Assembly (NCBI RefSeq): GCF_015330125.1
Contig: NZ_JADDXR010000002.1
Location: 2,368,685 to 2,432,684, forward strand
Source of the DNA: Zobellia nedashkovskayae
Lineage (GTDB): Bacteria; Bacteroidota; Bacteroidia; Flavobacteriales; Flavobacteriaceae
Length of the DNA stretch: 64,000 bases
Direction of reading: 5' to 3'
Below are positions 1 through 64,000 of the stretch, one piece after another. Within the stretch, counting starts at the first letter, position 1. Each line of letters begins with the position of its first letter. A model generated the notes under the pieces. It saw only the letters and a program-made list of their open reading frames with translations, had not been told where the DNA came from and did not search any database. A program made the translations under genes and the position numbers.

Positions 1-8
1 TATTTTTG
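1..8 (+). promoter_or_regulatory. -7 promoter element of pdhB
   Basis: TATTTTTG matches the Bacteroidota -7 consensus TAnnTTTG exactly and lies 43 bases before the pdhB start codon. The -33 element would fall outside the window, so this is a partial promoter call. Confidence 0.5.
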
Positions 9-51
9 CTTGCGTTTTTAACGCACATAATAAAAAGATACTCCATATAAT

Positions 52-1029
52 ATGAAGACACTACAATTTAGGGAAGCCATCGTTGAGGCGATGTCGGAAG
101 AAATGAGAAAAGACGAGTCAGTTTACCTGATGGGAGAAGAGGTTGCCGAATACAATGGCGCTTATAAAGCTTCTAAAGGAATGCTAGATGAGTTTGGTGC
201 CAAGCGTGTTATAGATACGCCTATTGCAGAATTAGGTTTTGCAGGTATAGGTATAGGATCTACAATGACTGGTTGTCGTCCGATAATAGAGTTTATGACT
301 TTTAACTTTGCTTTGGTGGGTATCGATCAGATCATCAACAATGCAGCTAAAATCCGTCAAATGTCGGGTGGGCAGTTTCCTTGTCCTATTGTTTTTAGAG
401 GTCCTACAGGTTCTGCAGGTCAGTTGGGTGCTACGCACTCACAAGCTTTTGAAAGCTGGTATGCTAACTGTCCAGGGCTAAAAGTTGTTGTTCCTTCCAA
501 TCCTGCAGATGCAAAAGGATTGTTGAAAGCGGCTATTCGTGATAACGATCCTGTTATTTTTATGGAGTCCGAGCAGATGTACGGCGATAAAGGTGAAGTA
601 CCTGAAGGAGATTATACAATTCCATTAGGTGTTGCAGATATCCGAAGAGAAGGTAGTGATGTTACTATCGTTTCTTTTGGTAAAATAATAAAAGAGGCCG
701 ATAAAGCTGCTGATGAACTTCAAAAAGAAGGAATTAGCTGTGAAATTATTGACTTGCGAACCGTTAAGCCATTGGATTACGAAGCAATTTTAAAATCGGT
801 TAAGAAAACAAATCGTTTAGTTATCTTAGAAGAAGCTTGGCCTTTTGGTAATGTTGCCTCTGAAATAACTTTCCATGTACAATCTCATGCTTTTGATTTT
901 TTAGATGCACCTATACAGAAGATAAACACGGCAGATACACCTGCACCGTATTCTCCTGTTTTGTTGGCGGAATGGTTACCAAATCATACAGATGTGGTTA
1001 ACGCTGTTAAGAAAGTGATGTACAAATAG
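52..1029 (+). CDS. pdhB: Pyruvate dehydrogenase E1 component, beta subunit
   Basis: This 325-residue protein is the beta subunit of the thiamine-diphosphate-dependent E1 enzyme, which decarboxylates pyruvate and passes the acetyl group to the lipoyl E2 component in the cytoplasm. The transketolase-like pyrimidine-binding domain fills the N-terminal half, with GEEVAEYNGAYKASKG and the ThDP-activating region near residue 60 (PIAELGFAGIGIG). The transketolase C-terminal domain follows from about residue 200 (TIVSFGKIIKEA, then LEEAWPFGNVASEI). Length and start match the family. It stands alone behind its own -7 box and a strong terminator, so the alpha subunit and E2 are not adjacent downstream. 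A branched-chain 2-oxoacid E1 beta is the main alternative, but the sequence looks like the pyruvate type. Confidence 0.93.
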   Translation: MKTLQFREAIVEAMSEEMRKDESVYLMGEEVAEYNGAYKASKGMLDEFGAKRVIDTPIAELGFAGIGIGSTMTGCRPIIEFMTFNFALVGIDQIINNAAKIRQMSGGQFPCPIVFRGPTGSAGQLGATHSQAFESWYANCPGLKVVVPSNPADAKGLLKAAIRDNDPVIFMESEQMYGDKGEVPEGDYTIPLGVADIRREGSDVTIVSFGKIIKEADKAADELQKEGISCEIIDLRTVKPLDYEAILKSVKKTNRLVILEEAWPFGNVASEITFHVQSHAFDFLDAPIQKINTADTPAPYSPVLLAEWLPNHTDVVNAVKKVMYK

Positions 1030-1056
1030 GTATATCAAATTTGTAAAGATACTTTT

Positions 1057-1092
1057 GCTTCGCCGACTTAGTGTCGGCGAAGCATTTTTTTT
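1057..1092 (+). terminator. Rho-independent terminator after pdhB
   Basis: A perfect 11-bp GC-rich stem (GCTTCGCCGAC / GTCGGCGAAGC, loop TTAGT) is followed by a run of eight T. It ends the pdhB transcript. Confidence 0.93.
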
Positions 1093-1244
1093 AGTAGTTC
1101 GGTTCAATGTTTTTGGCTTAGATACATATTACTAGCAAGAAAATAGAAGCGAGCTTTAATTTTTATGTAAAAACAAACCAAGAATTACAATAAAATCTGT
1201 TCTGGTACATTATTTGTTTATATGGTACAGAGAAAATTTCTTAG

Positions 1245-3746
1245 ATGAAAAACCTTCTATTATTTGTTGTACTGCTTTTTTCTTTGGTTGCCAGCGCGCA
1301 AACCAAAGTAGGTGGTATTGTTATTGACGAAGATAACCAGCCGGTAGCTTTTGCCAATGTACTTTTTAAAGGTTCTTATGAAGGTACTATTACCGATGAT
1401 AATGGTAACTTTTATATGGAGTCAGAAGATGACCACCCCATCCTTCTTATTTCTTTTATAGGGTACGAGAGTGTAGAAATTCCGCTAACTACAAAAGTGA
1501 CCTATAAGATGAAGGTCGTAATGAAGGAGTCCTCTCAACAGTTAGATGAGGTAGTTCTTGTTGGAGGAAAGCAGTCTAAGAAAAATAATCCTGCAGTAGA
1601 TATACTGAGAAAAATATGGGCAAAAAAACGGGAGAACGGTCTACGGAAGTTTAACCAATATGCTTTTGAGAAGTATGAGAAGGTAGAATTTGACCTGAAT
1701 ACTATTGATAGCGCCCTAATGAAGAAAAAGATATTTAAGGGTCTTGAGTTTGTCTTTAAGGATTTAGATACTTCACGTATTACAGGAAAAACCTATTTAC
1801 CAATATTTTTGAACGAAACGTTCTCTAAAGTCTACGGAGATAATCGCCTTAATGAAGAGAAAGAAGAGATTCTAGGTAATAAAAACTCTGGTTTTGATAA
1901 CAATCAATCAATAATTGCTTTTGTTGCGGATCTGTATCAAGAGTATGATATCTATGATAATTACCTGAAGTTTTTTGATAAAAGTTTTACCAGTCCTTTG
2001 TCAAGAACAGGGGTTGACGTTTATAACTATGCCCTGCGCGATAGTGCGTTTATTGAGGATAAGTGGTGTTACAACATTGTCTATTACCCAAGAAGAAAGA
2101 ACGAACTTACTTTTAAAGGTGATTTCTGGGTGAACGATTCTACATACGCTGTAAAGAACATCAATTTAGAAGTGACCAAAAGTGCCAACATCAACTGGGT
2201 CAAAGAAATATATATTGAGCAAGATTTTGAAGTAGTTAATGATTCTGTGTTTCTTTTGAAGCGGGATTATATGATGAGTGATTTTAGTTTTCAGAAGAAG
2301 GAAGAATCAAGAGGTATGTATGGTAAGCGTACTACCGTTTTTGATAATTATACTTTTGATCAAAAGAAACCAAAAGAATTTTACAAGACAGAGAGTAACC
2401 CTTATGACACCGCGGTCTTAAATCGTGATAGTACTTTTTGGGAGAATAGTAGGTTGGAGAGTTTAAATAAGGATGAAAAAGGAATTTATCAGTTATTGGA
2501 TACCTTAAAGACCGTACCAAAATTTAGGTCATACTACAATTTGGTCAGTATTTTGGGTAGTGGTTATGTTGAAATTGATAAGTGGAACATGGACATTGGT
2601 TCCGTATATGATGTTTTTGGTTATAATCAAGCCGAAGGGCCACGTTTTCGCATAGGTGCGCGTTCCTATTTTGGAGAAAATGACCTTTGGCGTGTCGAAG
2701 GGTATACCGCTTATGGTTTCACCGATAAAAAATTTAAGCACGGTATGTCCGGTAAAATATTACTTGACAAAAAGAGCAGACTTATTGTTTCAGGTGGTAA
2801 CCGGAGAGATATTGAGCAGCTAGGAGTGAGTCTTACAGCTACGAATGACGTCCTCGGTAGAAGTATAGCGTCGTCTTCATTGGTGACTGTAGGGGCTAAT
2901 AATAGGCTAACGAATATTAACCTGAGCAAATTCAATATAGAAATTGAACCGGTAACTAACCTTAGGCTTGGGATAGGAGGAACGTTTAGAAAGTTAAGCT
3001 CGGCCTTACCGGATGATTTTAGTCTAGATTATGTAGATGCAGATTCTCCAACGGGAATCTCGTCAGAGATAAACCAGTTCGATTTTAATGCATTGGTAGT
3101 TTATACGCCTGGCAAAAGAACTATAGGTTATGGCGTGGAACGTAAGGGAATGAACGAAGATTACAGTACGTTACTATTGAGCTATACGAAAGGTGTAGAT
3201 GTAGTTTTTGATAGTGATTTTAGCTATAGCAAATTGCAGTTTTCTTATAGTCAGCCTTGGCAAATAGGTGGTTTTGGTAGATTGTTCTCAACTTTAGAAA
3301 TGGGTAAAACCTTTAATACAGTGCCTTTGGGACTATTAAATGTAGTGCCAGGTAACCAGACATTCTTTTCAAACTATGGAACATTTCCTAATCTTGATTT
3401 CTATGAGTTTGTTACCGATACTTATGTTGCATTACACTTACAGCATAATTTTAACGGCCGTATTTTTTCGCGAATTCCTTTGTTAAGAAAGCTTAATCTG
3501 CGTGAAATTATAGGACTTAGGGGAGTCTGGGGAGATTTGTCTGATGAAAACAAAGCTTTGAGCTTACCAGCTACAATAAATACACCATTACAGGCGCCAT
3601 CTGAAAAAATCTACTATGAGTATTCGTTAGGGATTGGTAACATTTTTAAGATTCTTAGAATAGATTTTAACTTTAGAGGTAATTATTTAGATGCTCCAGA
3701 TGCTCGTCCTTTCAGTATTACAGGAACGTTCGGATTTGACTTCTAA
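1245..3746 (+). CDS. DUF5686 / carboxypeptidase-like regulatory domain outer-membrane protein
   Basis: This 833-residue exported protein starts with a clear signal peptide (MKNLLLFVVLLFSLVASAQ). A CarboxypepD_reg-like beta-sandwich covers about residues 22-105 (GGIVIDEDNQPVAFANV, ITDDNGNF, LISFIGYESVEI), as in many SusC/TonB-dependent receptors. The rest resembles DUF5686, a large beta-rich region probably forming an outer-membrane barrel. The C-terminus ends in an aromatic residue (GTFGFDF), typical of barrel insertion signals. I see no plug domain, so it is not a standard TonB-dependent receptor. Substrate and function are unknown. It appears monocistronic, followed by the divergence-free gap before ppa. 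Confidence 0.8.
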   Translation: MKNLLLFVVLLFSLVASAQTKVGGIVIDEDNQPVAFANVLFKGSYEGTITDDNGNFYMESEDDHPILLISFIGYESVEIPLTTKVTYKMKVVMKESSQQLDEVVLVGGKQSKKNNPAVDILRKIWAKKRENGLRKFNQYAFEKYEKVEFDLNTIDSALMKKKIFKGLEFVFKDLDTSRITGKTYLPIFLNETFSKVYGDNRLNEEKEEILGNKNSGFDNNQSIIAFVADLYQEYDIYDNYLKFFDKSFTSPLSRTGVDVYNYALRDSAFIEDKWCYNIVYYPRRKNELTFKGDFWVNDSTYAVKNINLEVTKSANINWVKEIYIEQDFEVVNDSVFLLKRDYMMSDFSFQKKEESRGMYGKRTTVFDNYTFDQKKPKEFYKTESNPYDTAVLNRDSTFWENSRLESLNKDEKGIYQLLDTLKTVPKFRSYYNLVSILGSGYVEIDKWNMDIGSVYDVFGYNQAEGPRFRIGARSYFGENDLWRVEGYTAYGFTDKKFKHGMSGKILLDKKSRLIVSGGNRRDIEQLGVSLTATNDVLGRSIASSSLVTVGANNRLTNINLSKFNIEIEPVTNLRLGIGGTFRKLSSALPDDFSLDYVDADSPTGISSEINQFDFNALVVYTPGKRTIGYGVERKGMNEDYSTLLLSYTKGVDVVFDSDFSYSKLQFSYSQPWQIGGFGRLFSTLEMGKTFNTVPLGLLNVVPGNQTFFSNYGTFPNLDFYEFVTDTYVALHLQHNFNGRIFSRIPLLRKLNLREIIGLRGVWGDLSDENKALSLPATINTPLQAPSEKIYYEYSLGIGNIFKILRIDFNFRGNYLDAPDARPFSITGTFGFDF

Positions 3747-3901
3747 CAAAGTACTTTAATTGAATGAATAAGTGTATTTTGTTCATTTGTAGTTGTTTAC
3801 GTTTTTCAACTTTTAAATGTCTAGTGCTGTAAACAACTCTCCAATAATTTGTTCATTCTGATTTTTTACTGCAAAAACAGATGTTTTTTTGTATTTCTGG
3901 G

Positions 3902-3929
3902 TTGACACGTATGCATTTTTGTACCTTAG
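3902..3929 (+). promoter_or_regulatory. Candidate promoter of ppa
   Basis: TTG (3902-3904), a 17-base spacer and TACCTTAG (3922-3929, one mismatch to TAnnTTTG) give a Bacteroidota-type promoter about 25 bases before the ppa start codon. Confidence 0.45.
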
Positions 3930-3952
3930 CGGTTGTAAAATAAACCTAAAAA

Positions 3953-4480
3953 ATGGGAAAAAAAGCTGATATAACTTTTGATGTTTTAATAGAGATTCCA
4001 AAAGGAAGTAGAAATAAATACGAATACGACTTTACATTACATAAAATACGTTTTGACCGTATGCTTTTTTCGTCAATGATGTATCCTGGTGATTATGGTT
4101 TCATTCCTGAGACTTTAGCGCTGGACAAAGATCCACTGGATGTTTTGGTAATGGGAGCAGAGCCAACGTATCCTATGGTAGTAATGGAAGTAAGACCAAT
4201 TGGTGTCTTTCATATGACCGATGAAAAAGGGCCGGATGAAAAAATTATCTGTGTACCGGTTTCAGATCCAATATGGAGTAACAATTACGACATTAGTGAT
4301 TTGAATCCTCACCGTTTAAAGGAAATCGAGCATTTCTTTAAAGTCTATAAAGATTTAGAAAAGAAGAAAGTTGATACCGGTGGATGGGGTGATGCTGAAG
4401 AAGCCGTTAAAATCTATCATGAATGCGTAGAACGTTATGATAATAGCGAATTTAAAAAGACACGTACTTTTACGATATAA
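3953..4480 (+). CDS. ppa: Soluble inorganic pyrophosphatase (family I)
   Basis: The 175-residue cytoplasmic enzyme hydrolyses pyrophosphate to two phosphates, pulling biosynthetic reactions forward. Family I signature residues are visible: the metal-binding aspartates in LALDKDPLDVLVMG around residue 60, the substrate-binding KYEYD near residue 25, and PGDYGFIPET. Length is typical for bacterial family I enzymes. It lies 108 bases upstream of the membrane pyrophosphatase gene but is separated from it by a terminator, so the two pyrophosphatases are neighbours rather than an obligate operon. Confidence 0.95.
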   Translation: MGKKADITFDVLIEIPKGSRNKYEYDFTLHKIRFDRMLFSSMMYPGDYGFIPETLALDKDPLDVLVMGAEPTYPMVVMEVRPIGVFHMTDEKGPDEKIICVPVSDPIWSNNYDISDLNPHRLKEIEHFFKVYKDLEKKKVDTGGWGDAEEAVKIYHECVERYDNSEFKKTRTFTI

Positions 4481-4496
4481 ATAATAATTACTCTTT

Positions 4497-4533
4497 AAAA
4501 AGCCTTTTTTAGCAATAAAAAAGGCTTTTTTTT
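4497..4533 (+). terminator. Terminator between ppa and hppA
   Basis: A 14-bp stem (AAAAAGCCTTTTTT / AAAAAAGGCTTTTT, loop AGCAAT) runs into an extended T tract. Confidence 0.85.
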
Positions 4534-4549
4534 ATAAGATCAATTTCAT

Positions 4550-4557
4550 TACTTTAG
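4550..4557 (+). promoter_or_regulatory. Candidate -7 element of hppA
   Basis: TACTTTAG differs from TAnnTTTG at one base and lies 31 bases before the hppA start. The identical octamer precedes the pheA leader at 44494, which slightly strengthens the call. Confidence 0.3.
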
Positions 4558-4588
4558 TTGTCATTAGAAACCTTAAACAACAACTAAA

Positions 4589-6964
4589 ATGGAATTAGTA
4601 GTGAAATTTTTGCCCGTATTTGGAATACTGGCCCTGGTATTCGTTTTCGTCAAGGACTTGTGGGTAACCAAACAAGAAGTTGGTGACGAAAAAATGGCTA
4701 GGATAGCAAAGAATATTGCCGATGGTGCAATGTCTTTCTTAAAAGCCGAATACAAAATTCTTGCAATTTTTGTGGTAGCAGTAGCTATACTTCTGTTTTT
4801 CAAAGGAAGTAACGAAGAAGGTTCTCACGGTATGGTAGCCCTATCCTTTATTGTAGGCGCAATCTGTTCAGCTTTAGCAGGGTTCATAGGAATGAAAGTT
4901 GCTACAAAAGCAAACGTTAGAACAACCCAAGCTGCTAAAACCTCTTTAGGTAAAGCTTTGGAAGTTGCTTTTGCCGGTGGTGCCGTAATGGGACTAGGTG
5001 TTGTTGGACTTGGAGTTTTAGGACTTAGTCTTTTGTTCATGTTCTATCAATCTATGTGGCCTGGTGCTGAAAATCTAAGTTTAGTACTTAATGTTCTTTC
5101 AGGTTTCTCTTTAGGAGCATCTTCAATTGCACTTTTCGCTAGAGTAGGTGGTGGTATTTATACCAAAGCAGCGGATGTTGGAGCAGATTTAGTAGGTAAG
5201 GTTGAAGCGGGTATTCCTGAGGATCATCCTTTAAACCCTGCTACAATTGCTGATAACGTTGGTGATAATGTTGGTGATGTTGCCGGTATGGGTGCCGATT
5301 TATTTGAATCGTACGTAGGTTCTATTATAGGTACCATGGTATTGGGTGCATTTATTATTACTCCGGATTTTGCAGGTTTAGGTGCAGTATATCTTCCATT
5401 GGTGTTAGCGGCTGTTGGTATCTTAATGTCTATCATAGGTACTTTCTTTGTGAAAGTTAAAGATGGTGGAAACCCGCAAACTGCTTTGAATATTGGTGAA
5501 TTTGGTTCTGCCGGTCTAATGGTAGTGGCTTCATATTTTATTATTACTTCTTTAATTCCAGAATCTATTGATGGTTTGCCAATGGGTGCAATGGGTATAT
5601 TCTATGCAACTCTTGCTGGTCTTATTGCTGGTTTAGGTGTAGGTAAGATTACAGAATACTATACAGGTACAGGTTCAAAACCGGTTAATTCTATTGTTGC
5701 TCAATCAGAAACTGGTGCGGCAACAAATATTATAGCAGGTTTAGGTGTGGGTATGATGTCTACGATGATTCCTATTTTATTAATTGCAGCTGCAATTATA
5801 GTATCGCATCATTTTGCAGGTTTATATGGTATCGCAATTGCTGCAGTAGGTATGTTGGCAAATACAGGTATTCAATTGGCTGTTGATGCTTACGGCCCAA
5901 TATCTGATAATGCTGGTGGTATTGCAGAGATGGCAGAACTTCCTAAGGAAGTTAGAGAGCGTACAGATAAATTAGATGCCGTAGGTAACACTACAGCAGC
6001 TATTGGTAAAGGTTTTGCAATTGCCTCTGCTGCGTTAACCGCTTTAGCTTTATTTTCTGCTTTTATGAAAGTGGCCAATGTAACCTCTATAGATGTGTCT
6101 CAGCCAAAAATTATGGCTGGTCTTTTGGTAGGAGGAATGCTTCCTTTTGTTTTTTCTGCTTTGTCAATGAATGCGGTGGGTCGTGCTGCAATGGCAATGA
6201 TCGAAGAAGTAAGACGCCAATTTAGAGATATTCCTCAGTTAAAAGCCGCATTACAGGTAATGCGAGAGGTAGATTCAGATATGTCAAAAGCGACACCAGA
6301 ACAACGTGCTATTTTTGACGCAGCAGATGGGTATGCGGAATATGACAAGTGTGTTGATATTTCTACAAAAGCATCTATTAGAGAAATGGTTTTACCAGGT
6401 CTGTTGGCTATTGTTGTTCCAGTAGCTGTTGGTTTTATTGGTGGTGCTGAAATGTTAGGTGGCCTCTTGGCTGGTGTAACAACTTGTGGTGTGCTAATGG
6501 CAATCTTCCAGTCTAATGCTGGTGGTGCTTGGGATAACGCTAAGAAGATGATTGAGTCTGATGGTCGTAAAGGTACGGATGCACACAAAGCAGCCGTTGT
6601 AGGTGATACGGTGGGTGATCCATTTAAAGATACTTCGGGGCCTTCTTTAAATATTCTTTTAAAATTGATGTCGGTTGTGGCTTTGGTTATTGCGCCAAGT
6701 ATTGCAATGGAAGCTACTGGCATGGCCGGTGTAGATAATAACAAAGAGATTAGGATTGAAATGAATGATCTTGACTCACAAATGGCCGAGGCAACAATTG
6801 CATATACTACAGTTGTTAACGGTGAAAAATTATCTCAGGAGAAAATTTTAAAAGGAACTCAATCAGATGTAAAAAGTCAATTGATGGCTTTTGAGGAAAG
6901 CGTTGAATTGAACAAAGGAAAAGACACCGAAATCACTGTTGAAAACGTTGATATTCGAAAATAA
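4589..6964 (+). CDS. hppA: Membrane-bound ion-pumping pyrophosphatase
   Basis: This 791-residue integral membrane enzyme couples pyrophosphate hydrolysis to transport of H+ or Na+ across the cytoplasmic membrane. Many hydrophobic helices are evident, with the pyrophosphate-binding loops ([61 protein letters not shown]). The sequence [10 protein letters not shown] has Ala where K+-independent enzymes have Lys, so a K+-dependent type is expected. Which ion is pumped cannot be told from the sequence by eye. After the last helix ([17 protein letters not shown]) an acidic, soluble tail of roughly 65 residues is appended, longer than in the best-known family members. Confidence 0.95.
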
Positions 6965-6982
6965 CTTAGCCTAATATATATG

Positions 6983-7013
6983 AAAAGGGACCATGAAAAT
7001 GGTCCCTTTTTAT
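6983..7013. terminator. Bidirectional terminator between hppA and tonB
   Basis: A perfect 12-bp stem (AAAAGGGACCAT / ATGGTCCCTTTT) with a GAAA tetraloop has T tracts on both strands, serving the convergent hppA and tonB-like genes. Confidence 0.9.
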
Positions 7014-7718
7014 TTATTGAAGTCTAAAGTTTATAGGGATGCTAAAAGGTACTCTCACTGGGGTTCCTCTCTGTTTTCCAGGTTCCATTTGAGGTAGTTT
7101 ATCTATTATTCTTTTGGCTTCTTTTTCAAGGCTTTTGTCCGGTCCTCGCAATTGTAAATTGCCAATGCTTCCGTCTTTTTGTATAACAAACATAATATTC
7201 ACCCTGCCTTGTATGCCCATTTCTTGTGCAGATTCAGGATATCTAAAGTTTTTTGCAATGTGTTTGTTCATCATTGTTTGGAAACATGCTCTTTTGTTCT
7301 GTTTATTTTCGCATCCGGGAAAAACCGGTACATCTTCAATAACCATAAAGGACATCTCTTCTGGCTCATCGGTATCCATTACTTCAATATCTGAGACCTC
7401 TAAGATTTTTTCTTCTTGGTCTGTTTCGGAAGATTCAATTACGTCTTCTATTTCTTCGTCTTCATCATCAATTATCTCAATAATAGGTGGCGCCTGAATT
7501 TGTTTAGGAGGAGGTGGTGTTTTGAACTCTACCAAAATGGGTAGCTCTTCAGTTAACTCATCCTTAATATTCATAGAAATATCATAGTCATAGGAATGAT
7601 CATAGGTTTTCCATTCAAATGCTGCTAGGGTTAACATAAGTACAAATAGCAGCCCAAATAGAAAATATATGGGTCGGTTGCGGTTCAGGTCCTTTTGTGG
7701 ATTTTTCTTTGGCTTCAT
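7014..7718 (-). CDS. Energy transducer TonB
   Basis: The 234-residue protein is a TonB, linking the inner-membrane ExbB/ExbD motor to outer-membrane TonB-dependent transporters. It has a short basic cytoplasmic start (KPKKNPQKDLNRN), one membrane helix at about residues 16-34 (YFLFGLLFVLMLTLAAF), a periplasmic linker with proline (TPPPPKQIQAPP) followed by a very acidic segment, and a C-terminal TonB domain from about residue 150 (FRYPESAQEMGIQGRVNIMFVIQKDG). No exbB or exbD is adjacent. It is one of several TonB paralogues expected in Flavobacteriaceae, and its partner receptor is unknown. Confidence 0.9.
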   Translation of the reverse strand: MKPKKNPQKDLNRNRPIYFLFGLLFVLMLTLAAFEWKTYDHSYDYDISMNIKDELTEELPILVEFKTPPPPKQIQAPPIIEIIDDEDEEIEDVIESSETDQEEKILEVSDIEVMDTDEPEEMSFMVIEDVPVFPGCENKQNKRACFQTMMNKHIAKNFRYPESAQEMGIQGRVNIMFVIQKDGSIGNLQLRGPDKSLEKEAKRIIDKLPQMEPGKQRGTPVRVPFSIPINFRLQ

Positions 7719-7906
7719 TTTTTTGAATTTTAGCGTCTATCTGCAGAATAGATTTGGTTAAACATACTTAAACTTACTGCTGAACTCTTTTCTAAAAAAC
7801 CACCATTGAGGGAAACCTGCCTTTGGTTGCGTGAACGTTACTTTTGAGCACTTGTAGTTTTTTATTAGGTCCAGTCTAAGTACTATATTTAAGTATATTT
7901 GATGCT

Positions 7907-8914
7907 ATGGGTTTATTCGGGAAGAAAGACAAGTTGCAGATTATCGCTTTTCAGAGTTATGGTACGGATTCGCACTTTTATGCGCGCGGCCGAGCTTTGG
8001 AGGACGAAGAAATAGATTTGTCCCAAAAAGGTTTTTTTAATTTGATTTGGAACAGTTACAAACGATTTGAAACCGATGAAATTAGAAATACCTCCGTGAA
8101 GGTAAAACTATCAGATGGTAGAACATTATCGGGTAAAACCGATAAGAGGGGATATTATGTTTTTGATGAATACCTAGAGAATTTAGGTCAACTTACTAAT
8201 CAAGAAGGGTGGTTAAACTATGAAATTGCATATGATGATAGTGCTTTGCGTAGAGAAATACTTCATCAAAACCGCTTTCCAGGTGAGGTTTTAATTCCTT
8301 CTAAAAATGCAGAATTTGGAGTTATAAGTGATATAGATGATACCATTTTACATACGGGTGTGGTATCTTCTTTAAAGTGGCGCGTGGTGGTGAATACCAT
8401 TTTTAAACGCGCAAGTAAGCGTACACCACTTAAGGGTGCGGCAGAGTTTTATAGTTTGTTGCACAGAGGAAAGTCAGGGGAAGCTGCCAATCCAATCTTT
8501 TACGTAAGCCATAGTCCATGGAACTTATACCGTTATCTAGAGCTTTTTCTTCAAGAGAACGATTTTCCAAAAGGCCCTATTCTTTTACGAAATTTTCCAA
8601 GATTGGGAAGTGGTAAATCAAGAGCGGAAAAACCTCAAAAACAAAAGGAAATACTCAATATCTTAACAACCTATCCCAATCTAAAGTTCATCTTAATAGG
8701 AGATAGTGGTGAGCACGACGCAGATATTTACAAAGAAATAGCAGAGCTGTACCCTAACCAAGTCAGCGCAATTTATTTAAGAAGTGTAGCTCATAAAAGA
8801 AAAATGGAGCGTGTAGGCGGACTGTTTAAAAGTTACAAAACAACACCAGTGTTATTGGTGGAAAGTAGTGAACAGGCCATTGCCCATGCTAAAGAAAATG
8901 GTTTTATAAAGTGA
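7907..8914 (+). CDS. App1-like phosphatase domain protein (DUF2183)
   Basis: This 335-residue protein carries the App1/DUF2183 catalytic domain, whose yeast founder dephosphorylates phosphatidate. The HAD-like DxDxT nucleophile motif is present as SDIDDTILHTG near residue 145, followed by FYVSHSPWNLY and IGDSGEHDADIY, matching family motifs. The N-terminal 130 residues look like a beta-rich domain (VKVKLSDGRTLSGKTDKRGYY). No signal peptide is seen, so it is probably cytoplasmic or membrane-peripheral. It converges on the deoxynucleoside kinase with a 7-base gap. Bacterial substrates of this family are not settled, so phosphatidate is only a guess. Confidence 0.8.
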   Translation: MGLFGKKDKLQIIAFQSYGTDSHFYARGRALEDEEIDLSQKGFFNLIWNSYKRFETDEIRNTSVKVKLSDGRTLSGKTDKRGYYVFDEYLENLGQLTNQEGWLNYEIAYDDSALRREILHQNRFPGEVLIPSKNAEFGVISDIDDTILHTGVVSSLKWRVVVNTIFKRASKRTPLKGAAEFYSLLHRGKSGEAANPIFYVSHSPWNLYRYLELFLQENDFPKGPILLRNFPRLGSGKSRAEKPQKQKEILNILTTYPNLKFILIGDSGEHDADIYKEIAELYPNQVSAIYLRSVAHKRKMERVGGLFKSYKTTPVLLVESSEQAIAHAKENGFIK

Positions 8915-8921
8915 TTTTTGC

Positions 8922-9536
8922 CTAGAACAAGCCGTTAATCTCTGCATCAATCTTATTGATAATTGTACCTAAATCTTCCGGTTCATCAACAAAATCTAGA
9001 TTGTCTACATCAATAATAAGAAGATTTCCTTTTGTGTACCCATGAATCCATGCTTCGTACCGTTCGTTAAGCCTGCTTAAGTAGTCTATAGAAATACTGT
9101 TCTCATACTCACGGCCTCTTTTGTGTATTTGCTTAACTAAATTAGGAATAGAGCTTCGCAAATAAATAAGAAGATCAGGAGGTTGAACAAGGCTTTCCAT
9201 TAACTCAAAAAGGCTTTGGTAATTAGTGAAATCCCTATTGGTCATAAGGCCCATGGCATGCAAGTTGGGTGCGAAAATATAGGCATCTTCGTAAATGGTC
9301 CTATCTTGTATGATATCCTTGCCACTTTCCCTTATTTGAAGGATTTGACGGAACCTTGTGTTCAAAAAGTAGATTTGAAGATTAAAACTCCAACGTTCCA
9401 TTTGATTATAAAAATCATCAAGATACGGGTTATCTACAACCTCTTCAAAATTGGCTTCCCAGTTATAATGTTTTGCTAATAATCTAGTTAAGGTGGTTTT
9501 TCCCGCGCCGATATTTCCGGCAACTGCTATGTGCAT
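8922..9536 (-). CDS. Deoxynucleoside kinase family protein
   Basis: The 204-residue cytoplasmic enzyme belongs to the dCK/dGK family, which phosphorylates deoxynucleosides for salvage. The P-loop is GNIGAGKTT at residues 7-15, the catalytic/substrate region is FEEVVDNPYLDDFY, and the DRS-like motif is DRTIYED near residue 80. A lid-like arginine-rich segment (KRGREYE) follows at about 140. Which nucleoside it prefers cannot be read from the sequence. The upstream 196-base region is shared with the divergent GLPGLI gene. Confidence 0.87.
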   Translation of the reverse strand: MHIAVAGNIGAGKTTLTRLLAKHYNWEANFEEVVDNPYLDDFYNQMERWSFNLQIYFLNTRFRQILQIRESGKDIIQDRTIYEDAYIFAPNLHAMGLMTNRDFTNYQSLFELMESLVQPPDLLIYLRSSIPNLVKQIHKRGREYENSISIDYLSRLNERYEAWIHGYTKGNLLIIDVDNLDFVDEPEDLGTIINKIDAEINGLF

Positions 9537-9732
9537 AGAGCTAAATTAATTAATGGTTGTGTTGTTGTTTTCAGAACAATTAGAAGGTACAAGATACGAG
9601 ATAACTGTATGAAGAAAAAAAATATTTCTAGCACGGAGGAAAAAATGTTTAAAGACGCGTTTATTTTCTTTTGCTAGGTGGATTAAACCAAATGTATTTT
9701 TCACAGTCTTAAAATCAATCTAACAAACTATT

Positions 9733-10587
9733 ATGATGAAAGATAAGTGGTCTATAGGTTTAATTGTTGTTTTACTATGCGCTAGTTCGTATGCGCAAGA
9801 TTTTCAAGGGAAAGCAACGTACCAGAGTAAAACACAGGTAAATATGGATTTTGGTGGCAGAAAAATACCGGAAGACCGTAAGAAAGAGATAATGGAGCGG
9901 ATGAAAAAGGCCAATGAAAAAACCTTTGAACTAACTTTCAATCAGACAGAATCTATATACGAGGAAGAAGAACAGTTAGAGCAACCGGGAGGAAGAGAAG
10001 GCGGTAGAGGACCACGTTTTGGTGCTATGATGGCTTCCGGAGGCGATTTGTACAAGGATATTAAAAGCCAGAGATATTTAATCAAAAACGAGCTTTTGGG
10101 TAAAATTTTTCTAGTTGATGATGAACTGGAAAAACTAGATTGGAAATTAGAAAGTGACACCAAACAGATAGGGAATTATACGGCTTTCAAGGCTACGGCT
10201 GTAAAGACTATAAAACGTCCTAACATGAGAGCTGTTTTTCGACGTCCAAGTGATTTGGAGAAGAAAGAAGGCGAGAAAAAAGAAGAGGAATTTATTATAA
10301 AGGAAGTTGAGATTGTAGCATGGTATACTCCAGAGATACCTGTTAACCAAGGTCCTTCTTCCTATTGGGGACTTCCTGGGCTAATACTCGCTGTAAGTGA
10401 TGATATCACAACCATAGTGTGCTCGGAAATTACTTTAAACCCATCTGAGAAAATAGAAATCAAAGCACCAAGCAAAGGAAAAAAAGTCACTCAGGCAGAA
10501 TATGACGAAATCTCGCAGGAGAAGATGAAAGAGATGCGCGAAAACTTTAGAAATAGACGTGGACGAGGAGACGGCCGGCCTCAATAA
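9733..10587 (+). CDS. GLPGLI family protein
   Basis: This 284-residue exported protein has a signal peptide (MMKDKWSIGLIVVLLCASSYAQ) and the motif that names its family, read here as YWGLPGLILAVSDD near residue 215. It is rich in charged residues, including acidic and glycine/arginine runs at residues 75-92 and a basic C-terminus (NRRGRGDGRPQ). GLPGLI proteins are a Bacteroidota-specific family of unknown function, commonly encoded next to a TonB-receptor-like barrel, exactly as here with a 48-base gap. The pair is probably co-transcribed and acts at the outer membrane. Confidence 0.88.
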   Translation: MMKDKWSIGLIVVLLCASSYAQDFQGKATYQSKTQVNMDFGGRKIPEDRKKEIMERMKKANEKTFELTFNQTESIYEEEEQLEQPGGREGGRGPRFGAMMASGGDLYKDIKSQRYLIKNELLGKIFLVDDELEKLDWKLESDTKQIGNYTAFKATAVKTIKRPNMRAVFRRPSDLEKKEGEKKEEEFIIKEVEIVAWYTPEIPVNQGPSSYWGLPGLILAVSDDITTIVCSEITLNPSEKIEIKAPSKGKKVTQAEYDEISQEKMKEMRENFRNRRGRGDGRPQ

Positions 10588-10635
10588 TATGCCTTATTTA
10601 AAAACTAATATCAAGTTGCATCTAACAAATTTGTA

Positions 10636-13314
10636 ATGAGGAATACTTTATTGTTTGTTTTTTTCCTTTCCATGGTAACAATGGGTGTTGCTCAAGAGAT
10701 TTCATTGACCGGTACGGTGAAGGACAGTCTGGATGTGGGTGTGGATATGGCTAACGTTATTGCCATAAATACAGAAACAAAGGGGTTGGAATCGTATGGT
10801 ATTACCAACCATGCTGGTCTATACAAATTAAAGCTAAAACCTGGATTTCAATACACAGTAAAGGTTAGTTACTTGGGTTTTAAGACCGAGTCATTTACGT
10901 TTACCGCAACAGATGCTGATGCCGTTAAGGATATTGTCATGCAGGAACAAGCAAGCCAATTAGATGAGGTAGAGGTTACTTATGAAATGCCCGTCTCTGT
11001 AAAAGGCGATACTATTGTGTATGATACGGATGCTTTTGTTTCCGGTACCGAAAAAAAGTTGAAAGATGTTCTTGAGAATCTTCCAGGTATAGAGATAAAC
11101 GATGATGGCCAGATAGAGGTAGAAGGGAAGACCGTTAGCAAGGTTATGGTAGAAGGGAAAGATTTTTTTGATGGCGATACAAAGTTAGCCGTTGAAAATA
11201 TTCCGGCGAACGCCTTAAGTAAAGTTGAGGTTCTTAGAAATTTCAACGAGGTTTCTCAAATGAAAGGCCTTACTAATGATGATGATAATGTGGCCTTGAA
11301 CATTAGGCTGAAAGAAGGGAAAAAGAATTTTTGGTTTGGAGAGTTAACGGCGGGCTTTGGTCCTGATGATAGATATCTAGCACACCCTAAACTTTTCTAT
11401 TACAGTCCCAAATACAGCATTAATATTATTACCGATTTAAACAATCTAGGCGAAGTTCCTTTTACCCGGAATGACTATAGAAATTTTACCGGTGGTTTTA
11501 GAAATATAAACTCAAGGGGAGGTAGTTCAATAACAACCGGCGCTGATGGATTAGGTCTTTCTACGGCACAGAACAATAGAGCTAATGACATAGATACCAA
11601 GTTTGCTGCGGCCAACTTTAGTTATGCTCCAACGGAGACTCTAGACTTAAGTGGTTTTGGGATTTATTCCTATACGGGAACCTTAATGAAATCTCAGAGA
11701 AATACTACCTATATCGCCAGCAATGATGTAGAAAATGCCACAACAAATACCGATCAGACGGTACACCTTGGGTTAGCAAAATTTAGTGCTAGATATAAAT
11801 CTAATGCTAATTTTCAATTAGATTATGACGCGCTTTTAAAGCAATCCGATGATAATGAAGAGGTAGACGTACTTTCCATATCCAATATTACTGACGAGAT
11901 CTCCGAAGTTAAAAAGCAAAGACCTTTAGCGGTGAATCAGAATCTTAACCTTTACTATACATTAAACGAAAAGAACATTTTTGCGGTAGAGGCACAGCAT
12001 TTGTATCAAGATGAAGACCCTTTTTACGAAGCAATTCGAAGTGAATTTGCCTTCGCTGATATTTTCCCGGTTGATGAAAATCAAAACCTATATAATATAA
12101 ATCAATCTAAAAATGTAATCACTAATAAGGTAGATGCAAAGGTTGATTATTACCGTGTGCTTGGCTCAAAGAGTAACCTTAATCTTACATTAGGTACAAC
12201 TCAGAGTCATCAAAATTTTAATTCTAACATTTTTCAAATTTTAGATAATGAAGATACACTGGATATGACTGACGATGAGTTTGGTAATGACGTAACTTTT
12301 AATGTTTCAGACTTGTATTTGGGACTTCATTATAAAGTTATCGCGGGAATTTTTACTTTCAATCCAGGTGTTACACTTCATCAATTCAATGTTAAGAATG
12401 AGCAATTAGGAACTGTAGTAGAGGATAATCTCACCTCTCTATTACCCGACCTTTATATTAATGCCCAGTTGAAAAAATCAGAAAATATACGTTTCAATTA
12501 CCGGGTAACAAGGTCCTTTACAGATGTTAGTAATTTTGCGCAAGGGTATGTTCTTAATAATTATAATTCGCTTTATAGTGGCAACAGGGACTTAGAAAGT
12601 GCGCTTAATCACAATCTATCGTTGAATTTCTTTAGTTTCAATATGTTCAATTTAACCAATATTTTTGCTAATGTAGCCTATACCAAACGAATAGATGCGC
12701 TAAAAAGTAGCGCAGATATTATTGGTATTAATAGGGTGAGTACAACTATCAATTCCAATTTTGAAGATGAATCATTATCCGCAAGCGGGAATTATGAACG
12801 TACATTTGGCAAGATAAAAGGTTCCGTAAGAGGGAATGTGTCATGGTCTACAACCAATAATTTAATAGATAATCAACAACGTACATCCAATTCTTTTACG
12901 CAGAACTATACAGGCGCATTGTCTACTAATTTCAAAAATGCACCCAATTTAGAATTGGGGTATAGGTACACCGTAAACAATTATGAAAACGGAAATTTAG
13001 AGACTACATATTTTACAAGTAGGCCTTATGCTAGGTTTGATGCCACTTTTCTGAAGAATTTTATTTTTAATATTGATTATGACTATTATAATTATACAGA
13101 CAAGGAAGATACCATAGCCAATACCTATAGTTTTTTGGAATCCAATATTACCTATCAGAAAAAAGATAGCCATTGGGAGTATGGTCTTAAAGGCACCAAC
13201 CTTCTAAATACCACAACATTGAATAGAGATAGCACCAATGATTTATTTTTTACTACAGAAACCTATTTTGTACAGCCTCGCTACATACTTTTCTCTGTAA
13301 AATATGACCTATAA
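10636..13314 (+). CDS. TonB-dependent-receptor-like outer-membrane beta-barrel protein
   Basis: The 892-residue protein has a signal peptide (RNTLLFVFFLSMVTMGVAQ), a CarboxypepD_reg-like domain at about residues 22-105 (LTGTVKDSLDVGVDMANV, VSYLGFKTESF), a plug-like region (KLKDVLENLPGIEINDDGQIEVEGK, KVEVLRNFNEVSQMKGL) and then a long beta-rich barrel ending PRYILFSVKYDL. It resembles the outer-membrane-protein beta-barrel group paired with GLPGLI proteins. I do not see a TonB box, so active transport is uncertain. Its neighbour suggests a shared cell-envelope role. The ligand is unknown. Confidence 0.85.
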   Translation: MRNTLLFVFFLSMVTMGVAQEISLTGTVKDSLDVGVDMANVIAINTETKGLESYGITNHAGLYKLKLKPGFQYTVKVSYLGFKTESFTFTATDADAVKDIVMQEQASQLDEVEVTYEMPVSVKGDTIVYDTDAFVSGTEKKLKDVLENLPGIEINDDGQIEVEGKTVSKVMVEGKDFFDGDTKLAVENIPANALSKVEVLRNFNEVSQMKGLTNDDDNVALNIRLKEGKKNFWFGELTAGFGPDDRYLAHPKLFYYSPKYSINIITDLNNLGEVPFTRNDYRNFTGGFRNINSRGGSSITTGADGLGLSTAQNNRANDIDTKFAAANFSYAPTETLDLSGFGIYSYTGTLMKSQRNTTYIASNDVENATTNTDQTVHLGLAKFSARYKSNANFQLDYDALLKQSDDNEEVDVLSISNITDEISEVKKQRPLAVNQNLNLYYTLNEKNIFAVEAQHLYQDEDPFYEAIRSEFAFADIFPVDENQNLYNINQSKNVITNKVDAKVDYYRVLGSKSNLNLTLGTTQSHQNFNSNIFQILDNEDTLDMTDDEFGNDVTFNVSDLYLGLHYKVIAGIFTFNPGVTLHQFNVKNEQLGTVVEDNLTSLLPDLYINAQLKKSENIRFNYRVTRSFTDVSNFAQGYVLNNYNSLYSGNRDLESALNHNLSLNFFSFNMFNLTNIFANVAYTKRIDALKSSADIIGINRVSTTINSNFEDESLSASGNYERTFGKIKGSVRGNVSWSTTNNLIDNQQRTSNSFTQNYTGALSTNFKNAPNLELGYRYTVNNYENGNLETTYFTSRPYARFDATFLKNFIFNIDYDYYNYTDKEDTIANTYSFLESNITYQKKDSHWEYGLKGTNLLNTTTLNRDSTNDLFFTTETYFVQPRYILFSVKYDL

Positions 13315-13403
13315 TCCATAATAAACAAGGGGCTTAAATATGATATTTATTAATTGAGGTAATAAATAACACGATATTAATATATTCAACTAAACATTTT
13401 TTA

Positions 13404-13411
13404 TACTTTTG
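13404..13411 (+). promoter_or_regulatory. -7 promoter element of metK
   Basis: TACTTTTG is a perfect TAnnTTTG match. It lies 18-26 bases before the first stem of the SAM-II-type riboswitch, so the transcript would start just upstream of the aptamer. Confidence 0.55.
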
Positions 13412-13427
13412 CGTCCTAGTTATAAAT

Positions 13428-13512
13428 AAAGAGGAGGGATTTGACTGATTGCAACCTCTGTTTTGAGTCTGAGATAGACTATGAAACAAAAAAAATGCTA
13501 AAGCAGTTGATG
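13428..13512 (+). ncRNA. SAM-II-type riboswitch (long-loop variant) upstream of metK
   Basis: The leader shows the SAM-II pseudoknot plan. Stem P1 is AGAGG (13430-13434) with CCTCT (13455-13459). Its loop contains ATTTGACTGATTGCAA, like the conserved UGAUUU...UUGCAA of SAM-II. Loop bases TTGACTG (13441-13447) can pair with CAGTTGA (13504-13510) to form the pseudoknot, and the conserved ATGCTAAAGC precedes that strand. The connecting loop holds a hairpin (AGTCT/AGACT, 13467-13481), as in the long-loop Bacteroidota variant. Position before the SAM synthetase gene fits SAM feedback. A nearby TGATGT/ACATCA hairpin (13508-13530) overlaps the pseudoknot strand and could be the switching element. 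Confidence 0.75.
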
Positions 13513-13580
13513 TTGAATATTTTCACATCATCTTCTTCTGGCATTCCGTTCAAATCCTTTTATAAAAATAGAAGTTTGTT

Positions 13581-14837
13581 ATGCCATATTTATTTACTTC
13601 CGAATCTGTTAGCGAAGGACACCCTGATAAAGTTGCCGATCAAATAAGCGATGCCTTATTGGATCACTTTTTGGCTTTTGATCCAGAAAGCAAGGTTGCT
13701 TGTGAAACTTTGGTTACCACAGGTCAGGTAGTTTTAGCCGGTGAGGTTAAAAGTGATACTTATTTAGATGTTCAAACCATTGCAAGAGATGTAATAAACG
13801 CAATTGGTTATACCAAGGGAGAATACCAGTTTAGTGGAGACTCTTGTGGAGTTATTTCTCTTATTCATGAGCAGTCGCAAGATATTAGCCAAGGTGTTGA
13901 TCGTGGTCAAAAAGAACAACAAGGAGCAGGAGATCAAGGTATGATGTTTGGTTATGCTACTAAAGAAACGGAAAACTACATGCCTTTGGCGTTAGATATT
14001 TCCCATAAAATTCTTCAGAATTTAGCAGACTTGCGTAGAGAAGGTAAAATCATTGAGTATTTAAGACCGGATGCCAAATCTCAGGTTACTATTGAGTATT
14101 CCGATGATAATGTGCCTCAACGAATAGATACTATTGTTATCTCTACACAACATGATGCTTTTACTACAGATGATGACGTTATGTTGGCGAAAATCAAAAA
14201 GGACCTTGTAGAAATTTTAATTCCAAGAGTTGTTGCGCAATTGCCTAAGGCAACTCAGGATTTGTTTGACGATAAGATTAAATATCACATCAACCCAACC
14301 GGAAAGTTTGTGATTGGTGGGCCTCATGGTGATACTGGACTTACAGGAAGAAAAATAATTGTTGATACTTATGGTGGTAAAGGAGCCCATGGTGGTGGTG
14401 CTTTTAGTGGAAAAGACCCAAGTAAGGTAGATAGAAGTGCCGCTTATGCAGCACGCCATATTGCTAAGAATTTAGTAGCAGCAGGTATTGCCAATGAAAT
14501 TTTGGTACAGGTTAGTTATGCTATTGGAGTGGTAGAACCTACTTCTATATATGTAGACACGTACGGTACATCTAACGTTAACCTTTCTGATGGTGAAATT
14601 GCCAAGAAAGTGAAGACACTTTTTGATATGCGTCCACATGCTATTGAAGAACGTTTAAAGTTGCGTAATCCTATTTATTTAGAATCTGCAGCTTATGGTC
14701 ATATGGGTAAAGAACCAAGAACAGTAACTAAGGTTTTTGAATCGCCATACAACGGTCGTATTGAGAAAGAAGTGGAATTATTTACTTGGGAGAAATTGGA
14801 CATGGTAGATGAGGTGAAAAAAGCCTTTAATTTATAA
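13581..14837 (+). CDS. metK: S-adenosylmethionine synthetase
   Basis: The 418-residue cytoplasmic enzyme makes SAM from methionine and ATP, releasing phosphate and pyrophosphate. Conserved motifs are [17 protein letters not shown] at residues 8-24, [12 protein letters not shown] near 115 and [19 protein letters not shown] near 275. Length is slightly above the roughly 385-400 residues of enterobacterial enzymes. The start [13 protein letters not shown] matches the family. It sits behind a SAM-II-type riboswitch, so product feedback is likely, and it precedes the methionine genes that carry SAM-I switches. Confidence 0.97.
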
Positions 14838-14851
14838 ATTTTTCAAAAATG

Positions 14852-14884
14852 TTGGTGAATTTAAATTAACCGACTATATATTTG
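14852..14884 (+). promoter_or_regulatory. Promoter of the metY operon
   Basis: TTG (14852-14854) and a perfect -7 box TATATTTG (14877-14884) with a 22-base spacer lie about 30 bases before the SAM-I aptamer. Confidence 0.55.
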
Positions 14885-14915
14885 CATTCACAAAAGTTCA
14901 AACACGTATTGAATA

Positions 14916-15024
14916 GTTATCAAGAAAGGTGGAGGGAATAGACCCTTTGAAACCTTAGCAACCCTTTGCTTCTTTGCGCAGAGAAGGTGCTACATTCTAT
15001 CCCTATAATATTGGGACAGATAAC
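14916..15024 (+). ncRNA. SAM-I (S-box) riboswitch upstream of metY
   Basis: P1 closes GTTATC (14916-14921) with GATAAC (15019-15024). Inside are the S-box signatures: AAGAAAGGTGGAGGGA, GACCCTTTGAAACCTTAGCAACC and AAGGTGCTACATTCTATCCC. The same arrangement recurs before metH at 34858. A weak hairpin AGATTA/TAATCT followed by four T (15030-15051) right after P1 may act as the expression platform. SAM binding would lower expression of metY and the fusion gene. Confidence 0.93.
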
Positions 15025-15148
15025 AAAATAGATTACTCATACTAATCTTTTGCCTTCTTATAACTCTTTTGATATTTTACCTAATTGCAGGCTGCAGTTT
15101 AGGGTTGGGCTTTTAATTATTTTAAATAACAATTAAAAATCTAAGATT

Positions 15149-16423
15149 ATGAGTGACCAGAAATTCTCAACCAACGCTTTACATGCCGGACATGATCCCG
15201 CACAAACAGGAGGAACACGTGCCGTACCTATTTATCAAACATCATCATATGTTTTTAATGATACAGACCATGCGGCTAATTTATTTTCGTTAGCAGAACT
15301 TGGTTTTATATATACTAGATTGAACAACCCTACCAATCAAATTCTTCAAGATAGATTGGCTGCCGTAGAAGGTGGGGTAGGAGCTGTAGTTTTTGCTTCG
15401 GGAACTGCTGCTATTTCTACAGGTTTATTAACACTTTTAAAAGCGGGAGACCATATTGTGGCTTCCAGCAGTTTATATGGTGGTACTTTCAATTTATTGA
15501 ATGTTACCTTGCCAAGATTGGGAATCACTACTACTTTTGTAGATGCTTCTGATCCAGAAAGTTTTGGAAAAGCAGTACAGGATAATACAAGGGCTTTCTT
15601 TGTAGAATCGTTAGGTAATCCAAAATTGGATGTACTAGATTTAAAAGCGATTTCAAAACAAGCTAAAGCGGCACAGGTGCCTTTTATTGTAGACAATACA
15701 GTGGCTTCACCAGCACTTTTGAATCCTATTGAGCATGGTGCTAACTTGGTTATACATTCACTTACTAAATATATTGGTGGTCATGGTTCTTCTTTAGGGG
15801 GAGCTATAATTGACGCCGGAACTTTTGATTGGACTAACGGAAAATTCCCTGAATTTACTGAGCCATCCGCAGGTTACCACGGTTTGGTTTATAGCGAAGC
15901 TCTAGGTGCAGCTGCTTTTACTTTTAAATTGATTTTGGAAGGATTGCGTGATTTTGGTGGAGCTTTGAGTCCGTTTAACGCATTCCAGATTATACAAGGT
16001 TTGGAAACATTGAACGTGCGTATCAAGCAACACAGTGTAAACGCTCTAGAATTGGCCACTTGGTTAGAAGGAAGAGAAGAAGTGGCATGGGTAAACTACC
16101 CAGGTCTTAAGAGTAGTAAGTACTATGATTTAGCCAAAGAGTATTTACCAAAAGGACAAAGTGGATTAGTTACGTTTGGAATAAAAGGAGGTTTTGAGGC
16201 GGCTAAAAAAGTTACCGATGCTACCAAGATTTTCTCTCTATTAGCTAACATTGGCGATACCAAATCATTGATTATCCACCCAGCTAGTACAACGCATCAG
16301 CAGTTAAATGCAGAGCAACTAGAAGCAGCTGGTGTAGGTCAAGATCTAATTCGTTTGTCAGTTGGTTTAGAAGATATAGAGGATTTAAAAGCAGATTTGG
16401 AAAATGCTTTCGCAGCACTCTAA
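15149..16423 (+). CDS. metY: O-acetylhomoserine sulfhydrylase (MetY)
   Basis: This 424-residue PLP enzyme combines an O-acylhomoserine with sulfide to give homocysteine. It belongs to the Cys/Met metabolism PLP family: the N-terminus reads TNALHAGHDPAQTGGTRAVPIYQTSSY, and the PLP lysine lies in SLTKYIGGHG near residue 210. Length, about 40 residues above cystathionine gamma-synthase, is typical for MetY. It is first in the operon behind a SAM-I riboswitch, 75 bases before the MetX-aspartokinase-HSD fusion that supplies its substrate. Sulfide would come from the cys operon at 27-35 kb. Confidence 0.94.
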   Translation: MSDQKFSTNALHAGHDPAQTGGTRAVPIYQTSSYVFNDTDHAANLFSLAELGFIYTRLNNPTNQILQDRLAAVEGGVGAVVFASGTAAISTGLLTLLKAGDHIVASSSLYGGTFNLLNVTLPRLGITTTFVDASDPESFGKAVQDNTRAFFVESLGNPKLDVLDLKAISKQAKAAQVPFIVDNTVASPALLNPIEHGANLVIHSLTKYIGGHGSSLGGAIIDAGTFDWTNGKFPEFTEPSAGYHGLVYSEALGAAAFTFKLILEGLRDFGGALSPFNAFQIIQGLETLNVRIKQHSVNALELATWLEGREEVAWVNYPGLKSSKYYDLAKEYLPKGQSGLVTFGIKGGFEAAKKVTDATKIFSLLANIGDTKSLIIHPASTTHQQLNAEQLEAAGVGQDLIRLSVGLEDIEDLKADLENAFAAL

Positions 16424-16455
16424 ATAATATAAGTTTTTCTATTAGAAATTAATAA

Positions 16456-16485
16456 GACCTAACCCGGTGTTATGTCGGGTAGGTC
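16456..16485 (+). promoter_or_regulatory. Stable hairpin between metY and the fusion gene
   Basis: GACCTAACCCG (16456-16466) pairs with CGGGTAGGTC (16476-16485), with one bulged A and a nine-base loop. The upstream ATG candidate at 16472 lies inside this loop, which argues that translation starts at the next in-frame ATG (16499). No T tract follows, so it may be a processing or translation-control element rather than a terminator. Confidence 0.6.
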
Positions 16486-16498
16486 TAATACAAGTCGT

Positions 16499-19400
16499 AT
16501 GCTTCATCATTTGAAATTAGCAAACTATACTACAATTAGTGGGGTAACTCAAGATATTGAGTTGTCTTATCAGTTGTTTGGTCAAGAATTGCACACTGCA
16601 CCCATAGTACAGGTTAACCATGCTTTAACCGGTAACTCTAATGTTACAGGAAAAGGCGGTTGGTGGTCTGCACTTATTGGCGAAGGCAGATGTATTGACA
16701 CCAAAAAATACACGATATTATCGTTTAATATTCCCGGTAACGGAGACGATAAATTCATTATCGATAATTATAAAGATTTCGTAGCGGGAGACATTGCAAG
16801 AATTTTCTTGTTGGGGCTTCACGAACTTGAAATCACGAAATTATTCGCGCTTTTGGGTGGCTCTTTAGGAGGAGGAATTGCCTGGGAAATGGCTGCCATC
16901 AATCCTAAAATGATGCAACATCTCATTCCTGTGGCATCTGATTGGAAGTCTACGGATTGGTTGATAGGGAACTGTCAGATTCAAGAGCAGTTTTTGGTAA
17001 ATAGTAAGCAGCCTGTTCATGATGCACGTATGCATGCCATGCTTTGTTACCGTACACCTGAATCGTTCAAAGAACGTTTCAAAAGAAGCACTAATGAAGA
17101 GCTTCAGGTTTTTAATGTGGAGAGCTGGTTAAGACATCATGGAGAAAAGCTGCAAGAACGTTTTCAGCTTTCGGCCTATAAGCTCATGAACCAATTACTC
17201 AAGACTATAGATGTCATGAGAGATGGGGAACAGAATTTTATCGACCTTCAAAACAGTGATGTAAACATTCATATTATTGGGGTAGATTCTGATTTGTTCT
17301 TTACGGCAAAAGAAAATAAAGAAACCTTTAAGCGGTTAGCACAGGCCAATGGTAACGTGACTTATGGTGAGGTACATTCTCTTCATGGGCATGATGCTTT
17401 TTTGATTGAGTTTGAACAGATGGAAAGGCTATTGGAACCTATTTTTAGTACCAATGGAAAGTCAAAACAAGCGAAGGTCCTGAAGTTTGGTGGAAAATCA
17501 CTTGCCAATGGTGAAGGGTTGGAACGTGTCTTGGAAATTATTTCTAGCAAAGTAAAAGAAGGTGAAAATATTGCCGTAGTTCTGTCTGCTAGAGCAAAGG
17601 GAACTGACCAATTGGAAGCTATTTTAGAAAAGGCAGCCAATGGCGAAAACTATTATAAGGATTTTGAGGCTTTTGAAAAATATCAGAAGCATACATTTAA
17701 GAACGTTAACCTTTCGGCGGAGTTCAAAGACCTCGCAAAGTTGCTTGAAGGAGTTTCTCTTTTGGGAGATTACAGCCTAAAAATAAAAGACCAGTTATTG
17801 TCTTTTGGCGAGCTTATCTCTGCAAAATTGGTCACTAAATTATTGATAGGGAAAGGTGTAAAAGCCGTAATGCTTGATGCTAGAAAACTGATAAAAACCG
17901 ATTCTAATTTTGGCGATGCTTCTGTTAATGAAGTTTTATCAAAAGAGTATGTGTTACGAAGTTTTGCTAAGCTAGATGCGGATGAAGTGCCTATTATTAC
18001 AGGTTTTATTGCTTCTGATGAAAAAGGAGAAACTACCACTTTAGGTCGTAACGGTAGTAACTATTCTGCAGCGTTGTTTGCTAATTTCTTGAATGCAGAA
18101 GAACTTCAGAATTATACCCACGTAGATGGTATTTACACAGCTAATCCTGATTTGGTGTCCGATGCTAAACGTATTTCTCACCTTTCTTACGGAGAGGCGA
18201 ATGAACTAGCTAATTTTGGTGCTACTATTTTGCACGCCAAAACCATAATTCCATTACTGGAAAAGAATATTCCGCTGCGTATTTTAAATACGTTCAACAA
18301 TGATAATGAAGGGACATTAATAAGTGCAAAGACCGAAGAGGGTGGTATTAAATCGCTATCTGTTATTGAAAATGTATCCTTAATTAATGTAGAGGGTAGA
18401 GGTCTTTTGGGTAAAGTAGGGGTGGATGCCCGTATTTTTAGCGCACTCCAAAAAAGCAATATAAGTGTTAGTATTATTTCGCAAGGTTCTTCTGAGCGAG
18501 GTATTGGGTTGGTTGTAAATGCTGATCAAGCACTAGAAGCTAAAAGAGCTTTAGATAGAGAATTTGAAAGCGATTATCAGTCCAAGGATATTAACATGAT
18601 TACGGTCTTGGATGAGGTTTCGGTTATATCAATTGTGGGTCAGGACTTGAGTACGTTCCATAGACCTTACAACTCTTTGATTAAAAATCAGATAGCACCA
18701 CTACTTTTTAATAATACGGTATCTGGCAAGAACGTGAGTCTTGTCTTAAGAAAATCTGATTTGAATAAAGCATTGAATGTAATGCACGGTCAGATTTTTG
18801 GAATCAGTAAAAAGGTGAATTTGGTGATTTTTGGTCACGGAAATGTTGGAGGAACGCTTATTGACCAAATCTTAAAATCGACTAAAACCATACAAAAACG
18901 AAAAGGTATAGACCTGAATGTTTTTGCTGTAGCCAATTCTAGAAAGATTTTATTGAATAAAAAAGGAATTCCTAAAAACTGGAAATCCGCCATTGAGGAT
19001 AAAGGTATTGCTTATAGCGTTGAAGATGTTATTGCTTATACTAAAGAGCACCATTTAGAAAACTTGATTGTTGTAGATAATACGGCAAACAGTGATTTTG
19101 TAGCGCATTATTTTGAGTTTGTAGAAAATGGTTTTGATATTGTTTCGTCCAATAAAATAGCGAACACCTTAGGCTTTGATTATTATCAGTTATTACGAGA
19201 AGAACTGGATAAACATCAGAAACAATACTTGTATGAAACTAATGTAGGTGCTGGTCTTCCGTTAATAGATACGATACGTTTATTACATCTTTCAGGTGAA
19301 AATATCACAGGTATAAAAGGTGTGTTCTCGGGCTCGTTAAGTTATATTTTCAATACTTTTTCTGAGAGCGAAGAGCCATTTTCGAACATATTAAGGGCGG

Positions 19401-19885
19401 CAATGAAAAGCGGCTTTACAGAGCCAGACCCTCGTGAGGACCTTTCAGGTAATGACGTAGGTAGAAAGCTGTTGATTCTTGCCAGAGAATTGGATTTGAG
19501 CAACGAGTTTTCGGATATACATATTGAAAACCTGATACCGGAAGAATTGAGAGATGGCGATGTCAACCATTTTCTTGACAACTTAGATTTGGTAGATGCG
19601 AAGTTCAACGAAATTAAAAAGAACCAGAAACCAGGTCATGTACTTAGGTATGTGGGCGATTTACACGGAAACCTTCAAGAAGAGAAAGGTATACTGGATG
19701 TAAAATTGGTTTCGGTGCCAAAAGAAAGCGCATTGGGACAAGTAAAAGGTTCCGATTCTATAATAGAAATATATACGGAATCGTATGGGGAAAACCCGTT
19801 GGTGATTCAAGGAGCAGGAGCAGGAGCAGCGGTTACGGCAAGAGGTGTTTTTGGGGATATCCTCAGAATAGCCGAAAAAGGATAA
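16499..19885 (+). CDS. Trifunctional homoserine O-acetyltransferase / aspartate kinase / homoserine dehydrogenase
   Basis: This 1128-residue protein fuses three enzymes. Residues 1-320 are a MetX-type alpha/beta-hydrolase acyltransferase with nucleophile S122 (GGSLGGG), D265 (VDSDLFF) and H298 (LHGHDAF). Residues about 325-760 are aspartokinase (VLKFGGKSLANG, TLGRNGSNYSAA, VDGIYTANPD) with an ACT region. Residues about 770-1128 are homoserine dehydrogenase (IFGHGNVGG near 778, GVFSGSLSYIFN). It would phosphorylate aspartate, reduce the semialdehyde to homoserine, then acylate homoserine. The aspartokinase signature usually reads KFGGTS; here Lys333 replaces Thr. Asd, needed between the two ThrA steps, is not fused. 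An ATG at 16472 would add nine residues but lies in a hairpin loop. Confidence 0.92.
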   Translation: MLHHLKLANYTTISGVTQDIELSYQLFGQELHTAPIVQVNHALTGNSNVTGKGGWWSALIGEGRCIDTKKYTILSFNIPGNGDDKFIIDNYKDFVAGDIARIFLLGLHELEITKLFALLGGSLGGGIAWEMAAINPKMMQHLIPVASDWKSTDWLIGNCQIQEQFLVNSKQPVHDARMHAMLCYRTPESFKERFKRSTNEELQVFNVESWLRHHGEKLQERFQLSAYKLMNQLLKTIDVMRDGEQNFIDLQNSDVNIHIIGVDSDLFFTAKENKETFKRLAQANGNVTYGEVHSLHGHDAFLIEFEQMERLLEPIFSTNGKSKQAKVLKFGGKSLANGEGLERVLEIISSKVKEGENIAVVLSARAKGTDQLEAILEKAANGENYYKDFEAFEKYQKHTFKNVNLSAEFKDLAKLLEGVSLLGDYSLKIKDQLLSFGELISAKLVTKLLIGKGVKAVMLDARKLIKTDSNFGDASVNEVLSKEYVLRSFAKLDADEVPIITGFIASDEKGETTTLGRNGSNYSAALFANFLNAEELQNYTHVDGIYTANPDLVSDAKRISHLSYGEANELANFGATILHAKTIIPLLEKNIPLRILNTFNNDNEGTLISAKTEEGGIKSLSVIENVSLINVEGRGLLGKVGVDARIFSALQKSNISVSIISQGSSERGIGLVVNADQALEAKRALDREFESDYQSKDINMITVLDEVSVISIVGQDLSTFHRPYNSLIKNQIAPLLFNNTVSGKNVSLVLRKSDLNKALNVMHGQIFGISKKVNLVIFGHGNVGGTLIDQILKSTKTIQKRKGIDLNVFAVANSRKILLNKKGIPKNWKSAIEDKGIAYSVEDVIAYTKEHHLENLIVVDNTANSDFVAHYFEFVENGFDIVSSNKIANTLGFDYYQLLREELDKHQKQYLYETNVGAGLPLIDTIRLLHLSGENITGIKGVFSGSLSYIFNTFSESEEPFSNILRAAMKSGFTEPDPREDLSGNDVGRKLLILARELDLSNEFSDIHIENLIPEELRDGDVNHFLDNLDLVDAKFNEIKKNQKPGHVLRYVGDLHGNLQEEKGILDVKLVSVPKESALGQVKGSDSIIEIYTESYGENPLVIQGAGAGAAVTARGVFGDILRIAEKG

Positions 19886-19938
19886 TAAAATAAATTTGAA
19901 ACAGTAGAGAAAGTTCTCTTTCTGTAAATTACACGATC

Positions 19939-21102
19939 ATGGAAAAGAAATTTGAAACGAACGCCATTAGAACTCAGTTGGAACGCACTAAACATTTAGA
20001 GCACTCTGTACCAATGTACATGACTTCTAGTTTTGTGTTTGAAGATGCAGAAGATATGCGCGCTTCGTTTGCGGAGGAGAAGGAGAGAAACATCTACTCA
20101 CGCTATTCAAACCCGAATTCATCAGAATTCATAGAGAAGGTATGCCAGATGGAAGGTGCCGAAAATGGGTTTGCCTTTGCTTCCGGTATGGCTGCTGTAT
20201 TTTCTACGTTGGCTGCACTTTTAGATAGCGGAGATCATGTGCTTTCTGCACGAAATATTTTTGGCTCAACGCATTCGTTGTTCACCAACTTTTTTCCAAA
20301 ATGGAATATTGATCACACCTATTTTAAGATTGATGATTTAGATGCTATAGAGGGATTGATTACGCCAAAGACCAAAATTATATACGCAGAGTCTCCTACT
20401 AACCCAGGTGTAGATATATTGGATTTGGAAGCTTTAGGAAAGATTGCAAAAAAGCATAATCTAATTTTAGTCATAGATAATTGTTTTGCATCACCGTATT
20501 TGCAACAGCCTATTAAATTTGGAGCAGATTTGGTAATCCACTCCGGAACGAAATTAATGGACGGGCAAGGACGTGTACTTGCAGGTATTACAGTGGGGTC
20601 TAAAGAATTAATTGAGAAAGTATATCGCTTTTCTAGAATTACTGGGCCTGCCTTGTCGCCTTTTAATGCTTGGGTACTTTCTAAAAGCTTGGAAACACTG
20701 GCCGTTCGAGTTGACCGTCATTGTGAGAATGCATTAAAATTAGCTGAATTTTTGGAAGCTAATGACAAGGTAAACTGGGTTAAATATCCATTTCTAAAAT
20801 CGCATCCAAAATATGAAATTGCTAAAAAGCAGATGAAAGCTGGTGGATGTGTAGTAGCTTTTGAGATTAAGGGTGGACTACAAGCCGGACAAAAGTTTTT
20901 CGACTCTATAAAAATGTTATCGCTTTCGGCTAACTTGGGTGATGCACGTAGTATAGTAACGCATCCTGCCTCTACTACTCATAGTAAGCTTTCCGTAGAA
21001 GAAAGAGCAGAAACGGGCATTACAGATGGTATGGTCCGCGTATCAGTTGGTTTAGAACATATAGATGATATCATTGCCGATATTTCTCAGGCGTTAGGGT
21101 AG
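19939..21102 (+). CDS. metZ: O-succinylhomoserine sulfhydrylase-like enzyme (MetZ)
   Basis: This 387-residue PLP trans-sulfuration enzyme has its PLP lysine in HSGTKLMDGQGR near residue 205; the DGQGR tail is characteristic of MetZ rather than MetY or MetB. Other family motifs are YSRYSNPNS near 55 and FASGMAAVFSTLAALL near 80. It probably converts an activated homoserine and sulfide to homocysteine, like MetY two genes upstream. Cystathionine gamma-synthase or lyase activity cannot be excluded by eye. It is 53 bases after the fusion gene and closes the operon at a strong terminator. Confidence 0.85.
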   Translation: MEKKFETNAIRTQLERTKHLEHSVPMYMTSSFVFEDAEDMRASFAEEKERNIYSRYSNPNSSEFIEKVCQMEGAENGFAFASGMAAVFSTLAALLDSGDHVLSARNIFGSTHSLFTNFFPKWNIDHTYFKIDDLDAIEGLITPKTKIIYAESPTNPGVDILDLEALGKIAKKHNLILVIDNCFASPYLQQPIKFGADLVIHSGTKLMDGQGRVLAGITVGSKELIEKVYRFSRITGPALSPFNAWVLSKSLETLAVRVDRHCENALKLAEFLEANDKVNWVKYPFLKSHPKYEIAKKQMKAGGCVVAFEIKGGLQAGQKFFDSIKMLSLSANLGDARSIVTHPASTTHSKLSVEERAETGITDGMVRVSVGLEHIDDIIADISQALG

Positions 21103-21144
21103 AGAAGTAATACTTTAAAACCTAATTTTATATTTTACTTAAAC

Positions 21145-21177
21145 AAAAAAGAGCTTCCTAATTGGGAAGCTTTTTTG
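21145..21177 (+). terminator. Terminator of the metY-fusion-metZ operon
   Basis: The stem AGCTTCC / GGAAGCT, extended by flanking A and T runs, is followed by TTTTTTG. Confidence 0.9.
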
Positions 21178-21311
21178 TTCTAAAGTGTTGACTAAAGCTT
21201 TTAACCGGAGATACATGCTGCGACCAGCATAACTTACCTTGTTTCCATTTTGGTATATCTTTTTAGAAAAACGGTCAAATAAGTCAGAAAGCATAGTTGC
21301 AACTTTGTACT

Positions 21312-22454
21312 ATGAAAAAAATAACCAATTTTGGAATTTTTACATTACTCTTTGTTAGTAGTTTAATCATAATGGTGGGTGCTGTAATTGCACCATCACT
21401 ATCAGGAATAATAGAGCACTTAAATTTTAACTATTCCCCGGGTTGGCTTATAACCCTTCCTTCACTCGGTGTTGTTGTTTTTGCACCTTTGGCGGGTCGT
21501 TTTTTGCCAAAAATCGGGGCTTTCAAAATGTTATGCTTTGGCTTAATACCTTACGCGCTATTAGGTGTCGCTGGGGCTTTTATCAACAACAACTATGTTT
21601 TAATTGTAGATCGGTTTCTTTTGGGTGGTGCTACTGTGGCAATTCAAATATCAGTAGGTTCTTTTATAGCTGACTGTTTTACAGGGGAAAAAAGAATGAA
21701 ACTCATTGCATGGCAAGGTATGGCCGTAGAATTAGGCGGCGTAATCTTTTTGTCTATCGGAGGTGTTTTAGGAGAGTTGAATTGGCAATACCCATTTTAC
21801 ATTTACCTTATAGCCCTTGTTTGTTTTTTGTTCGTTTTGAAAACATTGCCCAATTATTCCAGCAAAATAGAACCTGAGGAAGAAATTTTGCCTCTGGAAA
21901 AAGAAGACAGTGCCAAGGTGAAAATGATTTTTTTGGCAGCTTTATTGGCAATGGTATTGTTCTTTGTCAGTTTTGTGACCTTGCCAATTTACTTGCCCAA
22001 GAGCTTCGGGTTTAGTGAATCTTTAATTGGGTATTATATGGCGTTTATCTCGGTGGTAGCTGTGGTAACGGCAAGTCAAATGCCAAAGATGGTTGCAAGA
22101 TTTGGAGCCGAAAATACAGTGGTTATAGGCTTTTTGTTTTTTTTACTGGGTTATATAAGCTTGGTGACTTCAGGTACTGTTGTGTTTTTAATATTGACTT
22201 CCACCTTTATAGGAATCGGATTTGGTTTTACCATTCCATTATTGAATCATATGATGATTGAAGCAAGTTCTAGTGCTAATCTGGGCAAAAATTTGGGCTT
22301 ATATTCTATGGGAGTTTTTGGCGGGCAATTTTTATCCACTTTTATAGATTACGTATCCGATGACTATAAAACCATTTATACGGTTGCCGCTGTATTGGCT
22401 TTTCTTATAGCCGTAGGTCTGTTCTATGCTTTTAAGAAAATAGACCAGCAATAG
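21312..22454 (+). CDS. MFS transporter
   Basis: A 380-residue major facilitator superfamily protein with about 12 hydrophobic segments (for example NFGIFTLLFVSSLIIMVGAVIAP and the loop-2 region LAGRFLPKIGAFKM), and a charged central loop at about residues 185-205 (EPEEEILPLEKEDSAKVK). The chosen ATG at 21312 gives a normal start MKKITNFG; an in-frame TTG 15 bases upstream is less likely. The box CAACTTTG (21300-21307) just before it resembles a -7 element, which would make the message nearly leaderless. Substrate unknown. The following AraC gene suggests an inducible transporter, but this is only context. Confidence 0.85.
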   Translation: MKKITNFGIFTLLFVSSLIIMVGAVIAPSLSGIIEHLNFNYSPGWLITLPSLGVVVFAPLAGRFLPKIGAFKMLCFGLIPYALLGVAGAFINNNYVLIVDRFLLGGATVAIQISVGSFIADCFTGEKRMKLIAWQGMAVELGGVIFLSIGGVLGELNWQYPFYIYLIALVCFLFVLKTLPNYSSKIEPEEEILPLEKEDSAKVKMIFLAALLAMVLFFVSFVTLPIYLPKSFGFSESLIGYYMAFISVVAVVTASQMPKMVARFGAENTVVIGFLFFLLGYISLVTSGTVVFLILTSTFIGIGFGFTIPLLNHMMIEASSSANLGKNLGLYSMGVFGGQFLSTFIDYVSDDYKTIYTVAAVLAFLIAVGLFYAFKKIDQQ

Positions 22455-22472
22455 TTCTATTTTTTTTCTAAC

Positions 22473-22480
22473 TACTTTTG
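22473..22480 (+). promoter_or_regulatory. -7 promoter element of the AraC gene
   Basis: TACTTTTG matches TAnnTTTG exactly, 20 bases before the start codon, so the regulator can be transcribed independently of the MFS gene. Confidence 0.45.
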
Positions 22481-22499
22481 AAATAGGTACGAAGAAAAA

Positions 22500-23267
22500 A
22501 TGGCTAGAGAAGTTTGGGAGAATAAAATTCAAATTATAGAGGAACCTGACCAGAAAACAAAAATGCTTTCGGTCAATTCGTTCGGTATTTACTTTGAGCT
22601 CTCTCCTGAAAAGACATTGGGAATACATTTTAAACCCTTAAATGAATCTTTTAAAAATCAGACTTTTGATTCGCAAAATGGCACGCTAATTAATTTTGAA
22701 AGAGACTTAATTGAAGAAGATGATATTGAGTATGCGTTAGATGTAATGTCACTTTTTAACCGTTCGCCTCAATTAGTTTTAAACATATCTAAGCAAGTAA
22801 AACAGGTTCAACAAGTAATGCTGCTTATAACCGAAGAATACAATAACCCCAATTCTTCGTATATCATGCTAAAGACTTTATTGAAGTTGATGTTCCTTAA
22901 TCTCATTCGTTTTCAAAATAAAGATTTTCTGGGGCAGGACCAGAATCAAAAGCGAATTTTTCAATTTTTAGAGCTAATGGAAACTTCTTTCCTGAAGCAA
23001 ACGGCATCTACGTATTATGCAGCTGAAATAGGAATTAGTGAAAAACGTCTCAATCAAATTCTAAAAGAGAAGTTGGACATGACCGCTAAACAGATTATCC
23101 AACAACGTCAGATAACCGAAGCTAAACGCCGACTAATCAAAAGCGAAATAACCATTAAAGAACTGGCTTTTTTGTTAGGGTTTGATTCGTTCAGTAGTTT
23201 TTCCAGATTCTTCAAAAAAGCAGTGGGGAAGAGTCCGTCTACATATAGGTTGGAGCACCGTGAGTAG
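22500..23267 (+). CDS. AraC family transcriptional regulator
   Basis: The 255-residue protein ends in an AraC-type DNA-binding domain of two helix-turn-helix units (about residues 155-252: AAEIGISEKRLNQILKEKL, then IKELAFLLGFDSFSSFSRFFKK and the closing GKSPSTYRLEH). The N-terminal 140 residues are a sensing domain without a recognisable ligand fold. It is 45 bases downstream of the MFS transporter and probably controls it, but no operator is obvious. Confidence 0.9.
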   Translation: MAREVWENKIQIIEEPDQKTKMLSVNSFGIYFELSPEKTLGIHFKPLNESFKNQTFDSQNGTLINFERDLIEEDDIEYALDVMSLFNRSPQLVLNISKQVKQVQQVMLLITEEYNNPNSSYIMLKTLLKLMFLNLIRFQNKDFLGQDQNQKRIFQFLELMETSFLKQTASTYYAAEIGISEKRLNQILKEKLDMTAKQIIQQRQITEAKRRLIKSEITIKELAFLLGFDSFSSFSRFFKKAVGKSPSTYRLEHRE

Positions 23268-23309
23268 GTCTCTTGTTCTTTTATGGTGCCAAAATGATGT
23301 AATCAGTAT

Positions 23310-23969
23310 CTATTTATAGTGTTTTGCAGCCACTGTTTTTGGGTTAATCTTCCTTTTCCAATAGATAATATAGATAGTTCCAAGAACAGTAGGAAGTGTC
23401 CAAGCAATGAGGTTTCCAATACTGAGGCCGGCAATAATAAATGCCGTTATAGAAGCGATTAAGGCACCTATCATTTTTACAATATGAGATAGTAGCCACC
23501 CGTTTTTGGTCTTCTGGGGATTTCTATAAAACTGAAAATCTTTTAAAGTTAGGAGAAGTCCAAATCCTCCAAAGAATACATATAATATACCCATAGTATT
23601 CGTTTTCAAAAAGGTATACAAACCAATGCCCAGCATTAGTATCGAAAAGAAAAGCATACTCCCTGAAATTACTTTGTCTACAACGTTGGCTTTAGTTTTT
23701 ATCTTGAAAGCCAACGCACGATTACCAATTAAAACTAGATATACAGTGAACAAGCCTATTAGTAGCAAGAATAGATTTTCATGATTTGGCATCATGGCTA
23801 TTGGCATAGAAATTACTGAGCTGCCAATCATGCCTATAGAAAATAACTTGCCTAATTTCTTATGTAAGGAGCTGCCTTTTTAAACAATGATACTTCCAAT
23901 ACCGGTAATCAATCCCACTCCTCCTAAGAAAGCGTGAATGTAAATGAGGATTTTTATTGTTTGTTCCAT
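23310..23969 (-). pseudogene. DUF2306-like membrane protein gene interrupted by one in-frame stop
   Basis: On the minus strand a reading frame begins at ATG 23969 (MEQTIKILIYIHAFLGGVGL...), meets a TAA at codon 30 (23882-23880), and continues in the same frame as KGSSLHKKLGKLF and then a hydrophobic protein to 23310. Translation across the stop gives a continuous 219-codon membrane protein with about six helices; the interrupted stretch would read IIV-x-KGSSLHKK, where Lys (AAA to TAA, one base) is the natural ancestral residue. The 173-codon downstream part lacks its first helix, so function is probably lost. A sequencing error is the alternative. The family assignment to DUF2306 is tentative. 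Confidence 0.7.
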
Positions 23970-24093
23970 GGTAGTTGTATTGGTTATTAGAGTAAAACTC
24001 GGACAATACCATGGTTTTTAAAAGAAGATGTTTCCGAACTGTAGTTATTAGGGGTTGAATCGAAATTTGATTGATAATGTCAAATGTTGACTT

Positions 24094-24954
24094 TTATTGC
24101 TCCAGTAGCGCGTTAAGCTTCTCAACAGTCTCTCCCGGTAAATCCTTAAGGGTTTGAATGTGCTTTGTATTTGTTTTCCAAAAGGTTTTTGGTTCTTTAG
24201 CTAAATTGAAAATGGATTGTCCGCGCTCAAACGGCACAGCTCTATCTTCTTTACTATGGATGATTAACTTTGGAGTATTGTTGATATCCGAAATATCTCT
24301 AATGGCCAGATAATCTTGATTATATTCTGTGGAATCTTTAATGAAATTACGCATCAATAATCCCTGAAAATTATCTTCAATAAAGCTGTGGGCAGATGCT
24401 AAAGAACCATCCAAAACCAAAACGTCTACTTTATCAGGGTTGTCTTTGGTAAGCTTAACGGCAACTTGGCCGCCTAAAGACATGCCGTATACTACGGTTT
24501 TGATACTGTCATTTTTAACATGCTTCAAAAAATCCGTGAATGCTTCTTCGGTATCTTTCATAATACCCTTGTAACCGGGTTTTCCTGTAGATTTTCCATA
24601 CCCTCGCCAATCCGTAGAATATACCCTGAACCCATTATTTACTAAGGGTTTAATTAAATCTTTGTAAGTGCTGGTATTACCACTGTTTCCTCTAATCAAA
24701 AATATATTGGCTTTAGGTGCTGTTTTTGGATAGAAAAGATAGGTGTGAATGATAATAGAATCTTCTACTTTTAAGATACTCTCTGAATATTCTAAGTTGG
24801 TCATATTGCCAACTTCAGTATCAGGTCTGTAAAATAATGTTGATTCATCGTTAGTGATTAGAGCTTTTACATATCGGTCAGACTGATAAACATAAACCGT
24901 GTAAGCTGCTAATAGAATTAAAACAACAAGACCTATAATTTTTATTTTCTTCAT
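24094..24954 (-). CDS. Membrane-anchored alpha/beta hydrolase
   Basis: The 286-residue protein has one N-terminal hydrophobic segment (KIIGLVVLILLAAYTVYVYQ) acting as signal anchor, then an alpha/beta-hydrolase fold. Visible elements are the oxyanion-side RGNSGNTSTY, the nucleophile elbow GMSLGGQ (Ser near residue 164), an acid in HSKEDRAVPF and a C-terminal His in TKHIQTL. It resembles BEM46/ABHD13-type serine hydrolases. Substrate unknown. It appears to be in a small minus-strand group with the 142-residue protein gene, 61 bases apart. Confidence 0.85.
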   Translation of the reverse strand: MKKIKIIGLVVLILLAAYTVYVYQSDRYVKALITNDESTLFYRPDTEVGNMTNLEYSESILKVEDSIIIHTYLFYPKTAPKANIFLIRGNSGNTSTYKDLIKPLVNNGFRVYSTDWRGYGKSTGKPGYKGIMKDTEEAFTDFLKHVKNDSIKTVVYGMSLGGQVAVKLTKDNPDKVDVLVLDGSLASAHSFIEDNFQGLLMRNFIKDSTEYNQDYLAIRDISDINNTPKLIIHSKEDRAVPFERGQSIFNLAKEPKTFWKTNTKHIQTLKDLPGETVEKLNALLEQ

Positions 24955-25015
24955 TTAAATAAGCTTTGAATGCACCTTGCTAATAAATTAATGACGACTA
25001 TTAGTAATAGATACA

Positions 25016-25444
25016 TTAAATATTAATATCTATAGGTCTTGCATAAGGTGTTCTGTTCACTGGTAATTCCAGTTGCTCTAAAATAGCATCTAAATCGGCT
25101 ATAGAATCCTCATCTATGATTTGAGTATTAATGGTCAGTTCTTCTAGTTTCGATTTCAATATATAATCTCCAGCAAATTTTTTGATTTGGGTAATTTCAT
25201 TCAAATTCATTTTTTTAGTCTGAAATAAAAGGTTTTTACTGATAGTGCCATTTTCAATAGTCAAGTATTGTTTTTTGTTTTCATAAATATATTGGGCTAG
25301 GTACAAAATGAATATTACAAAATATGTATAATCAAACCATTGTCTTTTACTGCTGAAGAAAAGTGTCAATATTACTAGGACTCCCCAAGCAATAGATATA
25401 AAAAGGTTTACTCTTAATCTTTTCTTTTTGTACCGTATGTTCAT
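25016..25444 (-). CDS. Hypothetical two-helix membrane protein with PH-like tail
   Basis: This 142-residue protein has a basic start, two hydrophobic helices (about residues 12-30 and 38-54) and a cytoplasmic tail. The tail (QYLTIENGTISKNLLFQTKKMNL, then ITQIKKFAGDYILKS) resembles the small bacterial PH-like domain found after paired helices. I do not recognise a function. It is upstream of the alpha/beta hydrolase on the same strand. Confidence 0.65.
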   Translation of the reverse strand: MNIRYKKKRLRVNLFISIAWGVLVILTLFFSSKRQWFDYTYFVIFILYLAQYIYENKKQYLTIENGTISKNLLFQTKKMNLNEITQIKKFAGDYILKSKLEELTINTQIIDEDSIADLDAILEQLELPVNRTPYARPIDINI

Positions 25445-25743
25445 TTTCTAGTTTAGCTTAATGCTTTACACATATCTTTATAAGACCGGAACTAAAATAA
25501 GTAAAATCTTATACATTGGTTTCCAATGTATTTAGGAATTGACACAAACTTGCTGCAATCCTGTAAGCACTTGATCAATTTGGAATAAGACTGTGGCGCA
25601 TAAACTCTGTCAATACGGTAGTATTTAGAAAATCATTTTTCGGTTGGTAGGAGTAAAGGACTGATTGATTCAATATTTAATAGTAATTTTAAGTAGTATG
25701 CACTGTAGTAGACTTACAATTGATGACATGCTTATTTTTAAAT
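25445..25743. other. Intergenic region without a recognisable gene
   Basis: About 300 AT-rich bases upstream of the minus-strand 142-residue gene. I see no convincing reading frame, RNA or repeat. It may hold that gene's promoter. Confidence 0.5.
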
Positions 25744-25775
25744 AAAAAAAGGACTTCACTTAGAAGCCCTTTTTA
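25744..25775 (-). terminator. Terminator of the phosphatase-like gene
   Basis: A stem of about 11 pairs with one A-C mismatch (AAAAAGGACTTC / GAAGCCCTTTTT, loop ACTTA) is flanked by an A run on the plus strand, which is a T run for minus-strand transcripts ending from 25783. Confidence 0.75.
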
Positions 25776-25782
25776 AAAATGG

Positions 25783-26451
25783 TTATTGGGTTTTTGCAGA
25801 GGTGTTTATGAGGTGGTTGATACGGGTGGTTATATATAGCATTTCCCTAGCAATAGAGTTTGGTTCTGAAATGAATAGTTCAACGGAATCCTCATCTTGA
25901 ATATTATGGGTTTGTTCAAGTACTATTTTAAATGGGTCATTTTTAGTTATAGGTAAGCTTTTTAAAGCTTTTGGGAAAGCAAGCCAACTGCCAGAGCCGT
26001 ACTTAATTTTATATGTCATGGGATGTTCTCCTCTAACCTTTCTAGTTTTAAATCCGTAATCATTTAAAGAAGCAATACTTGATAAGGCCTTGATTTTAGG
26101 ATTTATACCTGCTGATTGAATGTTGAACCTATCTTGGCGTCCGTAATAGAACAAGCCCGTTTTAAGCCAAATGGAAGCGAGTTGACTTAATTCTTGATTA
26201 CTTTGGTCTATAAATACCACCAGAGTTTTTTTGTTATTGTTGGATTTCTTGAATAAACTATAAGCTACTTGGTCTAATAATAATAGCCTTTCGGCTGGGA
26301 TTTCCTTTAGCGTAGTGCCAATGGTAACAATGGATTGTTCTACTTTATTGTTGAGGTTTTGAGCGGTTATGGTTTGCTGAAATAAAAGGAACAGCGCCAC
26401 CATTGGGATGGTTGTTTTCATAAGGTTTCTGTTTTTAATTAATTTGTTCAT
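25783..26451 (-). CDS. Secreted low-molecular-weight phosphatase-like protein lacking catalytic residues
   Basis: This 222-residue protein has a signal peptide (MKTTIPMVALFLLFQQTITA after an internal Met at residue 11; starting at 26421 is equally plausible). The mature part resembles the Bacteroidota LMW protein-tyrosine-phosphatase/arsenate-reductase-like family: EIPAERLLLLD, the P-loop position VVFIDQSNQELSQ at residues 78-90, then ASIWLKTGLFYYG, NIQSAGINPKIKALSSI and LNDYGFKT. In active relatives the P-loop reads F-I-C-T-H-N-S-R-R-S. Here the Cys is Asp82 and the Cx5R arginine is Leu88, so phosphatase chemistry should be absent. The family call is from motif order only. Confidence 0.6.
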   Translation of the reverse strand: MNKLIKNRNLMKTTIPMVALFLLFQQTITAQNLNNKVEQSIVTIGTTLKEIPAERLLLLDQVAYSLFKKSNNNKKTLVVFIDQSNQELSQLASIWLKTGLFYYGRQDRFNIQSAGINPKIKALSSIASLNDYGFKTRKVRGEHPMTYKIKYGSGSWLAFPKALKSLPITKNDPFKIVLEQTHNIQDEDSVELFISEPNSIAREMLYITTRINHLINTSAKTQ

Positions 26452-26570
26452 TGCAATAAAACGATTAATAAAATTAAATTTTTTAAGTAAAAATCATAAA
26501 GAATTTAAATACTTAGTTTGCCTGTACAAAATGTTATCGTTGCATATTAATTGCAATATTACGATTAATA
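26451..26570 (+). repeat. Pair of direct 20-mers 100 bases apart
   Basis: TTGCAATAAAACGATTAATA at 26451-26470 and TTGCAATATTACGATTAATA at 26551-26570 agree at 18 of 20 positions. The first abuts the start codon of the minus-strand phosphatase-like gene. They could be regulator sites or a small duplication. Confidence 0.6.
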
Positions 26571-26835
26571 GGTATTCAATTACAAAATTTTGTAATTAAA
26601 TCATTGGTTTCTAGGGCGATTTAACGTTTAGGTAATATTTGAAGTATATGCGGAGTAGTGAAAATTTAGATACTCAGCTGTTATGGAAAGAATCTTAAAA
26701 AGATACGGCTAATACTACGGTATTTCTTTATGAATACAATTTATAGGTTATCGATTGGTAAACATTAGCCATTATGAAATCTTACAGAAGGCACGATATA
26801 ACTACGTTTCCGTCTATTTTTGCTATATTTACCCC
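26452..26835. other. Intergenic region with repeated and palindromic sequences
   Basis: This 384-base AT-rich region separates the minus-strand phosphatase-like gene from the Rrf2 gene. It holds two near-identical 20-mers and a perfect 20-bp palindrome (listed separately). No reading frame is convincing. Just before the Rrf2 start, TATATTTA (26824-26831) resembles a -7 box. Confidence 0.5.
26578..26597. promoter_or_regulatory. Perfect 20-bp palindrome
   Basis: AATTACAAAATTTTGTAATT is a complete inverted repeat in the gap between divergent genes. It could be a dimer-binding operator. AT richness makes chance occurrence possible. Confidence 0.4.
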
Positions 26836-27246
26836 ATGCTCTCAAAAAAGACAAAATACGGGTTAAAGGCACTAGCTTACTTGGCTTCACAGGAAGACAA
26901 GCAGCCAGTACAAATATCTGAAATAGCCCAGGCAGAGAATATCTCTCAAAAGTTTTTGGAGAGTATCTTATTGTCACTTCGCAAGAGCGGATTTTTAGGA
27001 TCTAAGAAAGGTAAGGGTGGTGGCTATTACTTAATTAAGGACCCAAAAGAGGTCTTAATGACAGATGTTATGCGTATTTTGGAAGGCCCTATAGCCATGG
27101 TTCCCTGTGTGAGTCTCAACTTCTACGAAAAATGTGCGGACTGCCCAGATGAGGCTACATGCTCTGTAAATAAGCTCATGCTTATGGTGCGCGATGCCAA
27201 TTTAGAGGTGTACCGTAACAACACTTTGGCCGATTTAATAGTCTGA
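26836..27246 (+). CDS. Rrf2 family transcriptional regulator
   Basis: The start at ATG 26836 gives a 136-residue Rrf2 protein, beginning MLSKKTKYGLKALAYLA; the longer frame from 26755 adds a sequence with no family similarity. The winged helix covers residues 1-80 (ISEIAQAENISQKFLESILLSL, wing GSKKGKGGGYYL). Four cysteines follow, C91, C100, C103 and C109, resembling the Fe-S-binding region of IscR-type members. It directly precedes the sulfate-assimilation operon, so a role like CymR/IscR in sensing cysteine or Fe-S status is likely. The effector is inferred, not shown. Confidence 0.9.
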   Translation: MLSKKTKYGLKALAYLASQEDKQPVQISEIAQAENISQKFLESILLSLRKSGFLGSKKGKGGGYYLIKDPKEVLMTDVMRILEGPIAMVPCVSLNFYEKCADCPDEATCSVNKLMLMVRDANLEVYRNNTLADLIV

Positions 27247-27309
27247 TTTTCCAATCATCACCTGAATCTGGTGAAAAATCTTCAAAATTTATTGCTGTTT
27301 ATTAATAAT

Positions 27310-27409
27310 CTACTAAATCTATAGGGTAAAAGTAAATTCTTCTATTTTTAGCCGTCTAACACAATATAAATGTACTACATTTGTTTACTCTATTAGATTG
27401 ATAGGGTAA
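27310..27409 (+). promoter_or_regulatory. Two candidate Rrf2 operators around the cys operon promoter
   Basis: CTACTAAATCTATAGGGTAA (27310-27329) and CTATTAGATTGATAGGGTAA (27390-27409) agree at 16 of 20 positions and start 80 bases apart. They flank the -7 box at 27376. The second covers the expected transcription start, where a repressor would block initiation. Confidence 0.55.
27376..27383 (+). promoter_or_regulatory. -7 promoter element of the cys operon
   Basis: TACATTTG matches TAnnTTTG exactly, 43 bases before the first gene. No good -33 element is visible, which would fit an activated or weak basal promoter. Confidence 0.5.
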
Positions 27410-27425
27410 TAAGATTAACACGAAA

Positions 27426-27689
27426 ATGATTGTAGATCAATTGATTTTAGATAAAGCAGCTTCCAAGAAAAAGTTTTCAGAAGACCAAAAATCTGAAAAG
27501 CCTGTGCGTAGTATCGCCAAAGCGGTGAGCTGGAGGGTTATAGGAACTCTAGATACATTAGTAGTTTCTTATTTGCTAACTAGTGAGGTGGCTATTGCGG
27601 CTTCTATTGCCTCCGTAGATTTTGTGACTAAGATGTTCTTATACTTCTTTCACGAGCGTTTATGGAATAAAATTAATTGGGGTAAATAA
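27426..27689 (+). CDS. DUF2061 domain membrane protein
   Basis: This 87-residue protein has the DUF2061 pattern: RSIAKAVSWRVIGTLDTLVVSYLLTSEVAIAASIASVD and the closing YFFHERLWNKINWG. Two short hydrophobic helices are expected. The family is widespread and of unknown function; in Bacteroidota it often heads sulfate-assimilation operons, as here, 7 bases before cysH. A part in sulfate uptake or membrane organisation is speculation. Confidence 0.85.
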   Translation: MIVDQLILDKAASKKKFSEDQKSEKPVRSIAKAVSWRVIGTLDTLVVSYLLTSEVAIAASIASVDFVTKMFLYFFHERLWNKINWGK

Positions 27690-27696
27690 ATAGGAT

Positions 27697-28320
27697 ATGA
27701 GTTTTTCAGAAAAAGAAATCCAAAAGCTTAACGAGCGTTTTAAAGAGGCAGACCCATCGGTTATTATTGATTGGGCTATTGAGAACTCCAAAAATGCGGT
27801 AGTTACTACCAACTTTAGACCTTACGAAGTTGCTATTTTAAATGCAGTAGCCGATGTTAAGAACGATATTCCAGTAATTTGGTGCGATACAGGTTATAAT
27901 ACGCCAAATACATATAAACATGCAGAAGAAATTATTGAGAAATTAGGTCTTCATATAGACTTGTATGTGCCTAAACAAACTAGCGCACATCGGGATAGTG
28001 TAATGGGAATACCTCAAATAGAGGACCCAAAGCATGCGGTTTTTACCGAACAGGTAAAATTAGAGCCTTTTAAAAGGGCTATGGCGGCGCACAAGCCAGA
28101 TGTTTGGTTTACCAACTTAAGAAAAGGACAAACTGCTTTAAGAGATTCATTAGATATTTTGAGTGTAAGTAGAGACGGTGTTCTTAAGGTGAGTCCGTTT
28201 TATCATTGGAGCGATGCTCAGTTAGATACCTATTTGGAAGAAAGACAATTGCCTAACGAACATAAATATTTTGATCCAACAAAGGTTCTTGAGAATCGTG
28301 AATGTGGGTTACATACTTAA
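27697..28320 (+). CDS. cysH: Phosphoadenylyl-/adenylyl-sulfate reductase
   Basis: The 207-residue cytoplasmic enzyme reduces activated sulfate to sulfite with thioredoxin. Family marks are WCDTGYNTPNTYKHAEEI near residue 67, the arginine-rich NLRKGQTALRDSL and the C-terminal catalytic ECGLHT. The two cysteine pairs that hold the [4Fe-4S] cluster of plant-type APS reductases are absent; the region reads FTEQVKLEPFKRAM. Residues alone therefore suggest a PAPS-type enzyme, although no APS kinase gene is in this operon. At 207 residues it is shorter than most members. Confidence 0.9.
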   Translation: MSFSEKEIQKLNERFKEADPSVIIDWAIENSKNAVVTTNFRPYEVAILNAVADVKNDIPVIWCDTGYNTPNTYKHAEEIIEKLGLHIDLYVPKQTSAHRDSVMGIPQIEDPKHAVFTEQVKLEPFKRAMAAHKPDVWFTNLRKGQTALRDSLDILSVSRDGVLKVSPFYHWSDAQLDTYLEERQLPNEHKYFDPTKVLENRECGLHT

Positions 28321-28392
28321 AAAGACATTCCGCTTTAAGCGAAAAAATAATAATAGAAGCATAGCAGTAGCGAACAATATATTCAAAAAATT

Positions 28393-29295
28393 ATGAGCCA
28401 AGATACATCACACATCAACGCCTTAGAAAATGAGGCCATCTACATCTTTAGAGAAGTAGCTGCTCAATTTGAGAGACCGGTACTTTTATTTTCCGGAGGT
28501 AAAGATTCCATCACATTGGTGCGTTTGGCACAAAAGGCATTTTGGCCAGCTAAAATCCCTTTCCCTTTAATGCACATAGATACAGGTCATAACTTTCCTG
28601 AAACTATTGAGTTTAGAGATAGATTGGTAGAGGAGTTAGGTCTTGAGCTTATCGTAAGAAATGTTCAGGATTCTATTGATCAAGGTAAGGTTAAAGAAGA
28701 ATCAGGTCGGTACTCAAGTAGAAACTCTTTGCAGACAACTACATTATTAGATGCTATTGAGGAATTCAAGTTTGATGCTTGTGTTGGTGGTGCTCGTAGA
28801 GATGAAGAAAAGGCAAGAGCAAAGGAGCGTATTTTTTCTGTACGTGATGATTTTGGTCAGTGGGATGAGCGTAACCAACGTCCAGAGCTTTTTGATATGT
28901 TAAACGGTCAGATAGAATTGGGTCAGAACGTACGTGTTTTTCCAATTTCTAACTGGACGGAGCTAGATGTTTGGTCTTATATTAAAGAAGAAGAGATTGA
29001 AATACCTTCTATCTACTTTGCACATAAACGTAAAGTATTCTTACGTGATGGTTTGATCTGGTCACATTCTGATTATGTATACCAAGAAGAAGACGAAGAG
29101 GTTTTAGAGCGTATGGTGCGTTTCCGTACTGTAGGTGATATGAGTTGTACTGCGGCTGTGTTTTCTGATGCTACCGATATTGAGTCTGTTGTAGAAGAGA
29201 TTCGAGATTCTAGTATTTCTGAAAGAGGAGCCCGTATTGACGATAAAAGGTCAGAAGCGGCAATGGAGAAAAGAAAACAACAAGGGTACTTTTAG
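28393..29295 (+). CDS. cysD: Sulfate adenylyltransferase subunit 2
   Basis: The 300-residue catalytic subunit of the heterodimeric ATP sulfurylase forms APS from ATP and sulfate. The PP-loop is VLLFSGGKDSITLVRLA at residues 30-46. Other family stretches are MHIDTGHNFPETIEFRD, GGARRDEEKARAKERIFS and FPISNWTELDVWSYI. Length is typical. It follows cysH by 72 bases and precedes cysN by 79. Confidence 0.96.
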   Translation: MSQDTSHINALENEAIYIFREVAAQFERPVLLFSGGKDSITLVRLAQKAFWPAKIPFPLMHIDTGHNFPETIEFRDRLVEELGLELIVRNVQDSIDQGKVKEESGRYSSRNSLQTTTLLDAIEEFKFDACVGGARRDEEKARAKERIFSVRDDFGQWDERNQRPELFDMLNGQIELGQNVRVFPISNWTELDVWSYIKEEEIEIPSIYFAHKRKVFLRDGLIWSHSDYVYQEEDEEVLERMVRFRTVGDMSCTAAVFSDATDIESVVEEIRDSSISERGARIDDKRSEAAMEKRKQQGYF

Positions 29296-29374
29296 GATTC
29301 TCAAAAGAGAACTAGTTTAAAAAATTGATTAAAAATGCCAGGAGTATTATGCTCAGGGCCTACAGCCAAAGAAG

Positions 29375-30622
29375 ATGGACGTATTAAAAATAGCAACAGC
29401 AGGTAGTGTAGATGACGGAAAAAGTACCTTGATCGGTAGAATTCTGTATGATACAAAATCATTGACTAGCGATAAGCTAGAAGCCATAGAAAAGACCAGT
29501 AAGAGTAAAGGGTATGACTACCTAGATTTCTCATTGGCCACAGATGGTCTAGTGGCCGAGCGTGAGCAAGGTATTACAATAGATGTAGCACACATCTATT
29601 TTTCAACTGCAAAGAAAAGTTACATTATAGCGGATACTCCCGGGCATGTAGAATACACACGTAACATGGTTACAGGTGCTTCTACTTCACAAGCAGCGAT
29701 TATTTTAATCGATGCTAGAAAAGGAGTTATAGAGCAAACGAACCGTCACTTTTTTATCAATAACCTATTGCGCATTAAAGACGTGGTAGTGGCTATTAAT
29801 AAAATGGACTTGGTAGATTATTCTGAGGAAACTTATAATGCTATTAAAGCCGATTTTCAGGAATTGATGGCAAAAAGGGATTACCAAGATCAGAAGATTA
29901 CATTCATTCCTGTTAGCGCCCTTAAAGGTGATAACGTAGTGAATAAAACAGACAAGACACCTTGGTATACAGGCCCTACTTTGTTAGAGCATTTCGAAGC
30001 TTTAGACCGCAAAGATATTTTTAACGTAGGTACGCCACGTTTCCCAGTTCAGTATGTTATTCGTCCAAAGACAGAAGATTTTCATGATTTTAGAGGATTC
30101 GCTGGTAAAGTTTACGGTGGTGAACTAAGCGTTGGTGATGAGGTGGTAGCACTTCCGTCTCAGACAAGATCTAAAATTAAAGAGATTTATTTTCACGATA
30201 AGAAATACCAGACGGCTTCAAGAAGATCATCTGTAACGATAACTCTTGAAGATGAAATCAATATCAGTAGAGGAGATATGTTGGTAAAAGTTGACGAGAT
30301 GCCTACTATAGAAAAGCAGTTTACGGCTACCATTTCTTGGATGGATTCAAATAAACTGACTACAGGTAAGAAATACGTTGTACAGCATGGTGTGAACAAA
30401 GTATTGGCCAAAGTAGATAACATTCACCACAAAATTAATCCAGATTATTCAGGTATTGATTCGGATGTAGATGGGTTGGGCATGAATGATATTGCTCAGG
30501 TAACCTTCAAATTAAACAAGCCTATTTTTTACGATAAGTTTAAAGATCACCGTACCAATGGTTCGTTCATCTTAATAGATACGCAGACCAATAGTACAGT
30601 AGGAGCAGGCTTCATAAGCTAA
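29375..30622 (+). CDS. cysN: Sulfate adenylyltransferase subunit 1 (GTPase)
   Basis: The 415-residue elongation-factor-like GTPase drives APS formation by CysD. G1 is GSVDDGKST at residues 10-18, G3 is DTPGH, and G4 is NKMD. Beta-barrel domains follow (RFPVQYVIRP, GGELSVGDEVVALPS). It is not fused to APS kinase, unlike CysNC proteins. The start MDVLKIATAG leaves a 79-base gap after cysD; an overlapping small frame from 29336 is out of phase and not convincing. Confidence 0.96.
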   Translation: MDVLKIATAGSVDDGKSTLIGRILYDTKSLTSDKLEAIEKTSKSKGYDYLDFSLATDGLVAEREQGITIDVAHIYFSTAKKSYIIADTPGHVEYTRNMVTGASTSQAAIILIDARKGVIEQTNRHFFINNLLRIKDVVVAINKMDLVDYSEETYNAIKADFQELMAKRDYQDQKITFIPVSALKGDNVVNKTDKTPWYTGPTLLEHFEALDRKDIFNVGTPRFPVQYVIRPKTEDFHDFRGFAGKVYGGELSVGDEVVALPSQTRSKIKEIYFHDKKYQTASRRSSVTITLEDEINISRGDMLVKVDEMPTIEKQFTATISWMDSNKLTTGKKYVVQHGVNKVLAKVDNIHHKINPDYSGIDSDVDGLGMNDIAQVTFKLNKPIFYDKFKDHRTNGSFILIDTQTNSTVGAGFIS

Positions 30623-30747
30623 GAAGTGTCTCATTAAACTAAAAAGGCTAAGTCGTGTTGATTTAATCAGCTCTATAAAACCTATAGAAAAAATATACAA
30701 TTAATAAATCTACCTATAAAAAGGTAAGAAACTAGAAGAGATACAGC

Positions 30748-32838
30748 ATGCAGAGTTTCAGAACAGAAATAGAAAACCCGATAGTTGAGAAGGATATTTT
30801 GGCCCTAGAGGCTAAAATACGCCAGTTCAAAGAAGGTAATTTAGACGAAGAAAAGTTCCGCAGTTTGCGTTTGGCCAGAGGTGTTTACGGTCAGCGTCAG
30901 CCAGGGGTACAGATGATTCGTATTAAATTGCCGTACGGTAAGGTTACTTCTAAGCAGTTAAAGCGTATTAGTGATGTTTCTGATGAGTATTCTAGAGGTA
31001 GATTACATATTACTACACGTCAGGATATCCAAATTCATTATGTTGATCTAGACCGTACACCAGAACTTTGGGCGGAGTTGGAGAAAGATGATGTTACCAT
31101 TCGTGAAGCTTGTGGTAATACGGTGCGTAACGTAACGGCTAGTGAAACTGCAGGTATTGATATAGATGAGCCATTTGATGTTTCGCCTTACGCACATGCA
31201 CTTTTTGAATATTTCCTACGTAACCCGATCAGTCAAGAAATGGGGCGTAAGTTTAAGGTTTCTTTTTCTGCTAGTGATGCGGATACAGGTCTTTCATACA
31301 TGCACGATCTTGGTTTTATCGCTAAAATACAAGATGGTGTAAAAGGTTTTAAAGTAATGTTAGCTGGTGGATTAGGTTCTCAGCCACGTCACGCCGAGCT
31401 GCTTTTTGAATTTCTTGCAGCAGATAAAATTATTCCTTTAATGGAAGGTGTGGTTCGTGTTTTTGACCGTTATGGCGAAAGAAAGAGTAGGGCCAAAGCA
31501 AGAATGAAGTTTTTGTTGAAAGACTTAGGTCTTGATGGATTTAAAGCTTTATTGGAAGAAGAGCAAAAAGCGATTCCTGTTCAAATATATCCTATTGATG
31601 AAGCTGCATATCCAAAAGTGGAGGTGGCTAAAGTTGATGCACCTCAAGTGGAAATAGAAGATACGGAAGCTTTTGAAATCTGGAAGTCAACAAATCTTAT
31701 TCCTCAGAAACAAGAAGGTTATTCTGCAATTGGTATTAAAGTGCTTTTAGGAGATTTTTATACAGATAAAGCAAGATTGTTGGCGGATTTGGTAGAGCAA
31801 TATGCTGCTGGCGAATTAAGATTGAGCTTGCGTCAAAATATATTGATTCCTTATGTAGCAAACGATTTGGTTCCTTTTTTCTATAATGAATTAAAGAAAT
31901 TAGGTTTTGTTGAGGCCGGTTATAACAAAGCTATAGATATTACAGCTTGCCCGGGTACGGATACTTGTAACTTGGGTATTGCCAGTAGTACAGGTATTGC
32001 CGAGGAATTAGAAAGAATTATGAAAGTGGAGTATCCGCAGTACATCAGCAACCCTGATGTTGTAATTAAAATTAGCGGATGTATGAATGCCTGTGGTCAG
32101 CATAACATGGCCAATATCGGTTTTCAGGGAATGAGTGTTAGAACAAAGGATAAATTGGTAGCACCGGCACTTCAAGTATTGTTGGGTGGTGGTACCGATG
32201 GAAACGGTAACGGAAGATTTGCCGATAAAGTAGTGAAAGTACCTTCTAAAAGAGGTCCTCAAGCATTACGATTGATTTTGGACGATTACGACCAAAACGG
32301 AAACGGAAAGTCGTATGCTGATTATTACGAAGAGAAAGGTCAGATGTATTTTTATGATTTTCTGACGCCACTTTCTGACGTTGATAATCTTACTGCAGAA
32401 GATTTTATCGACTGGGGTAACACGGAACGTTATGAAAAAGCGATTGGTATTGGTGAGTGTGCCGGTGTGGTAATTGACCTTATTGCAACCTTACTTTTTG
32501 AAAGCGAAGAGAAAATACAGACAGCACAAGAGTCTTTTGACGAAAACAAATGGGCAGCAAGTATCTACCATTCGTATTCTTCAATGGTTAACTCTGCAAA
32601 AGCAATGTTGACTTCCGAGAAAGCGAAAGTGAACACGCATGCAAGTATCATTAAGGATTTTGATGAAAAATTTGTTGCCTCTGGCAGAATAGATTTAGGT
32701 CAAGGTTTTGAAGAACTTGTTTTAAAACTGAATAAGAACGAACCAACGGAAGCTTTTGCAAAAAGCTACTTAGAAGATGCCAAGGTATTTTTAAAAGCAG
32801 TTGAAAAGTTTAGACAACAAGAATTAGCAGAAGCTTAA
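30748..32838 (+). CDS. Ferredoxin-type sulfite reductase with C-terminal HEPN-like domain
   Basis: This 696-residue enzyme belongs to the nitrite/sulfite reductase hemoprotein family, reducing sulfite to sulfide with a siroheme-[4Fe-4S] centre. Two ferrodoxin-like/4Fe-4S repeats are visible, with cluster ligands in CPGTDTCNLGIAS and CMNACGQHNM near residues 395-450. After about residue 560 a helical tail (AASIYHSYSSMVNSAKAMLTSE) resembles a HEPN domain; most CysI/NirA proteins stop before it. Gene order with cysHDN, cobA and an FNR-like flavoprotein argues for sulfite rather than nitrite. Confidence 0.92.
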   Translation: MQSFRTEIENPIVEKDILALEAKIRQFKEGNLDEEKFRSLRLARGVYGQRQPGVQMIRIKLPYGKVTSKQLKRISDVSDEYSRGRLHITTRQDIQIHYVDLDRTPELWAELEKDDVTIREACGNTVRNVTASETAGIDIDEPFDVSPYAHALFEYFLRNPISQEMGRKFKVSFSASDADTGLSYMHDLGFIAKIQDGVKGFKVMLAGGLGSQPRHAELLFEFLAADKIIPLMEGVVRVFDRYGERKSRAKARMKFLLKDLGLDGFKALLEEEQKAIPVQIYPIDEAAYPKVEVAKVDAPQVEIEDTEAFEIWKSTNLIPQKQEGYSAIGIKVLLGDFYTDKARLLADLVEQYAAGELRLSLRQNILIPYVANDLVPFFYNELKKLGFVEAGYNKAIDITACPGTDTCNLGIASSTGIAEELERIMKVEYPQYISNPDVVIKISGCMNACGQHNMANIGFQGMSVRTKDKLVAPALQVLLGGGTDGNGNGRFADKVVKVPSKRGPQALRLILDDYDQNGNGKSYADYYEEKGQMYFYDFLTPLSDVDNLTAEDFIDWGNTERYEKAIGIGECAGVVIDLIATLLFESEEKIQTAQESFDENKWAASIYHSYSSMVNSAKAMLTSEKAKVNTHASIIKDFDEKFVASGRIDLGQGFEELVLKLNKNEPTEAFAKSYLEDAKVFLKAVEKFRQQELAEA

Positions 32839-32840
32839 GC

Positions 32841-33638
32841 ATGAAATATACCAACCAAAATAATAACACTTTATCTAACGAGGGCGGTCGCTTTACGGTT
32901 GTAGGAGCAGGTCCTGGTGATGTTGAGCTCATAACGCTCAAGGCCATCAAGGCGCTTGCTAGTGCAGATGTAGTGTTATACGATGCGTTGGTGTCGGTTG
33001 AGCTGTTGGATTATGCCCCCAAAGCCGAACAGATTTTTGTAGGCAAAAGAAAAGGATGCTATGCATACCAACAAGAACAGATAAACGAATTGATTGTAGA
33101 GAGAGCTAAAACCAATGCACATGTGGTGCGTTTAAAAGGAGGAGATCCATTTGTATTTGGTCGTGGTGCCGAAGAAATGGAATACGCTGCAGCTCACGGG
33201 TTGCAAGTAGCCATGGTTCCTGGTATATCCTCATGTTTGTCGGTTCCTGCATCTCAAAATATTCCGGTTACTAAAAGAGGTGCTTCCGAAAGTTTCTGGG
33301 TGATTACCGGAACAACTAAAGAACATAAACTTTCAGGAGATGTGGCTTTAGCTGCAAAAAGTAATGCTACAGTCGTTATTTTGATGGGCATGTCCAAGCT
33401 ATCGCAAATAGTGGAATTGTTCAAAACAGAAGGTAAATCTGAAACCCCAATTGCTATCGTACAAAACGGGACCAGGAAAGACGAAAGAATTACAGTAGGT
33501 ACTATTGCTTCCATTGAAAATGATGTGGAAAAGCAACAATTGACCAATCCAGCAATAATTATAATAGGTGAAGTAGTAAAACACAGGGCGGGCATTTTAT
33601 CCATTGCCCAGAATCAAGAATTACAGTTAAGTAAATAG
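32841..33638 (+). CDS. cobA: Uroporphyrinogen-III C-methyltransferase
   Basis: The 265-residue enzyme methylates uroporphyrinogen III twice with SAM to give precorrin-2, the first step to siroheme. The motifs are VGAGPGDVELITLKA at residues 20-34, VRLKGGDPFVFGRGAEE near 95 and VPGISSCLSVPA. It begins two bases after the sulfite reductase stop codon, so translation is coupled with the enzyme that needs the cofactor. The precorrin-2 dehydrogenase/ferrochelatase that completes siroheme is not in the operon. The N-terminal 15 residues are variable. Confidence 0.95.
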   Translation: MKYTNQNNNTLSNEGGRFTVVGAGPGDVELITLKAIKALASADVVLYDALVSVELLDYAPKAEQIFVGKRKGCYAYQQEQINELIVERAKTNAHVVRLKGGDPFVFGRGAEEMEYAAAHGLQVAMVPGISSCLSVPASQNIPVTKRGASESFWVITGTTKEHKLSGDVALAAKSNATVVILMGMSKLSQIVELFKTEGKSETPIAIVQNGTRKDERITVGTIASIENDVEKQQLTNPAIIIIGEVVKHRAGILSIAQNQELQLSK

Positions 33639-33640
33639 TT

Positions 33641-34702
33641 ATGATAAAAACAGATATTCTCATCATAGGCGCAGGCCCAACAGGTCTTTTTACAGTATTT
33701 GAAGCAGGCTTGTTGAAATTAAAATGCCATTTGATAGATGCATTACCACAAACAGGTGGGCAGTGTTCGGAAATATATCCAAAGAAACCGATTTATGATA
33801 TCCCGGCTTTCCCGGAAATTCTTGCAGGAGATTTGGTAACGAACCTTATGGAGCAAATAAAACCATTTGAGGCGGGTTATACTTTGGGTGAGCGTGCTCA
33901 AACTTTGGATAAGCAAGAAGACGGTTCTTTTATCGTAACTACGAATAAAGGTACAAAGCATCACGCTCCTGTAGTTGTAATTGCTGGCGGACTTGGTTCT
34001 TTTGAACCTAGAAAACCACCTATTGAGAACATTACGGATTTTGAAGATAAAGGTGTTGCTTACATCATTAAAGACCCTGAAGTGTACAGAGACAAAAAAG
34101 TGGTTATTGCCGGTGGTGGCGATTCTGCTTTGGACTGGGCTATTTTCTTGGCCGATGTAGCTTCTGAAGTATCTTTGGTACACAGAAGAAATGAGTTTAG
34201 AGGAGCTTTGGATTCTGTTGAAAAAGCAGCAGAATTGGCAAAAGCAGGAAAAATAAAATTGTTCACCGAAGCTGAGGTGAAGAAACTATATGGCGATGAT
34301 CATTTAGAGGCAGTTGTTGTTAAGCATAACGATGCCGAAAAAGGAGAGAGCTATGTTGAGGTAGATAGTTTTATTCCGTTATTCGGTCTTTCTCCAAAAT
34401 TAGGGCCAATCGGTGATTGGGGTCTAGAGATTGAGAAAAATGCTATCAAGGTAAACAACGCTAAAGATTACCAAACAAACATACCGGGAGTTTTTGCTAT
34501 TGGAGATGTAAATACATACGAAGGCAAATTAAAACTGATTTTATCAGGTTTCCATGAGGCTGCGGTAATGTGTCAGTTTGCGTATAAATTGATAAATCCA
34601 GGTAAAAGATACGTTATGAAATACACCACTGTAGGTGGAGTAGAAGGATTTGACGGTACAAAGAAAGAGGCCAAAAAAGAGGTCGTTCAAAGTATTTCTT
34701 AA
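33641..34702 (+). CDS. Thioredoxin-reductase-like ferredoxin/flavodoxin-NADP+ reductase
   Basis: A 353-residue FAD flavoprotein with an N-terminal dinucleotide site (IIGAGPTGLFTVFEAG) and a second NAD(P) site (VVIAGGGDSALDWAIFLAD, residues 150-168). It lacks the redox-active CxxC of thioredoxin reductase, as do type-2 ferredoxin-NADP+ reductases. It starts two bases after cobA, so it most likely supplies electrons to the sulfite reductase through ferredoxin. A strong terminator follows. Confidence 0.9.
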   Translation: MIKTDILIIGAGPTGLFTVFEAGLLKLKCHLIDALPQTGGQCSEIYPKKPIYDIPAFPEILAGDLVTNLMEQIKPFEAGYTLGERAQTLDKQEDGSFIVTTNKGTKHHAPVVVIAGGLGSFEPRKPPIENITDFEDKGVAYIIKDPEVYRDKKVVIAGGGDSALDWAIFLADVASEVSLVHRRNEFRGALDSVEKAAELAKAGKIKLFTEAEVKKLYGDDHLEAVVVKHNDAEKGESYVEVDSFIPLFGLSPKLGPIGDWGLEIEKNAIKVNNAKDYQTNIPGVFAIGDVNTYEGKLKLILSGFHEAAVMCQFAYKLINPGKRYVMKYTTVGGVEGFDGTKKEAKKEVVQSIS

Positions 34703-34727
34703 GTAATTATTAGTGTTCATAATTAGT

Positions 34728-34765
34728 AAAAACCTTCTGTTATTCTAATATAACAGAAGGTTTTT
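34728..34765 (+). terminator. Terminator of the cys operon
   Basis: A 15-bp stem (AAAAACCTTCTGTTA / TAACAGAAGGTTTTT) with an eight-base loop ends in a T tract. Confidence 0.92.
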
Positions 34766-34799
34766 GTGAAATATGTAGGGCCAAAAACAGCTAGGTTTC

Positions 34800-34831
34800 T
34801 TTGGTTTTGAACTAGATGTGGCGTTACTTTG
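34800..34831 (+). promoter_or_regulatory. Promoter of the metH operon
   Basis: TTTG (34800-34803), a 20-base spacer and TTACTTTG (34824-34831, one mismatch to TAnnTTTG) lie about 26 bases before the SAM-I aptamer. Confidence 0.5.
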
Positions 34832-34857
34832 CAAATCGTTCATTAAAATACGTGACT

Positions 34858-34961
34858 GTTATCAAGAAAGGCGGAGGGATTAGACCCTGTGAAACCTTGG
34901 CAACCCTTTTCTTATAAAGAAGGTGCTACATTCTATCCTACATATTTGTAGGACAGATAAC
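34858..34961 (+). ncRNA. SAM-I (S-box) riboswitch upstream of metH
   Basis: P1 pairs GTTATC (34858-34863) with GATAAC (34956-34961). Conserved blocks are AAGAAAGGCGGAGGGA, GACCCTGTGAAACCTTGGCA and AAGGTGCTACATTCTATCCT, nearly identical to the copy before metY. A 7-bp hairpin CAATTAT/ATAATTG (34971-35007) followed by TTTG may be the expression platform. SAM would switch off metH and metF. Confidence 0.94.
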
Positions 34962-35082
34962 AAAGAGAGGCAATTATATTTGTCCTTATTCCTTTGCTTG
35001 ATAATTGTTTGTAGGTTGATTTTAAATAATGTTTTTGATGTTTTATATATCAAATTCAATTATAAATGAATGCTCAATTAGA

Positions 35083-35088
35083 AGGAGG
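35083..35088 (+). promoter_or_regulatory. Shine-Dalgarno-like AGGAGG before the metH N-terminal subunit
   Basis: AGGAGG lies seven bases before ATG 35096. Such sequences are rare in Bacteroidota and absent from most genes here. It favours 35096 over the in-frame ATG at 35066, in whose reading frame it would otherwise be coding. Confidence 0.5.
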
Positions 35089-35095
35089 AAAAGAA

Positions 35096-36100
35096 ATGAA
35101 AAATATTCGAGAAATATTAAAGGAACGCATACTAGTGTTAGATGGTGCCATGGGTACGATGTTGCAACGCTATAAATTTACCGAGGAAGATTTTCGCGGT
35201 GAGCGTTTTAAGGATTGGAAATCTCCGGTACAGGGTAATAATGATTTATTATCCCTAACACAACCGGAAGCTATAGCAGAGGTGCATAGAAAGTACTTTG
35301 CTGCGGGAGCGGATATAGTTGAAACCAATACGTTTTCTAGTACAACAATCGCCATGGCAGATTACGGTATGGAAGAATTAGTGTACGACTTGAATTTTGA
35401 ATCTGCGCGGATTGCTAAGGAAGTTGCAGATGAATTTACGGCCAAAGAACCTAATAAACCGCGCTTTGTTGTGGGAAGTTTAGGGCCTACTAATAAGACG
35501 GCAAGCATGTCTCCTGATGTTAATGATCCTGGTTATAGGGCTGTTTCTTTTGATGAGTTAAGAATTGCTTATAAACAACAAGTAGAAGCCTTGTTAGATG
35601 GCGGAGTAGATATGTTGATGGTGGAAACTATTTTTGACACATTGAATGCGAAAGCCGCATTATTTGCCATAGAAGAAGTAAAAGAAGAACGTAATATAGA
35701 TGTGCCTATAATGGTAAGCGGGACAATAACAGATGCTTCTGGTAGAACCTTATCAGGACAGACGGCCGAAGCATTTTTGATTTCTGTTTCGCATATTCCA
35801 ATTTTATCCGTTGGTTTTAATTGTGCATTAGGAGCAGACCAATTGGTGCCACATTTAGAAGTGTTGTCTACTAAAACGGAGCATGCTGTTTCAGCTCACC
35901 CTAATGCCGGTTTACCAAATGCTTTTGGAGAATATGATGAAACGCCGGAACAAATGGCGGCGCAGATAAAAGAATATGTAGAAAAAGGTTTGGTCAATAT
36001 CGTTGGTGGATGCTGCGGTACTACACCGGAACATATTAAGGAAATTGCTGATTTGGTAAAAAAGTATGATCCAAGGTCGTTACCCGTTACCGGACAATAA
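35096..36100 (+). CDS. metH: Methionine synthase, homocysteine-methyltransferase subunit
   Basis: This 334-residue protein is the zinc-dependent homocysteine-binding module of cobalamin methionine synthase. It starts [21 protein letters not shown] and has the zinc ligands in [11 protein letters not shown] near residue 240 and the [10 protein letters not shown] pair near 310. In enterobacteria this is the first domain of one MetH chain; here it is a separate gene, followed after 83 bases by the remaining modules. An ATG at 35066 would add ten residues. Expression is under the SAM-I riboswitch. Confidence 0.93.
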
Positions 36101-36183
36101 TTTTGTTGTTGCCAACCAAGTAAATAGCTGTAAAAAATAAATAAACGGATTCATCACGTATTATAAAAAATGATGAAGATACT

Positions 36184-38898
36184 ATGAGTAATAACTCAAA
36201 CATACCAGCAAGATATCTTAAACTTTCAGGTTTAGAACCTTTGGTACTCTCTGCTGAAAGCAATTTCGTGAATGTGGGAGAACGAACCAATGTTGCCGGT
36301 TCAAAGCGTTTTTTACGCCTCATTAAAGAACGAAAGTTCGAAGAAGCATTAGACGTTGCTAGAGATCAAGTAGAAGGTGGAGCCCAAATCATCGATATTA
36401 ATATGGATGATGGTTTGATCGATGGTAAAGAAGCCATGGTCAAGTTTTTGAACCTGGTTATTGCTGAACCGGATATTTCTAGGGTGCCTATTATGATAGA
36501 TAGCTCAAAATGGGATATTATTGAGGCAGGTCTTCAAGTGGTTCAGGGTAAGTGCGTGGTAAACTCCATCAGTTTAAAAGAAGGTGAAGAAGAATTTATC
36601 AATCACGCTAAATTAGTAAAGAGATACGGTGCAGCGGTTATTGTAATGGCGTTTGACGAAGTTGGTCAGGCCGATAATTATGATAGAAGAATTGAGATTT
36701 CTAAAAGATCTTATGATATACTAGTAGACCAAGTTGGTTTTGCACCGGAAGACATCATTTTTGACCTTAATATATTTCCTGTAGCAACAGGAATGGATGA
36801 GCATAAATTAAATGCCATCGATTTTATAAAAGCTACCAAATGGGTACGGGACAATTTGCCTCATGCTAGTATTAGTGGTGGGGTAAGTAATGTTTCGTTT
36901 TCGTTTAGGGGGAATAATCCCGTACGTGAGGCCATGCATTCTGTGTTCCTGTACCACGCTATTAAAGCAGGTATGAATATGGGTATTGTCAACCCAACCA
37001 TGTTGGAGATTTATGATGACATTCCAAAGGATTTATTAGAGCGTGTAGAAGACGTAATTCTTAATCGTAGAGATGATGCTACGGAAAGGTTATTGGATTT
37101 TGCAGAATCTGTTGTGGGTAAGGCTAAAGAAAGCAAGGTAGATCTTTCATGGCGCGAGGAGCCTTTGCAGAATAGAATTACGAGAGCTTTAGTAAAAGGA
37201 GTAGATCAATTTATATTAGAAGATATTGAGGAGGCTCGTGTTGCAGCAGATAAGCCTATTGAGGTTATTGAAGGCAATTTAATGGCCGGTATGAACGTGG
37301 TAGGTGACCTTTTTGGAAGCGGAAAAATGTTTTTGCCGCAGGTGGTAAAATCGGCACGTGTAATGAAAAAAGCGGTTGCGTATTTGCTACCTTATATTGA
37401 AGAAGAAAAATTAAAAAACCCTCAGGTCGGAGACGATAAGGGGAATGGTAAGATTTTGATGGCCACTGTAAAAGGAGATGTTCATGATATTGGTAAAAAT
37501 ATTGTGAGCGTAGTTTTGGCCTGTAACAATTACGAAATTGTTGACTTAGGTGTCATGGTGCCACCAGAAAAAATAATTGCGGCGGCTATTGAGCATAATG
37601 TAGATGTAATTGGTCTTAGCGGACTTATTACACCTTCTCTTGATGAGATGGTGCATTTGGCTAAAGAGATGGAACGGAAGAACTTTAAACTGCCTTTGCT
37701 TATTGGTGGGGCAACTACCAGTAAGGCTCATACGGCAGTAAAAATCGATCCACAATATAGTGAGGCCGTTGTGCATGTAAACGATGCTTCAAGAGCGGTT
37801 ACCGTAGTGGGTGATCTGTTGAAAAAAGAAACTTCGGCTACGTATAAAAAAACTATCAAAGAGGACTATGATGTTTTCAGAGAGAAGTTCTTGAGCCGTA
37901 CTCAGAAGAAAGAATATAAAACTATTGAGGCCTCTAGGGATAATAGGTTTAAAATTGATTGGAACGCTACTGAAATTGTAAAGCCTAAGCAGTTAGGTAT
38001 TCAAGTTATTGAAGAGGTAGACCTTGAAAAATTGGTTCCTTTTATAGATTGGACTCCATTTTTTAGAAGTTGGGAGCTACACGGTAAATATCCAGATATA
38101 TTGTCGGATGAGATAGTTGGTGAACAGGCTACTGAGCTTTTTGCTGATGCAAAACAAATGTTGAATGATATTCTTAAGGGTAAGAAATTAACGGGCAAAG
38201 GGGTTTTTGGACTCTTTCCGGCCAATACCTTAGCCAATCATGATGACATTGAAGTAGATGTTGAGGATGGTCAGGAAACTAAAAAGTATACGTTTAGGAC
38301 CTTACGCCAGCAATTAAAAAGACGTGAAGGTGTACCCGATTATGCCTTATCGGATTTTATTGCTCCAAAAGAAACGGGAAAGGAAGATTATGTAGGTTGT
38401 TTTTGTGTAACCACAGGTTTTGGTACCGATGAATTGGCCGATAAGTATCGCGAAAACTTAGATGATTACAATTCCATTTTAGTAAAAGCATTAAGTGATC
38501 GTTTGGCAGAAGCATTTGCTGAGTATTTGCACAAAGAGGTTAGGATTAAATATTGGGGCTACGCCGCTAATGAACATCTGAAAAATGACGAATTAATTGA
38601 CGAAAAATACAAAGGTATTCGTCCTGCGCCAGGGTATCCGGCTTGTCCTGATCACCTAGAAAAGGTAACGCTTTGGGATATGCTTAAGGTAGAGGAACGA
38701 ATAGGAGTAAAACTCACCGATAGTTTAGCCATGTGGCCTGCATCATCGGTTTCTGGATATTATTTTGGAAATGAGCAAGCTAGATATTTTGGTTTAGGTA
38801 AAATTAAGGAGGATCAAGTATCCGATTTTGCAGAAAGAAAAGGTATTACTCTGGAAAAGGCTACCAAGTGGTTGGCTCCCAATATTGCAGATGACTGA
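36184..38898 (+). CDS. metH: Methionine synthase, folate/cobalamin/reactivation subunit
   Basis: The 904-residue protein carries the other MetH modules: pterin-binding domain ([15 protein letters not shown] near residue 22, through about 270), cobalamin cap, B12-binding domain with the histidine loop [12 protein letters not shown] near 435 and [14 protein letters not shown], and the C-terminal activation domain ([26 protein letters not shown]). It transfers the methyl group of methyl-THF through cobalamin to homocysteine bound by the partner subunit. The first 20 residues may serve as linker. The next small gene overlaps or abuts the stop codon. Confidence 0.95.
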
Positions 38899-38899
38899 T

Positions 38900-39142
38900 A
38901 TGAAAAAATACATAGAGGTAAGCATGGGGAGTTTTAGGATTAGCCATGGTTATGACCAGAATAATAAGGAAATTGAGGAAAGAATTGTTGTAGAAGGTTT
39001 TTCTAAAAAGCTGGTAGCGGTGAATCGCATAAAATCGGTAAGCGAAAAATATATTTTGACCGATTATTTAGATGGCAGATGGATGTATTGGGAATACCTA
39101 GAAAGTTACGAAGAGGTGAAGCAAATGCTCACGGACGTATAA
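38900..39142 (+). CDS. Small hypothetical protein in the metH-metF operon
   Basis: This 80-residue protein begins one base after the metH stop codon (an in-frame ATG at 38891 would overlap it). It has mixed charge, no signal peptide, no membrane helix and no cysteine. Notable stretches are VSMGSFRISHGYDQNNKEIEE and DYLDGRWMYWEY. I do not recognise a family. Tight placement between metH and metF suggests co-expression with methionine synthesis, and a role with that enzyme is possible but unsupported. Confidence 0.6.
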   Translation: MKKYIEVSMGSFRISHGYDQNNKEIEERIVVEGFSKKLVAVNRIKSVSEKYILTDYLDGRWMYWEYLESYEEVKQMLTDV

Positions 39143-39286
39143 TTAGTTTAAAGTAAAGAGAAGCGTTAGGGATAGCAGCGATATCTTTTTGAAGTCCATT
39201 TGGCTTTAAAAAATTTAGCGAATAGCCTGCTTGAACGCAATAAAATAGAGTAAAAATTAAATTTCCCATTTTAAAGGGCAGCATAC

Positions 39287-40240
39287 ATGAAAATAACGGA
39301 CCACATAAAAAAAGCAAAGGACAAAACTTTATTTTCCTTTGAAATTATACCACCGGTTAAAGGGCACCAGATACAACAGCTTTACGATAACATTGATCCT
39401 TTAATGGAGTTCAATCCTCCGTTTATTGATGTGACTACTTCCCGTGAGGAGTACGTTTACTTGGAACGTGACGGATTGTTAGATAAAAAGCTGACACGTA
39501 TGCGTCCTGGTACTGTGGGAATTTGTGCATCTATAAAACATAAGTATGATGTAGATACCGTGCCACACGTGCTTTGTGGTGGGTTTACGAAAGAGGAAAC
39601 AGAGTATTTATTAGTGGATTGTCATTACTTAGGTATTGATAATATTATGGCATTGCGTGGTGATGCCATGAAAGATGAAAAATATTTTCAGCCAACAAAA
39701 GGCGGGCATGCTTATGCTGTAGACTTAGTAAAACAGGTACATGAATTAAACTGTGGTAATTATTTACACGATACGGTAGATAGTGATAATTGTGCAGATT
39801 TCTGTATTGGTGTGGCAGGATACCCTGAAAAACATTTGGAATCTCCTTCTTTAAAATCAGATTTAAGAAGACTGAAAGAAAAAGTAGATGCCGGTGCCGA
39901 TTACGTAGTAACCCAGATGTTTTTTGATAACCAGAAGTATTTTGAGTTTGTAGACGCGGCCAAGAAAATGGGCATTACCATTCCTATTATACCGGGTATT
40001 AAGCCAATTGCAGTTAAAAGGCATTTGCAATTATTGCCACAGGTCTTTAGAATAGATTTGCCGCAGGACCTTATTGATGCTGTTGATGATTGCTCTTCTA
40101 ACAAAGATGTGCGCAAGGTTGGAGTAGAATGGGCTATACAGCAGTCTAAAGAGTTGAAAGCTGCGGGCGTGCCCGTATTGCACTATTATTCAATGGGTAA
40201 ATCTGATAATATTAAAGCGATTGCAGAGCAGCTTTTTTAG
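39287..40240 (+). CDS. metF: 5,10-methylenetetrahydrofolate reductase
   Basis: The 317-residue FAD enzyme reduces methylene-THF to methyl-THF, the methyl donor for MetH. It is a TIM barrel with conserved FSFEIIPPVKG near residue 17, DVTTSREEY, the folate-region NIMALRGDAMKDE near 118 and the FAD/folate segment DYVVTQMFFDNQKYFEF near 205. Length is slightly above enterobacterial MetF. It closes the SAM-I-controlled metH group, 144 bases after the small orphan gene. Confidence 0.95.
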   Translation: MKITDHIKKAKDKTLFSFEIIPPVKGHQIQQLYDNIDPLMEFNPPFIDVTTSREEYVYLERDGLLDKKLTRMRPGTVGICASIKHKYDVDTVPHVLCGGFTKEETEYLLVDCHYLGIDNIMALRGDAMKDEKYFQPTKGGHAYAVDLVKQVHELNCGNYLHDTVDSDNCADFCIGVAGYPEKHLESPSLKSDLRRLKEKVDAGADYVVTQMFFDNQKYFEFVDAAKKMGITIPIIPGIKPIAVKRHLQLLPQVFRIDLPQDLIDAVDDCSSNKDVRKVGVEWAIQQSKELKAAGVPVLHYYSMGKSDNIKAIAEQLF

Positions 40241-40299
40241 AAATACAAACGTTGTAAGAAAATATGGCCGAACCTTGGGTTTAAAATAACGAATAGTAT

Positions 40300-40307
40300 T
40301 ATTTTTG
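40300..40307 (+). promoter_or_regulatory. -7 promoter element of the lipid A deacylase-like gene
   Basis: TATTTTTG matches TAnnTTTG exactly and ends six bases before ATG 40314. CTTG at 40274-40277 could be the -33 box with a 22-base spacer. The message would be leaderless or nearly so. Confidence 0.5.
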
Positions 40308-40313
40308 CGCTCC

Positions 40314-41408
40314 ATGGGCCCAAGGGTGTTTTTATTTTTTCTGATGTGTGTTGGATATTGCTTTTCGCAAGAAACCGACAGACTTAACAGTTATACGTTT
40401 GAAGCGGACCAGTTTTACGGTTCCATTATCCTGCACAATCCGGATATTTCTCATTTAATTAAGGGTCACCCTGCGGGTCTTATATTGGCCTACAACAGAA
40501 AGACCTATGGTCTTGAAGAATGGCAACAGTTGTACAACTATCCAGACTTGGGAGGTTCCTTTATCTACCAAAACACCAACAGTTCTGTTCTGGGGGAGGC
40601 CTATGCTGTATATGCACATTTTAATTTTTACTTTTTAAAACGAAATCTTCAATTTAGAGTAGCGCAAGGTTTGGCATATATGACCAACCCTTATGACCGG
40701 GAGACCAATTTTAGGAACAATGCCTATGGTACTAGAATATTGAGCTCTAACTATGTAATGCTAAATTATCACAAAGAGAATATTTATAAGGGTCTAGGTT
40801 TTAAGGCCGGTATTTCTATTATGCATTTCTCAAATGCAAACGTAAAGGCACCTAATACCTCTACCAATACTTTTGCTTTTACTGCAGGATTGACATATAC
40901 TTTAGAAGGTAAAGACACAGAATATATACTGCGAGAGAAGGTGAGGGTCACCGAGCCAATTAAATATAATCTTATTTTTAGAGCAGGAGTAAACCAAAGT
41001 GATAATATAGGTCATGGCCAGTATCCATTCTATATTTTCTCTGGTTATGCAGATAAGCGGTTAGGCCGTAGAAGTGCCATTCAGTTAGGTGCAGATGTTT
41101 TTTTTAGTAACTTTTTAAAGGAGCTCATAGAGTATCAAACCATTGCATTTCCAGAAAATAATATTGACCCAGATACCGATTTTAAACGGGTGGGCATCTT
41201 TGTAGGTCACGAACTTTTTATCAATAAACTTTCTATAGGAACCCAATTGGGTTACTATGTGTATTACCCTTTTGATTTTGAAGGAAAGGTATATAACCGT
41301 GTTAGTTTGAAACGTTATTTTGGAAAGAAAGTGTTTGGCGTTGTAAGCCTAAAGTCACATGGCGCTGCAGCGGAAGCTGTTGAATTTGGAATAGGCGTTA
41401 GATTGTAA
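40314..41408 (+). CDS. PagL-like lipid A deacylase (acyloxyacyl hydrolase family)
   Basis: This 364-residue outer-membrane protein begins with a signal peptide ([19 protein letters not shown]). The chosen ATG is at 40314; the in-frame TTG at 40305 lies within the -7 box. The middle part matches the PagL family, which removes the 3-O acyl chain of lipid A: the His-x-Ser-Asn motif is in [13 protein letters not shown] near residue 178, flanked by beta strands ([18 protein letters not shown]). The protein is about twice the length of PagL, with extra strands at both ends. Lipid A as substrate is inferred from the family. Confidence 0.75.
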
Positions 41409-41481
41409 AGTGGTACGAAATATGGTAAGAGAATTAAAAAACAGAGAAAGCAGAACCACACTTTTAGGTGTTGGTGCGGTT

Positions 41482-42240
41482 ATGCGTATGTCTCGTTTTT
41501 TTGTAATGCTGTGTGGTATTGTTTTGTTCTTTTCGTGCAACGGAGAAAATGCTTCGGACTGTTTTCAGAATACGGGTGATATTGTTCGTGAAGAAGTCGC
41601 TGTTGATGATTTCACCAAGATTACGGTTTTTGAAAACGTTACGTTAATCGTAAAACAGGGAGCAGTACAGAAGGTTGAAATTGAGACCGGAAGTGTATTA
41701 CGAAACGAAGTTACTGCAGAGGTTGTAGATGGACGTTTGCTTTTACGGGATACCAATGATTGCAATTACTTTAGAGATTATGGTGTTACAAAAATCTATG
41801 TAACCTCACCTAATATTACCGAGATACGTAGTAGTACAGGCTGGCCCATTACGAGTGATGGTGTCTTGGGATATTCACGGTTAACACTCTTGTCAGAAAG
41901 TTTTGCCGATCCAGAAGCGCAAACTACAGATGGGGAATTTGATTTAGAAGTAGACACTGAAACCTTGAGCGTAGTGGTGAATGGTATAGCTTATTTTAAA
42001 TTGAAAGGTGCTACAGATAACTTAAGCTTGACTGTAGCAGCGGGAGACTCGCGAATTGATGCTGCAGATTTATTAGCTCAAAACGTGACACTAAATCACA
42101 GAGGCTCAAATGATATGTTCGTTAACCCGCAGCAGTCTATAAAAGGTGTAATTCGTGGAGTTGGTGATGTTTTTAGTTCAAACCAACCTGCGGAAGTTGA
42201 TGTGGAAGAGTTGTATAAAGGGCGATTGGTGTTTGAGTAA
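41482..42240 (+). CDS. Head-GIN domain lipoprotein (DUF2807)
   Basis: Starting at ATG 41482, the 252-residue protein has a lipoprotein signal ([19 protein letters not shown]) with the lipobox cysteine at residue 19; the frame extends up to 41410, but that start would put 24 extra residues before the signal. A beta-helical DUF2807 domain follows ([54 protein letters not shown]). The family is common in Bacteroidota, probably cell-surface, with unknown ligand. It closely follows the deacylase-like gene. Confidence 0.8.
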
Positions 42241-42323
42241 TTTCTTCTTAGCCAAAAGTTCTGTAAGTGAAATTGGTATGCGCACAGATGCAATCTGTAA
42301 CTTTGCCCTGATCAAAAAGCGAT

Positions 42324-43565
42324 ATGAATCCGATTCTAAAATATATTAAAAACCTACTCGCAAAAAAGCACATTCTAGGTGATGAACCTTCACTGAACGG
42401 ATTGGTTGCTGCCGATGTTCTTTTAACGGGCTTGGTCAAAGATGAAAAAGTTCCGGGGTTGGCAATTACCGTTTTAAAAAACGGAGAGCGTTACTTTCAA
42501 AAAGGATATGGGTTTGAAGATATGGAAAAGAAAACTTCCATAAATACTCAAACTTCGGTTTTTAGAATTGCCAGTGTTTCAAAACCTATTTCGGCTGCTG
42601 CCTTAGCACATATGGTAGCAGAAGGATTAATAGATTTGGATGCTTCTTTTTATACATATGTTCCGTATTACCCAAAAAAGAAAAACGACTTTACTATTCG
42701 TCAATTGGCAAGCCATACTGCGGGAATAAGAGGGTATAGAGGTACTGAGTATGGGCTTAATAAACCATATTCTATTAAGGAGAGTATTGAGCTTTTTAAG
42801 GATGATGAACTCCTTTTTAAACCGGGAACGGACTATCTCTACAATAGTTTTGACTGGGTTCTGATTTCTTTGGCAATGCAGGAGGCGAGCGGAGTGCCAT
42901 TTGAAGAATATGTTAAAATGAAAGTCTTGCAGCCGTTGGGAATGGACCATACGTTTTGGCCTGACTTGTACTACGCTCAGTCTGGTCAACAAGAGGAACA
43001 ACAATCAAATTCTGAATTAATTGAAGAATCAGGTCAAATTCAATTCAGTTTTGATGAGCAAGATGAGGAGCCTACTCCAGAAGCGCAGTCCATTTCTCAT
43101 GAGAACAATGCAGCGTCAGCTCGATCGCAGTCGAGAGCAAGCGATGTGGTGACTTTCTACTCCAAAAACAGATTAGGATTTAGGAAGGCTATCCCCGTAG
43201 ATAATTTCTACAAATTGGCGGGTGGTGGTTTTCTTTCTACAACAGAGGATATAGCCAAATTTGGGCAAGCTTATCTTGATGGTCAAGTTTTGAATAGTGC
43301 ACTGCAAAACGAGTTTCTTACGGCTCAAAAGGTTAATGGTGCTTCTGTTTATTACGGTTTAGGGTGGCAAGTGAGTGAAGATTCAAAAGGAAGGCCTTTT
43401 TACGGTCATGTGGGTAATGGTGTTGGCGGGTACTCTAATTTCTTTGTATATCCTAAGGAACAAATGGTATTCTCTATTCTAACCAACTGTACAAATCCTA
43501 AAATCCAACCTGAACTAGATGAAATTATAAGCCATCTTATTTCTTCTGATGAAGCTATTCAGTAA
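42324..43565 (+). CDS. Beta-lactamase-fold serine hydrolase
   Basis: The 413-residue protein belongs to the class C beta-lactamase/LACTB group. The nucleophile motif SxxK is ASVSKPIS near residue 90, the tyrosine motif is YLYNSFDW near 172, and the third motif is GHVGNGVGGYS near 370. A low-complexity acidic/Gln-rich insertion (about residues 218-270, QQEEQQSNSELIEESG...) interrupts the domain. No classical signal peptide is seen. LACTB-like members are peptidases or esterases; antibiotic resistance is not implied. Confidence 0.85.
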   Translation: MNPILKYIKNLLAKKHILGDEPSLNGLVAADVLLTGLVKDEKVPGLAITVLKNGERYFQKGYGFEDMEKKTSINTQTSVFRIASVSKPISAAALAHMVAEGLIDLDASFYTYVPYYPKKKNDFTIRQLASHTAGIRGYRGTEYGLNKPYSIKESIELFKDDELLFKPGTDYLYNSFDWVLISLAMQEASGVPFEEYVKMKVLQPLGMDHTFWPDLYYAQSGQQEEQQSNSELIEESGQIQFSFDEQDEEPTPEAQSISHENNAASARSQSRASDVVTFYSKNRLGFRKAIPVDNFYKLAGGGFLSTTEDIAKFGQAYLDGQVLNSALQNEFLTAQKVNGASVYYGLGWQVSEDSKGRPFYGHVGNGVGGYSNFFVYPKEQMVFSILTNCTNPKIQPELDEIISHLISSDEAIQ

Positions 43566-43676
43566 GTTTTGGACTGGATTTTAATTCTAATACGTAAATA
43601 ATTGATTCATCTGCTTTTCTCAGAGTTAAAGGGTTGACTACTGTGTTCAAATGATTTAGCTTTATAAAAAAAAGCT

Positions 43677-44144
43677 ATGAAAAATTTAAAATTAATCATT
43701 TTAACTCTTGGATGCGGGCTTTTTGCCTTGACTATGACAGCACAGGAAATAACTTCATTCTCAGGAATGTGGGGTCCTGAATTTTATCAAGACAAAGATA
43801 AATTGACCTGGAAAGAAATTGACAAAATAATGTCCGAGAGCCAAGTCGCGCAAGTGAACTGGGAAAAATCCAAGAAACAAATGTTTGGAGGTATGATAGC
43901 CGGAGCTGCAAATTTTGGAACGGCAATTTGGTTCTTAGTGAATGAGAACGACCATAAGAGTGTAGTCGCACCTGCAATTGCTTTTGGAGGAACGGCAATC
44001 ATTGGTTCTATTTTCTTTCACCATGCCATGAAAAACAAAAAAGAAGCAATATTGAACTATAATGATAGTGTTGGTAACGGAACTTCGTTCCGGATGGTGC
44101 CTGCTGTTAATGAAAATGGAGTAGGATTGGCTTTGAAGTTTTAA
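43677..44144 (+). CDS. Hypothetical exported/membrane protein
   Basis: This 155-residue protein has a signal peptide (KLIILTLGCGLFALTMTAQ), a soluble segment (about residues 25-65) and two hydrophobic helices (MIAGAANFGTAIWFLV and APAIAFGGTAIIGSIFFHHAM). The family is not recognised. It is monocistronic, with a strong terminator behind it. Confidence 0.65.
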   Translation: MKNLKLIILTLGCGLFALTMTAQEITSFSGMWGPEFYQDKDKLTWKEIDKIMSESQVAQVNWEKSKKQMFGGMIAGAANFGTAIWFLVNENDHKSVVAPAIAFGGTAIIGSIFFHHAMKNKKEAILNYNDSVGNGTSFRMVPAVNENGVGLALKF

Positions 44145-44161
44145 TCAAACTCATCATATTC

Positions 44162-44200
44162 AAAAAACCTGAAGTCAATTTATGACTTCAGGTTTTTTTT
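44162..44200 (+). terminator. Terminator after the small membrane protein gene
   Basis: A perfect 16-bp stem (AAAAAACCTGAAGTCA / TGACTTCAGGTTTTTT, loop ATTTA) ends in a T tract. Confidence 0.93.
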
Positions 44201-44472
44201 GTTTAGATGTAAGTTCTGCTAAGAAGCTTTTAATATTTTTGGTGATAATGATAACGCTTATAAATATGATACAGCAAAGAAATGTTAGGTATTTCTTTTA
44301 ATAAAAGGGTTCTGCAAGGAGCTTACTAAAAGTTTAGCGTAGTGCTCCATTAAAAATAAGAGATAAAGTAATATTGTATTTTTTTAACGAGTATGAGAAC
44401 TATGGAATTCAAAATTAGGCCATAGTCTGACTGCGAGTTAGATATAAAATTGAAAAAAATGTGCTCTATCAG
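44201..44472. other. Intergenic region without a recognisable gene
   Basis: About 270 AT-rich bases between the terminator and the pheA leader promoter. I see no convincing reading frame, repeat or structured RNA. Confidence 0.45.
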
Positions 44473-44501
44473 TTTATTTTTAAATTTAATTGTTACTTTA
44501 G
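44473..44501 (+). promoter_or_regulatory. Candidate promoter of the aromatic operon leader
   Basis: TTTA (44473-44476), a 17-base spacer and TACTTTAG (44494-44501, one mismatch to TAnnTTTG) lie 18 bases before the leader peptide start. Confidence 0.45.
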
Positions 44502-44519
44502 CCGAAGTTTAAGTGTGTT

Positions 44520-44591
44520 ATGACAAAGCAATTCTTTTTTAGCGGTTTTTATTTTTACTTCTTTTTTAAGAGAGGTATGGGACTGTTGTAA
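44520..44591 (+). CDS. pheL: Phe/Tyr leader peptide of the pheA operon
   Basis: A 23-codon frame encodes MTKQFFFSGFYFYFFFKRGM then GLL. Of residues 5-16, eight are Phe and two are Tyr. This is the pattern of ribosome-stalling leader peptides such as E. coli PheL. It lies 115 bases before prephenate dehydratase and ends just before mutually exclusive hairpins. When charged tRNA-Phe or tRNA-Tyr is scarce the ribosome would stall in the Phe/Tyr run, leaving GGGACT (44579-44584, within the last codons) free to form the antiterminator. Normally the ribosome reaches the stop codon and covers that segment, allowing termination. The symbol is used by analogy. Confidence 0.82.
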   Translation: MTKQFFFSGFYFYFFFKRGMGLL

Positions 44592-44644
44592 AATATTGCA
44601 TGATATAAACAAATTAAAGTCCCGTGTAAAACGGGACTTTTTTT
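44576..44644 (+). terminator. Transcription attenuator of the aromatic operon
   Basis: The terminator is AAAGTCCCGT (44616-44625) with ACGGGACTTT (44631-44640) and loop GTAAA, running into a T tract. Its 5' arm AGTCCC (44618-44623) can instead pair with the upstream copy GGGACT (44579-44584), extended by wobble pairs to 44576 and by TTGT/ACAA (44586-44589 with 44609-44612). The two structures exclude each other, as an attenuator requires. Confidence 0.85.
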
Positions 44645-44705
44645 GTTCAATATCTATTCGGAATATCAGTTTAAAAATTTGTCATCACCAAGAAGAAAGT
44701 CAGTT

Positions 44706-45533
44706 ATGAAATTAAAAGTAGCCATTCAGGGAATTAAGGGATCTAACCACCATCAAGTGGCTCGAGAGTATTTTGACGATAATGTGGATATGGTTGAATG
44801 CATGTCTTTTGATTTCTTGGTGGACCAACTACTGAAAAAAACGGCAGATATAGGAGTAATGGCTATTGAGAATTCCATAGCAGGCTCAATCATTCCCAAT
44901 TACGCACTAGTTTATCATAAAGACTTACATATTGTAGGGGAGCATTACCTAAACATCCATCACAATTTGATGGTTTTAAAGGGGCAAAAAATATCCGATA
45001 TAGAAGAGGTTCGTTCACACCCAATGGCATTACTGCAATGCAAGGAATTTTTTGGTGATTATCCGCATATTAAAATGGTGGAAGATGTAGATACGGCCGA
45101 AACTGCAAAGCGTATTCAGGACCAACAATTGACACATATTGCAGCAATAGCACCGGAAGTCGCGGCCAGTTTATATGATTTGGACATCGTAGCGGACAAC
45201 ATACAGACCATTCAAAATAATGCAACCCGTTTTATCATTGTAAAAACAAAAAATAAGGAGCTTCCAAAAGAGGAAATTAACAAAGCTTCGGTACGCTTCG
45301 TAACAGACCATAAACGCGGAAGTCTTGCGGCTGTGCTTAATGTCATGAGCGATTGCAGATTGAATTTGACAAAAATACAGTCGTTGCCCATAATAGAGAC
45401 ACCATGGAAGTATGCGTTTTTTGTGGACGTAACTTTTGAAGATTACAACAATTTTGACAAGGCAAAAGCACTGTTGAACATCATGGCTGAAGACTTTAAG
45501 GTATTGGGTGAATATAAAAATGCTAGAATATGA
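44706..45533 (+). CDS. pheA: Prephenate dehydratase
   Basis: From ATG 44706 (MKLKVAIQGIKGSNHHQVARE) the 275-residue enzyme converts prephenate to phenylpyruvate, the branch step to Phe. The catalytic domain spans about residues 1-180, with GVMAIENSIAGSI near 60 and NNATRFIIV near 170. A C-terminal ACT domain (GSLAAVLNVMSDCRLNLTKIQS) suggests allosteric control by Phe. There is no fused chorismate mutase; that activity is in the DAHP synthase gene three genes on. The frame extends to 44643, but that start lies in the attenuator. Confidence 0.94.
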   Translation: MKLKVAIQGIKGSNHHQVAREYFDDNVDMVECMSFDFLVDQLLKKTADIGVMAIENSIAGSIIPNYALVYHKDLHIVGEHYLNIHHNLMVLKGQKISDIEEVRSHPMALLQCKEFFGDYPHIKMVEDVDTAETAKRIQDQQLTHIAAIAPEVAASLYDLDIVADNIQTIQNNATRFIIVKTKNKELPKEEINKASVRFVTDHKRGSLAAVLNVMSDCRLNLTKIQSLPIIETPWKYAFFVDVTFEDYNNFDKAKALLNIMAEDFKVLGEYKNARI

Positions 45534-46675
45534 TACGGACGGCTAATCGTTTACATACAGTTGAAGAATATTACTTCTCAAAGAAGCTTAGAGAGGTACG
45601 TGGTTTGATTGCCGAAGGAAGACCTGTTATCAATATGGGTATCGGTAGTCCTGACTTGGCTCCATCTGAATCAATAATTAAAAGCATTCAAGATGCCGTT
45701 TTAGAAAGTGGCGCGCATCAATACCAAAGTTATCAAGGTCTACCTGAATTACGTGAGGCCGTAGCTGACTTTTATAACTTAAAATTTGGAGTTACGCTAG
45801 ATGCATCTACGGAGATTTTACCATTAATGGGCTCCAAAGAAGGTATTATGCATATTAGTATGGCTTTTTTAAATGAAGGCGATATAGCTTTAATTCCTAA
45901 TCCAGGATACCCAACATATACGTCGGTTACAAAATTGGTAGGCGCAGAGGCTAAATATTATAACCTGACTGCAGAAAGCGGATGGTTCCCAGATTTGGAA
46001 GAATTACAAGAGCATGATTTAACTAAGGTGAAAATTATGTGGACGAGCTACCCACACATGCCAACTGGAGCAACGGCCACAAAGGCCCAGTTTAAAAAGT
46101 TGGTTGCTTTTGCGAAAAAGAATGATATTCTTTTGGTGAACGATAACCCGTACAGTTTTGTGCTGAATGATTCGCCAGCCAGTATTTTGGCTGTTGATGG
46201 GGCAAAAGATGTAGCGTTGGAGCTTAATTCTTTAAGTAAAACCTTTAACATGGCCGGTTGGCGTGTAGGTATGGTTTTAGGTAGTGCAGAACATATTAAT
46301 GCGGTACTAAAGGTAAAAAGCAACATGGATTCCGGTATGTTTTACGGAATACAAAAAGGAGCCATTGAGGCACTGAAAAGTGGTCAAGAGTGGTTTGATA
46401 AGTTGAATGAGCTATATAGTTCTAGGAGAGCATTAATGTACCAATTAGCGGACAAGTTAAATTGTACGTACGATGCTGATGCTGTTGGGATGTTTATTTG
46501 GGCAAAATTGCCGGAAGGAAGCAAATCTGCCGAAGAATTTATAGATGAGGTATTGTATGAAAAGAATCTTTTCATTACGCCAGGAACTATTTTCGGAAGT
46601 AATGGCGAAGGATATATTCGTTTCTCATTATGTGTGACAGAAGATAAAATTAAAGAAGCAATTAGTCGGTTTTAG
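45530..46675 (+). CDS. PLP-dependent aminotransferase (class I/II)
   Basis: The 381-residue fold-type I enzyme has the PLP lysine in LNSLSKTFNMAGWRVGM near residue 235 and substrate-binding INMGIGSPDLAPS near 35. Its ATG overlaps the pheA stop codon (ATGA), so translation is coupled. Between pheA and tyrA it most likely transaminates phenylpyruvate or 4-hydroxyphenylpyruvate, or prephenate itself. Sequence alone does not decide which. Confidence 0.9.
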   Translation: MIRTANRLHTVEEYYFSKKLREVRGLIAEGRPVINMGIGSPDLAPSESIIKSIQDAVLESGAHQYQSYQGLPELREAVADFYNLKFGVTLDASTEILPLMGSKEGIMHISMAFLNEGDIALIPNPGYPTYTSVTKLVGAEAKYYNLTAESGWFPDLEELQEHDLTKVKIMWTSYPHMPTGATATKAQFKKLVAFAKKNDILLVNDNPYSFVLNDSPASILAVDGAKDVALELNSLSKTFNMAGWRVGMVLGSAEHINAVLKVKSNMDSGMFYGIQKGAIEALKSGQEWFDKLNELYSSRRALMYQLADKLNCTYDADAVGMFIWAKLPEGSKSAEEFIDEVLYEKNLFITPGTIFGSNGEGYIRFSLCVTEDKIKEAISRF

Positions 46676-46698
46676 ACAGGCGAATTATAGTTGATAAA

Positions 46699-47559
46699 AT
46701 GAACGTTTTTATAATTGGTGTTGGGTTAATAGGCGGTTCTTTCGCAAAGGACATCAAACGTCTACGTCCAGAGAGCAAAATTTACGGGGTAGATACAAGT
46801 GCTTCGCATATAAAGGAAGCATTAGATTTAGGTGTAATAGATTTAGAATCGAGTTATGCAGACTTGGGTCTTGCAGATATGGTTATTGTGAGTATTCCTG
46901 TAGATGTAATGATTACAGAGCTTCCAAAAATATTGGATGCAGTAAATGATAATTGCGTGGTTTTTGATGGTGGATCTACAAAAAGTTTGATTTGTAAAAC
47001 ATTAGATTCACATCCAAAGCGCAGAAATTATTTAGCAGCGCATCCTATTGCGGGTACCGAGCATTCAGGTCCCACGGCAGCTATTGAAAATTTATATGTA
47101 GGTAAGACCAATATTATTTGCGAGGTAGAAAAAACGGCTTTTAAACTTCAAGAAAGGGCTCTAGAGCTTTTTCAAGAGATAGGAATGCGTATTCGTTATA
47201 TGAATCCAGAAGCACATGATAAGCACATTGCATACGTGTCTCATTTGTCACACATCAGCTCTTTTATGTTGGGAAAGACCGTAATTGATAAAGAGAGAAA
47301 TGAACGTGATATTTTTGACATGGCGGGCAGTGGTTTTGAGAGCACGGTTAGGTTAGCAAAGAGTTCACCGGCCATGTGGACGCCTATTTTTGAACAGAAT
47401 AAAGAGAATGTGGTCGAAACTTTGACCGAATATATACAAAACCTACAGGAGTTTAAACACCTGCTGGAAAAAGGAGATTACACGGGAATTTTTAACGAAA
47501 TGAACGACACTAATAAAATAAAGGAAATTTTAAACGGAATACCACTAAACAAGAAGTAA
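46699..47559 (+). CDS. tyrA: Prephenate dehydrogenase
   Basis: The 286-residue enzyme oxidatively decarboxylates prephenate to 4-hydroxyphenylpyruvate for Tyr. The NAD(P) fold opens with FIIGVGLIGGSFAKDIK; the active-site stretch LAAHPIAGTEHSGP near 115 and the helical part HIAYVSHLSHISSFML near 175 match TyrA. There is no ACT or mutase domain. It sits 23 bases after the aminotransferase and its stop overlaps the next ATG by one base. Confidence 0.94.
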   Translation: MNVFIIGVGLIGGSFAKDIKRLRPESKIYGVDTSASHIKEALDLGVIDLESSYADLGLADMVIVSIPVDVMITELPKILDAVNDNCVVFDGGSTKSLICKTLDSHPKRRNYLAAHPIAGTEHSGPTAAIENLYVGKTNIICEVEKTAFKLQERALELFQEIGMRIRYMNPEAHDKHIAYVSHLSHISSFMLGKTVIDKERNERDIFDMAGSGFESTVRLAKSSPAMWTPIFEQNKENVVETLTEYIQNLQEFKHLLEKGDYTGIFNEMNDTNKIKEILNGIPLNKK

Positions 47560-48641
47560 TGGAGAATTCAAAAGAAATGAGAACATGGTTGGATGATATG
47601 GGTTTAGACCATCCACTAGTAATAGCAGGGCCATGTAGTGCTGAAACCGAGGAACAAGTGTTGCGTATTGCGCACGAGTTAAAAGATACCGATGTAAATT
47701 ACTACAGAGCGGGTATCTGGAAACCAAGAACACGACCAGGTAACTTTGAAGGTGTTGGCGCACTTGGTTTAAAGTGGTTGCAAAAAGTTAAGGCAGAGAC
47801 AGGTTTGAAAACGGCAACAGAAGTTGCTAACCGCGCGCATGTAGAGTTGGCATTAGAGCACGATGTAGATTTGTTGTGGGTTGGCGCACGTTCAACTGTG
47901 AGTCCATTTATCATGCAAGAATTAGCAGATGCCTTAGAAGGTACTGATAAGATTGTATTGGTGAAAAATCCGGTTAACCCAGATTTAGCTTTATGGTTAG
48001 GTGGTATAGAGCGTTTACATACCGCTGGAATCAAAAAATTAGGAGCTATTCATAGGGGTTTCTCTACCTATGAGAAAACAAAGTACAGAAACATTCCTGA
48101 ATGGCAATTGGCTATTGAGTTTCAAAATAAATTTCCTGATTTACCATTGATTAGTGATCCTTCACATATTACCGGTAATCGCGACATGATTTTTGATGTT
48201 TCGCAAACTGCATTAGATTTAAACTTTGATGGTTTAATGATCGAGACTCATTTTGACCCTGACAATGCTTGGAGTGATGCTGCTCAGCAAGTAACACCAG
48301 CAAAATTGGTGCAAATCATGAGGGATCTAAAAATCAGAAAAGAAACTGATAGTGAAGCAGAATACAATGCTAAGTTGAGCAATTTAAGAGCTCAGATAGA
48401 TATTCTTGATAATCAGTTGATCGAGGCTATGGGCAAACGTATGAAAGTTTCAGATGGTATTGGTGAGTTGAAAAAACAAAAGAACGTAGCAGTGCTACAA
48501 TCTAACCGATGGAACCAAATTCTTGGTGCTATGATTCTTGAAGGGGAATCAAAAGGATTGAGCGAAGAATTTATTCTTAAGATGTTTAAGGCCATTCACC
48601 AAGAATCTATCAATCATCAAGAGAAGATTGTAAACGGCTAG
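47559..48641 (+). CDS. Bifunctional DAHP synthase / chorismate mutase
   Basis: This 360-residue protein joins 3-deoxy-D-arabino-heptulosonate-7-phosphate synthase (residues about 1-265: LVIAGPCSAETEEQ, YRAGIWKPRTRPGNFEG, SDPSHITGNRD) to a C-terminal AroQ-type chorismate mutase (about 270-355: LRAQIDILDNQLIEAMGKRM, KVSDGIGELKKQ). It therefore commits carbon to the shikimate pathway and later makes prephenate for the PheA and TyrA of the same operon. Chorismate mutase as C-terminal partner is the usual Bacteroidota order; feedback by prephenate or chorismate is plausible. TAATG coupling with tyrA. Confidence 0.93.
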   Translation: MENSKEMRTWLDDMGLDHPLVIAGPCSAETEEQVLRIAHELKDTDVNYYRAGIWKPRTRPGNFEGVGALGLKWLQKVKAETGLKTATEVANRAHVELALEHDVDLLWVGARSTVSPFIMQELADALEGTDKIVLVKNPVNPDLALWLGGIERLHTAGIKKLGAIHRGFSTYEKTKYRNIPEWQLAIEFQNKFPDLPLISDPSHITGNRDMIFDVSQTALDLNFDGLMIETHFDPDNAWSDAAQQVTPAKLVQIMRDLKIRKETDSEAEYNAKLSNLRAQIDILDNQLIEAMGKRMKVSDGIGELKKQKNVAVLQSNRWNQILGAMILEGESKGLSEEFILKMFKAIHQESINHQEKIVNG

Positions 48642-48664
48642 TATTAGTTATATACACATTTATT

Positions 48665-48699
48665 AAACACGGCTTATCTTTTGATGAGCCGTGTTTTTT
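48665..48699 (+). terminator. Terminator of the aromatic operon
   Basis: A 14-bp stem (AAACACGGCTTATC / GATGAGCCGTGTTT, one G-T wobble) with a TTTT loop is followed by a T tract. Confidence 0.92.
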
Positions 48700-48876
48700 T
48701 ATGGAGGAATATGATTTTTTCGATTTAAATATACTTCAATGAAACTATTTTAGAAATGTTATTGGGAGTTTACGGGAACTAGATGAAATCAACAAAACCT
48801 TATAACAACCTAATGAAGGCCATGTTTAGCATAAAAAAGCGTTATTTTGCACTCTACTTGAAAACCAAGTAACTGC

Positions 48877-49830
48877 ATGAAAGGAATCGTATATAAATCT
48901 ACTGGGAGTTGGTATACCGTAAAAGCACAAGATGGTGAATATTACGAATGCCGTATTAAGGGAAAATTCAGGATTCAGGGTATAAAAAGTACGAATCCTA
49001 TTGCAGTTGGCGACACAGTGGCGTTTGAGATAGAACAATTAGGTGATGCTACTGTAGGAACCATTCATAGCATTGATGACCGTAAGAATTACATCATTCG
49101 GAAATCCGTAAACCTTTCAAAACAAACGCATATTATTGCGGCCAACTTAGATCAAGTATTTTTGCTTGTTACTTTAAATAACCCAACAACCCACACTGTT
49201 TTTATTGACCGTTTCTTGGCTACTGCCGAAGCTTATGATATTCCTGCTGTTTTACTATTTAACAAAGTAGATAGCTACGCTATTGAAGAGTTGGCAGAGA
49301 TTAAGTACTTGGCAGAGCTGTATAGAAAAATAGGTTATACCTGTGTTGGTATTTCGGCGAAGTCCGGTAAAAATGTAGACAAGGTAAAAGAAATGATGCT
49401 TGGTAAAACAAGTATGTTTGCAGGTCATTCGGGTGCAGGTAAATCTACATTAGTGAACACCCTAGAGCCTAAACTTGACATAAAAACTAAGGAAATTTCT
49501 GGGCAACATCTGCAAGGTCAACATACTACAACGTTTGCCGAAATGTTTGATTTAGATTTTGGTGCTCGTATTATAGATACACCGGGTATTAAAGGTTTTG
49601 GTATCGTTGATATGAAAAAGGAGGAAATAGGAGATTACTTTCCTGAATTCTTCAAACTCAAAGGGAATTGTAAGTTTAATAACTGCTTACATATAGACGA
49701 ACCCAAATGTGCGGTAAAAGATGCGTTGGAGAATGATGAAGTAGCTTGGAGCCGTTACCGAAGTTATGTGCAAATGATAACCGGCGATGATGAGAATTAC
49801 AGGGTTGATATTCATGACGTTAAAAAATAG
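48877..49830 (+). CDS. rsgA: Ribosome small-subunit-dependent GTPase A
   Basis: The 317-residue GTPase helps mature the 30S subunit. It has an N-terminal OB fold and the circularly permuted order of G motifs: G4 (LFNKVD near 128), then G1 (GHSGAGKSTLVN near 186) and G3 (DTPGIKGFG near 232). A C-terminal zinc knuckle CKFNNCLHIDEPKC is complete. Position next to dtd is common. It starts a plus-strand run ending with the polyprenyl synthase. Confidence 0.96.
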   Translation: MKGIVYKSTGSWYTVKAQDGEYYECRIKGKFRIQGIKSTNPIAVGDTVAFEIEQLGDATVGTIHSIDDRKNYIIRKSVNLSKQTHIIAANLDQVFLLVTLNNPTTHTVFIDRFLATAEAYDIPAVLLFNKVDSYAIEELAEIKYLAELYRKIGYTCVGISAKSGKNVDKVKEMMLGKTSMFAGHSGAGKSTLVNTLEPKLDIKTKEISGQHLQGQHTTTFAEMFDLDFGARIIDTPGIKGFGIVDMKKEEIGDYFPEFFKLKGNCKFNNCLHIDEPKCAVKDALENDEVAWSRYRSYVQMITGDDENYRVDIHDVKK

Positions 49831-49865
49831 CATTTAGAAGAATTAGAAATACCAGATTAAGAGCA

Positions 49866-50318
49866 ATGCGAGCCATTATTCAGCGAGTTTCAAGAGCCAG
49901 TGTAACAGTAGACGGCAAAATAATTTCAGAAATACAAAACGGACTTCTAATATTACTGGGCATTGAAGATGCAGACGGTCAAGAAGATATTGAATGGCTA
50001 TCTCGCAAAATCGTAAATCTTAGAATATTTAGTGATGCTGATGGTGTCATGAACGAATCGCTTATGAATAATGGGGGAGATGCCATTGTTGTAAGTCAGT
50101 TTACATTGCATGCCGCTGTTAAAAAAGGCAATAGACCCTCGTATATAAAAGCATCAAAACCTGATATTGCTATTCCTTTATATGAAAAGTTTATAGCGCA
50201 GGTAGAAATAGATTTAGGCAAGAAAATCGGTACCGGTATTTTTGGAGCAGATATGAAGATAGATTTGTTAAACGATGGCCCGGTTACTATTGCAATAGAT
50301 ACAAAAAACAGGGAATAA
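49866..50318 (+). CDS. dtd: D-aminoacyl-tRNA deacylase
   Basis: This 150-residue enzyme removes D-amino acids wrongly attached to tRNA. The start MRAIIQRVSRASVTVDG, the active-site VVSQFTLHA near residue 78 and the cross-subunit motif LNDGPVTI near 138 match the family. It is 35 bases after rsgA, probably co-transcribed. Confidence 0.96.
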   Translation: MRAIIQRVSRASVTVDGKIISEIQNGLLILLGIEDADGQEDIEWLSRKIVNLRIFSDADGVMNESLMNNGGDAIVVSQFTLHAAVKKGNRPSYIKASKPDIAIPLYEKFIAQVEIDLGKKIGTGIFGADMKIDLLNDGPVTIAIDTKNRE

Positions 50319-50398
50319 CGTCGTTTCGTCGATTTTTTTCTTCGCTTTGTAAGAAAAATATGTGTTTTACGTTGGATTTTCACAACCAAAACCAATCA

Positions 50399-52309
50399 AT
50401 GCGACTATCGTTATTATTCTCTCTACTATTCTTGAGCTCTCTTTCCTATGCGCAAGAATTAAAATACAATTCCCTTTTTATTAATAAAGTTTTAACGGAA
50501 AACGCAAATGCCGTTGTTCGTCTAGATCAATTAGATGTTGAGATTCTGTCTCAACAAAAAATGACCGTTAAAAACAAACAGGTTATTACGGTGTTAAATA
50601 AACTAGGCAATCGTAATGCTCGAACTGGTCTGGGATATGATAGTTCAAAGAAAATAAAGAGCATGAATATCGTGGTCTACGATGCAGTTGGCAACGAGAT
50701 TGAAAAAATCAAGAAAAAGGATTTTAAAGACGTAAATGCCGTAGATGGTTTTTCACTGTATATTGACTATCGCAAACTGTACTATAATTACACTCCTATA
50801 AGTTATCCATACACTATAGAATTTAATTATGAATACGAAACATCTGATACCGGGTCTATTCCCTCTTGGTATTTTTTAAGCGGATTTACAGTAAGTGTTG
50901 AAAAAAGTCATTATTCTATAGTTTATGCGGATGCAGGTCAAAAACCCGTAATTTATGAAAAAAATCTAGAGAGTTTAGAATTTGATAAAAAGGAAACAAA
51001 TAATTCTATAACCTACACGGCCCAAACTATTCCGGCTATGAAAAGGGAAGGTATGAGTCCGTCTTTTGAGAAAATCAGTCCTAAGTTAATGGCTCGGATA
51101 CCTAATTTTCATTATAAAGGATTTGATGCATCTATTAGTAACTGGAAGGATATGGGGTCTTGGGTGGATAATAACCTTTTATCAGGTAGAGATGAACTTA
51201 GTCCGCAAACTGTAGCAAAAGCGAAGGCGTTGGTTTTGGGGGTAGATGATGATCTTGAAAAAGCGAAAATCATTTATAAATACGTTCAGGATAATACAAG
51301 ATACATTAGCGTCCAAATTGGTATTGGCGGCCTACAGCCCATTTCGGCAATTGAGGTAGATAAAGTAAAGTATGGTGATTGCAAAGGTCTTTCTAACTAT
51401 ACTAAAGCACTTTTAAAAGAAGTGGGGGTTACATCCTATTACGCTGTCGTGCAAGCCGGAGGAGATAAAGTTGATTTTGAAGATGATTTTGCTGATTTAG
51501 CCCAGGGCAATCATATTATTTTAGCCATCCCATATAATGAAACTTACTACTGGGTAGATTGTACATCCCAGATTCTCCCGTTTGGATATATTGGGACTTT
51601 TACAGACGATAGAAAAGTGATGATTGTAAAACCCGAGGGAGGCGACATCGTAACAACCACGGCTTACGTTAATGAAGATAATTATCAATCTATTATGGCA
51701 TCATATGAATTAAAGCCTGATGGTAGTATTTCCGGCAAAACACATCTTGTGACAAAAGGAAGCCAGTATAACGCGCATTTTAGGTTAAAGGAAAAAATGG
51801 ATGAGGATATTGTAAAGCAGTTTAAGAGTAGGTGGAGTTCCATTAACAACCTAGCTGTTGCAAACTATCATTTTGATAACAATACAAACGATGTAGTCTT
51901 TACTGAAGACATTTCCCTTAGTGCATCAAACTATGCTTCAATTAGTGGAGATAGAATTCTATTTACCGCAAATGCGTTTAATAATCAAAATGTTGTACCT
52001 GATCGTTATCGTAATAGAAAATTGCCTTTTGAAATTCAAAGAGGTTTTTTAGATGAAGATATTTTTACAATACAACTTCCTACAGGGTACATAGTAGAGG
52101 CGCTGCCAAACGCTAAGGAAATTGAAAATGAATTTGGCACGTATTCCGTAAGTTTTGAGCAGAATACAGATAATCATTCTGTGAAATTAAAAAGAAGATT
52201 TTTGCTTAAAAAAGGGTATTACCCAAAGGATAAATATAAAGAATATCGCGATTTTAGAAAAGAAATTGCAAGTGCGGATAACGCACAGATTGTTCTTCTT
52301 AAAAAATAA
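50399..52309 (+). CDS. DUF3857 / transglutaminase-like exported protein with intact triad
   Basis: Starting at ATG 50399 the 636-residue protein has a signal peptide (MRLSLLFSLLFLSSLSYAQ). An N-terminal DUF3857 region covers about residues 50-225, and a transglutaminase-like core follows with Cys328 (YGDCKGLSNYTKALLKE), His372 (GNHIILAIP) and Asp387 (WVDCTS). The C-terminal 200 residues are beta-rich (DUF3858-like). It is probably periplasmic. The substrate is unknown; the fold includes proteases and cross-linkers. The neighbouring paralogue has lost the triad. Confidence 0.85.
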   Translation: MRLSLLFSLLFLSSLSYAQELKYNSLFINKVLTENANAVVRLDQLDVEILSQQKMTVKNKQVITVLNKLGNRNARTGLGYDSSKKIKSMNIVVYDAVGNEIEKIKKKDFKDVNAVDGFSLYIDYRKLYYNYTPISYPYTIEFNYEYETSDTGSIPSWYFLSGFTVSVEKSHYSIVYADAGQKPVIYEKNLESLEFDKKETNNSITYTAQTIPAMKREGMSPSFEKISPKLMARIPNFHYKGFDASISNWKDMGSWVDNNLLSGRDELSPQTVAKAKALVLGVDDDLEKAKIIYKYVQDNTRYISVQIGIGGLQPISAIEVDKVKYGDCKGLSNYTKALLKEVGVTSYYAVVQAGGDKVDFEDDFADLAQGNHIILAIPYNETYYWVDCTSQILPFGYIGTFTDDRKVMIVKPEGGDIVTTTAYVNEDNYQSIMASYELKPDGSISGKTHLVTKGSQYNAHFRLKEKMDEDIVKQFKSRWSSINNLAVANYHFDNNTNDVVFTEDISLSASNYASISGDRILFTANAFNNQNVVPDRYRNRKLPFEIQRGFLDEDIFTIQLPTGYIVEALPNAKEIENEFGTYSVSFEQNTDNHSVKLKRRFLLKKGYYPKDKYKEYRDFRKEIASADNAQIVLLKK

Positions 52310-52340
52310 CCAAACCTCTTTACTTAAAAAACCAATTCGT

Positions 52341-54404
52341 ATGATACAATTTCGAACAACCGCTTTGTTGGTTCTTCTAACCATTTCATTTTCTGGAAAC
52401 GCACAGGATTTTAAATTCGGAAAAGTTTCCGAAGAAGAGATAAAGGAAACCTTTAATCCTAGTGATTCTTCTGCTGCTGCTACTGTGTTGTATAGAAGTA
52501 AGGAAATTAGATTTAAATATAGTAGTGGCACTGGATTTAATGTGGTTACAGAAGTATTTGAGAGAATTAAAATCTATGATAAAGCAGGGTTTGATTATGC
52601 CACGGTATCTCAGTCGTTATACAGAAATAATAATGATATAGAAACTGTTTCTGGGTTAAAAGCATACACCTATTCATGGAAGAATGGTAAAATTGAAAAG
52701 AGCAAAATGGAAAAATCCGCTGTTTTCACTACTGAATTGAATAAATATAGAAATGAAGAAAAATTTACACTTCCAAATGTAAAAGAAGGTTGTGTAATTG
52801 AGTATCAATATAGAATAACATCGCCCTTCTATTATTCAATAGATGAAATTGCACTTCAATATGACATACCTATAAAACAGCAAGAAATCAGTATTTCAGC
52901 TCCAGAGTATTTTGTTTTTAAACCAAACATGAAAGGATATCTAGCGGTGAATCCAAAGTATAGTACAAAGTCTGATAAAATAAATTTCACAAATAAATCT
53001 AGAACTACAAGTGGAGGAGGATGGGGAGCAACATCTACAGAATACTCAAATCAAAGTATAGATTATAAAGTAAATACTACAGATTATAATATGACCAACG
53101 TACCTGCTTTAAATGAGGAGCCTTACGTGAACGATATGGATAATTATAGAAGTTCGGTAAACTATGAACTTCAGTATGTAAAATTTCCTCAGCAACTACA
53201 GGAAAATTATACCACCACATGGGAAGATGTAATTAAGAAAATATATAAAAGTGATGGTTTTGGAGGGCAATTAAAATCTACAAAATATTTTAAAGATGAC
53301 CTCGAAATTTTACGGGGTAAAACATCGACTGAGACTGAATTGATGGGGGCTATCTTCTCACATGTGCAGGGGCGCATGAATTGGAATAATATATACGGAT
53401 ATTATGTAGATAAAGGAGTTAAAACTGCTTATAAGGAGCGAACTGGAAATATAGCAGACATCAATCTTATATTAACCGCAATGCTCCAAGGAGCTGGCCT
53501 GAACGCTAACCCTGTATTGGTAAGTACAAGAAATCATGGGGTGCCAATGTCTCCCACTAGAGAAGGTTTTAACTACGTAATTGCTTCGGTTGAAATGGAT
53601 GGAAATTTACTATTGTTAGATGCAACCAACAAGTATGCTAGACCTAATTTATTACCCACACGAGCGCTAAACTGGTACGGAAAGAAGATTCAAAAAGATG
53701 GGTCTTCAGTTTCCGTAAATCTTTTTCCTTACAACCTTTCTGAGGAAAGTGTACAATTAAGTGTTAGGTTAAAAGAAAATGGGAGTATAGAGGGTAAGCA
53801 AAGGCATACTAATAAAGACTATAATGCCTATTTGTTCAGAAATAAATATGCAAATAGTGTTGAAGATGATTACCTAGAGAAATTGGAAAACAAAAACCAT
53901 GGAATGGAAATATCTGATTACTCTATTAAAAATAAAGACGGTAAAGGTAAGCCTATATTAGAGAGTTATAGTTTTTCTTTAGACAATCAAGCAGACGTTG
54001 TGGGGGATAAAATATACTTTTCACCTTTGTTTCATCTTACGATGAACGAAAACCCTTTTAAACTGGAAGAAAGAGAATATCCAATAGATTTTACATTTCC
54101 TTGGCGAGAGAAATATATAGTGAACATTACCATTCCTGAAGGTTACGAAGTCACATCTTTACCGGAAAATGAGAATTTGACAATGGTTGATAAAATAGGA
54201 GGATTTCAATATCAGATTCTTGATAATGGAACGACATTACAACTTAGGGTTGATGTTAAGATAAACCAAGCGGTGATACCTGCAAACTACTATAATGGCT
54301 TAAAAGAATTGTTTAAAAATATCGTTGAAAAACAAACAGAAAAAGTAGTTTTATCAAAAATTACTTCTAATGGAACTACAGAAAGCTCAGGAAAGGGTAG
54401 ATAA
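52341..54404 (+). CDS. DUF3857 protein with degenerate transglutaminase core
   Basis: From ATG 52341 the 687-residue protein has a signal peptide (MIQFRTTALLVLLTISFSGNAQ), DUF3857 and a transglutaminase-like core. At the catalytic positions the Cys is Ile371 (GNIADINLILTAML), the His is Tyr412 (FNYVIASVE) and only Asp427 (LLDATN) remains. It should be catalytically dead, perhaps a scaffold or regulator of the active upstream paralogue 31 bases away. The frame is open to 52266, but that start precedes no signal peptide. Its end overlaps mazG by 35 bases. Confidence 0.83.
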   Translation: MIQFRTTALLVLLTISFSGNAQDFKFGKVSEEEIKETFNPSDSSAAATVLYRSKEIRFKYSSGTGFNVVTEVFERIKIYDKAGFDYATVSQSLYRNNNDIETVSGLKAYTYSWKNGKIEKSKMEKSAVFTTELNKYRNEEKFTLPNVKEGCVIEYQYRITSPFYYSIDEIALQYDIPIKQQEISISAPEYFVFKPNMKGYLAVNPKYSTKSDKINFTNKSRTTSGGGWGATSTEYSNQSIDYKVNTTDYNMTNVPALNEEPYVNDMDNYRSSVNYELQYVKFPQQLQENYTTTWEDVIKKIYKSDGFGGQLKSTKYFKDDLEILRGKTSTETELMGAIFSHVQGRMNWNNIYGYYVDKGVKTAYKERTGNIADINLILTAMLQGAGLNANPVLVSTRNHGVPMSPTREGFNYVIASVEMDGNLLLLDATNKYARPNLLPTRALNWYGKKIQKDGSSVSVNLFPYNLSEESVQLSVRLKENGSIEGKQRHTNKDYNAYLFRNKYANSVEDDYLEKLENKNHGMEISDYSIKNKDGKGKPILESYSFSLDNQADVVGDKIYFSPLFHLTMNENPFKLEEREYPIDFTFPWREKYIVNITIPEGYEVTSLPENENLTMVDKIGGFQYQILDNGTTLQLRVDVKINQAVIPANYYNGLKELFKNIVEKQTEKVVLSKITSNGTTESSGKGR

Positions 54405-54696
54405 CTGGATCAAAGAGCACGGCGTTCGTTATTTTAACGAACTTACTAATATGGCACAACTTACGGAAGAAGTAGGTGAGGTGGCTCGTATTATTGCGCG
54501 TAGGTATGGTGAGCAGAGTGAAAAAGAGTCGGACAAGAATAAAGATCTTGGAGAAGAATTAGCCGATGTTCTTTTTGTTACGCTCTGTTTGGCTAATCAA
54601 ACAGGTGTAGACCTTCAAGATGCTTTTGACAAAAAACTCGATTTGAAAACAAAACGAGATCATGACCGTCATCACAATAATGAAAAGCTTAAATAG
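54370..54696 (+). CDS. MazG-like nucleotide pyrophosphohydrolase
   Basis: The 108-residue all-alpha NTP pyrophosphatase has the metal-binding motif EEVGEVARI near residue 34 and the second motif DLGEELADVLFVT near 61, as in single-domain MazG-like enzymes that clear non-canonical nucleotides. The HDRHHNN tail is His-rich. Its start overlaps the preceding DUF3857 gene by 35 bases, indicating co-transcription, though the functional link is not obvious. Confidence 0.88.
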   Translation: MELQKAQERVDNWIKEHGVRYFNELTNMAQLTEEVGEVARIIARRYGEQSEKESDKNKDLGEELADVLFVTLCLANQTGVDLQDAFDKKLDLKTKRDHDRHHNNEKLK

Positions 54697-54744
54697 TGCT
54701 ATATTTGGCAACTTGAATTTTACCCTGTCTACATTAGGGTAGAG

Positions 54745-54775
54745 AGGTAGATTTGGAAGCAAATCTACCTATTTT
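54745..54775 (+). terminator. Hairpin between mazG and aroA
   Basis: A perfect 11-bp stem (AGGTAGATTTG / CAAATCTACCT) with a GAAG loop is followed by ATTTT. It looks like a terminator but lies only 26 bases before the aroA start, so it could also be a control element of aroA. Confidence 0.65.
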
Positions 54776-54800
54776 AAGAATCTATTAAAGAGAACAGCTT

Positions 54801-56030
54801 TTGAAACTACACCTATCCGCTCCGTCAAACAAATTACTACATAATAACATTCAGATTACTGGCTCAAAAAGTGAGTCTAACCGGTCTTTGTTGTTGCAAG
54901 CGTTGTACCCGAATATTAGCATAGAAAACCTTTCAAATTCTGATGATGCCGAGGTTATGCAAAAGGGACTTAAGATAGAGAACGGCGTAGTAGATATTCA
55001 TCATGCTGGTACCGCAATGCGTTTTCTTACTGGTTATTTTGCTTCGCAAGAAGGAAAAGAAGTAACCCTTACAGGGTCACAACGTATGACCGAAAGGCCT
55101 GTAAAGGTTTTGGTGGAAGCGTTACAGAATTTAGGTGCTGAAATTTCGTATGAAAAAAATGATGGATATCCTCCAATTCGTATAAAAGGTAAGAAACTGG
55201 TAAAAAGCCAAGTAAGCCTTCCTGCTAATATTAGTAGCCAATATATTTCTTCTCTTTTGTTGATTGCTCCAAGCCTTCAAAATGGTTTAGAATTGGAACT
55301 GGTGGGCAAGATTACCTCTGTTCCTTATATAAAAATGACATTGGCTCTTTTATCTCAAATAGGTGTTGAAAATTCATTTGAAGGAAACACGATTAAGGTC
55401 TCTCCAAAACCAAGTGTTGAGAATGTTAATTTGGTGGTTGAGTCTGATTGGAGTTCTGCTTCTTACTATTATAGTATTGTAGCTTTGAGTGAGGTGGGGA
55501 GTAAAATTACTTTATCCGCATATAAAAATAATAGCCTCCAAGGGGATAGCGCGCTTCAGGAGTTATATACCGAATTTGGCGTAGAGACCCAATTCAAAGG
55601 AAATAGTGTAATTCTTAGAAAAACTGAAAACCCGAAAGAGCAAAAGGTTCAATTTGATTTGAGCAACGCGCCTGATATTGCCCAAACCATAGCTGTTACA
55701 TGTTTTGGTTTGGGAATGGAGTGTCATTTGACGGGACTTCATACCCTTAAAATTAAAGAAACTGATCGCCTGGAAGCATTACATACAGAACTTTCAAAAC
55801 TTGGTGCGAACATTACGGTTACGGACAAAGAGCTGACATTAAGTTTATCTGATACAATGCATACGGATATTGCTATAGATACCTACAATGATCATAGAAT
55901 GGCAATGGCATTTGCTCCTTTGGCAATGAAAGTGCCGTTGTTTGTTAATGATGCAGGAGTAGTTTCAAAATCGTACCCAGATTTTTGGAAAGATTTAGAG
56001 AAATTGGGGTTTGTGTCTAAATCTGTATAA
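54801..56030 (+). CDS. aroA: 3-phosphoshikimate 1-carboxyvinyltransferase (EPSP synthase)
   Basis: The 409-residue enzyme condenses shikimate-3-phosphate with PEP, the sixth shikimate step. Motifs are ITGSKSESNRSLLLQAL near residue 19, HAGTAMRFLTGYFA near 67 and TDRLEALHTELSKLGA plus YNDHRMAMAFAPLA near the C-terminus. The start codon is TTG; an in-frame stop lies 15 bases upstream and there is no suitable ATG. It is slightly shorter than the roughly 427-residue E. coli enzyme. This supplies chorismate for the aromatic operon 10 kb upstream. Confidence 0.94.
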   Translation: MKLHLSAPSNKLLHNNIQITGSKSESNRSLLLQALYPNISIENLSNSDDAEVMQKGLKIENGVVDIHHAGTAMRFLTGYFASQEGKEVTLTGSQRMTERPVKVLVEALQNLGAEISYEKNDGYPPIRIKGKKLVKSQVSLPANISSQYISSLLLIAPSLQNGLELELVGKITSVPYIKMTLALLSQIGVENSFEGNTIKVSPKPSVENVNLVVESDWSSASYYYSIVALSEVGSKITLSAYKNNSLQGDSALQELYTEFGVETQFKGNSVILRKTENPKEQKVQFDLSNAPDIAQTIAVTCFGLGMECHLTGLHTLKIKETDRLEALHTELSKLGANITVTDKELTLSLSDTMHTDIAIDTYNDHRMAMAFAPLAMKVPLFVNDAGVVSKSYPDFWKDLEKLGFVSKSV

Positions 56031-56138
56031 GTATTTGCAATTCAAGTTCTTGCGGGTATAATTTTGCTTTTTTGTAATTAGTTGGTTAATTAATTGACGA
56101 TGGTAAAAAGGTATGTGTCAATATAATCGGTGTTTTAC

Positions 56139-56170
56139 TTGACAACCCCTATCCGCACATCGTATATTTG
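56139..56170 (+). promoter_or_regulatory. Promoter of queA
   Basis: TTGACA-like box (TTG at 56139-56141), a 21-base spacer and a perfect -7 box TATATTTG (56163-56170) precede queA by 31 bases. Confidence 0.6.
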
Positions 56171-56201
56171 CAACCGCAAAACTCTTAACTAAATTTCATA
56201 G

Positions 56202-57251
56202 ATGAAACTATCGCACTTCCATTTTGAATTACCTGATAATTTATTGGCCGAGTACCCTGCTGAAAACAGGGATGAGTCCAAACTAATGGTTATTCACCGT
56301 GAAACCGGAAAAATAGAACATAAAATGTTCAAAGACCTTATCAATTATTTTGATGAAGGCGATGTAATGGTTTTGAATAACACCAAGGTTTTTCCTGCTC
56401 GTTTATACGGGAATAAGGAGAAAACTGGTGCAAGAATCGAAGTGTTTTTACTGCGTGAATTAAACGAGGAACAACGTCTTTGGGATGTTCTTGTTGATCC
56501 AGCCCGTAAAATACGTATCGGTAACAAATTGTACTTTGGAGAAGATGAGACGTTAGTAGCTGAGGTTATTGATAATACAACATCTAGAGGTAGAACATTG
56601 CGTTTTCTTTATGATGGTTCGTATATCGATTTTAGAAGAAAACTTCGTGAATTAGGTCAAACTCCGTTGCCAAAATATATCAAGAGAGATGTAGAGCCGG
56701 AAGATGAGGACCGTTACCAAACTATATATGCAAAGCATGAAGGAGCTGTTGCAGCACCAACTGCAGGTCTTCACTTCTCAAAGCACTTATTAAAGCGCCT
56801 TGAGATTAAAGGAGTTGATTTTGCAGAAGTAACGCTTCACGTTGGTTTAGGTACTTTCAATCCTGTTGAAGTTGAAGATTTGTCTAAGCACAAAATGGAT
56901 AGCGAAGAGCTTTTTATTGATGAGAAAGCTACGGAGATAGTTAATAATGCACAGAAAAAGAAAAAACGTATTTGTGCTGTAGGTACTACAGTAATGCGTG
57001 GACTTGAAAGTGCGGTTTCTTCTCAACATACATTGAATACTTTTGATGGTTGGACAAATAAGTTTGTCTTTCCTCCATACGAATTCAGTATTGCTAACTG
57101 TATGGTTACTAATTTTCACTTGCCAAAATCAACTTTGTTGATGATGGTATCTGCTTTCATAGGTCATGATTTGATGAAGAAAGCATACAAAGAGGCAATT
57201 TTAGAGCAGTACAAGTTCTATTCTTATGGTGATGCAATGCTAATTATCTAG
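56202..57251 (+). CDS. queA: tRNA preQ1(34) S-adenosylmethionine ribosyltransferase-isomerase
   Basis: The 349-residue enzyme transfers the ribosyl part of SAM to preQ1 in tRNA, making epoxyqueuosine. Family motifs are [23 protein letters not shown] at the N-terminus, [14 protein letters not shown] near residue 58, [12 protein letters not shown] near 185 and [19 protein letters not shown] near 302. Length and start are normal. It has its own promoter and a terminator. Confidence 0.97.
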
Positions 57252-57281
57252 TTTTACCAAACTGGTAAAAACATAAATTTT

Positions 57282-57325
57282 AAAACCCTTCTTTATATTT
57301 TATTGAAAAGTATAGAAGGGTTTTT
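57282..57325 (+). terminator. Terminator between queA and rlmN
   Basis: AAAACCCTTCT (57282-57292) pairs with AGAAGGGTTTT (57314-57324) across a 21-base loop and enters a T tract, 13 bases before the rlmN start. Confidence 0.7.
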
Positions 57326-57337
57326 AGCTTCTAAAAT

Positions 57338-58378
57338 GTGAAGGCACAAAAAAAGGACATACGGGCACTTACTAAAGAACAATTACGCGATTTCTTTGTT
57401 TCTAATGGAGACAAGGCTTTTCGTGGTAATCAGGTGTATGAATGGCTGTGGCAGAAAGCGGCTCATTCTTTTGAGGGGATGACTAACCTCTCAAAAGAGA
57501 CTAGAGATATGCTAGAAGCTAATTTTGTGATCAACCACATTAAGGTAGATTTAATGCAGCGCAGCAGTGATGGCACGATTAAAAATGCCGTTCGTTTGCA
57601 TGATGATTTAGTGGTGGAATCGGTTCTTATTCCAACTAAAACCAGAACTACGGCTTGTGTATCTAGTCAAGTTGGTTGTAGTCTTGATTGCCGGTTTTGT
57701 GCAACATCGCGTTTAAAACGTATGCGTAATCTAAATCCTGATGAAATATACGATCAGGTGGTTGCCATAGATAATGAGAGTCGCCTGTATTTTGATAAAC
57801 CTTTGAGCAATATTGTTTTTATGGGTATGGGCGAGCCGCTCATGAATTATAACAATGTATTAAAAGCCATAGACAAGATTACTTCTCCGGAAGGCTTAGG
57901 TATGTCTCCTAAGCGTATTACCGTTTCTACATCTGGCGTACCCAAGATGATACGTAAAATGGCAGACGATGAAGTGAAATTTAAACTGGCGGTTTCGTTA
58001 CATTCTGCTATTGATGAGATTCGTACGTCAATTATGCCTTTCAACGCTACTTTTACTTTAGCAGATTTGCGAGAAGCATTGGAATATTGGTATTCCAAAA
58101 CAAAAAGTAGGATTACCTATGAGTATGTGGTTTGGGAGGGAATTAATGATTCTCAGTCTGATGTGGATGCCTTAGTGAGCTTCTGTAAATTTGCGCCTTC
58201 AAAAGTTAATCTTATTGAGTACAATCCTATAGATGATGGTGAGTTTCAACAGGCCTCAAATAGTGCAATAGATATGTACGTGAATACCTTGGAAAGAAAC
58301 GGTATTGTAGTAACTGTAAGAAGGTCACGAGGTAAAGATATTGATGCAGCTTGTGGTCAGTTGGCCAATAAGCAATAA
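57338..58378 (+). CDS. rlmN: 23S rRNA (adenine2503-C2)-methyltransferase
   Basis: This 346-residue radical-SAM enzyme methylates A2503 of 23S rRNA (and A37 of some tRNAs). The cluster motif CSLDCRFC is near residue 115, preceded by the substrate loop, and the acceptor cysteine is in the C-terminal AACGQL. It begins with GTG; an out-of-frame ATG overlaps it (ATGTGA), so GTG is the only reasonable start. Confidence 0.96.
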   Translation: MKAQKKDIRALTKEQLRDFFVSNGDKAFRGNQVYEWLWQKAAHSFEGMTNLSKETRDMLEANFVINHIKVDLMQRSSDGTIKNAVRLHDDLVVESVLIPTKTRTTACVSSQVGCSLDCRFCATSRLKRMRNLNPDEIYDQVVAIDNESRLYFDKPLSNIVFMGMGEPLMNYNNVLKAIDKITSPEGLGMSPKRITVSTSGVPKMIRKMADDEVKFKLAVSLHSAIDEIRTSIMPFNATFTLADLREALEYWYSKTKSRITYEYVVWEGINDSQSDVDALVSFCKFAPSKVNLIEYNPIDDGEFQQASNSAIDMYVNTLERNGIVVTVRRSRGKDIDAACGQLANKQ

Positions 58379-58563
58379 GCAATAGGCAATTCAAATTCTT
58401 GTACTTATATTTCTGCTTCAATTAGTACATATTTCTTACATTGAAATTTATATAGGTATAACTTTTATGCTTTTTGTGATTACTGATGTGAGCATACGAT
58501 GTACTCTTTTCTTTTTACCTAAATTTATGCGCTTAAAATAGGTAGCAAACAAAACTTGAATTT

Positions 58564-59541
58564 TTGAAAATAGTATCGCAAATTAAGGAGCCTGTAAATC
58601 ACGAAATGGAAATTTTCGAGGAAAAGTTCCGTGAGGCGATGTCTTCAAAAGTTGCGCTACTGAACCGCATAACCTATTACATTGTAAACCGAAAAGGTAA
58701 GCAAATGCGGCCCATGTTCGTATTTCTTACGGCAAAGATGCTCAACAATGGTGAGGTTAACGAGCGTACCTATCGTGGTGCATCGGTAATAGAGCTCATT
58801 CATACAGCTACTTTGGTGCATGATGATGTAGTTGATGAAAGCAATAAGCGCCGGGGCTTTTTCTCTATAAACGCCCTATGGAAAAATAAGATTGCTGTTT
58901 TGGTGGGTGATTACCTATTGTCAAAAGGACTTTTGCTGTCTATAGATAATGAAGATTTTGATCTTCTTAAAATTATATCCGTTGCAGTACGCGAAATGAG
59001 TGAGGGCGAATTGCTGCAAATTGAAAAAGCAAGACGTTTGGATATTACCGAAGATGTGTATTACAACATCATCCGTCAAAAGACCGCCACCTTAATTGCT
59101 GCGTGCTGTAGTTTGGGAGCTTGTTCAGTTCAACCACAATCATCAGATGTGGAAACCTTTAGAAAGTTTGGTGAGCTTTGTGGGATGGCTTTTCAGATAA
59201 AAGATGACCTCTTTGATTATGGGGAAGAGAAAATAGGAAAACCTACAGGAATAGATATTAAAGAGCAAAAAATGACCTTGCCTTTAATACATACACTTAA
59301 TGTTTGTTCAAAATCAGATAAAAAGTGGCTTATCAATTCGGTGAAAAACCACAATAAAGATAAGAAGCGAGTTAAAGAAGTTATTGCTTTTGTAAAGGAT
59401 AATGGAGGCTTAGATTATGCTGTTCAAAAAATGCTGCATTTTAAGGAAGAGGCGTTAAAAATACTATCTACTTATCCAAAATCAACCTATAGAGATTCAC
59501 TTGAATTAATGGTGAACTACGTGGTGGACCGAAAAAAGTAA
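58564..59541 (+). CDS. Polyprenyl diphosphate synthase
   Basis: The 325-residue trans-prenyltransferase elongates isoprenoid diphosphates, probably for the menaquinone side chain. The first aspartate-rich motif is VHDDVVDES near residue 84 and the second is QIKDDLFDYGEEKIG near 213; KGKQMRPMFVFL supplies the conserved Lys/Arg. The start codon is TTG. The product chain length cannot be read with confidence. Confidence 0.93.
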   Translation: MKIVSQIKEPVNHEMEIFEEKFREAMSSKVALLNRITYYIVNRKGKQMRPMFVFLTAKMLNNGEVNERTYRGASVIELIHTATLVHDDVVDESNKRRGFFSINALWKNKIAVLVGDYLLSKGLLLSIDNEDFDLLKIISVAVREMSEGELLQIEKARRLDITEDVYYNIIRQKTATLIAACCSLGACSVQPQSSDVETFRKFGELCGMAFQIKDDLFDYGEEKIGKPTGIDIKEQKMTLPLIHTLNVCSKSDKKWLINSVKNHNKDKKRVKEVIAFVKDNGGLDYAVQKMLHFKEEALKILSTYPKSTYRDSLELMVNYVVDRKK

Positions 59542-59657
59542 TTTCATTATCCTTTAGTTTTTATTGACTTCAAAATATCAGTAAAAAAAACCTCCGTTAA
59601 AATACCATGATTGAGGGATTCTACGAAGGCTTAATTTTTCTAATAAATAATCACACT

Positions 59658-60266
59658 TTATAACAACTCAAAAGAAACAGATAAGTAATACATTTTCTTT
59701 TGTTCTGAGTTTCCGTAGTACATAGATTCTGCTATTTTCTGTGGATTCGTATCGTTAATGTATATAGCTTCTCCAATTTTTCTTCCAATTTTTTGTGCAA
59801 TAGCGGTCGCTTTAACTTTGGCATCGTCAAAAGCTAGTTTTGCGTATTCAGCCATTTGCTCGTCGCTCAATTGAGCTTCAAGATTTGTGTCTGAACGGGT
59901 AACGCCAATAGCTTTTACATTAAGAAATTTCTCCATTTCTTCTATAGACTTCGTTTTGAACTCATAAACGGTACCTTCTTTTTCGTAACCGATAAGCGCA
60001 TAATAAAGAGGCATTTCTTTAAGCTGTTCCTTCTTTATACCTGCTTTGGCCAAATTTTCAATATATCTATTTTTTACTTCTTCAATATTCATGGTCTGTG
60101 CATCGTAATACACATTATTAAGGCTTACAATCATTTTGCTGGAATATTCAGGGGAAATACTATACTCGTAAGCGCCATTAACGTTAATGTTATTTTTAGA
60201 ATTATTTTGGGCAAAGGCCATAAATGAGAATACCATTAATATTATACTTGTTATTACTTTTTTCAT
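59658..60266 (-). CDS. SIMPL domain exported protein (DUF541)
   Basis: The 202-residue protein has a signal peptide (KKVITSIILMVFSFMAFAQ) and a SIMPL/DUF541 domain, including YAKLAFDDAKVKATAIAQKIGRKIGEAIYI near residues 140-168, the most conserved block. The family is periplasmic or outer-membrane associated with unknown biochemistry. It is convergent with the polyprenyl synthase gene and follows the next small membrane protein gene by 58 bases on the same strand. Confidence 0.82.
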   Translation of the reverse strand: MKKVITSIILMVFSFMAFAQNNSKNNINVNGAYEYSISPEYSSKMIVSLNNVYYDAQTMNIEEVKNRYIENLAKAGIKKEQLKEMPLYYALIGYEKEGTVYEFKTKSIEEMEKFLNVKAIGVTRSDTNLEAQLSDEQMAEYAKLAFDDAKVKATAIAQKIGRKIGEAIYINDTNPQKIAESMYYGNSEQKKMYYLSVSFELL

Positions 60267-60324
60267 GATGTTATTTTTATAAAGTTGTTGATTTAATTGT
60301 TTAACGGTTTTAGTGAATAGAAAC

Positions 60325-60750
60325 TTATGCTACAGAGAATAAAAAAGAAGCAATAATCATCCAGCTTCCTACAGCTATGCCCAATAGTCCTAGTTTTCCT
60401 TGTTTAGGAGCAATTGTTTCTCGTAGCTCTTCCGCTCTAACTCGTGCCGCTGCATTATTGGATAAGAAAAATTTATTGATTAGACCTGAGCCTAACATGA
60501 AACCCAATCCTGCAGAAACTAGATTACCTGCTAAAAAAGTAATCCACCAAACTGGTGATGTACTTAACCATCCTAAGTTTAAAATGGCCGTAATGATACC
60601 CCAGACGCCCCAAAAGCAGAATATAATGCCAATCCAGCCTTGGTAGGGTTCTACTTTTTCCAAGAGTTCTTTTGCGTTTGGTTTTTTCGATAATAATAAA
60701 GATGGTACAGCTACGATACTTAATAAGACTAATGCAATTCCCCAGATCAT
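60325..60750 (-). CDS. Hypothetical four-helix membrane protein
   Basis: This 141-residue protein has about four hydrophobic helices (residues 2-19, 38-60, 66-86 and 121-139) and a charged loop (NNAAARVRAEELRETIAPKQ). I do not recognise the family. It is upstream of the SIMPL gene on the minus strand, probably in one transcript. Confidence 0.65.
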   Translation of the reverse strand: MIWGIALVLLSIVAVPSLLLSKKPNAKELLEKVEPYQGWIGIIFCFWGVWGIITAILNLGWLSTSPVWWITFLAGNLVSAGLGFMLGSGLINKFFLSNNAAARVRAEELRETIAPKQGKLGLLGIAVGSWMIIASFLFSVA

Positions 60751-60973
60751 AATTTTGTTTTTTAAGTTTGTAATAGGGTTAAAAATCTATGGTACAAAGT
60801 TGAGATAATGAATCCTGGTAAAATTCCCTTTCGCTAGCGAAAATGATATCCCTGAAAATAGGGGGTAACAAGATAGGGTTGTTGTTTAAATATGGATTGA
60901 TAGAGCCTGTATTCATTTGGATAAAGCAATCGCTTCACAGGAGGTAATATTAGTTTTATTCAAAATTTCTAAT

Positions 60974-62245
60974 ATGAAAAAAATACTTTTACTTTTATTG
61001 GTCTGTAGTTCTTTTGTTGCTTGCAAAGAAGAAACGAAGGTTTCAAAGGAGGAAAAAAAAGAATTAGCGAATAGCGGCCCTACAACAGTAAAAACAGCCA
61101 TAGGGTCTTTAGAGCTAGTGGCGCCTTTCTCATCTAAATCTGTCACGAAGGAGAGCAAAGTAATAGGTTGGCCAGAAGACAAAATACCAGTTGCGCCTGA
61201 AGGTTTCGTAGTAACAAGATTTGCGGATGATTTGAAACATCCACGGTGGACATATATCGCACCTAATGATGATATATTTGTAGCGGAAGCAGATACGAAG
61301 AACAGCGCCAATCAAATTACATTGCTCCGGGATTCAGATGAAGATGGTATCGTTGATAATCGCTATCTTTTTAAAGAGGGTCTCAACCAGAATTTTGGTA
61401 TGTTGGTAATTGATGATTTTTTCTACATAGCAAATACGGATGGGCTATATCGTTATCCTTATAAGGAAGGTCAAACAAAACTTAGAGGCGATGGGGAGAA
61501 AATAGTGGAACTCTCGGCTAGTGGTTATAATAATCACTGGACTCGTAATATAATTACCAATAAGGACCGAGATAAAATTTATATTTCTGTTGGCTCGGCT
61601 AGCAACGTGGGTGAACAAGGAATGGAGAAAGAAGAGCGACGAGCCAATATTCTTGAAGTCAATTTAGATGGAACGGGAGAAATCGTTTATGCAGATGGAT
61701 TGAGGAATCCAGTTGGTATGGATTGGAACCCAGTGACAGAAGAATTATGGACAGCAGTAAACGAGCGGGATAAAATAGGAGATAACCTAGTGCCAGATTA
61801 TATCACAAGTGTTAAGAAAGGTGGTTGGTATGGTTGGCCATATAGCTATTATGGTAGTATAAATGATCCACGCTGGCAAGATGACCCACACCAAGATCTG
61901 GTAGATAAGGCAATTATTCCGGATGTTCCAGTGGGTAGCCATACCGCTTCTTTAGGTTTAACTTTTTATAAAGCAAATCAGTTTCCTGAAAAATATAGTA
62001 ATGGGGCGTTTGTGGGTCAACATGGTTCTTGGAACAGAGCTCAGTTTTCTGGTTATAAGGTGGTTTTTGTGCCTTTTATTGATGGCAAGCCTCAAGCGCC
62101 AAAAGATTTTCTTTCTGGTTTTATTGCAAATGAGGAGGCTGGTGAGGTGTATGGAAGGCCTGTGTGTGTTGCGGTGGCAACAGATGGTTCTCTTCTGGTA
62201 AATGATGATGATAGCGGGATAATTTGGAGAATTAAAGCTAATTAG
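60974..62245 (+). CDS. PQQ-dependent sugar dehydrogenase-like lipoprotein (sorbosone dehydrogenase family)
   Basis: From ATG 60974 the 423-residue protein has a lipoprotein signal (MKKILLLLLVCSSFVAC, lipobox Cys17) and a six-bladed beta-propeller of the glucose/sorbosone dehydrogenase type: GFVVTRFADDLKHPRWTYIAP, HWTRNIITNKDRDKIYISVGSASN, GLRNPVGMDWNPVTEELW and FVGQHGSWNRAQFSGYKV. Relatives oxidise aldoses with PQQ; Bacteroidota members may use other sugars. The longer frame starts from TTG at 60917 and would bury the signal. Confidence 0.87.
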   Translation: MKKILLLLLVCSSFVACKEETKVSKEEKKELANSGPTTVKTAIGSLELVAPFSSKSVTKESKVIGWPEDKIPVAPEGFVVTRFADDLKHPRWTYIAPNDDIFVAEADTKNSANQITLLRDSDEDGIVDNRYLFKEGLNQNFGMLVIDDFFYIANTDGLYRYPYKEGQTKLRGDGEKIVELSASGYNNHWTRNIITNKDRDKIYISVGSASNVGEQGMEKEERRANILEVNLDGTGEIVYADGLRNPVGMDWNPVTEELWTAVNERDKIGDNLVPDYITSVKKGGWYGWPYSYYGSINDPRWQDDPHQDLVDKAIIPDVPVGSHTASLGLTFYKANQFPEKYSNGAFVGQHGSWNRAQFSGYKVVFVPFIDGKPQAPKDFLSGFIANEEAGEVYGRPVCVAVATDGSLLVNDDDSGIIWRIKAN

Positions 62246-62312
62246 ATAAATCCTAATTTTTAAATGTGGAATAGTGTCTTATCTTTAGACACTATTTTTA
62301 TTTTTAACTGAT

Positions 62313-64000
62313 TTGATTTCAAAAAACACAATTGATAAAGTTTACGAGACCGCCCGTTTAGAGGAGGTTATTGGCGATTTTGTACAATTGAAAAAATCAG
62401 GGTCTAACTTTAAGGGACTTAGTCCTTTTTCTGATGAACGATCACCAAGTTTTATGGTGTCTCCCGTAAAGCAGATTTGGAAAGATTTTAGTAGTGGAAA
62501 AGGGGGTAACGTGGTAGCGTTTTTAATGGAACATGAGCACTTTACTTATCCTGAGGCTATAAAGTACTTGGCTAAAAAGTATAATATTGAAATAGAGGAG
62601 ACCGAGCGTACTGATGAGCAAAAGCAAGAAGCAGATGAGCGTGAAAGTATGTATCTGGTTTCGGAATTCGCCCAAAAGCATTTTGCTCAAATGCTTTGGG
62701 ATACGGAATTAGGCAAGGCCATTGGGCTTAGCTATTTTAAGGAGAGAGGTTTTACTGAAGAGATTATAAAAAAATTTAATCTTGGATATTGTCTGGATCA
62801 ATGGGATGGTTTTACCAAGGCGGCTTTGGATAACGGGTATAAATTAAAGTACCTGCAGCAAACAGGCCTTACAATCGTTAAAGAAGACGCTCAGAACCCA
62901 AATAACCCTAAGACGTTCGATCGTTTTAAAGGGCGGGTAATGTTTCCTATACACTCTATGAGTGGTAGAGTATTGGGTTTTGGAGGCCGTATTCTTGGAA
63001 ATGATAAAAAGGCAGCCAAATATCTGAATTCTCCAGAAAGCGATATTTACCATAAGAGCAAGGTGCTTTACGGAATCTATCATGCCAAACAGTCTATAGC
63101 CAAAGAGGATAATTGCTATTTGGTGGAAGGCTACACAGATGTTATTCAGTTTTATCAAAGGGGAATCCATAATGTAGTTTCATCTAGTGGTACGGCATTG
63201 ACACCTGATCAAATTCGCTTGATAAATAGGTTAACCAAAAACATCACTGTTCTTTTTGATGGCGACGCAGCGGGTCTACGGGCATCTTTACGTGGTATAG
63301 ATTTGATTTTGGAGCAAGGAATGAACGTAAAGGTCTGTACTTTTCCAGAAGGGGAGGATCCAGATAGTTTTGCCAAGAATAATGCCCTAGAAGATGTACA
63401 GCTCTACTTAGAGGAAAAGTCACAGGATTTTATACAGTTTAAAGCGGGGCTTTTGGCTCAAGAAGCAGCCAACGACCCTATAAAGAGAGCGGATACGGTT
63501 AGGGATATCATACAGAGTATTTCAAAAATACCGGATGCCATAAAGCGGGAAATCTATATTCAGGAGTGTGCCAATATCATGAAGGTATCGGAAGGTGTGC
63601 TATTCAGTACACTGGCACAGATGGGTAAAAAAGAATCTTCGGATGCTTCTAAAAATCAAAAACCAGAGCAAAAAGCCTTTGATGTAGTTAAGAACGAAGC
63701 TCCGCAGGAAAAAGTAGATGTACAATATTTGTTGGAGCGCAAGATTATAGAGTTATTATTGTTGTACGGAGGTGAAAAGGAAGAATTTGAAGATTTGGTA
63801 CTGAAAGAAAGTGAATCGGGTGATTTGGTGTTGGAACCGGAATCTGTTGAAGCTAAAGTTTACGAAAAGATTTATTTAGATCTTCAGGATGATGAGATTG
63901 AATTGGCCAATGAACAGTTTCGGCAGATTTATTCTAAACTTATTGAGGCATTGAATCAAGAGGCAGACTTTACTATAAGTAAATTTCTGAGTGGCCTTGA
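62313..64000 (+). CDS. dnaG: DNA primase, 5' part (zinc ligands absent)
   Basis: The gene runs off the window; 562 codons are visible. Start is TTG (reading ISKNTIDKVYETARLEEVIG). The N-terminal domain aligns with the CHC2 zinc-binding domain, but the ligands are replaced: E. coli Cys40/His43 correspond to Ser37/Ser40 (GLSPFSDERSPSF), and Cys61/Cys64 to Asp58/Ser61 (WKDFSSGKGGN). The catalytic core is intact, with YLNSPESDIYHKS, the TOPRIM glutamate in YLVEGYTDVIQFY and LFDGDAAGLRAS. It makes RNA primers for replication. The C-terminal DnaB-binding part begins near residue 470 and is incomplete. Confidence 0.95.
   Translation, partial: MISKNTIDKVYETARLEEVIGDFVQLKKSGSNFKGLSPFSDERSPSFMVSPVKQIWKDFSSGKGGNVVAFLMEHEHFTYPEAIKYLAKKYNIEIEETERTDEQKQEADERESMYLVSEFAQKHFAQMLWDTELGKAIGLSYFKERGFTEEIIKKFNLGYCLDQWDGFTKAALDNGYKLKYLQQTGLTIVKEDAQNPNNPKTFDRFKGRVMFPIHSMSGRVLGFGGRILGNDKKAAKYLNSPESDIYHKSKVLYGIYHAKQSIAKEDNCYLVEGYTDVIQFYQRGIHNVVSSSGTALTPDQIRLINRLTKNITVLFDGDAAGLRASLRGIDLILEQGMNVKVCTFPEGEDPDSFAKNNALEDVQLYLEEKSQDFIQFKAGLLAQEAANDPIKRADTVRDIIQSISKIPDAIKREIYIQECANIMKVSEGVLFSTLAQMGKKESSDASKNQKPEQKAFDVVKNEAPQEKVDVQYLLERKIIELLLLYGGEKEEFEDLVLKESESGDLVLEPESVEAKVYEKIYLDLQDDEIELANEQFRQIYSKLIEALNQEADFTISKFLSGL

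Follow-up and report, generated by a model that had tools for sequence, protein, structure and literature searches.

Introduction

The locus before pheA in Zobellia nedashkovskayae raises the question of whether a short reading frame crowded with Phe and Tyr codons, together with the hairpin that follows it, lets a translating ribosome decide if the operon is transcribed. This was proposed by an original prediction made from the letters of a 64,000-nucleotide stretch of contig NZ_JADDXR010000002.1 (hereafter the window, in whose coordinates all positions are given unless stated otherwise). We followed it up by comparison with related loci and by RNA folding. On the anatomy of the leader and its comparison with relatives, the element is very probably a ribosome-mediated transcription attenuator, a reading supported by conservation, covariation, spacing and folding.

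Anatomy of the leader and operon

The frame opens with the ATG at 44520, and its control codons, 5-16, hold all eight Phe and both Tyr of the leader, matching base for base the frame that had been predicted (Table 1). The GGGACT core of the antiterminator at 44579-44584 lies in codons 20-22, and the intrinsic terminator at 44616-44640 has a 10-bp stem and a loop at 44626-44630; for both, the predicted positions before pheA were exact. The reading frames agree with the claimed operon of pheA, an aminotransferase, tyrA and a DAHP synthase/mutase, and 76 of 80 near loci (defined below) have the same order, the remaining four being truncated by contig ends. The pheA start was taken as the ATG at 44706, the longest frame beginning at TTG 44643; pheA is 98% identical to that of Z. 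barbeyronii, and the Z. nedashkovskayae genome is 4.94 Mb.

Table 1 Features of the pheA leader and operon in the window
Feature	Position	Strand	Sequence or basis
Putative -7 promoter element	44494..44501	+	TACTTTAG; one mismatch to TAnnTTTG; weak
Leader peptide frame	44520..44591	+	MTKQFFFSGFYFYFFFKRGMGLL; 23 codons; stop TAA 44589-44591
1:2 structure without ribosome (Zobellia)	44540..44588	+	Folds of the window
Arm 2, antiterminator 5' arm	44577..44584	+	ATGGGACT; within codons 20-22
Arm 3, common to antiterminator (44618-44625) and terminator	44616..44625	+	AAAGTCCCGT; terminator stem 5' strand AAAGUCCCGU
Arm 4, terminator 3' arm	44631..44640	+	ACGGGACTTT; stem 3' strand ACGGGACUUU
T-run of intrinsic terminator	44638..44644	+	Sequence
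pheA, prephenate dehydratase	44706..45533	+	PF00800 match in own genome
Aminotransferase	45530..46675	+	ORF; family named by eye
tyrA, prephenate dehydrogenase	46699..47559	+	ORF; family named by eye
DAHP synthase fused to chorismate mutase	47559..48641	+	ORF; family named by eye

Transcription would be expected to start a few bases 3' of the putative -7 element, for which TAnnTTTG is the consensus. With at most one mismatch allowed, such an element is found within the 60 nt 5' of the leader ATG in 80/80 near loci, against 912/1600 shuffles. Exact matches occur in 2/80 near loci (shuffles, 69/1600) and in 25/62 far loci (shuffles, 52/1240). In 136 of 142 loci, no Shine-Dalgarno-like four-mer is present at a distance of up to 20 nt from where the leader starts; to our knowledge, translation in Bacteroidota is mostly started without Shine-Dalgarno sequences.

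Loci used for comparison

The near set comprises 80 loci kept out of 126 relatives. In the order sample (Flavobacteriales), 87 of 146 genomes matched, the own genome included, and 40 loci were fetched; in the class sample (Bacteroidia), 57 of 197 matched, 49 of them new, and again 40 were fetched. The order and class loci were hand-picked to span families, so that their tallies are not frequencies: from family f15, with 600-kb genomes, two of 25 matches were taken, and from family f4 seven of 24. Three loci (L082, L084 and L085) apparently duplicate L006, L061 and L079, respectively, judging from the lengths of their contigs. A phylum sample, in which 172 of 198 genomes matched, supplied another 40 loci fetched among the matches listed, 37 of them outside the class; these 40 are excluded from the 160-locus counts.

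Aromatic codons are conserved before pheA

Seventy-one of the 80 near leaders have 23 codons. Among these 71, column 6 is Phe in 70, columns 6, 10 and 12 use both TTC and TTT for Phe, column 14 is TTC throughout, and column 7 divides into 41 Trp, 15 Tyr and 15 Phe, Zobellia having Phe. The conservation of Phe and Tyr codons among relatives, which had been named as a check on the prediction, was therefore found, with synonymous changes at the conserved Phe columns. Trp codons are also present in 47 of the 80 near and 25 of the 62 far leaders. For Zobellia, Phe and Tyr would be the sensed pair, as proposed; for the many relatives that carry Trp too, the proposal has to be extended.

These data bear on the alternative that the hairpin is a plain terminator after the upstream gene, with an accidental Phe-rich frame and a pheA promoter lying further downstream. 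The stretch is indeed T-rich, which makes TTT codons cheap. However, windows with at least eight aromatic codons in twelve occur upstream of pheA in 80/80 near loci, against 1/653 control windows upstream of other long frames at the same 80 loci (47/80 pheA windows in the order and class sets), and Phe and Tyr persist through synonymous changes and Phe-Tyr-Trp exchanges. Moreover, arm 2 of the leader pairs with the terminator, and in places the two have changed together, as described below. We consider this alternative highly improbable.

Alternative pairing and coupled changes between arms

In folds of the window without a ribosome, 44540-44549 pairs with 44579-44588, which contains GGGACT, below an apical hairpin at 44556-44577 (the 1:2 structure), and the fold of the 238-nt segment has a z of -3.71, equalled by none of 200 shuffles. 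With a ribosome on codon 16, the window folds into a helix between arms 2 and 3 (2:3) at -11.5 kcal/mol. When arm 4 is included, the terminator (3:4) beats the antiterminator at equilibrium (-21.0), and therefore the antiterminator must form earlier in time.

Across the near set, with G-U counted, 543 of 560 cells keep the 2:3 pairing and 634 of 640 the 3:4 pairing. Arm 3 has changed from C to U in L012 and L024, with G to A at the partner bases of arms 2 and 4 alike; in L057 it has changed from U to C, with A to G at both partners, while an adjacent 2:3 pair is broken. That one arm 3 base should suit two different partners is required by two mutually exclusive hairpins. Few near loci (3/80) show two-sided changes of this kind, and variation in that set is mostly one-sided. 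The arm sets of distant loci differ yet stay complementary (GCCGGGACT/AGTCCCGGC, GAGGCTTT/AAAGCCTC, AGCGGGA/TCCCGCT and GGGATTGT/ACAATCCC). The compensatory hairpin changes that the original prediction had also called for are thus present, coupling arms 2, 3 and 4, a few of them in near loci and the rest from distant ones, and the claimed mutual exclusion of the two hairpins is borne out both by the folds and by the coupled changes in three arms.

The own best 2:3 run was matched by 118 of 3,100 shuffled arms. When arm 3 was swapped among loci, 667 of 2,720 swaps paired as well as the own arm; this is a weak control because many arms have UCCC in common, and shuffled arms and spacing were used in its place.

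Alternative pairing by itself would also be compatible with a regulator other than the ribosome, be it a protein or an RNA that binds a ligand (riboswitch) or tRNA (T-box), but this has very little probability, given that no T-box, known riboswitch or other Rfam family matched at the gathering score within 44473-44710 and that neither the cluster of aromatic codons nor its distance from arm 2 would be explained. The sole gathering-score matches in the window lie away from the leader, being two SAM riboswitches (RF00162, 14914-15026 and 34856-34963) and one SAM-II riboswitch (RF01726, 13425-13511). The first of the SAM riboswitches is directly 5' of a frame at 15149 that by eye resembles O-acetylhomoserine sulfhydrylase. 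A 1137-aa frame at 16472-19885 resembles, by eye and with a PF00742 match, a fusion of homoserine acetyltransferase and aspartokinase-homoserine dehydrogenase. Near the far end of the Z. barbeyronii locus lies a match to Flavo-1 RNA (RF01705; L002:445-523) whose score, 42.6, is slightly over the gathering score of 42.

Spacing between the control codons and arm 2

By its E. coli footprint, a ribosome covers about 9 nt beyond the codon in its A site. From the last aromatic codon to the start of arm 2 there are 7-11 nt in 80/80 near loci and 7-13 nt in 55 of the 62 distant order and class loci (52/59 without the three repeats L082, L084 and L085), the 7-13 nt range having been chosen after the spacings had been seen; with arm 3 shuffled, the same 7-13 nt spacing arises in 815 of 3,100 cases. 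The seven distant outliers have 3, 4, 5, 6, 14 and 14 nt, and, in L158, no preceding aromatic codon. E. coli pheL under the same treatment gives 8 nt. The spacing supports the view that arm 2 begins where the leading edge of a stalled ribosome would have to lie.

The position of arm 2 has an SD of 2.3 nt when measured from the last aromatic codon, compared with 5.0 nt from the start and 10.0 nt from the stop; the value of 2.3 nt is partly bounded by definition, and therefore the shuffle control was made. The start of arm 2 ranges from 34 nt 5' to 5 nt 3' of the last base of the stop codon, with L158 at 43 nt 5'. It is thus the control codons, not the stop, that set the geometry.

It has also to be considered that the frame might encode a functional small hydrophobic peptide, the hairpin terminating its own transcript. 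The peptide is indeed hydrophobic, and its sequence is alike across the near set. Beyond the near set, however, aromatic richness is conserved and the peptide sequence is not; the final residues overlie arm 2, and the position of the stop is highly variable whereas the codon-to-arm spacing is not. The chance that this explanation holds appears slight.

Modelled ribosome positions

RNA up to arm 3 was folded at equilibrium with a ribosome of E. coli footprint placed codon by codon. For the Z. barbeyronii copy, whose leader peptide is that of the window, the modelled 2:3 probability stays at 0.80-0.94 while any of codons 4-16 is in the A site, drops to 0.54 at codon 17 and is at most 0.001 from codon 18. 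With the ribosome on the last aromatic codon, the predicted median is 0.97 in the 80 near loci and 0.95 in 61 distant loci, with values above 0.5 in 80/80 and 56/61; six codons on, or at the stop, it falls below 0.1 in 80/80 and 59/61. L158 was left out because no aromatic codon precedes its arm 2, and L124, L139 and L150 do not pass the model. In E. coli pheL, the one positive control, the model gives 0.86-0.996 on Phe codons and 0 at the stop.

Without a ribosome, the modelled 2:3 probability is 0.002-0.07 in five Zobellia loci (L002-L006), arm 2 being hidden. This untranslated state of Zobellia is not general in the model: the ribosome-free probability is below 0.1 in 28 of the 142 loci and above 0.7 in 95, which are predicted to favour read-through. 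Stalling lifts 2:3 pairing above the untranslated state in 71/80 near and 43/61 distant loci. In the others (9/80 and 18/61), in most of which both values are already high in the model, it brings no gain, and where stalling adds nothing, passage of the ribosome rather than its stalling would be decisive.

Proposed mechanism

Taken together, the frame, terminator and alternative pairing, with their conservation, covariation and spacing, argue from sequence, comparison and folding for an attenuator, and we infer from them stalling, coupling and a response to tRNA charging. A ribosome would translate the 23-codon leader on the short RNA emerging from RNA polymerase. When charged Phe-tRNA and Tyr-tRNA are plentiful, it would move beyond codon 17 and cover arm 2, so that arms 3 and 4 could pair and transcription would end near 44644. 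When Phe or Tyr is short, it would stall on one of codons 5-16 with its leading edge just before arm 2. The exposed arm 2 could then take arm 3 before arm 4 exists, the terminator would be prevented, and pheA, the aminotransferase gene, tyrA and the DAHP synthase gene would be transcribed. In Zobellia, an untranslated leader would keep arm 2 hidden and favour termination.

Distribution in Bacteroidia

Leader plus terminator was scored where at least five of twelve codons are aromatic and a terminator with at least three G-C pairs lies within reach; a stricter rule of four G-C pairs misses six Flavobacteriaceae loci (L086-L089, L091 and L095). The combination was found before pheA in 80/80 near relatives, 30/40 order loci and 32/40 class loci. 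Leaders with at least seven aromatic codons in twelve number 80 in the near set, 29 in the order set and 26 in the class set. A hairpin conserved without its leader frame had been proposed as grounds for rejecting the attenuator; among the near relatives, both are present throughout.

The combination was not found in 18 of the 80 order and class loci, namely the seven f4 loci (L115-L121), two 600-kb reduced genomes and nine others; one f4 locus, L115, has the aromatic frame and lacks the terminator. In the f4 loci and the two reduced genomes (L110, L113 and L115-L121), pheA itself is present. The PheA identity of family f4 is 31-34% in six of the seven fetched and 44% in L115.

Under the four G-C rule, leader plus terminator was found in three of the 37 phylum loci beyond class Bacteroidia (L192, L193 and L196) and in two of the three phylum-sample loci inside it. 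The combination therefore appears to be mainly a Bacteroidia feature in these samples, and the three leaders outside may be either old or independently gained.

A broader reading is that these leaders belong to an attenuator family that is old and spread widely through Bacteroidia, in which many members would sense three aromatic amino acids, the codon-to-arm ruler would be fixed, and the untranslated leader would read through in most sampled loci, so that a translating ribosome would be needed for shut-off. We put this forward tentatively, as possible rather than probable. Ribosome-mediated attenuation requires that the ribosome keep pace with RNA polymerase. If a ribosome is indeed needed for shut-off, transcription and translation would be closely coupled at these leaders, in a group whose translation initiation is mostly free of Shine-Dalgarno sequences. 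Leaders so widespread in Bacteroidia would be ready reporters for transcription-translation coupling, and let one ask how ribosomes load fast without Shine-Dalgarno sequences and how signals from two or three amino acids are balanced in one leader.

Other candidate leaders

Candidate leaders were also seen before other amino-acid genes. In the same genome, a His-rich leader MKNRTTHHHFHIHAQAR with a terminator-like hairpin lies before hisG (L162:1195-1248). There the spacing was 2 nt, with arm 3 entered short, and the spacing rule failed; it is therefore not claimed for his. A Trp-rich leader MNRNNSNTWWWNNSRQIS lies before trpE (L163, reverse strand, 1328-1384 of the reverse complement), with a terminator-like hairpin, a short T-run, a spacing of 10 nt and an arm of 5 bp only. 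An Ile/Val/Leu-rich leader MKIKAHTIVVIDVILRRE with a terminator lies about 300 nt 5' of ilvD (L166:1028-1084), with a spacing of 10 nt and a 7-bp arm. A possible Thr leader 5' of the second homoserine dehydrogenase gene was unconvincing.

Comparison with known systems

A 2010 survey stated that leader-peptide systems had previously been found only in Proteobacteria and Actinobacteria, and added a case from Firmicutes (PMC2965389, in the part available). Within Bacteroidota, attenuation-like small frames are mentioned for Bacteroides in the accessible part of PMC7366714, and a table in the portion of PMC2864571 at hand marks the Bacteroid-trp motif (RF01692) of Bacteroidetes with 'y' for RNA and for cis-regulation. 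The name of RF01692 points to trp genes; it is a different motif from the pheA leader, and scanning the window and 11 loci gave no match to it at the gathering score.

A precedent lies in Flavobacterium psychrophilum, for which the accessible text of PMC9723704 reports strong clues of leader-peptide attenuation for amino-acid operons, as well as 5' elements before pheA and hisG that are common to other genera and without Rfam hits. Its pheA element occupies the same place as the Zobellia leader, in the same family, and is never explicitly named in that text as a leader-peptide case; the leader sequence, a codon analysis, covariation and a survey beyond the family are likewise not given in that text. 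The original prediction had called this control little documented in the phylum. In the light of PMC9723704, as far as its accessible text goes, it had already been noted in the family, and the claim holds in that no other leader-peptide analysis of a Bacteroidota pheA was among the matches listed in our search, which covered papers outside subscription. What is added here is codon, covariation, spacing and class-level evidence.

No Rfam family falls on the leader at the gathering score in the window or in the pheA loci of eight relatives, and the E. coli Phe_leader family (RF01859) scores 32.5 bits in comparison with a gathering score of 55. In plan, the Zobellia leader is nonetheless like E. 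coli pheL-pheA, sharing a Phe-rich leader, a terminator, an exclusive antiterminator and 8 nt from codon to arm, and in both, according to the model, arm 2 would be hidden when the leader is untranslated. The two differ in that the Zobellia leader intersperses Tyr, to which many relatives add Trp; that arm 2 lies inside the frame in Zobellia, whereas it follows the stop in pheL; and that the operon downstream in Zobellia also has tyrA and DAHP synthase, in keeping with the original prediction of one leader before all four genes.
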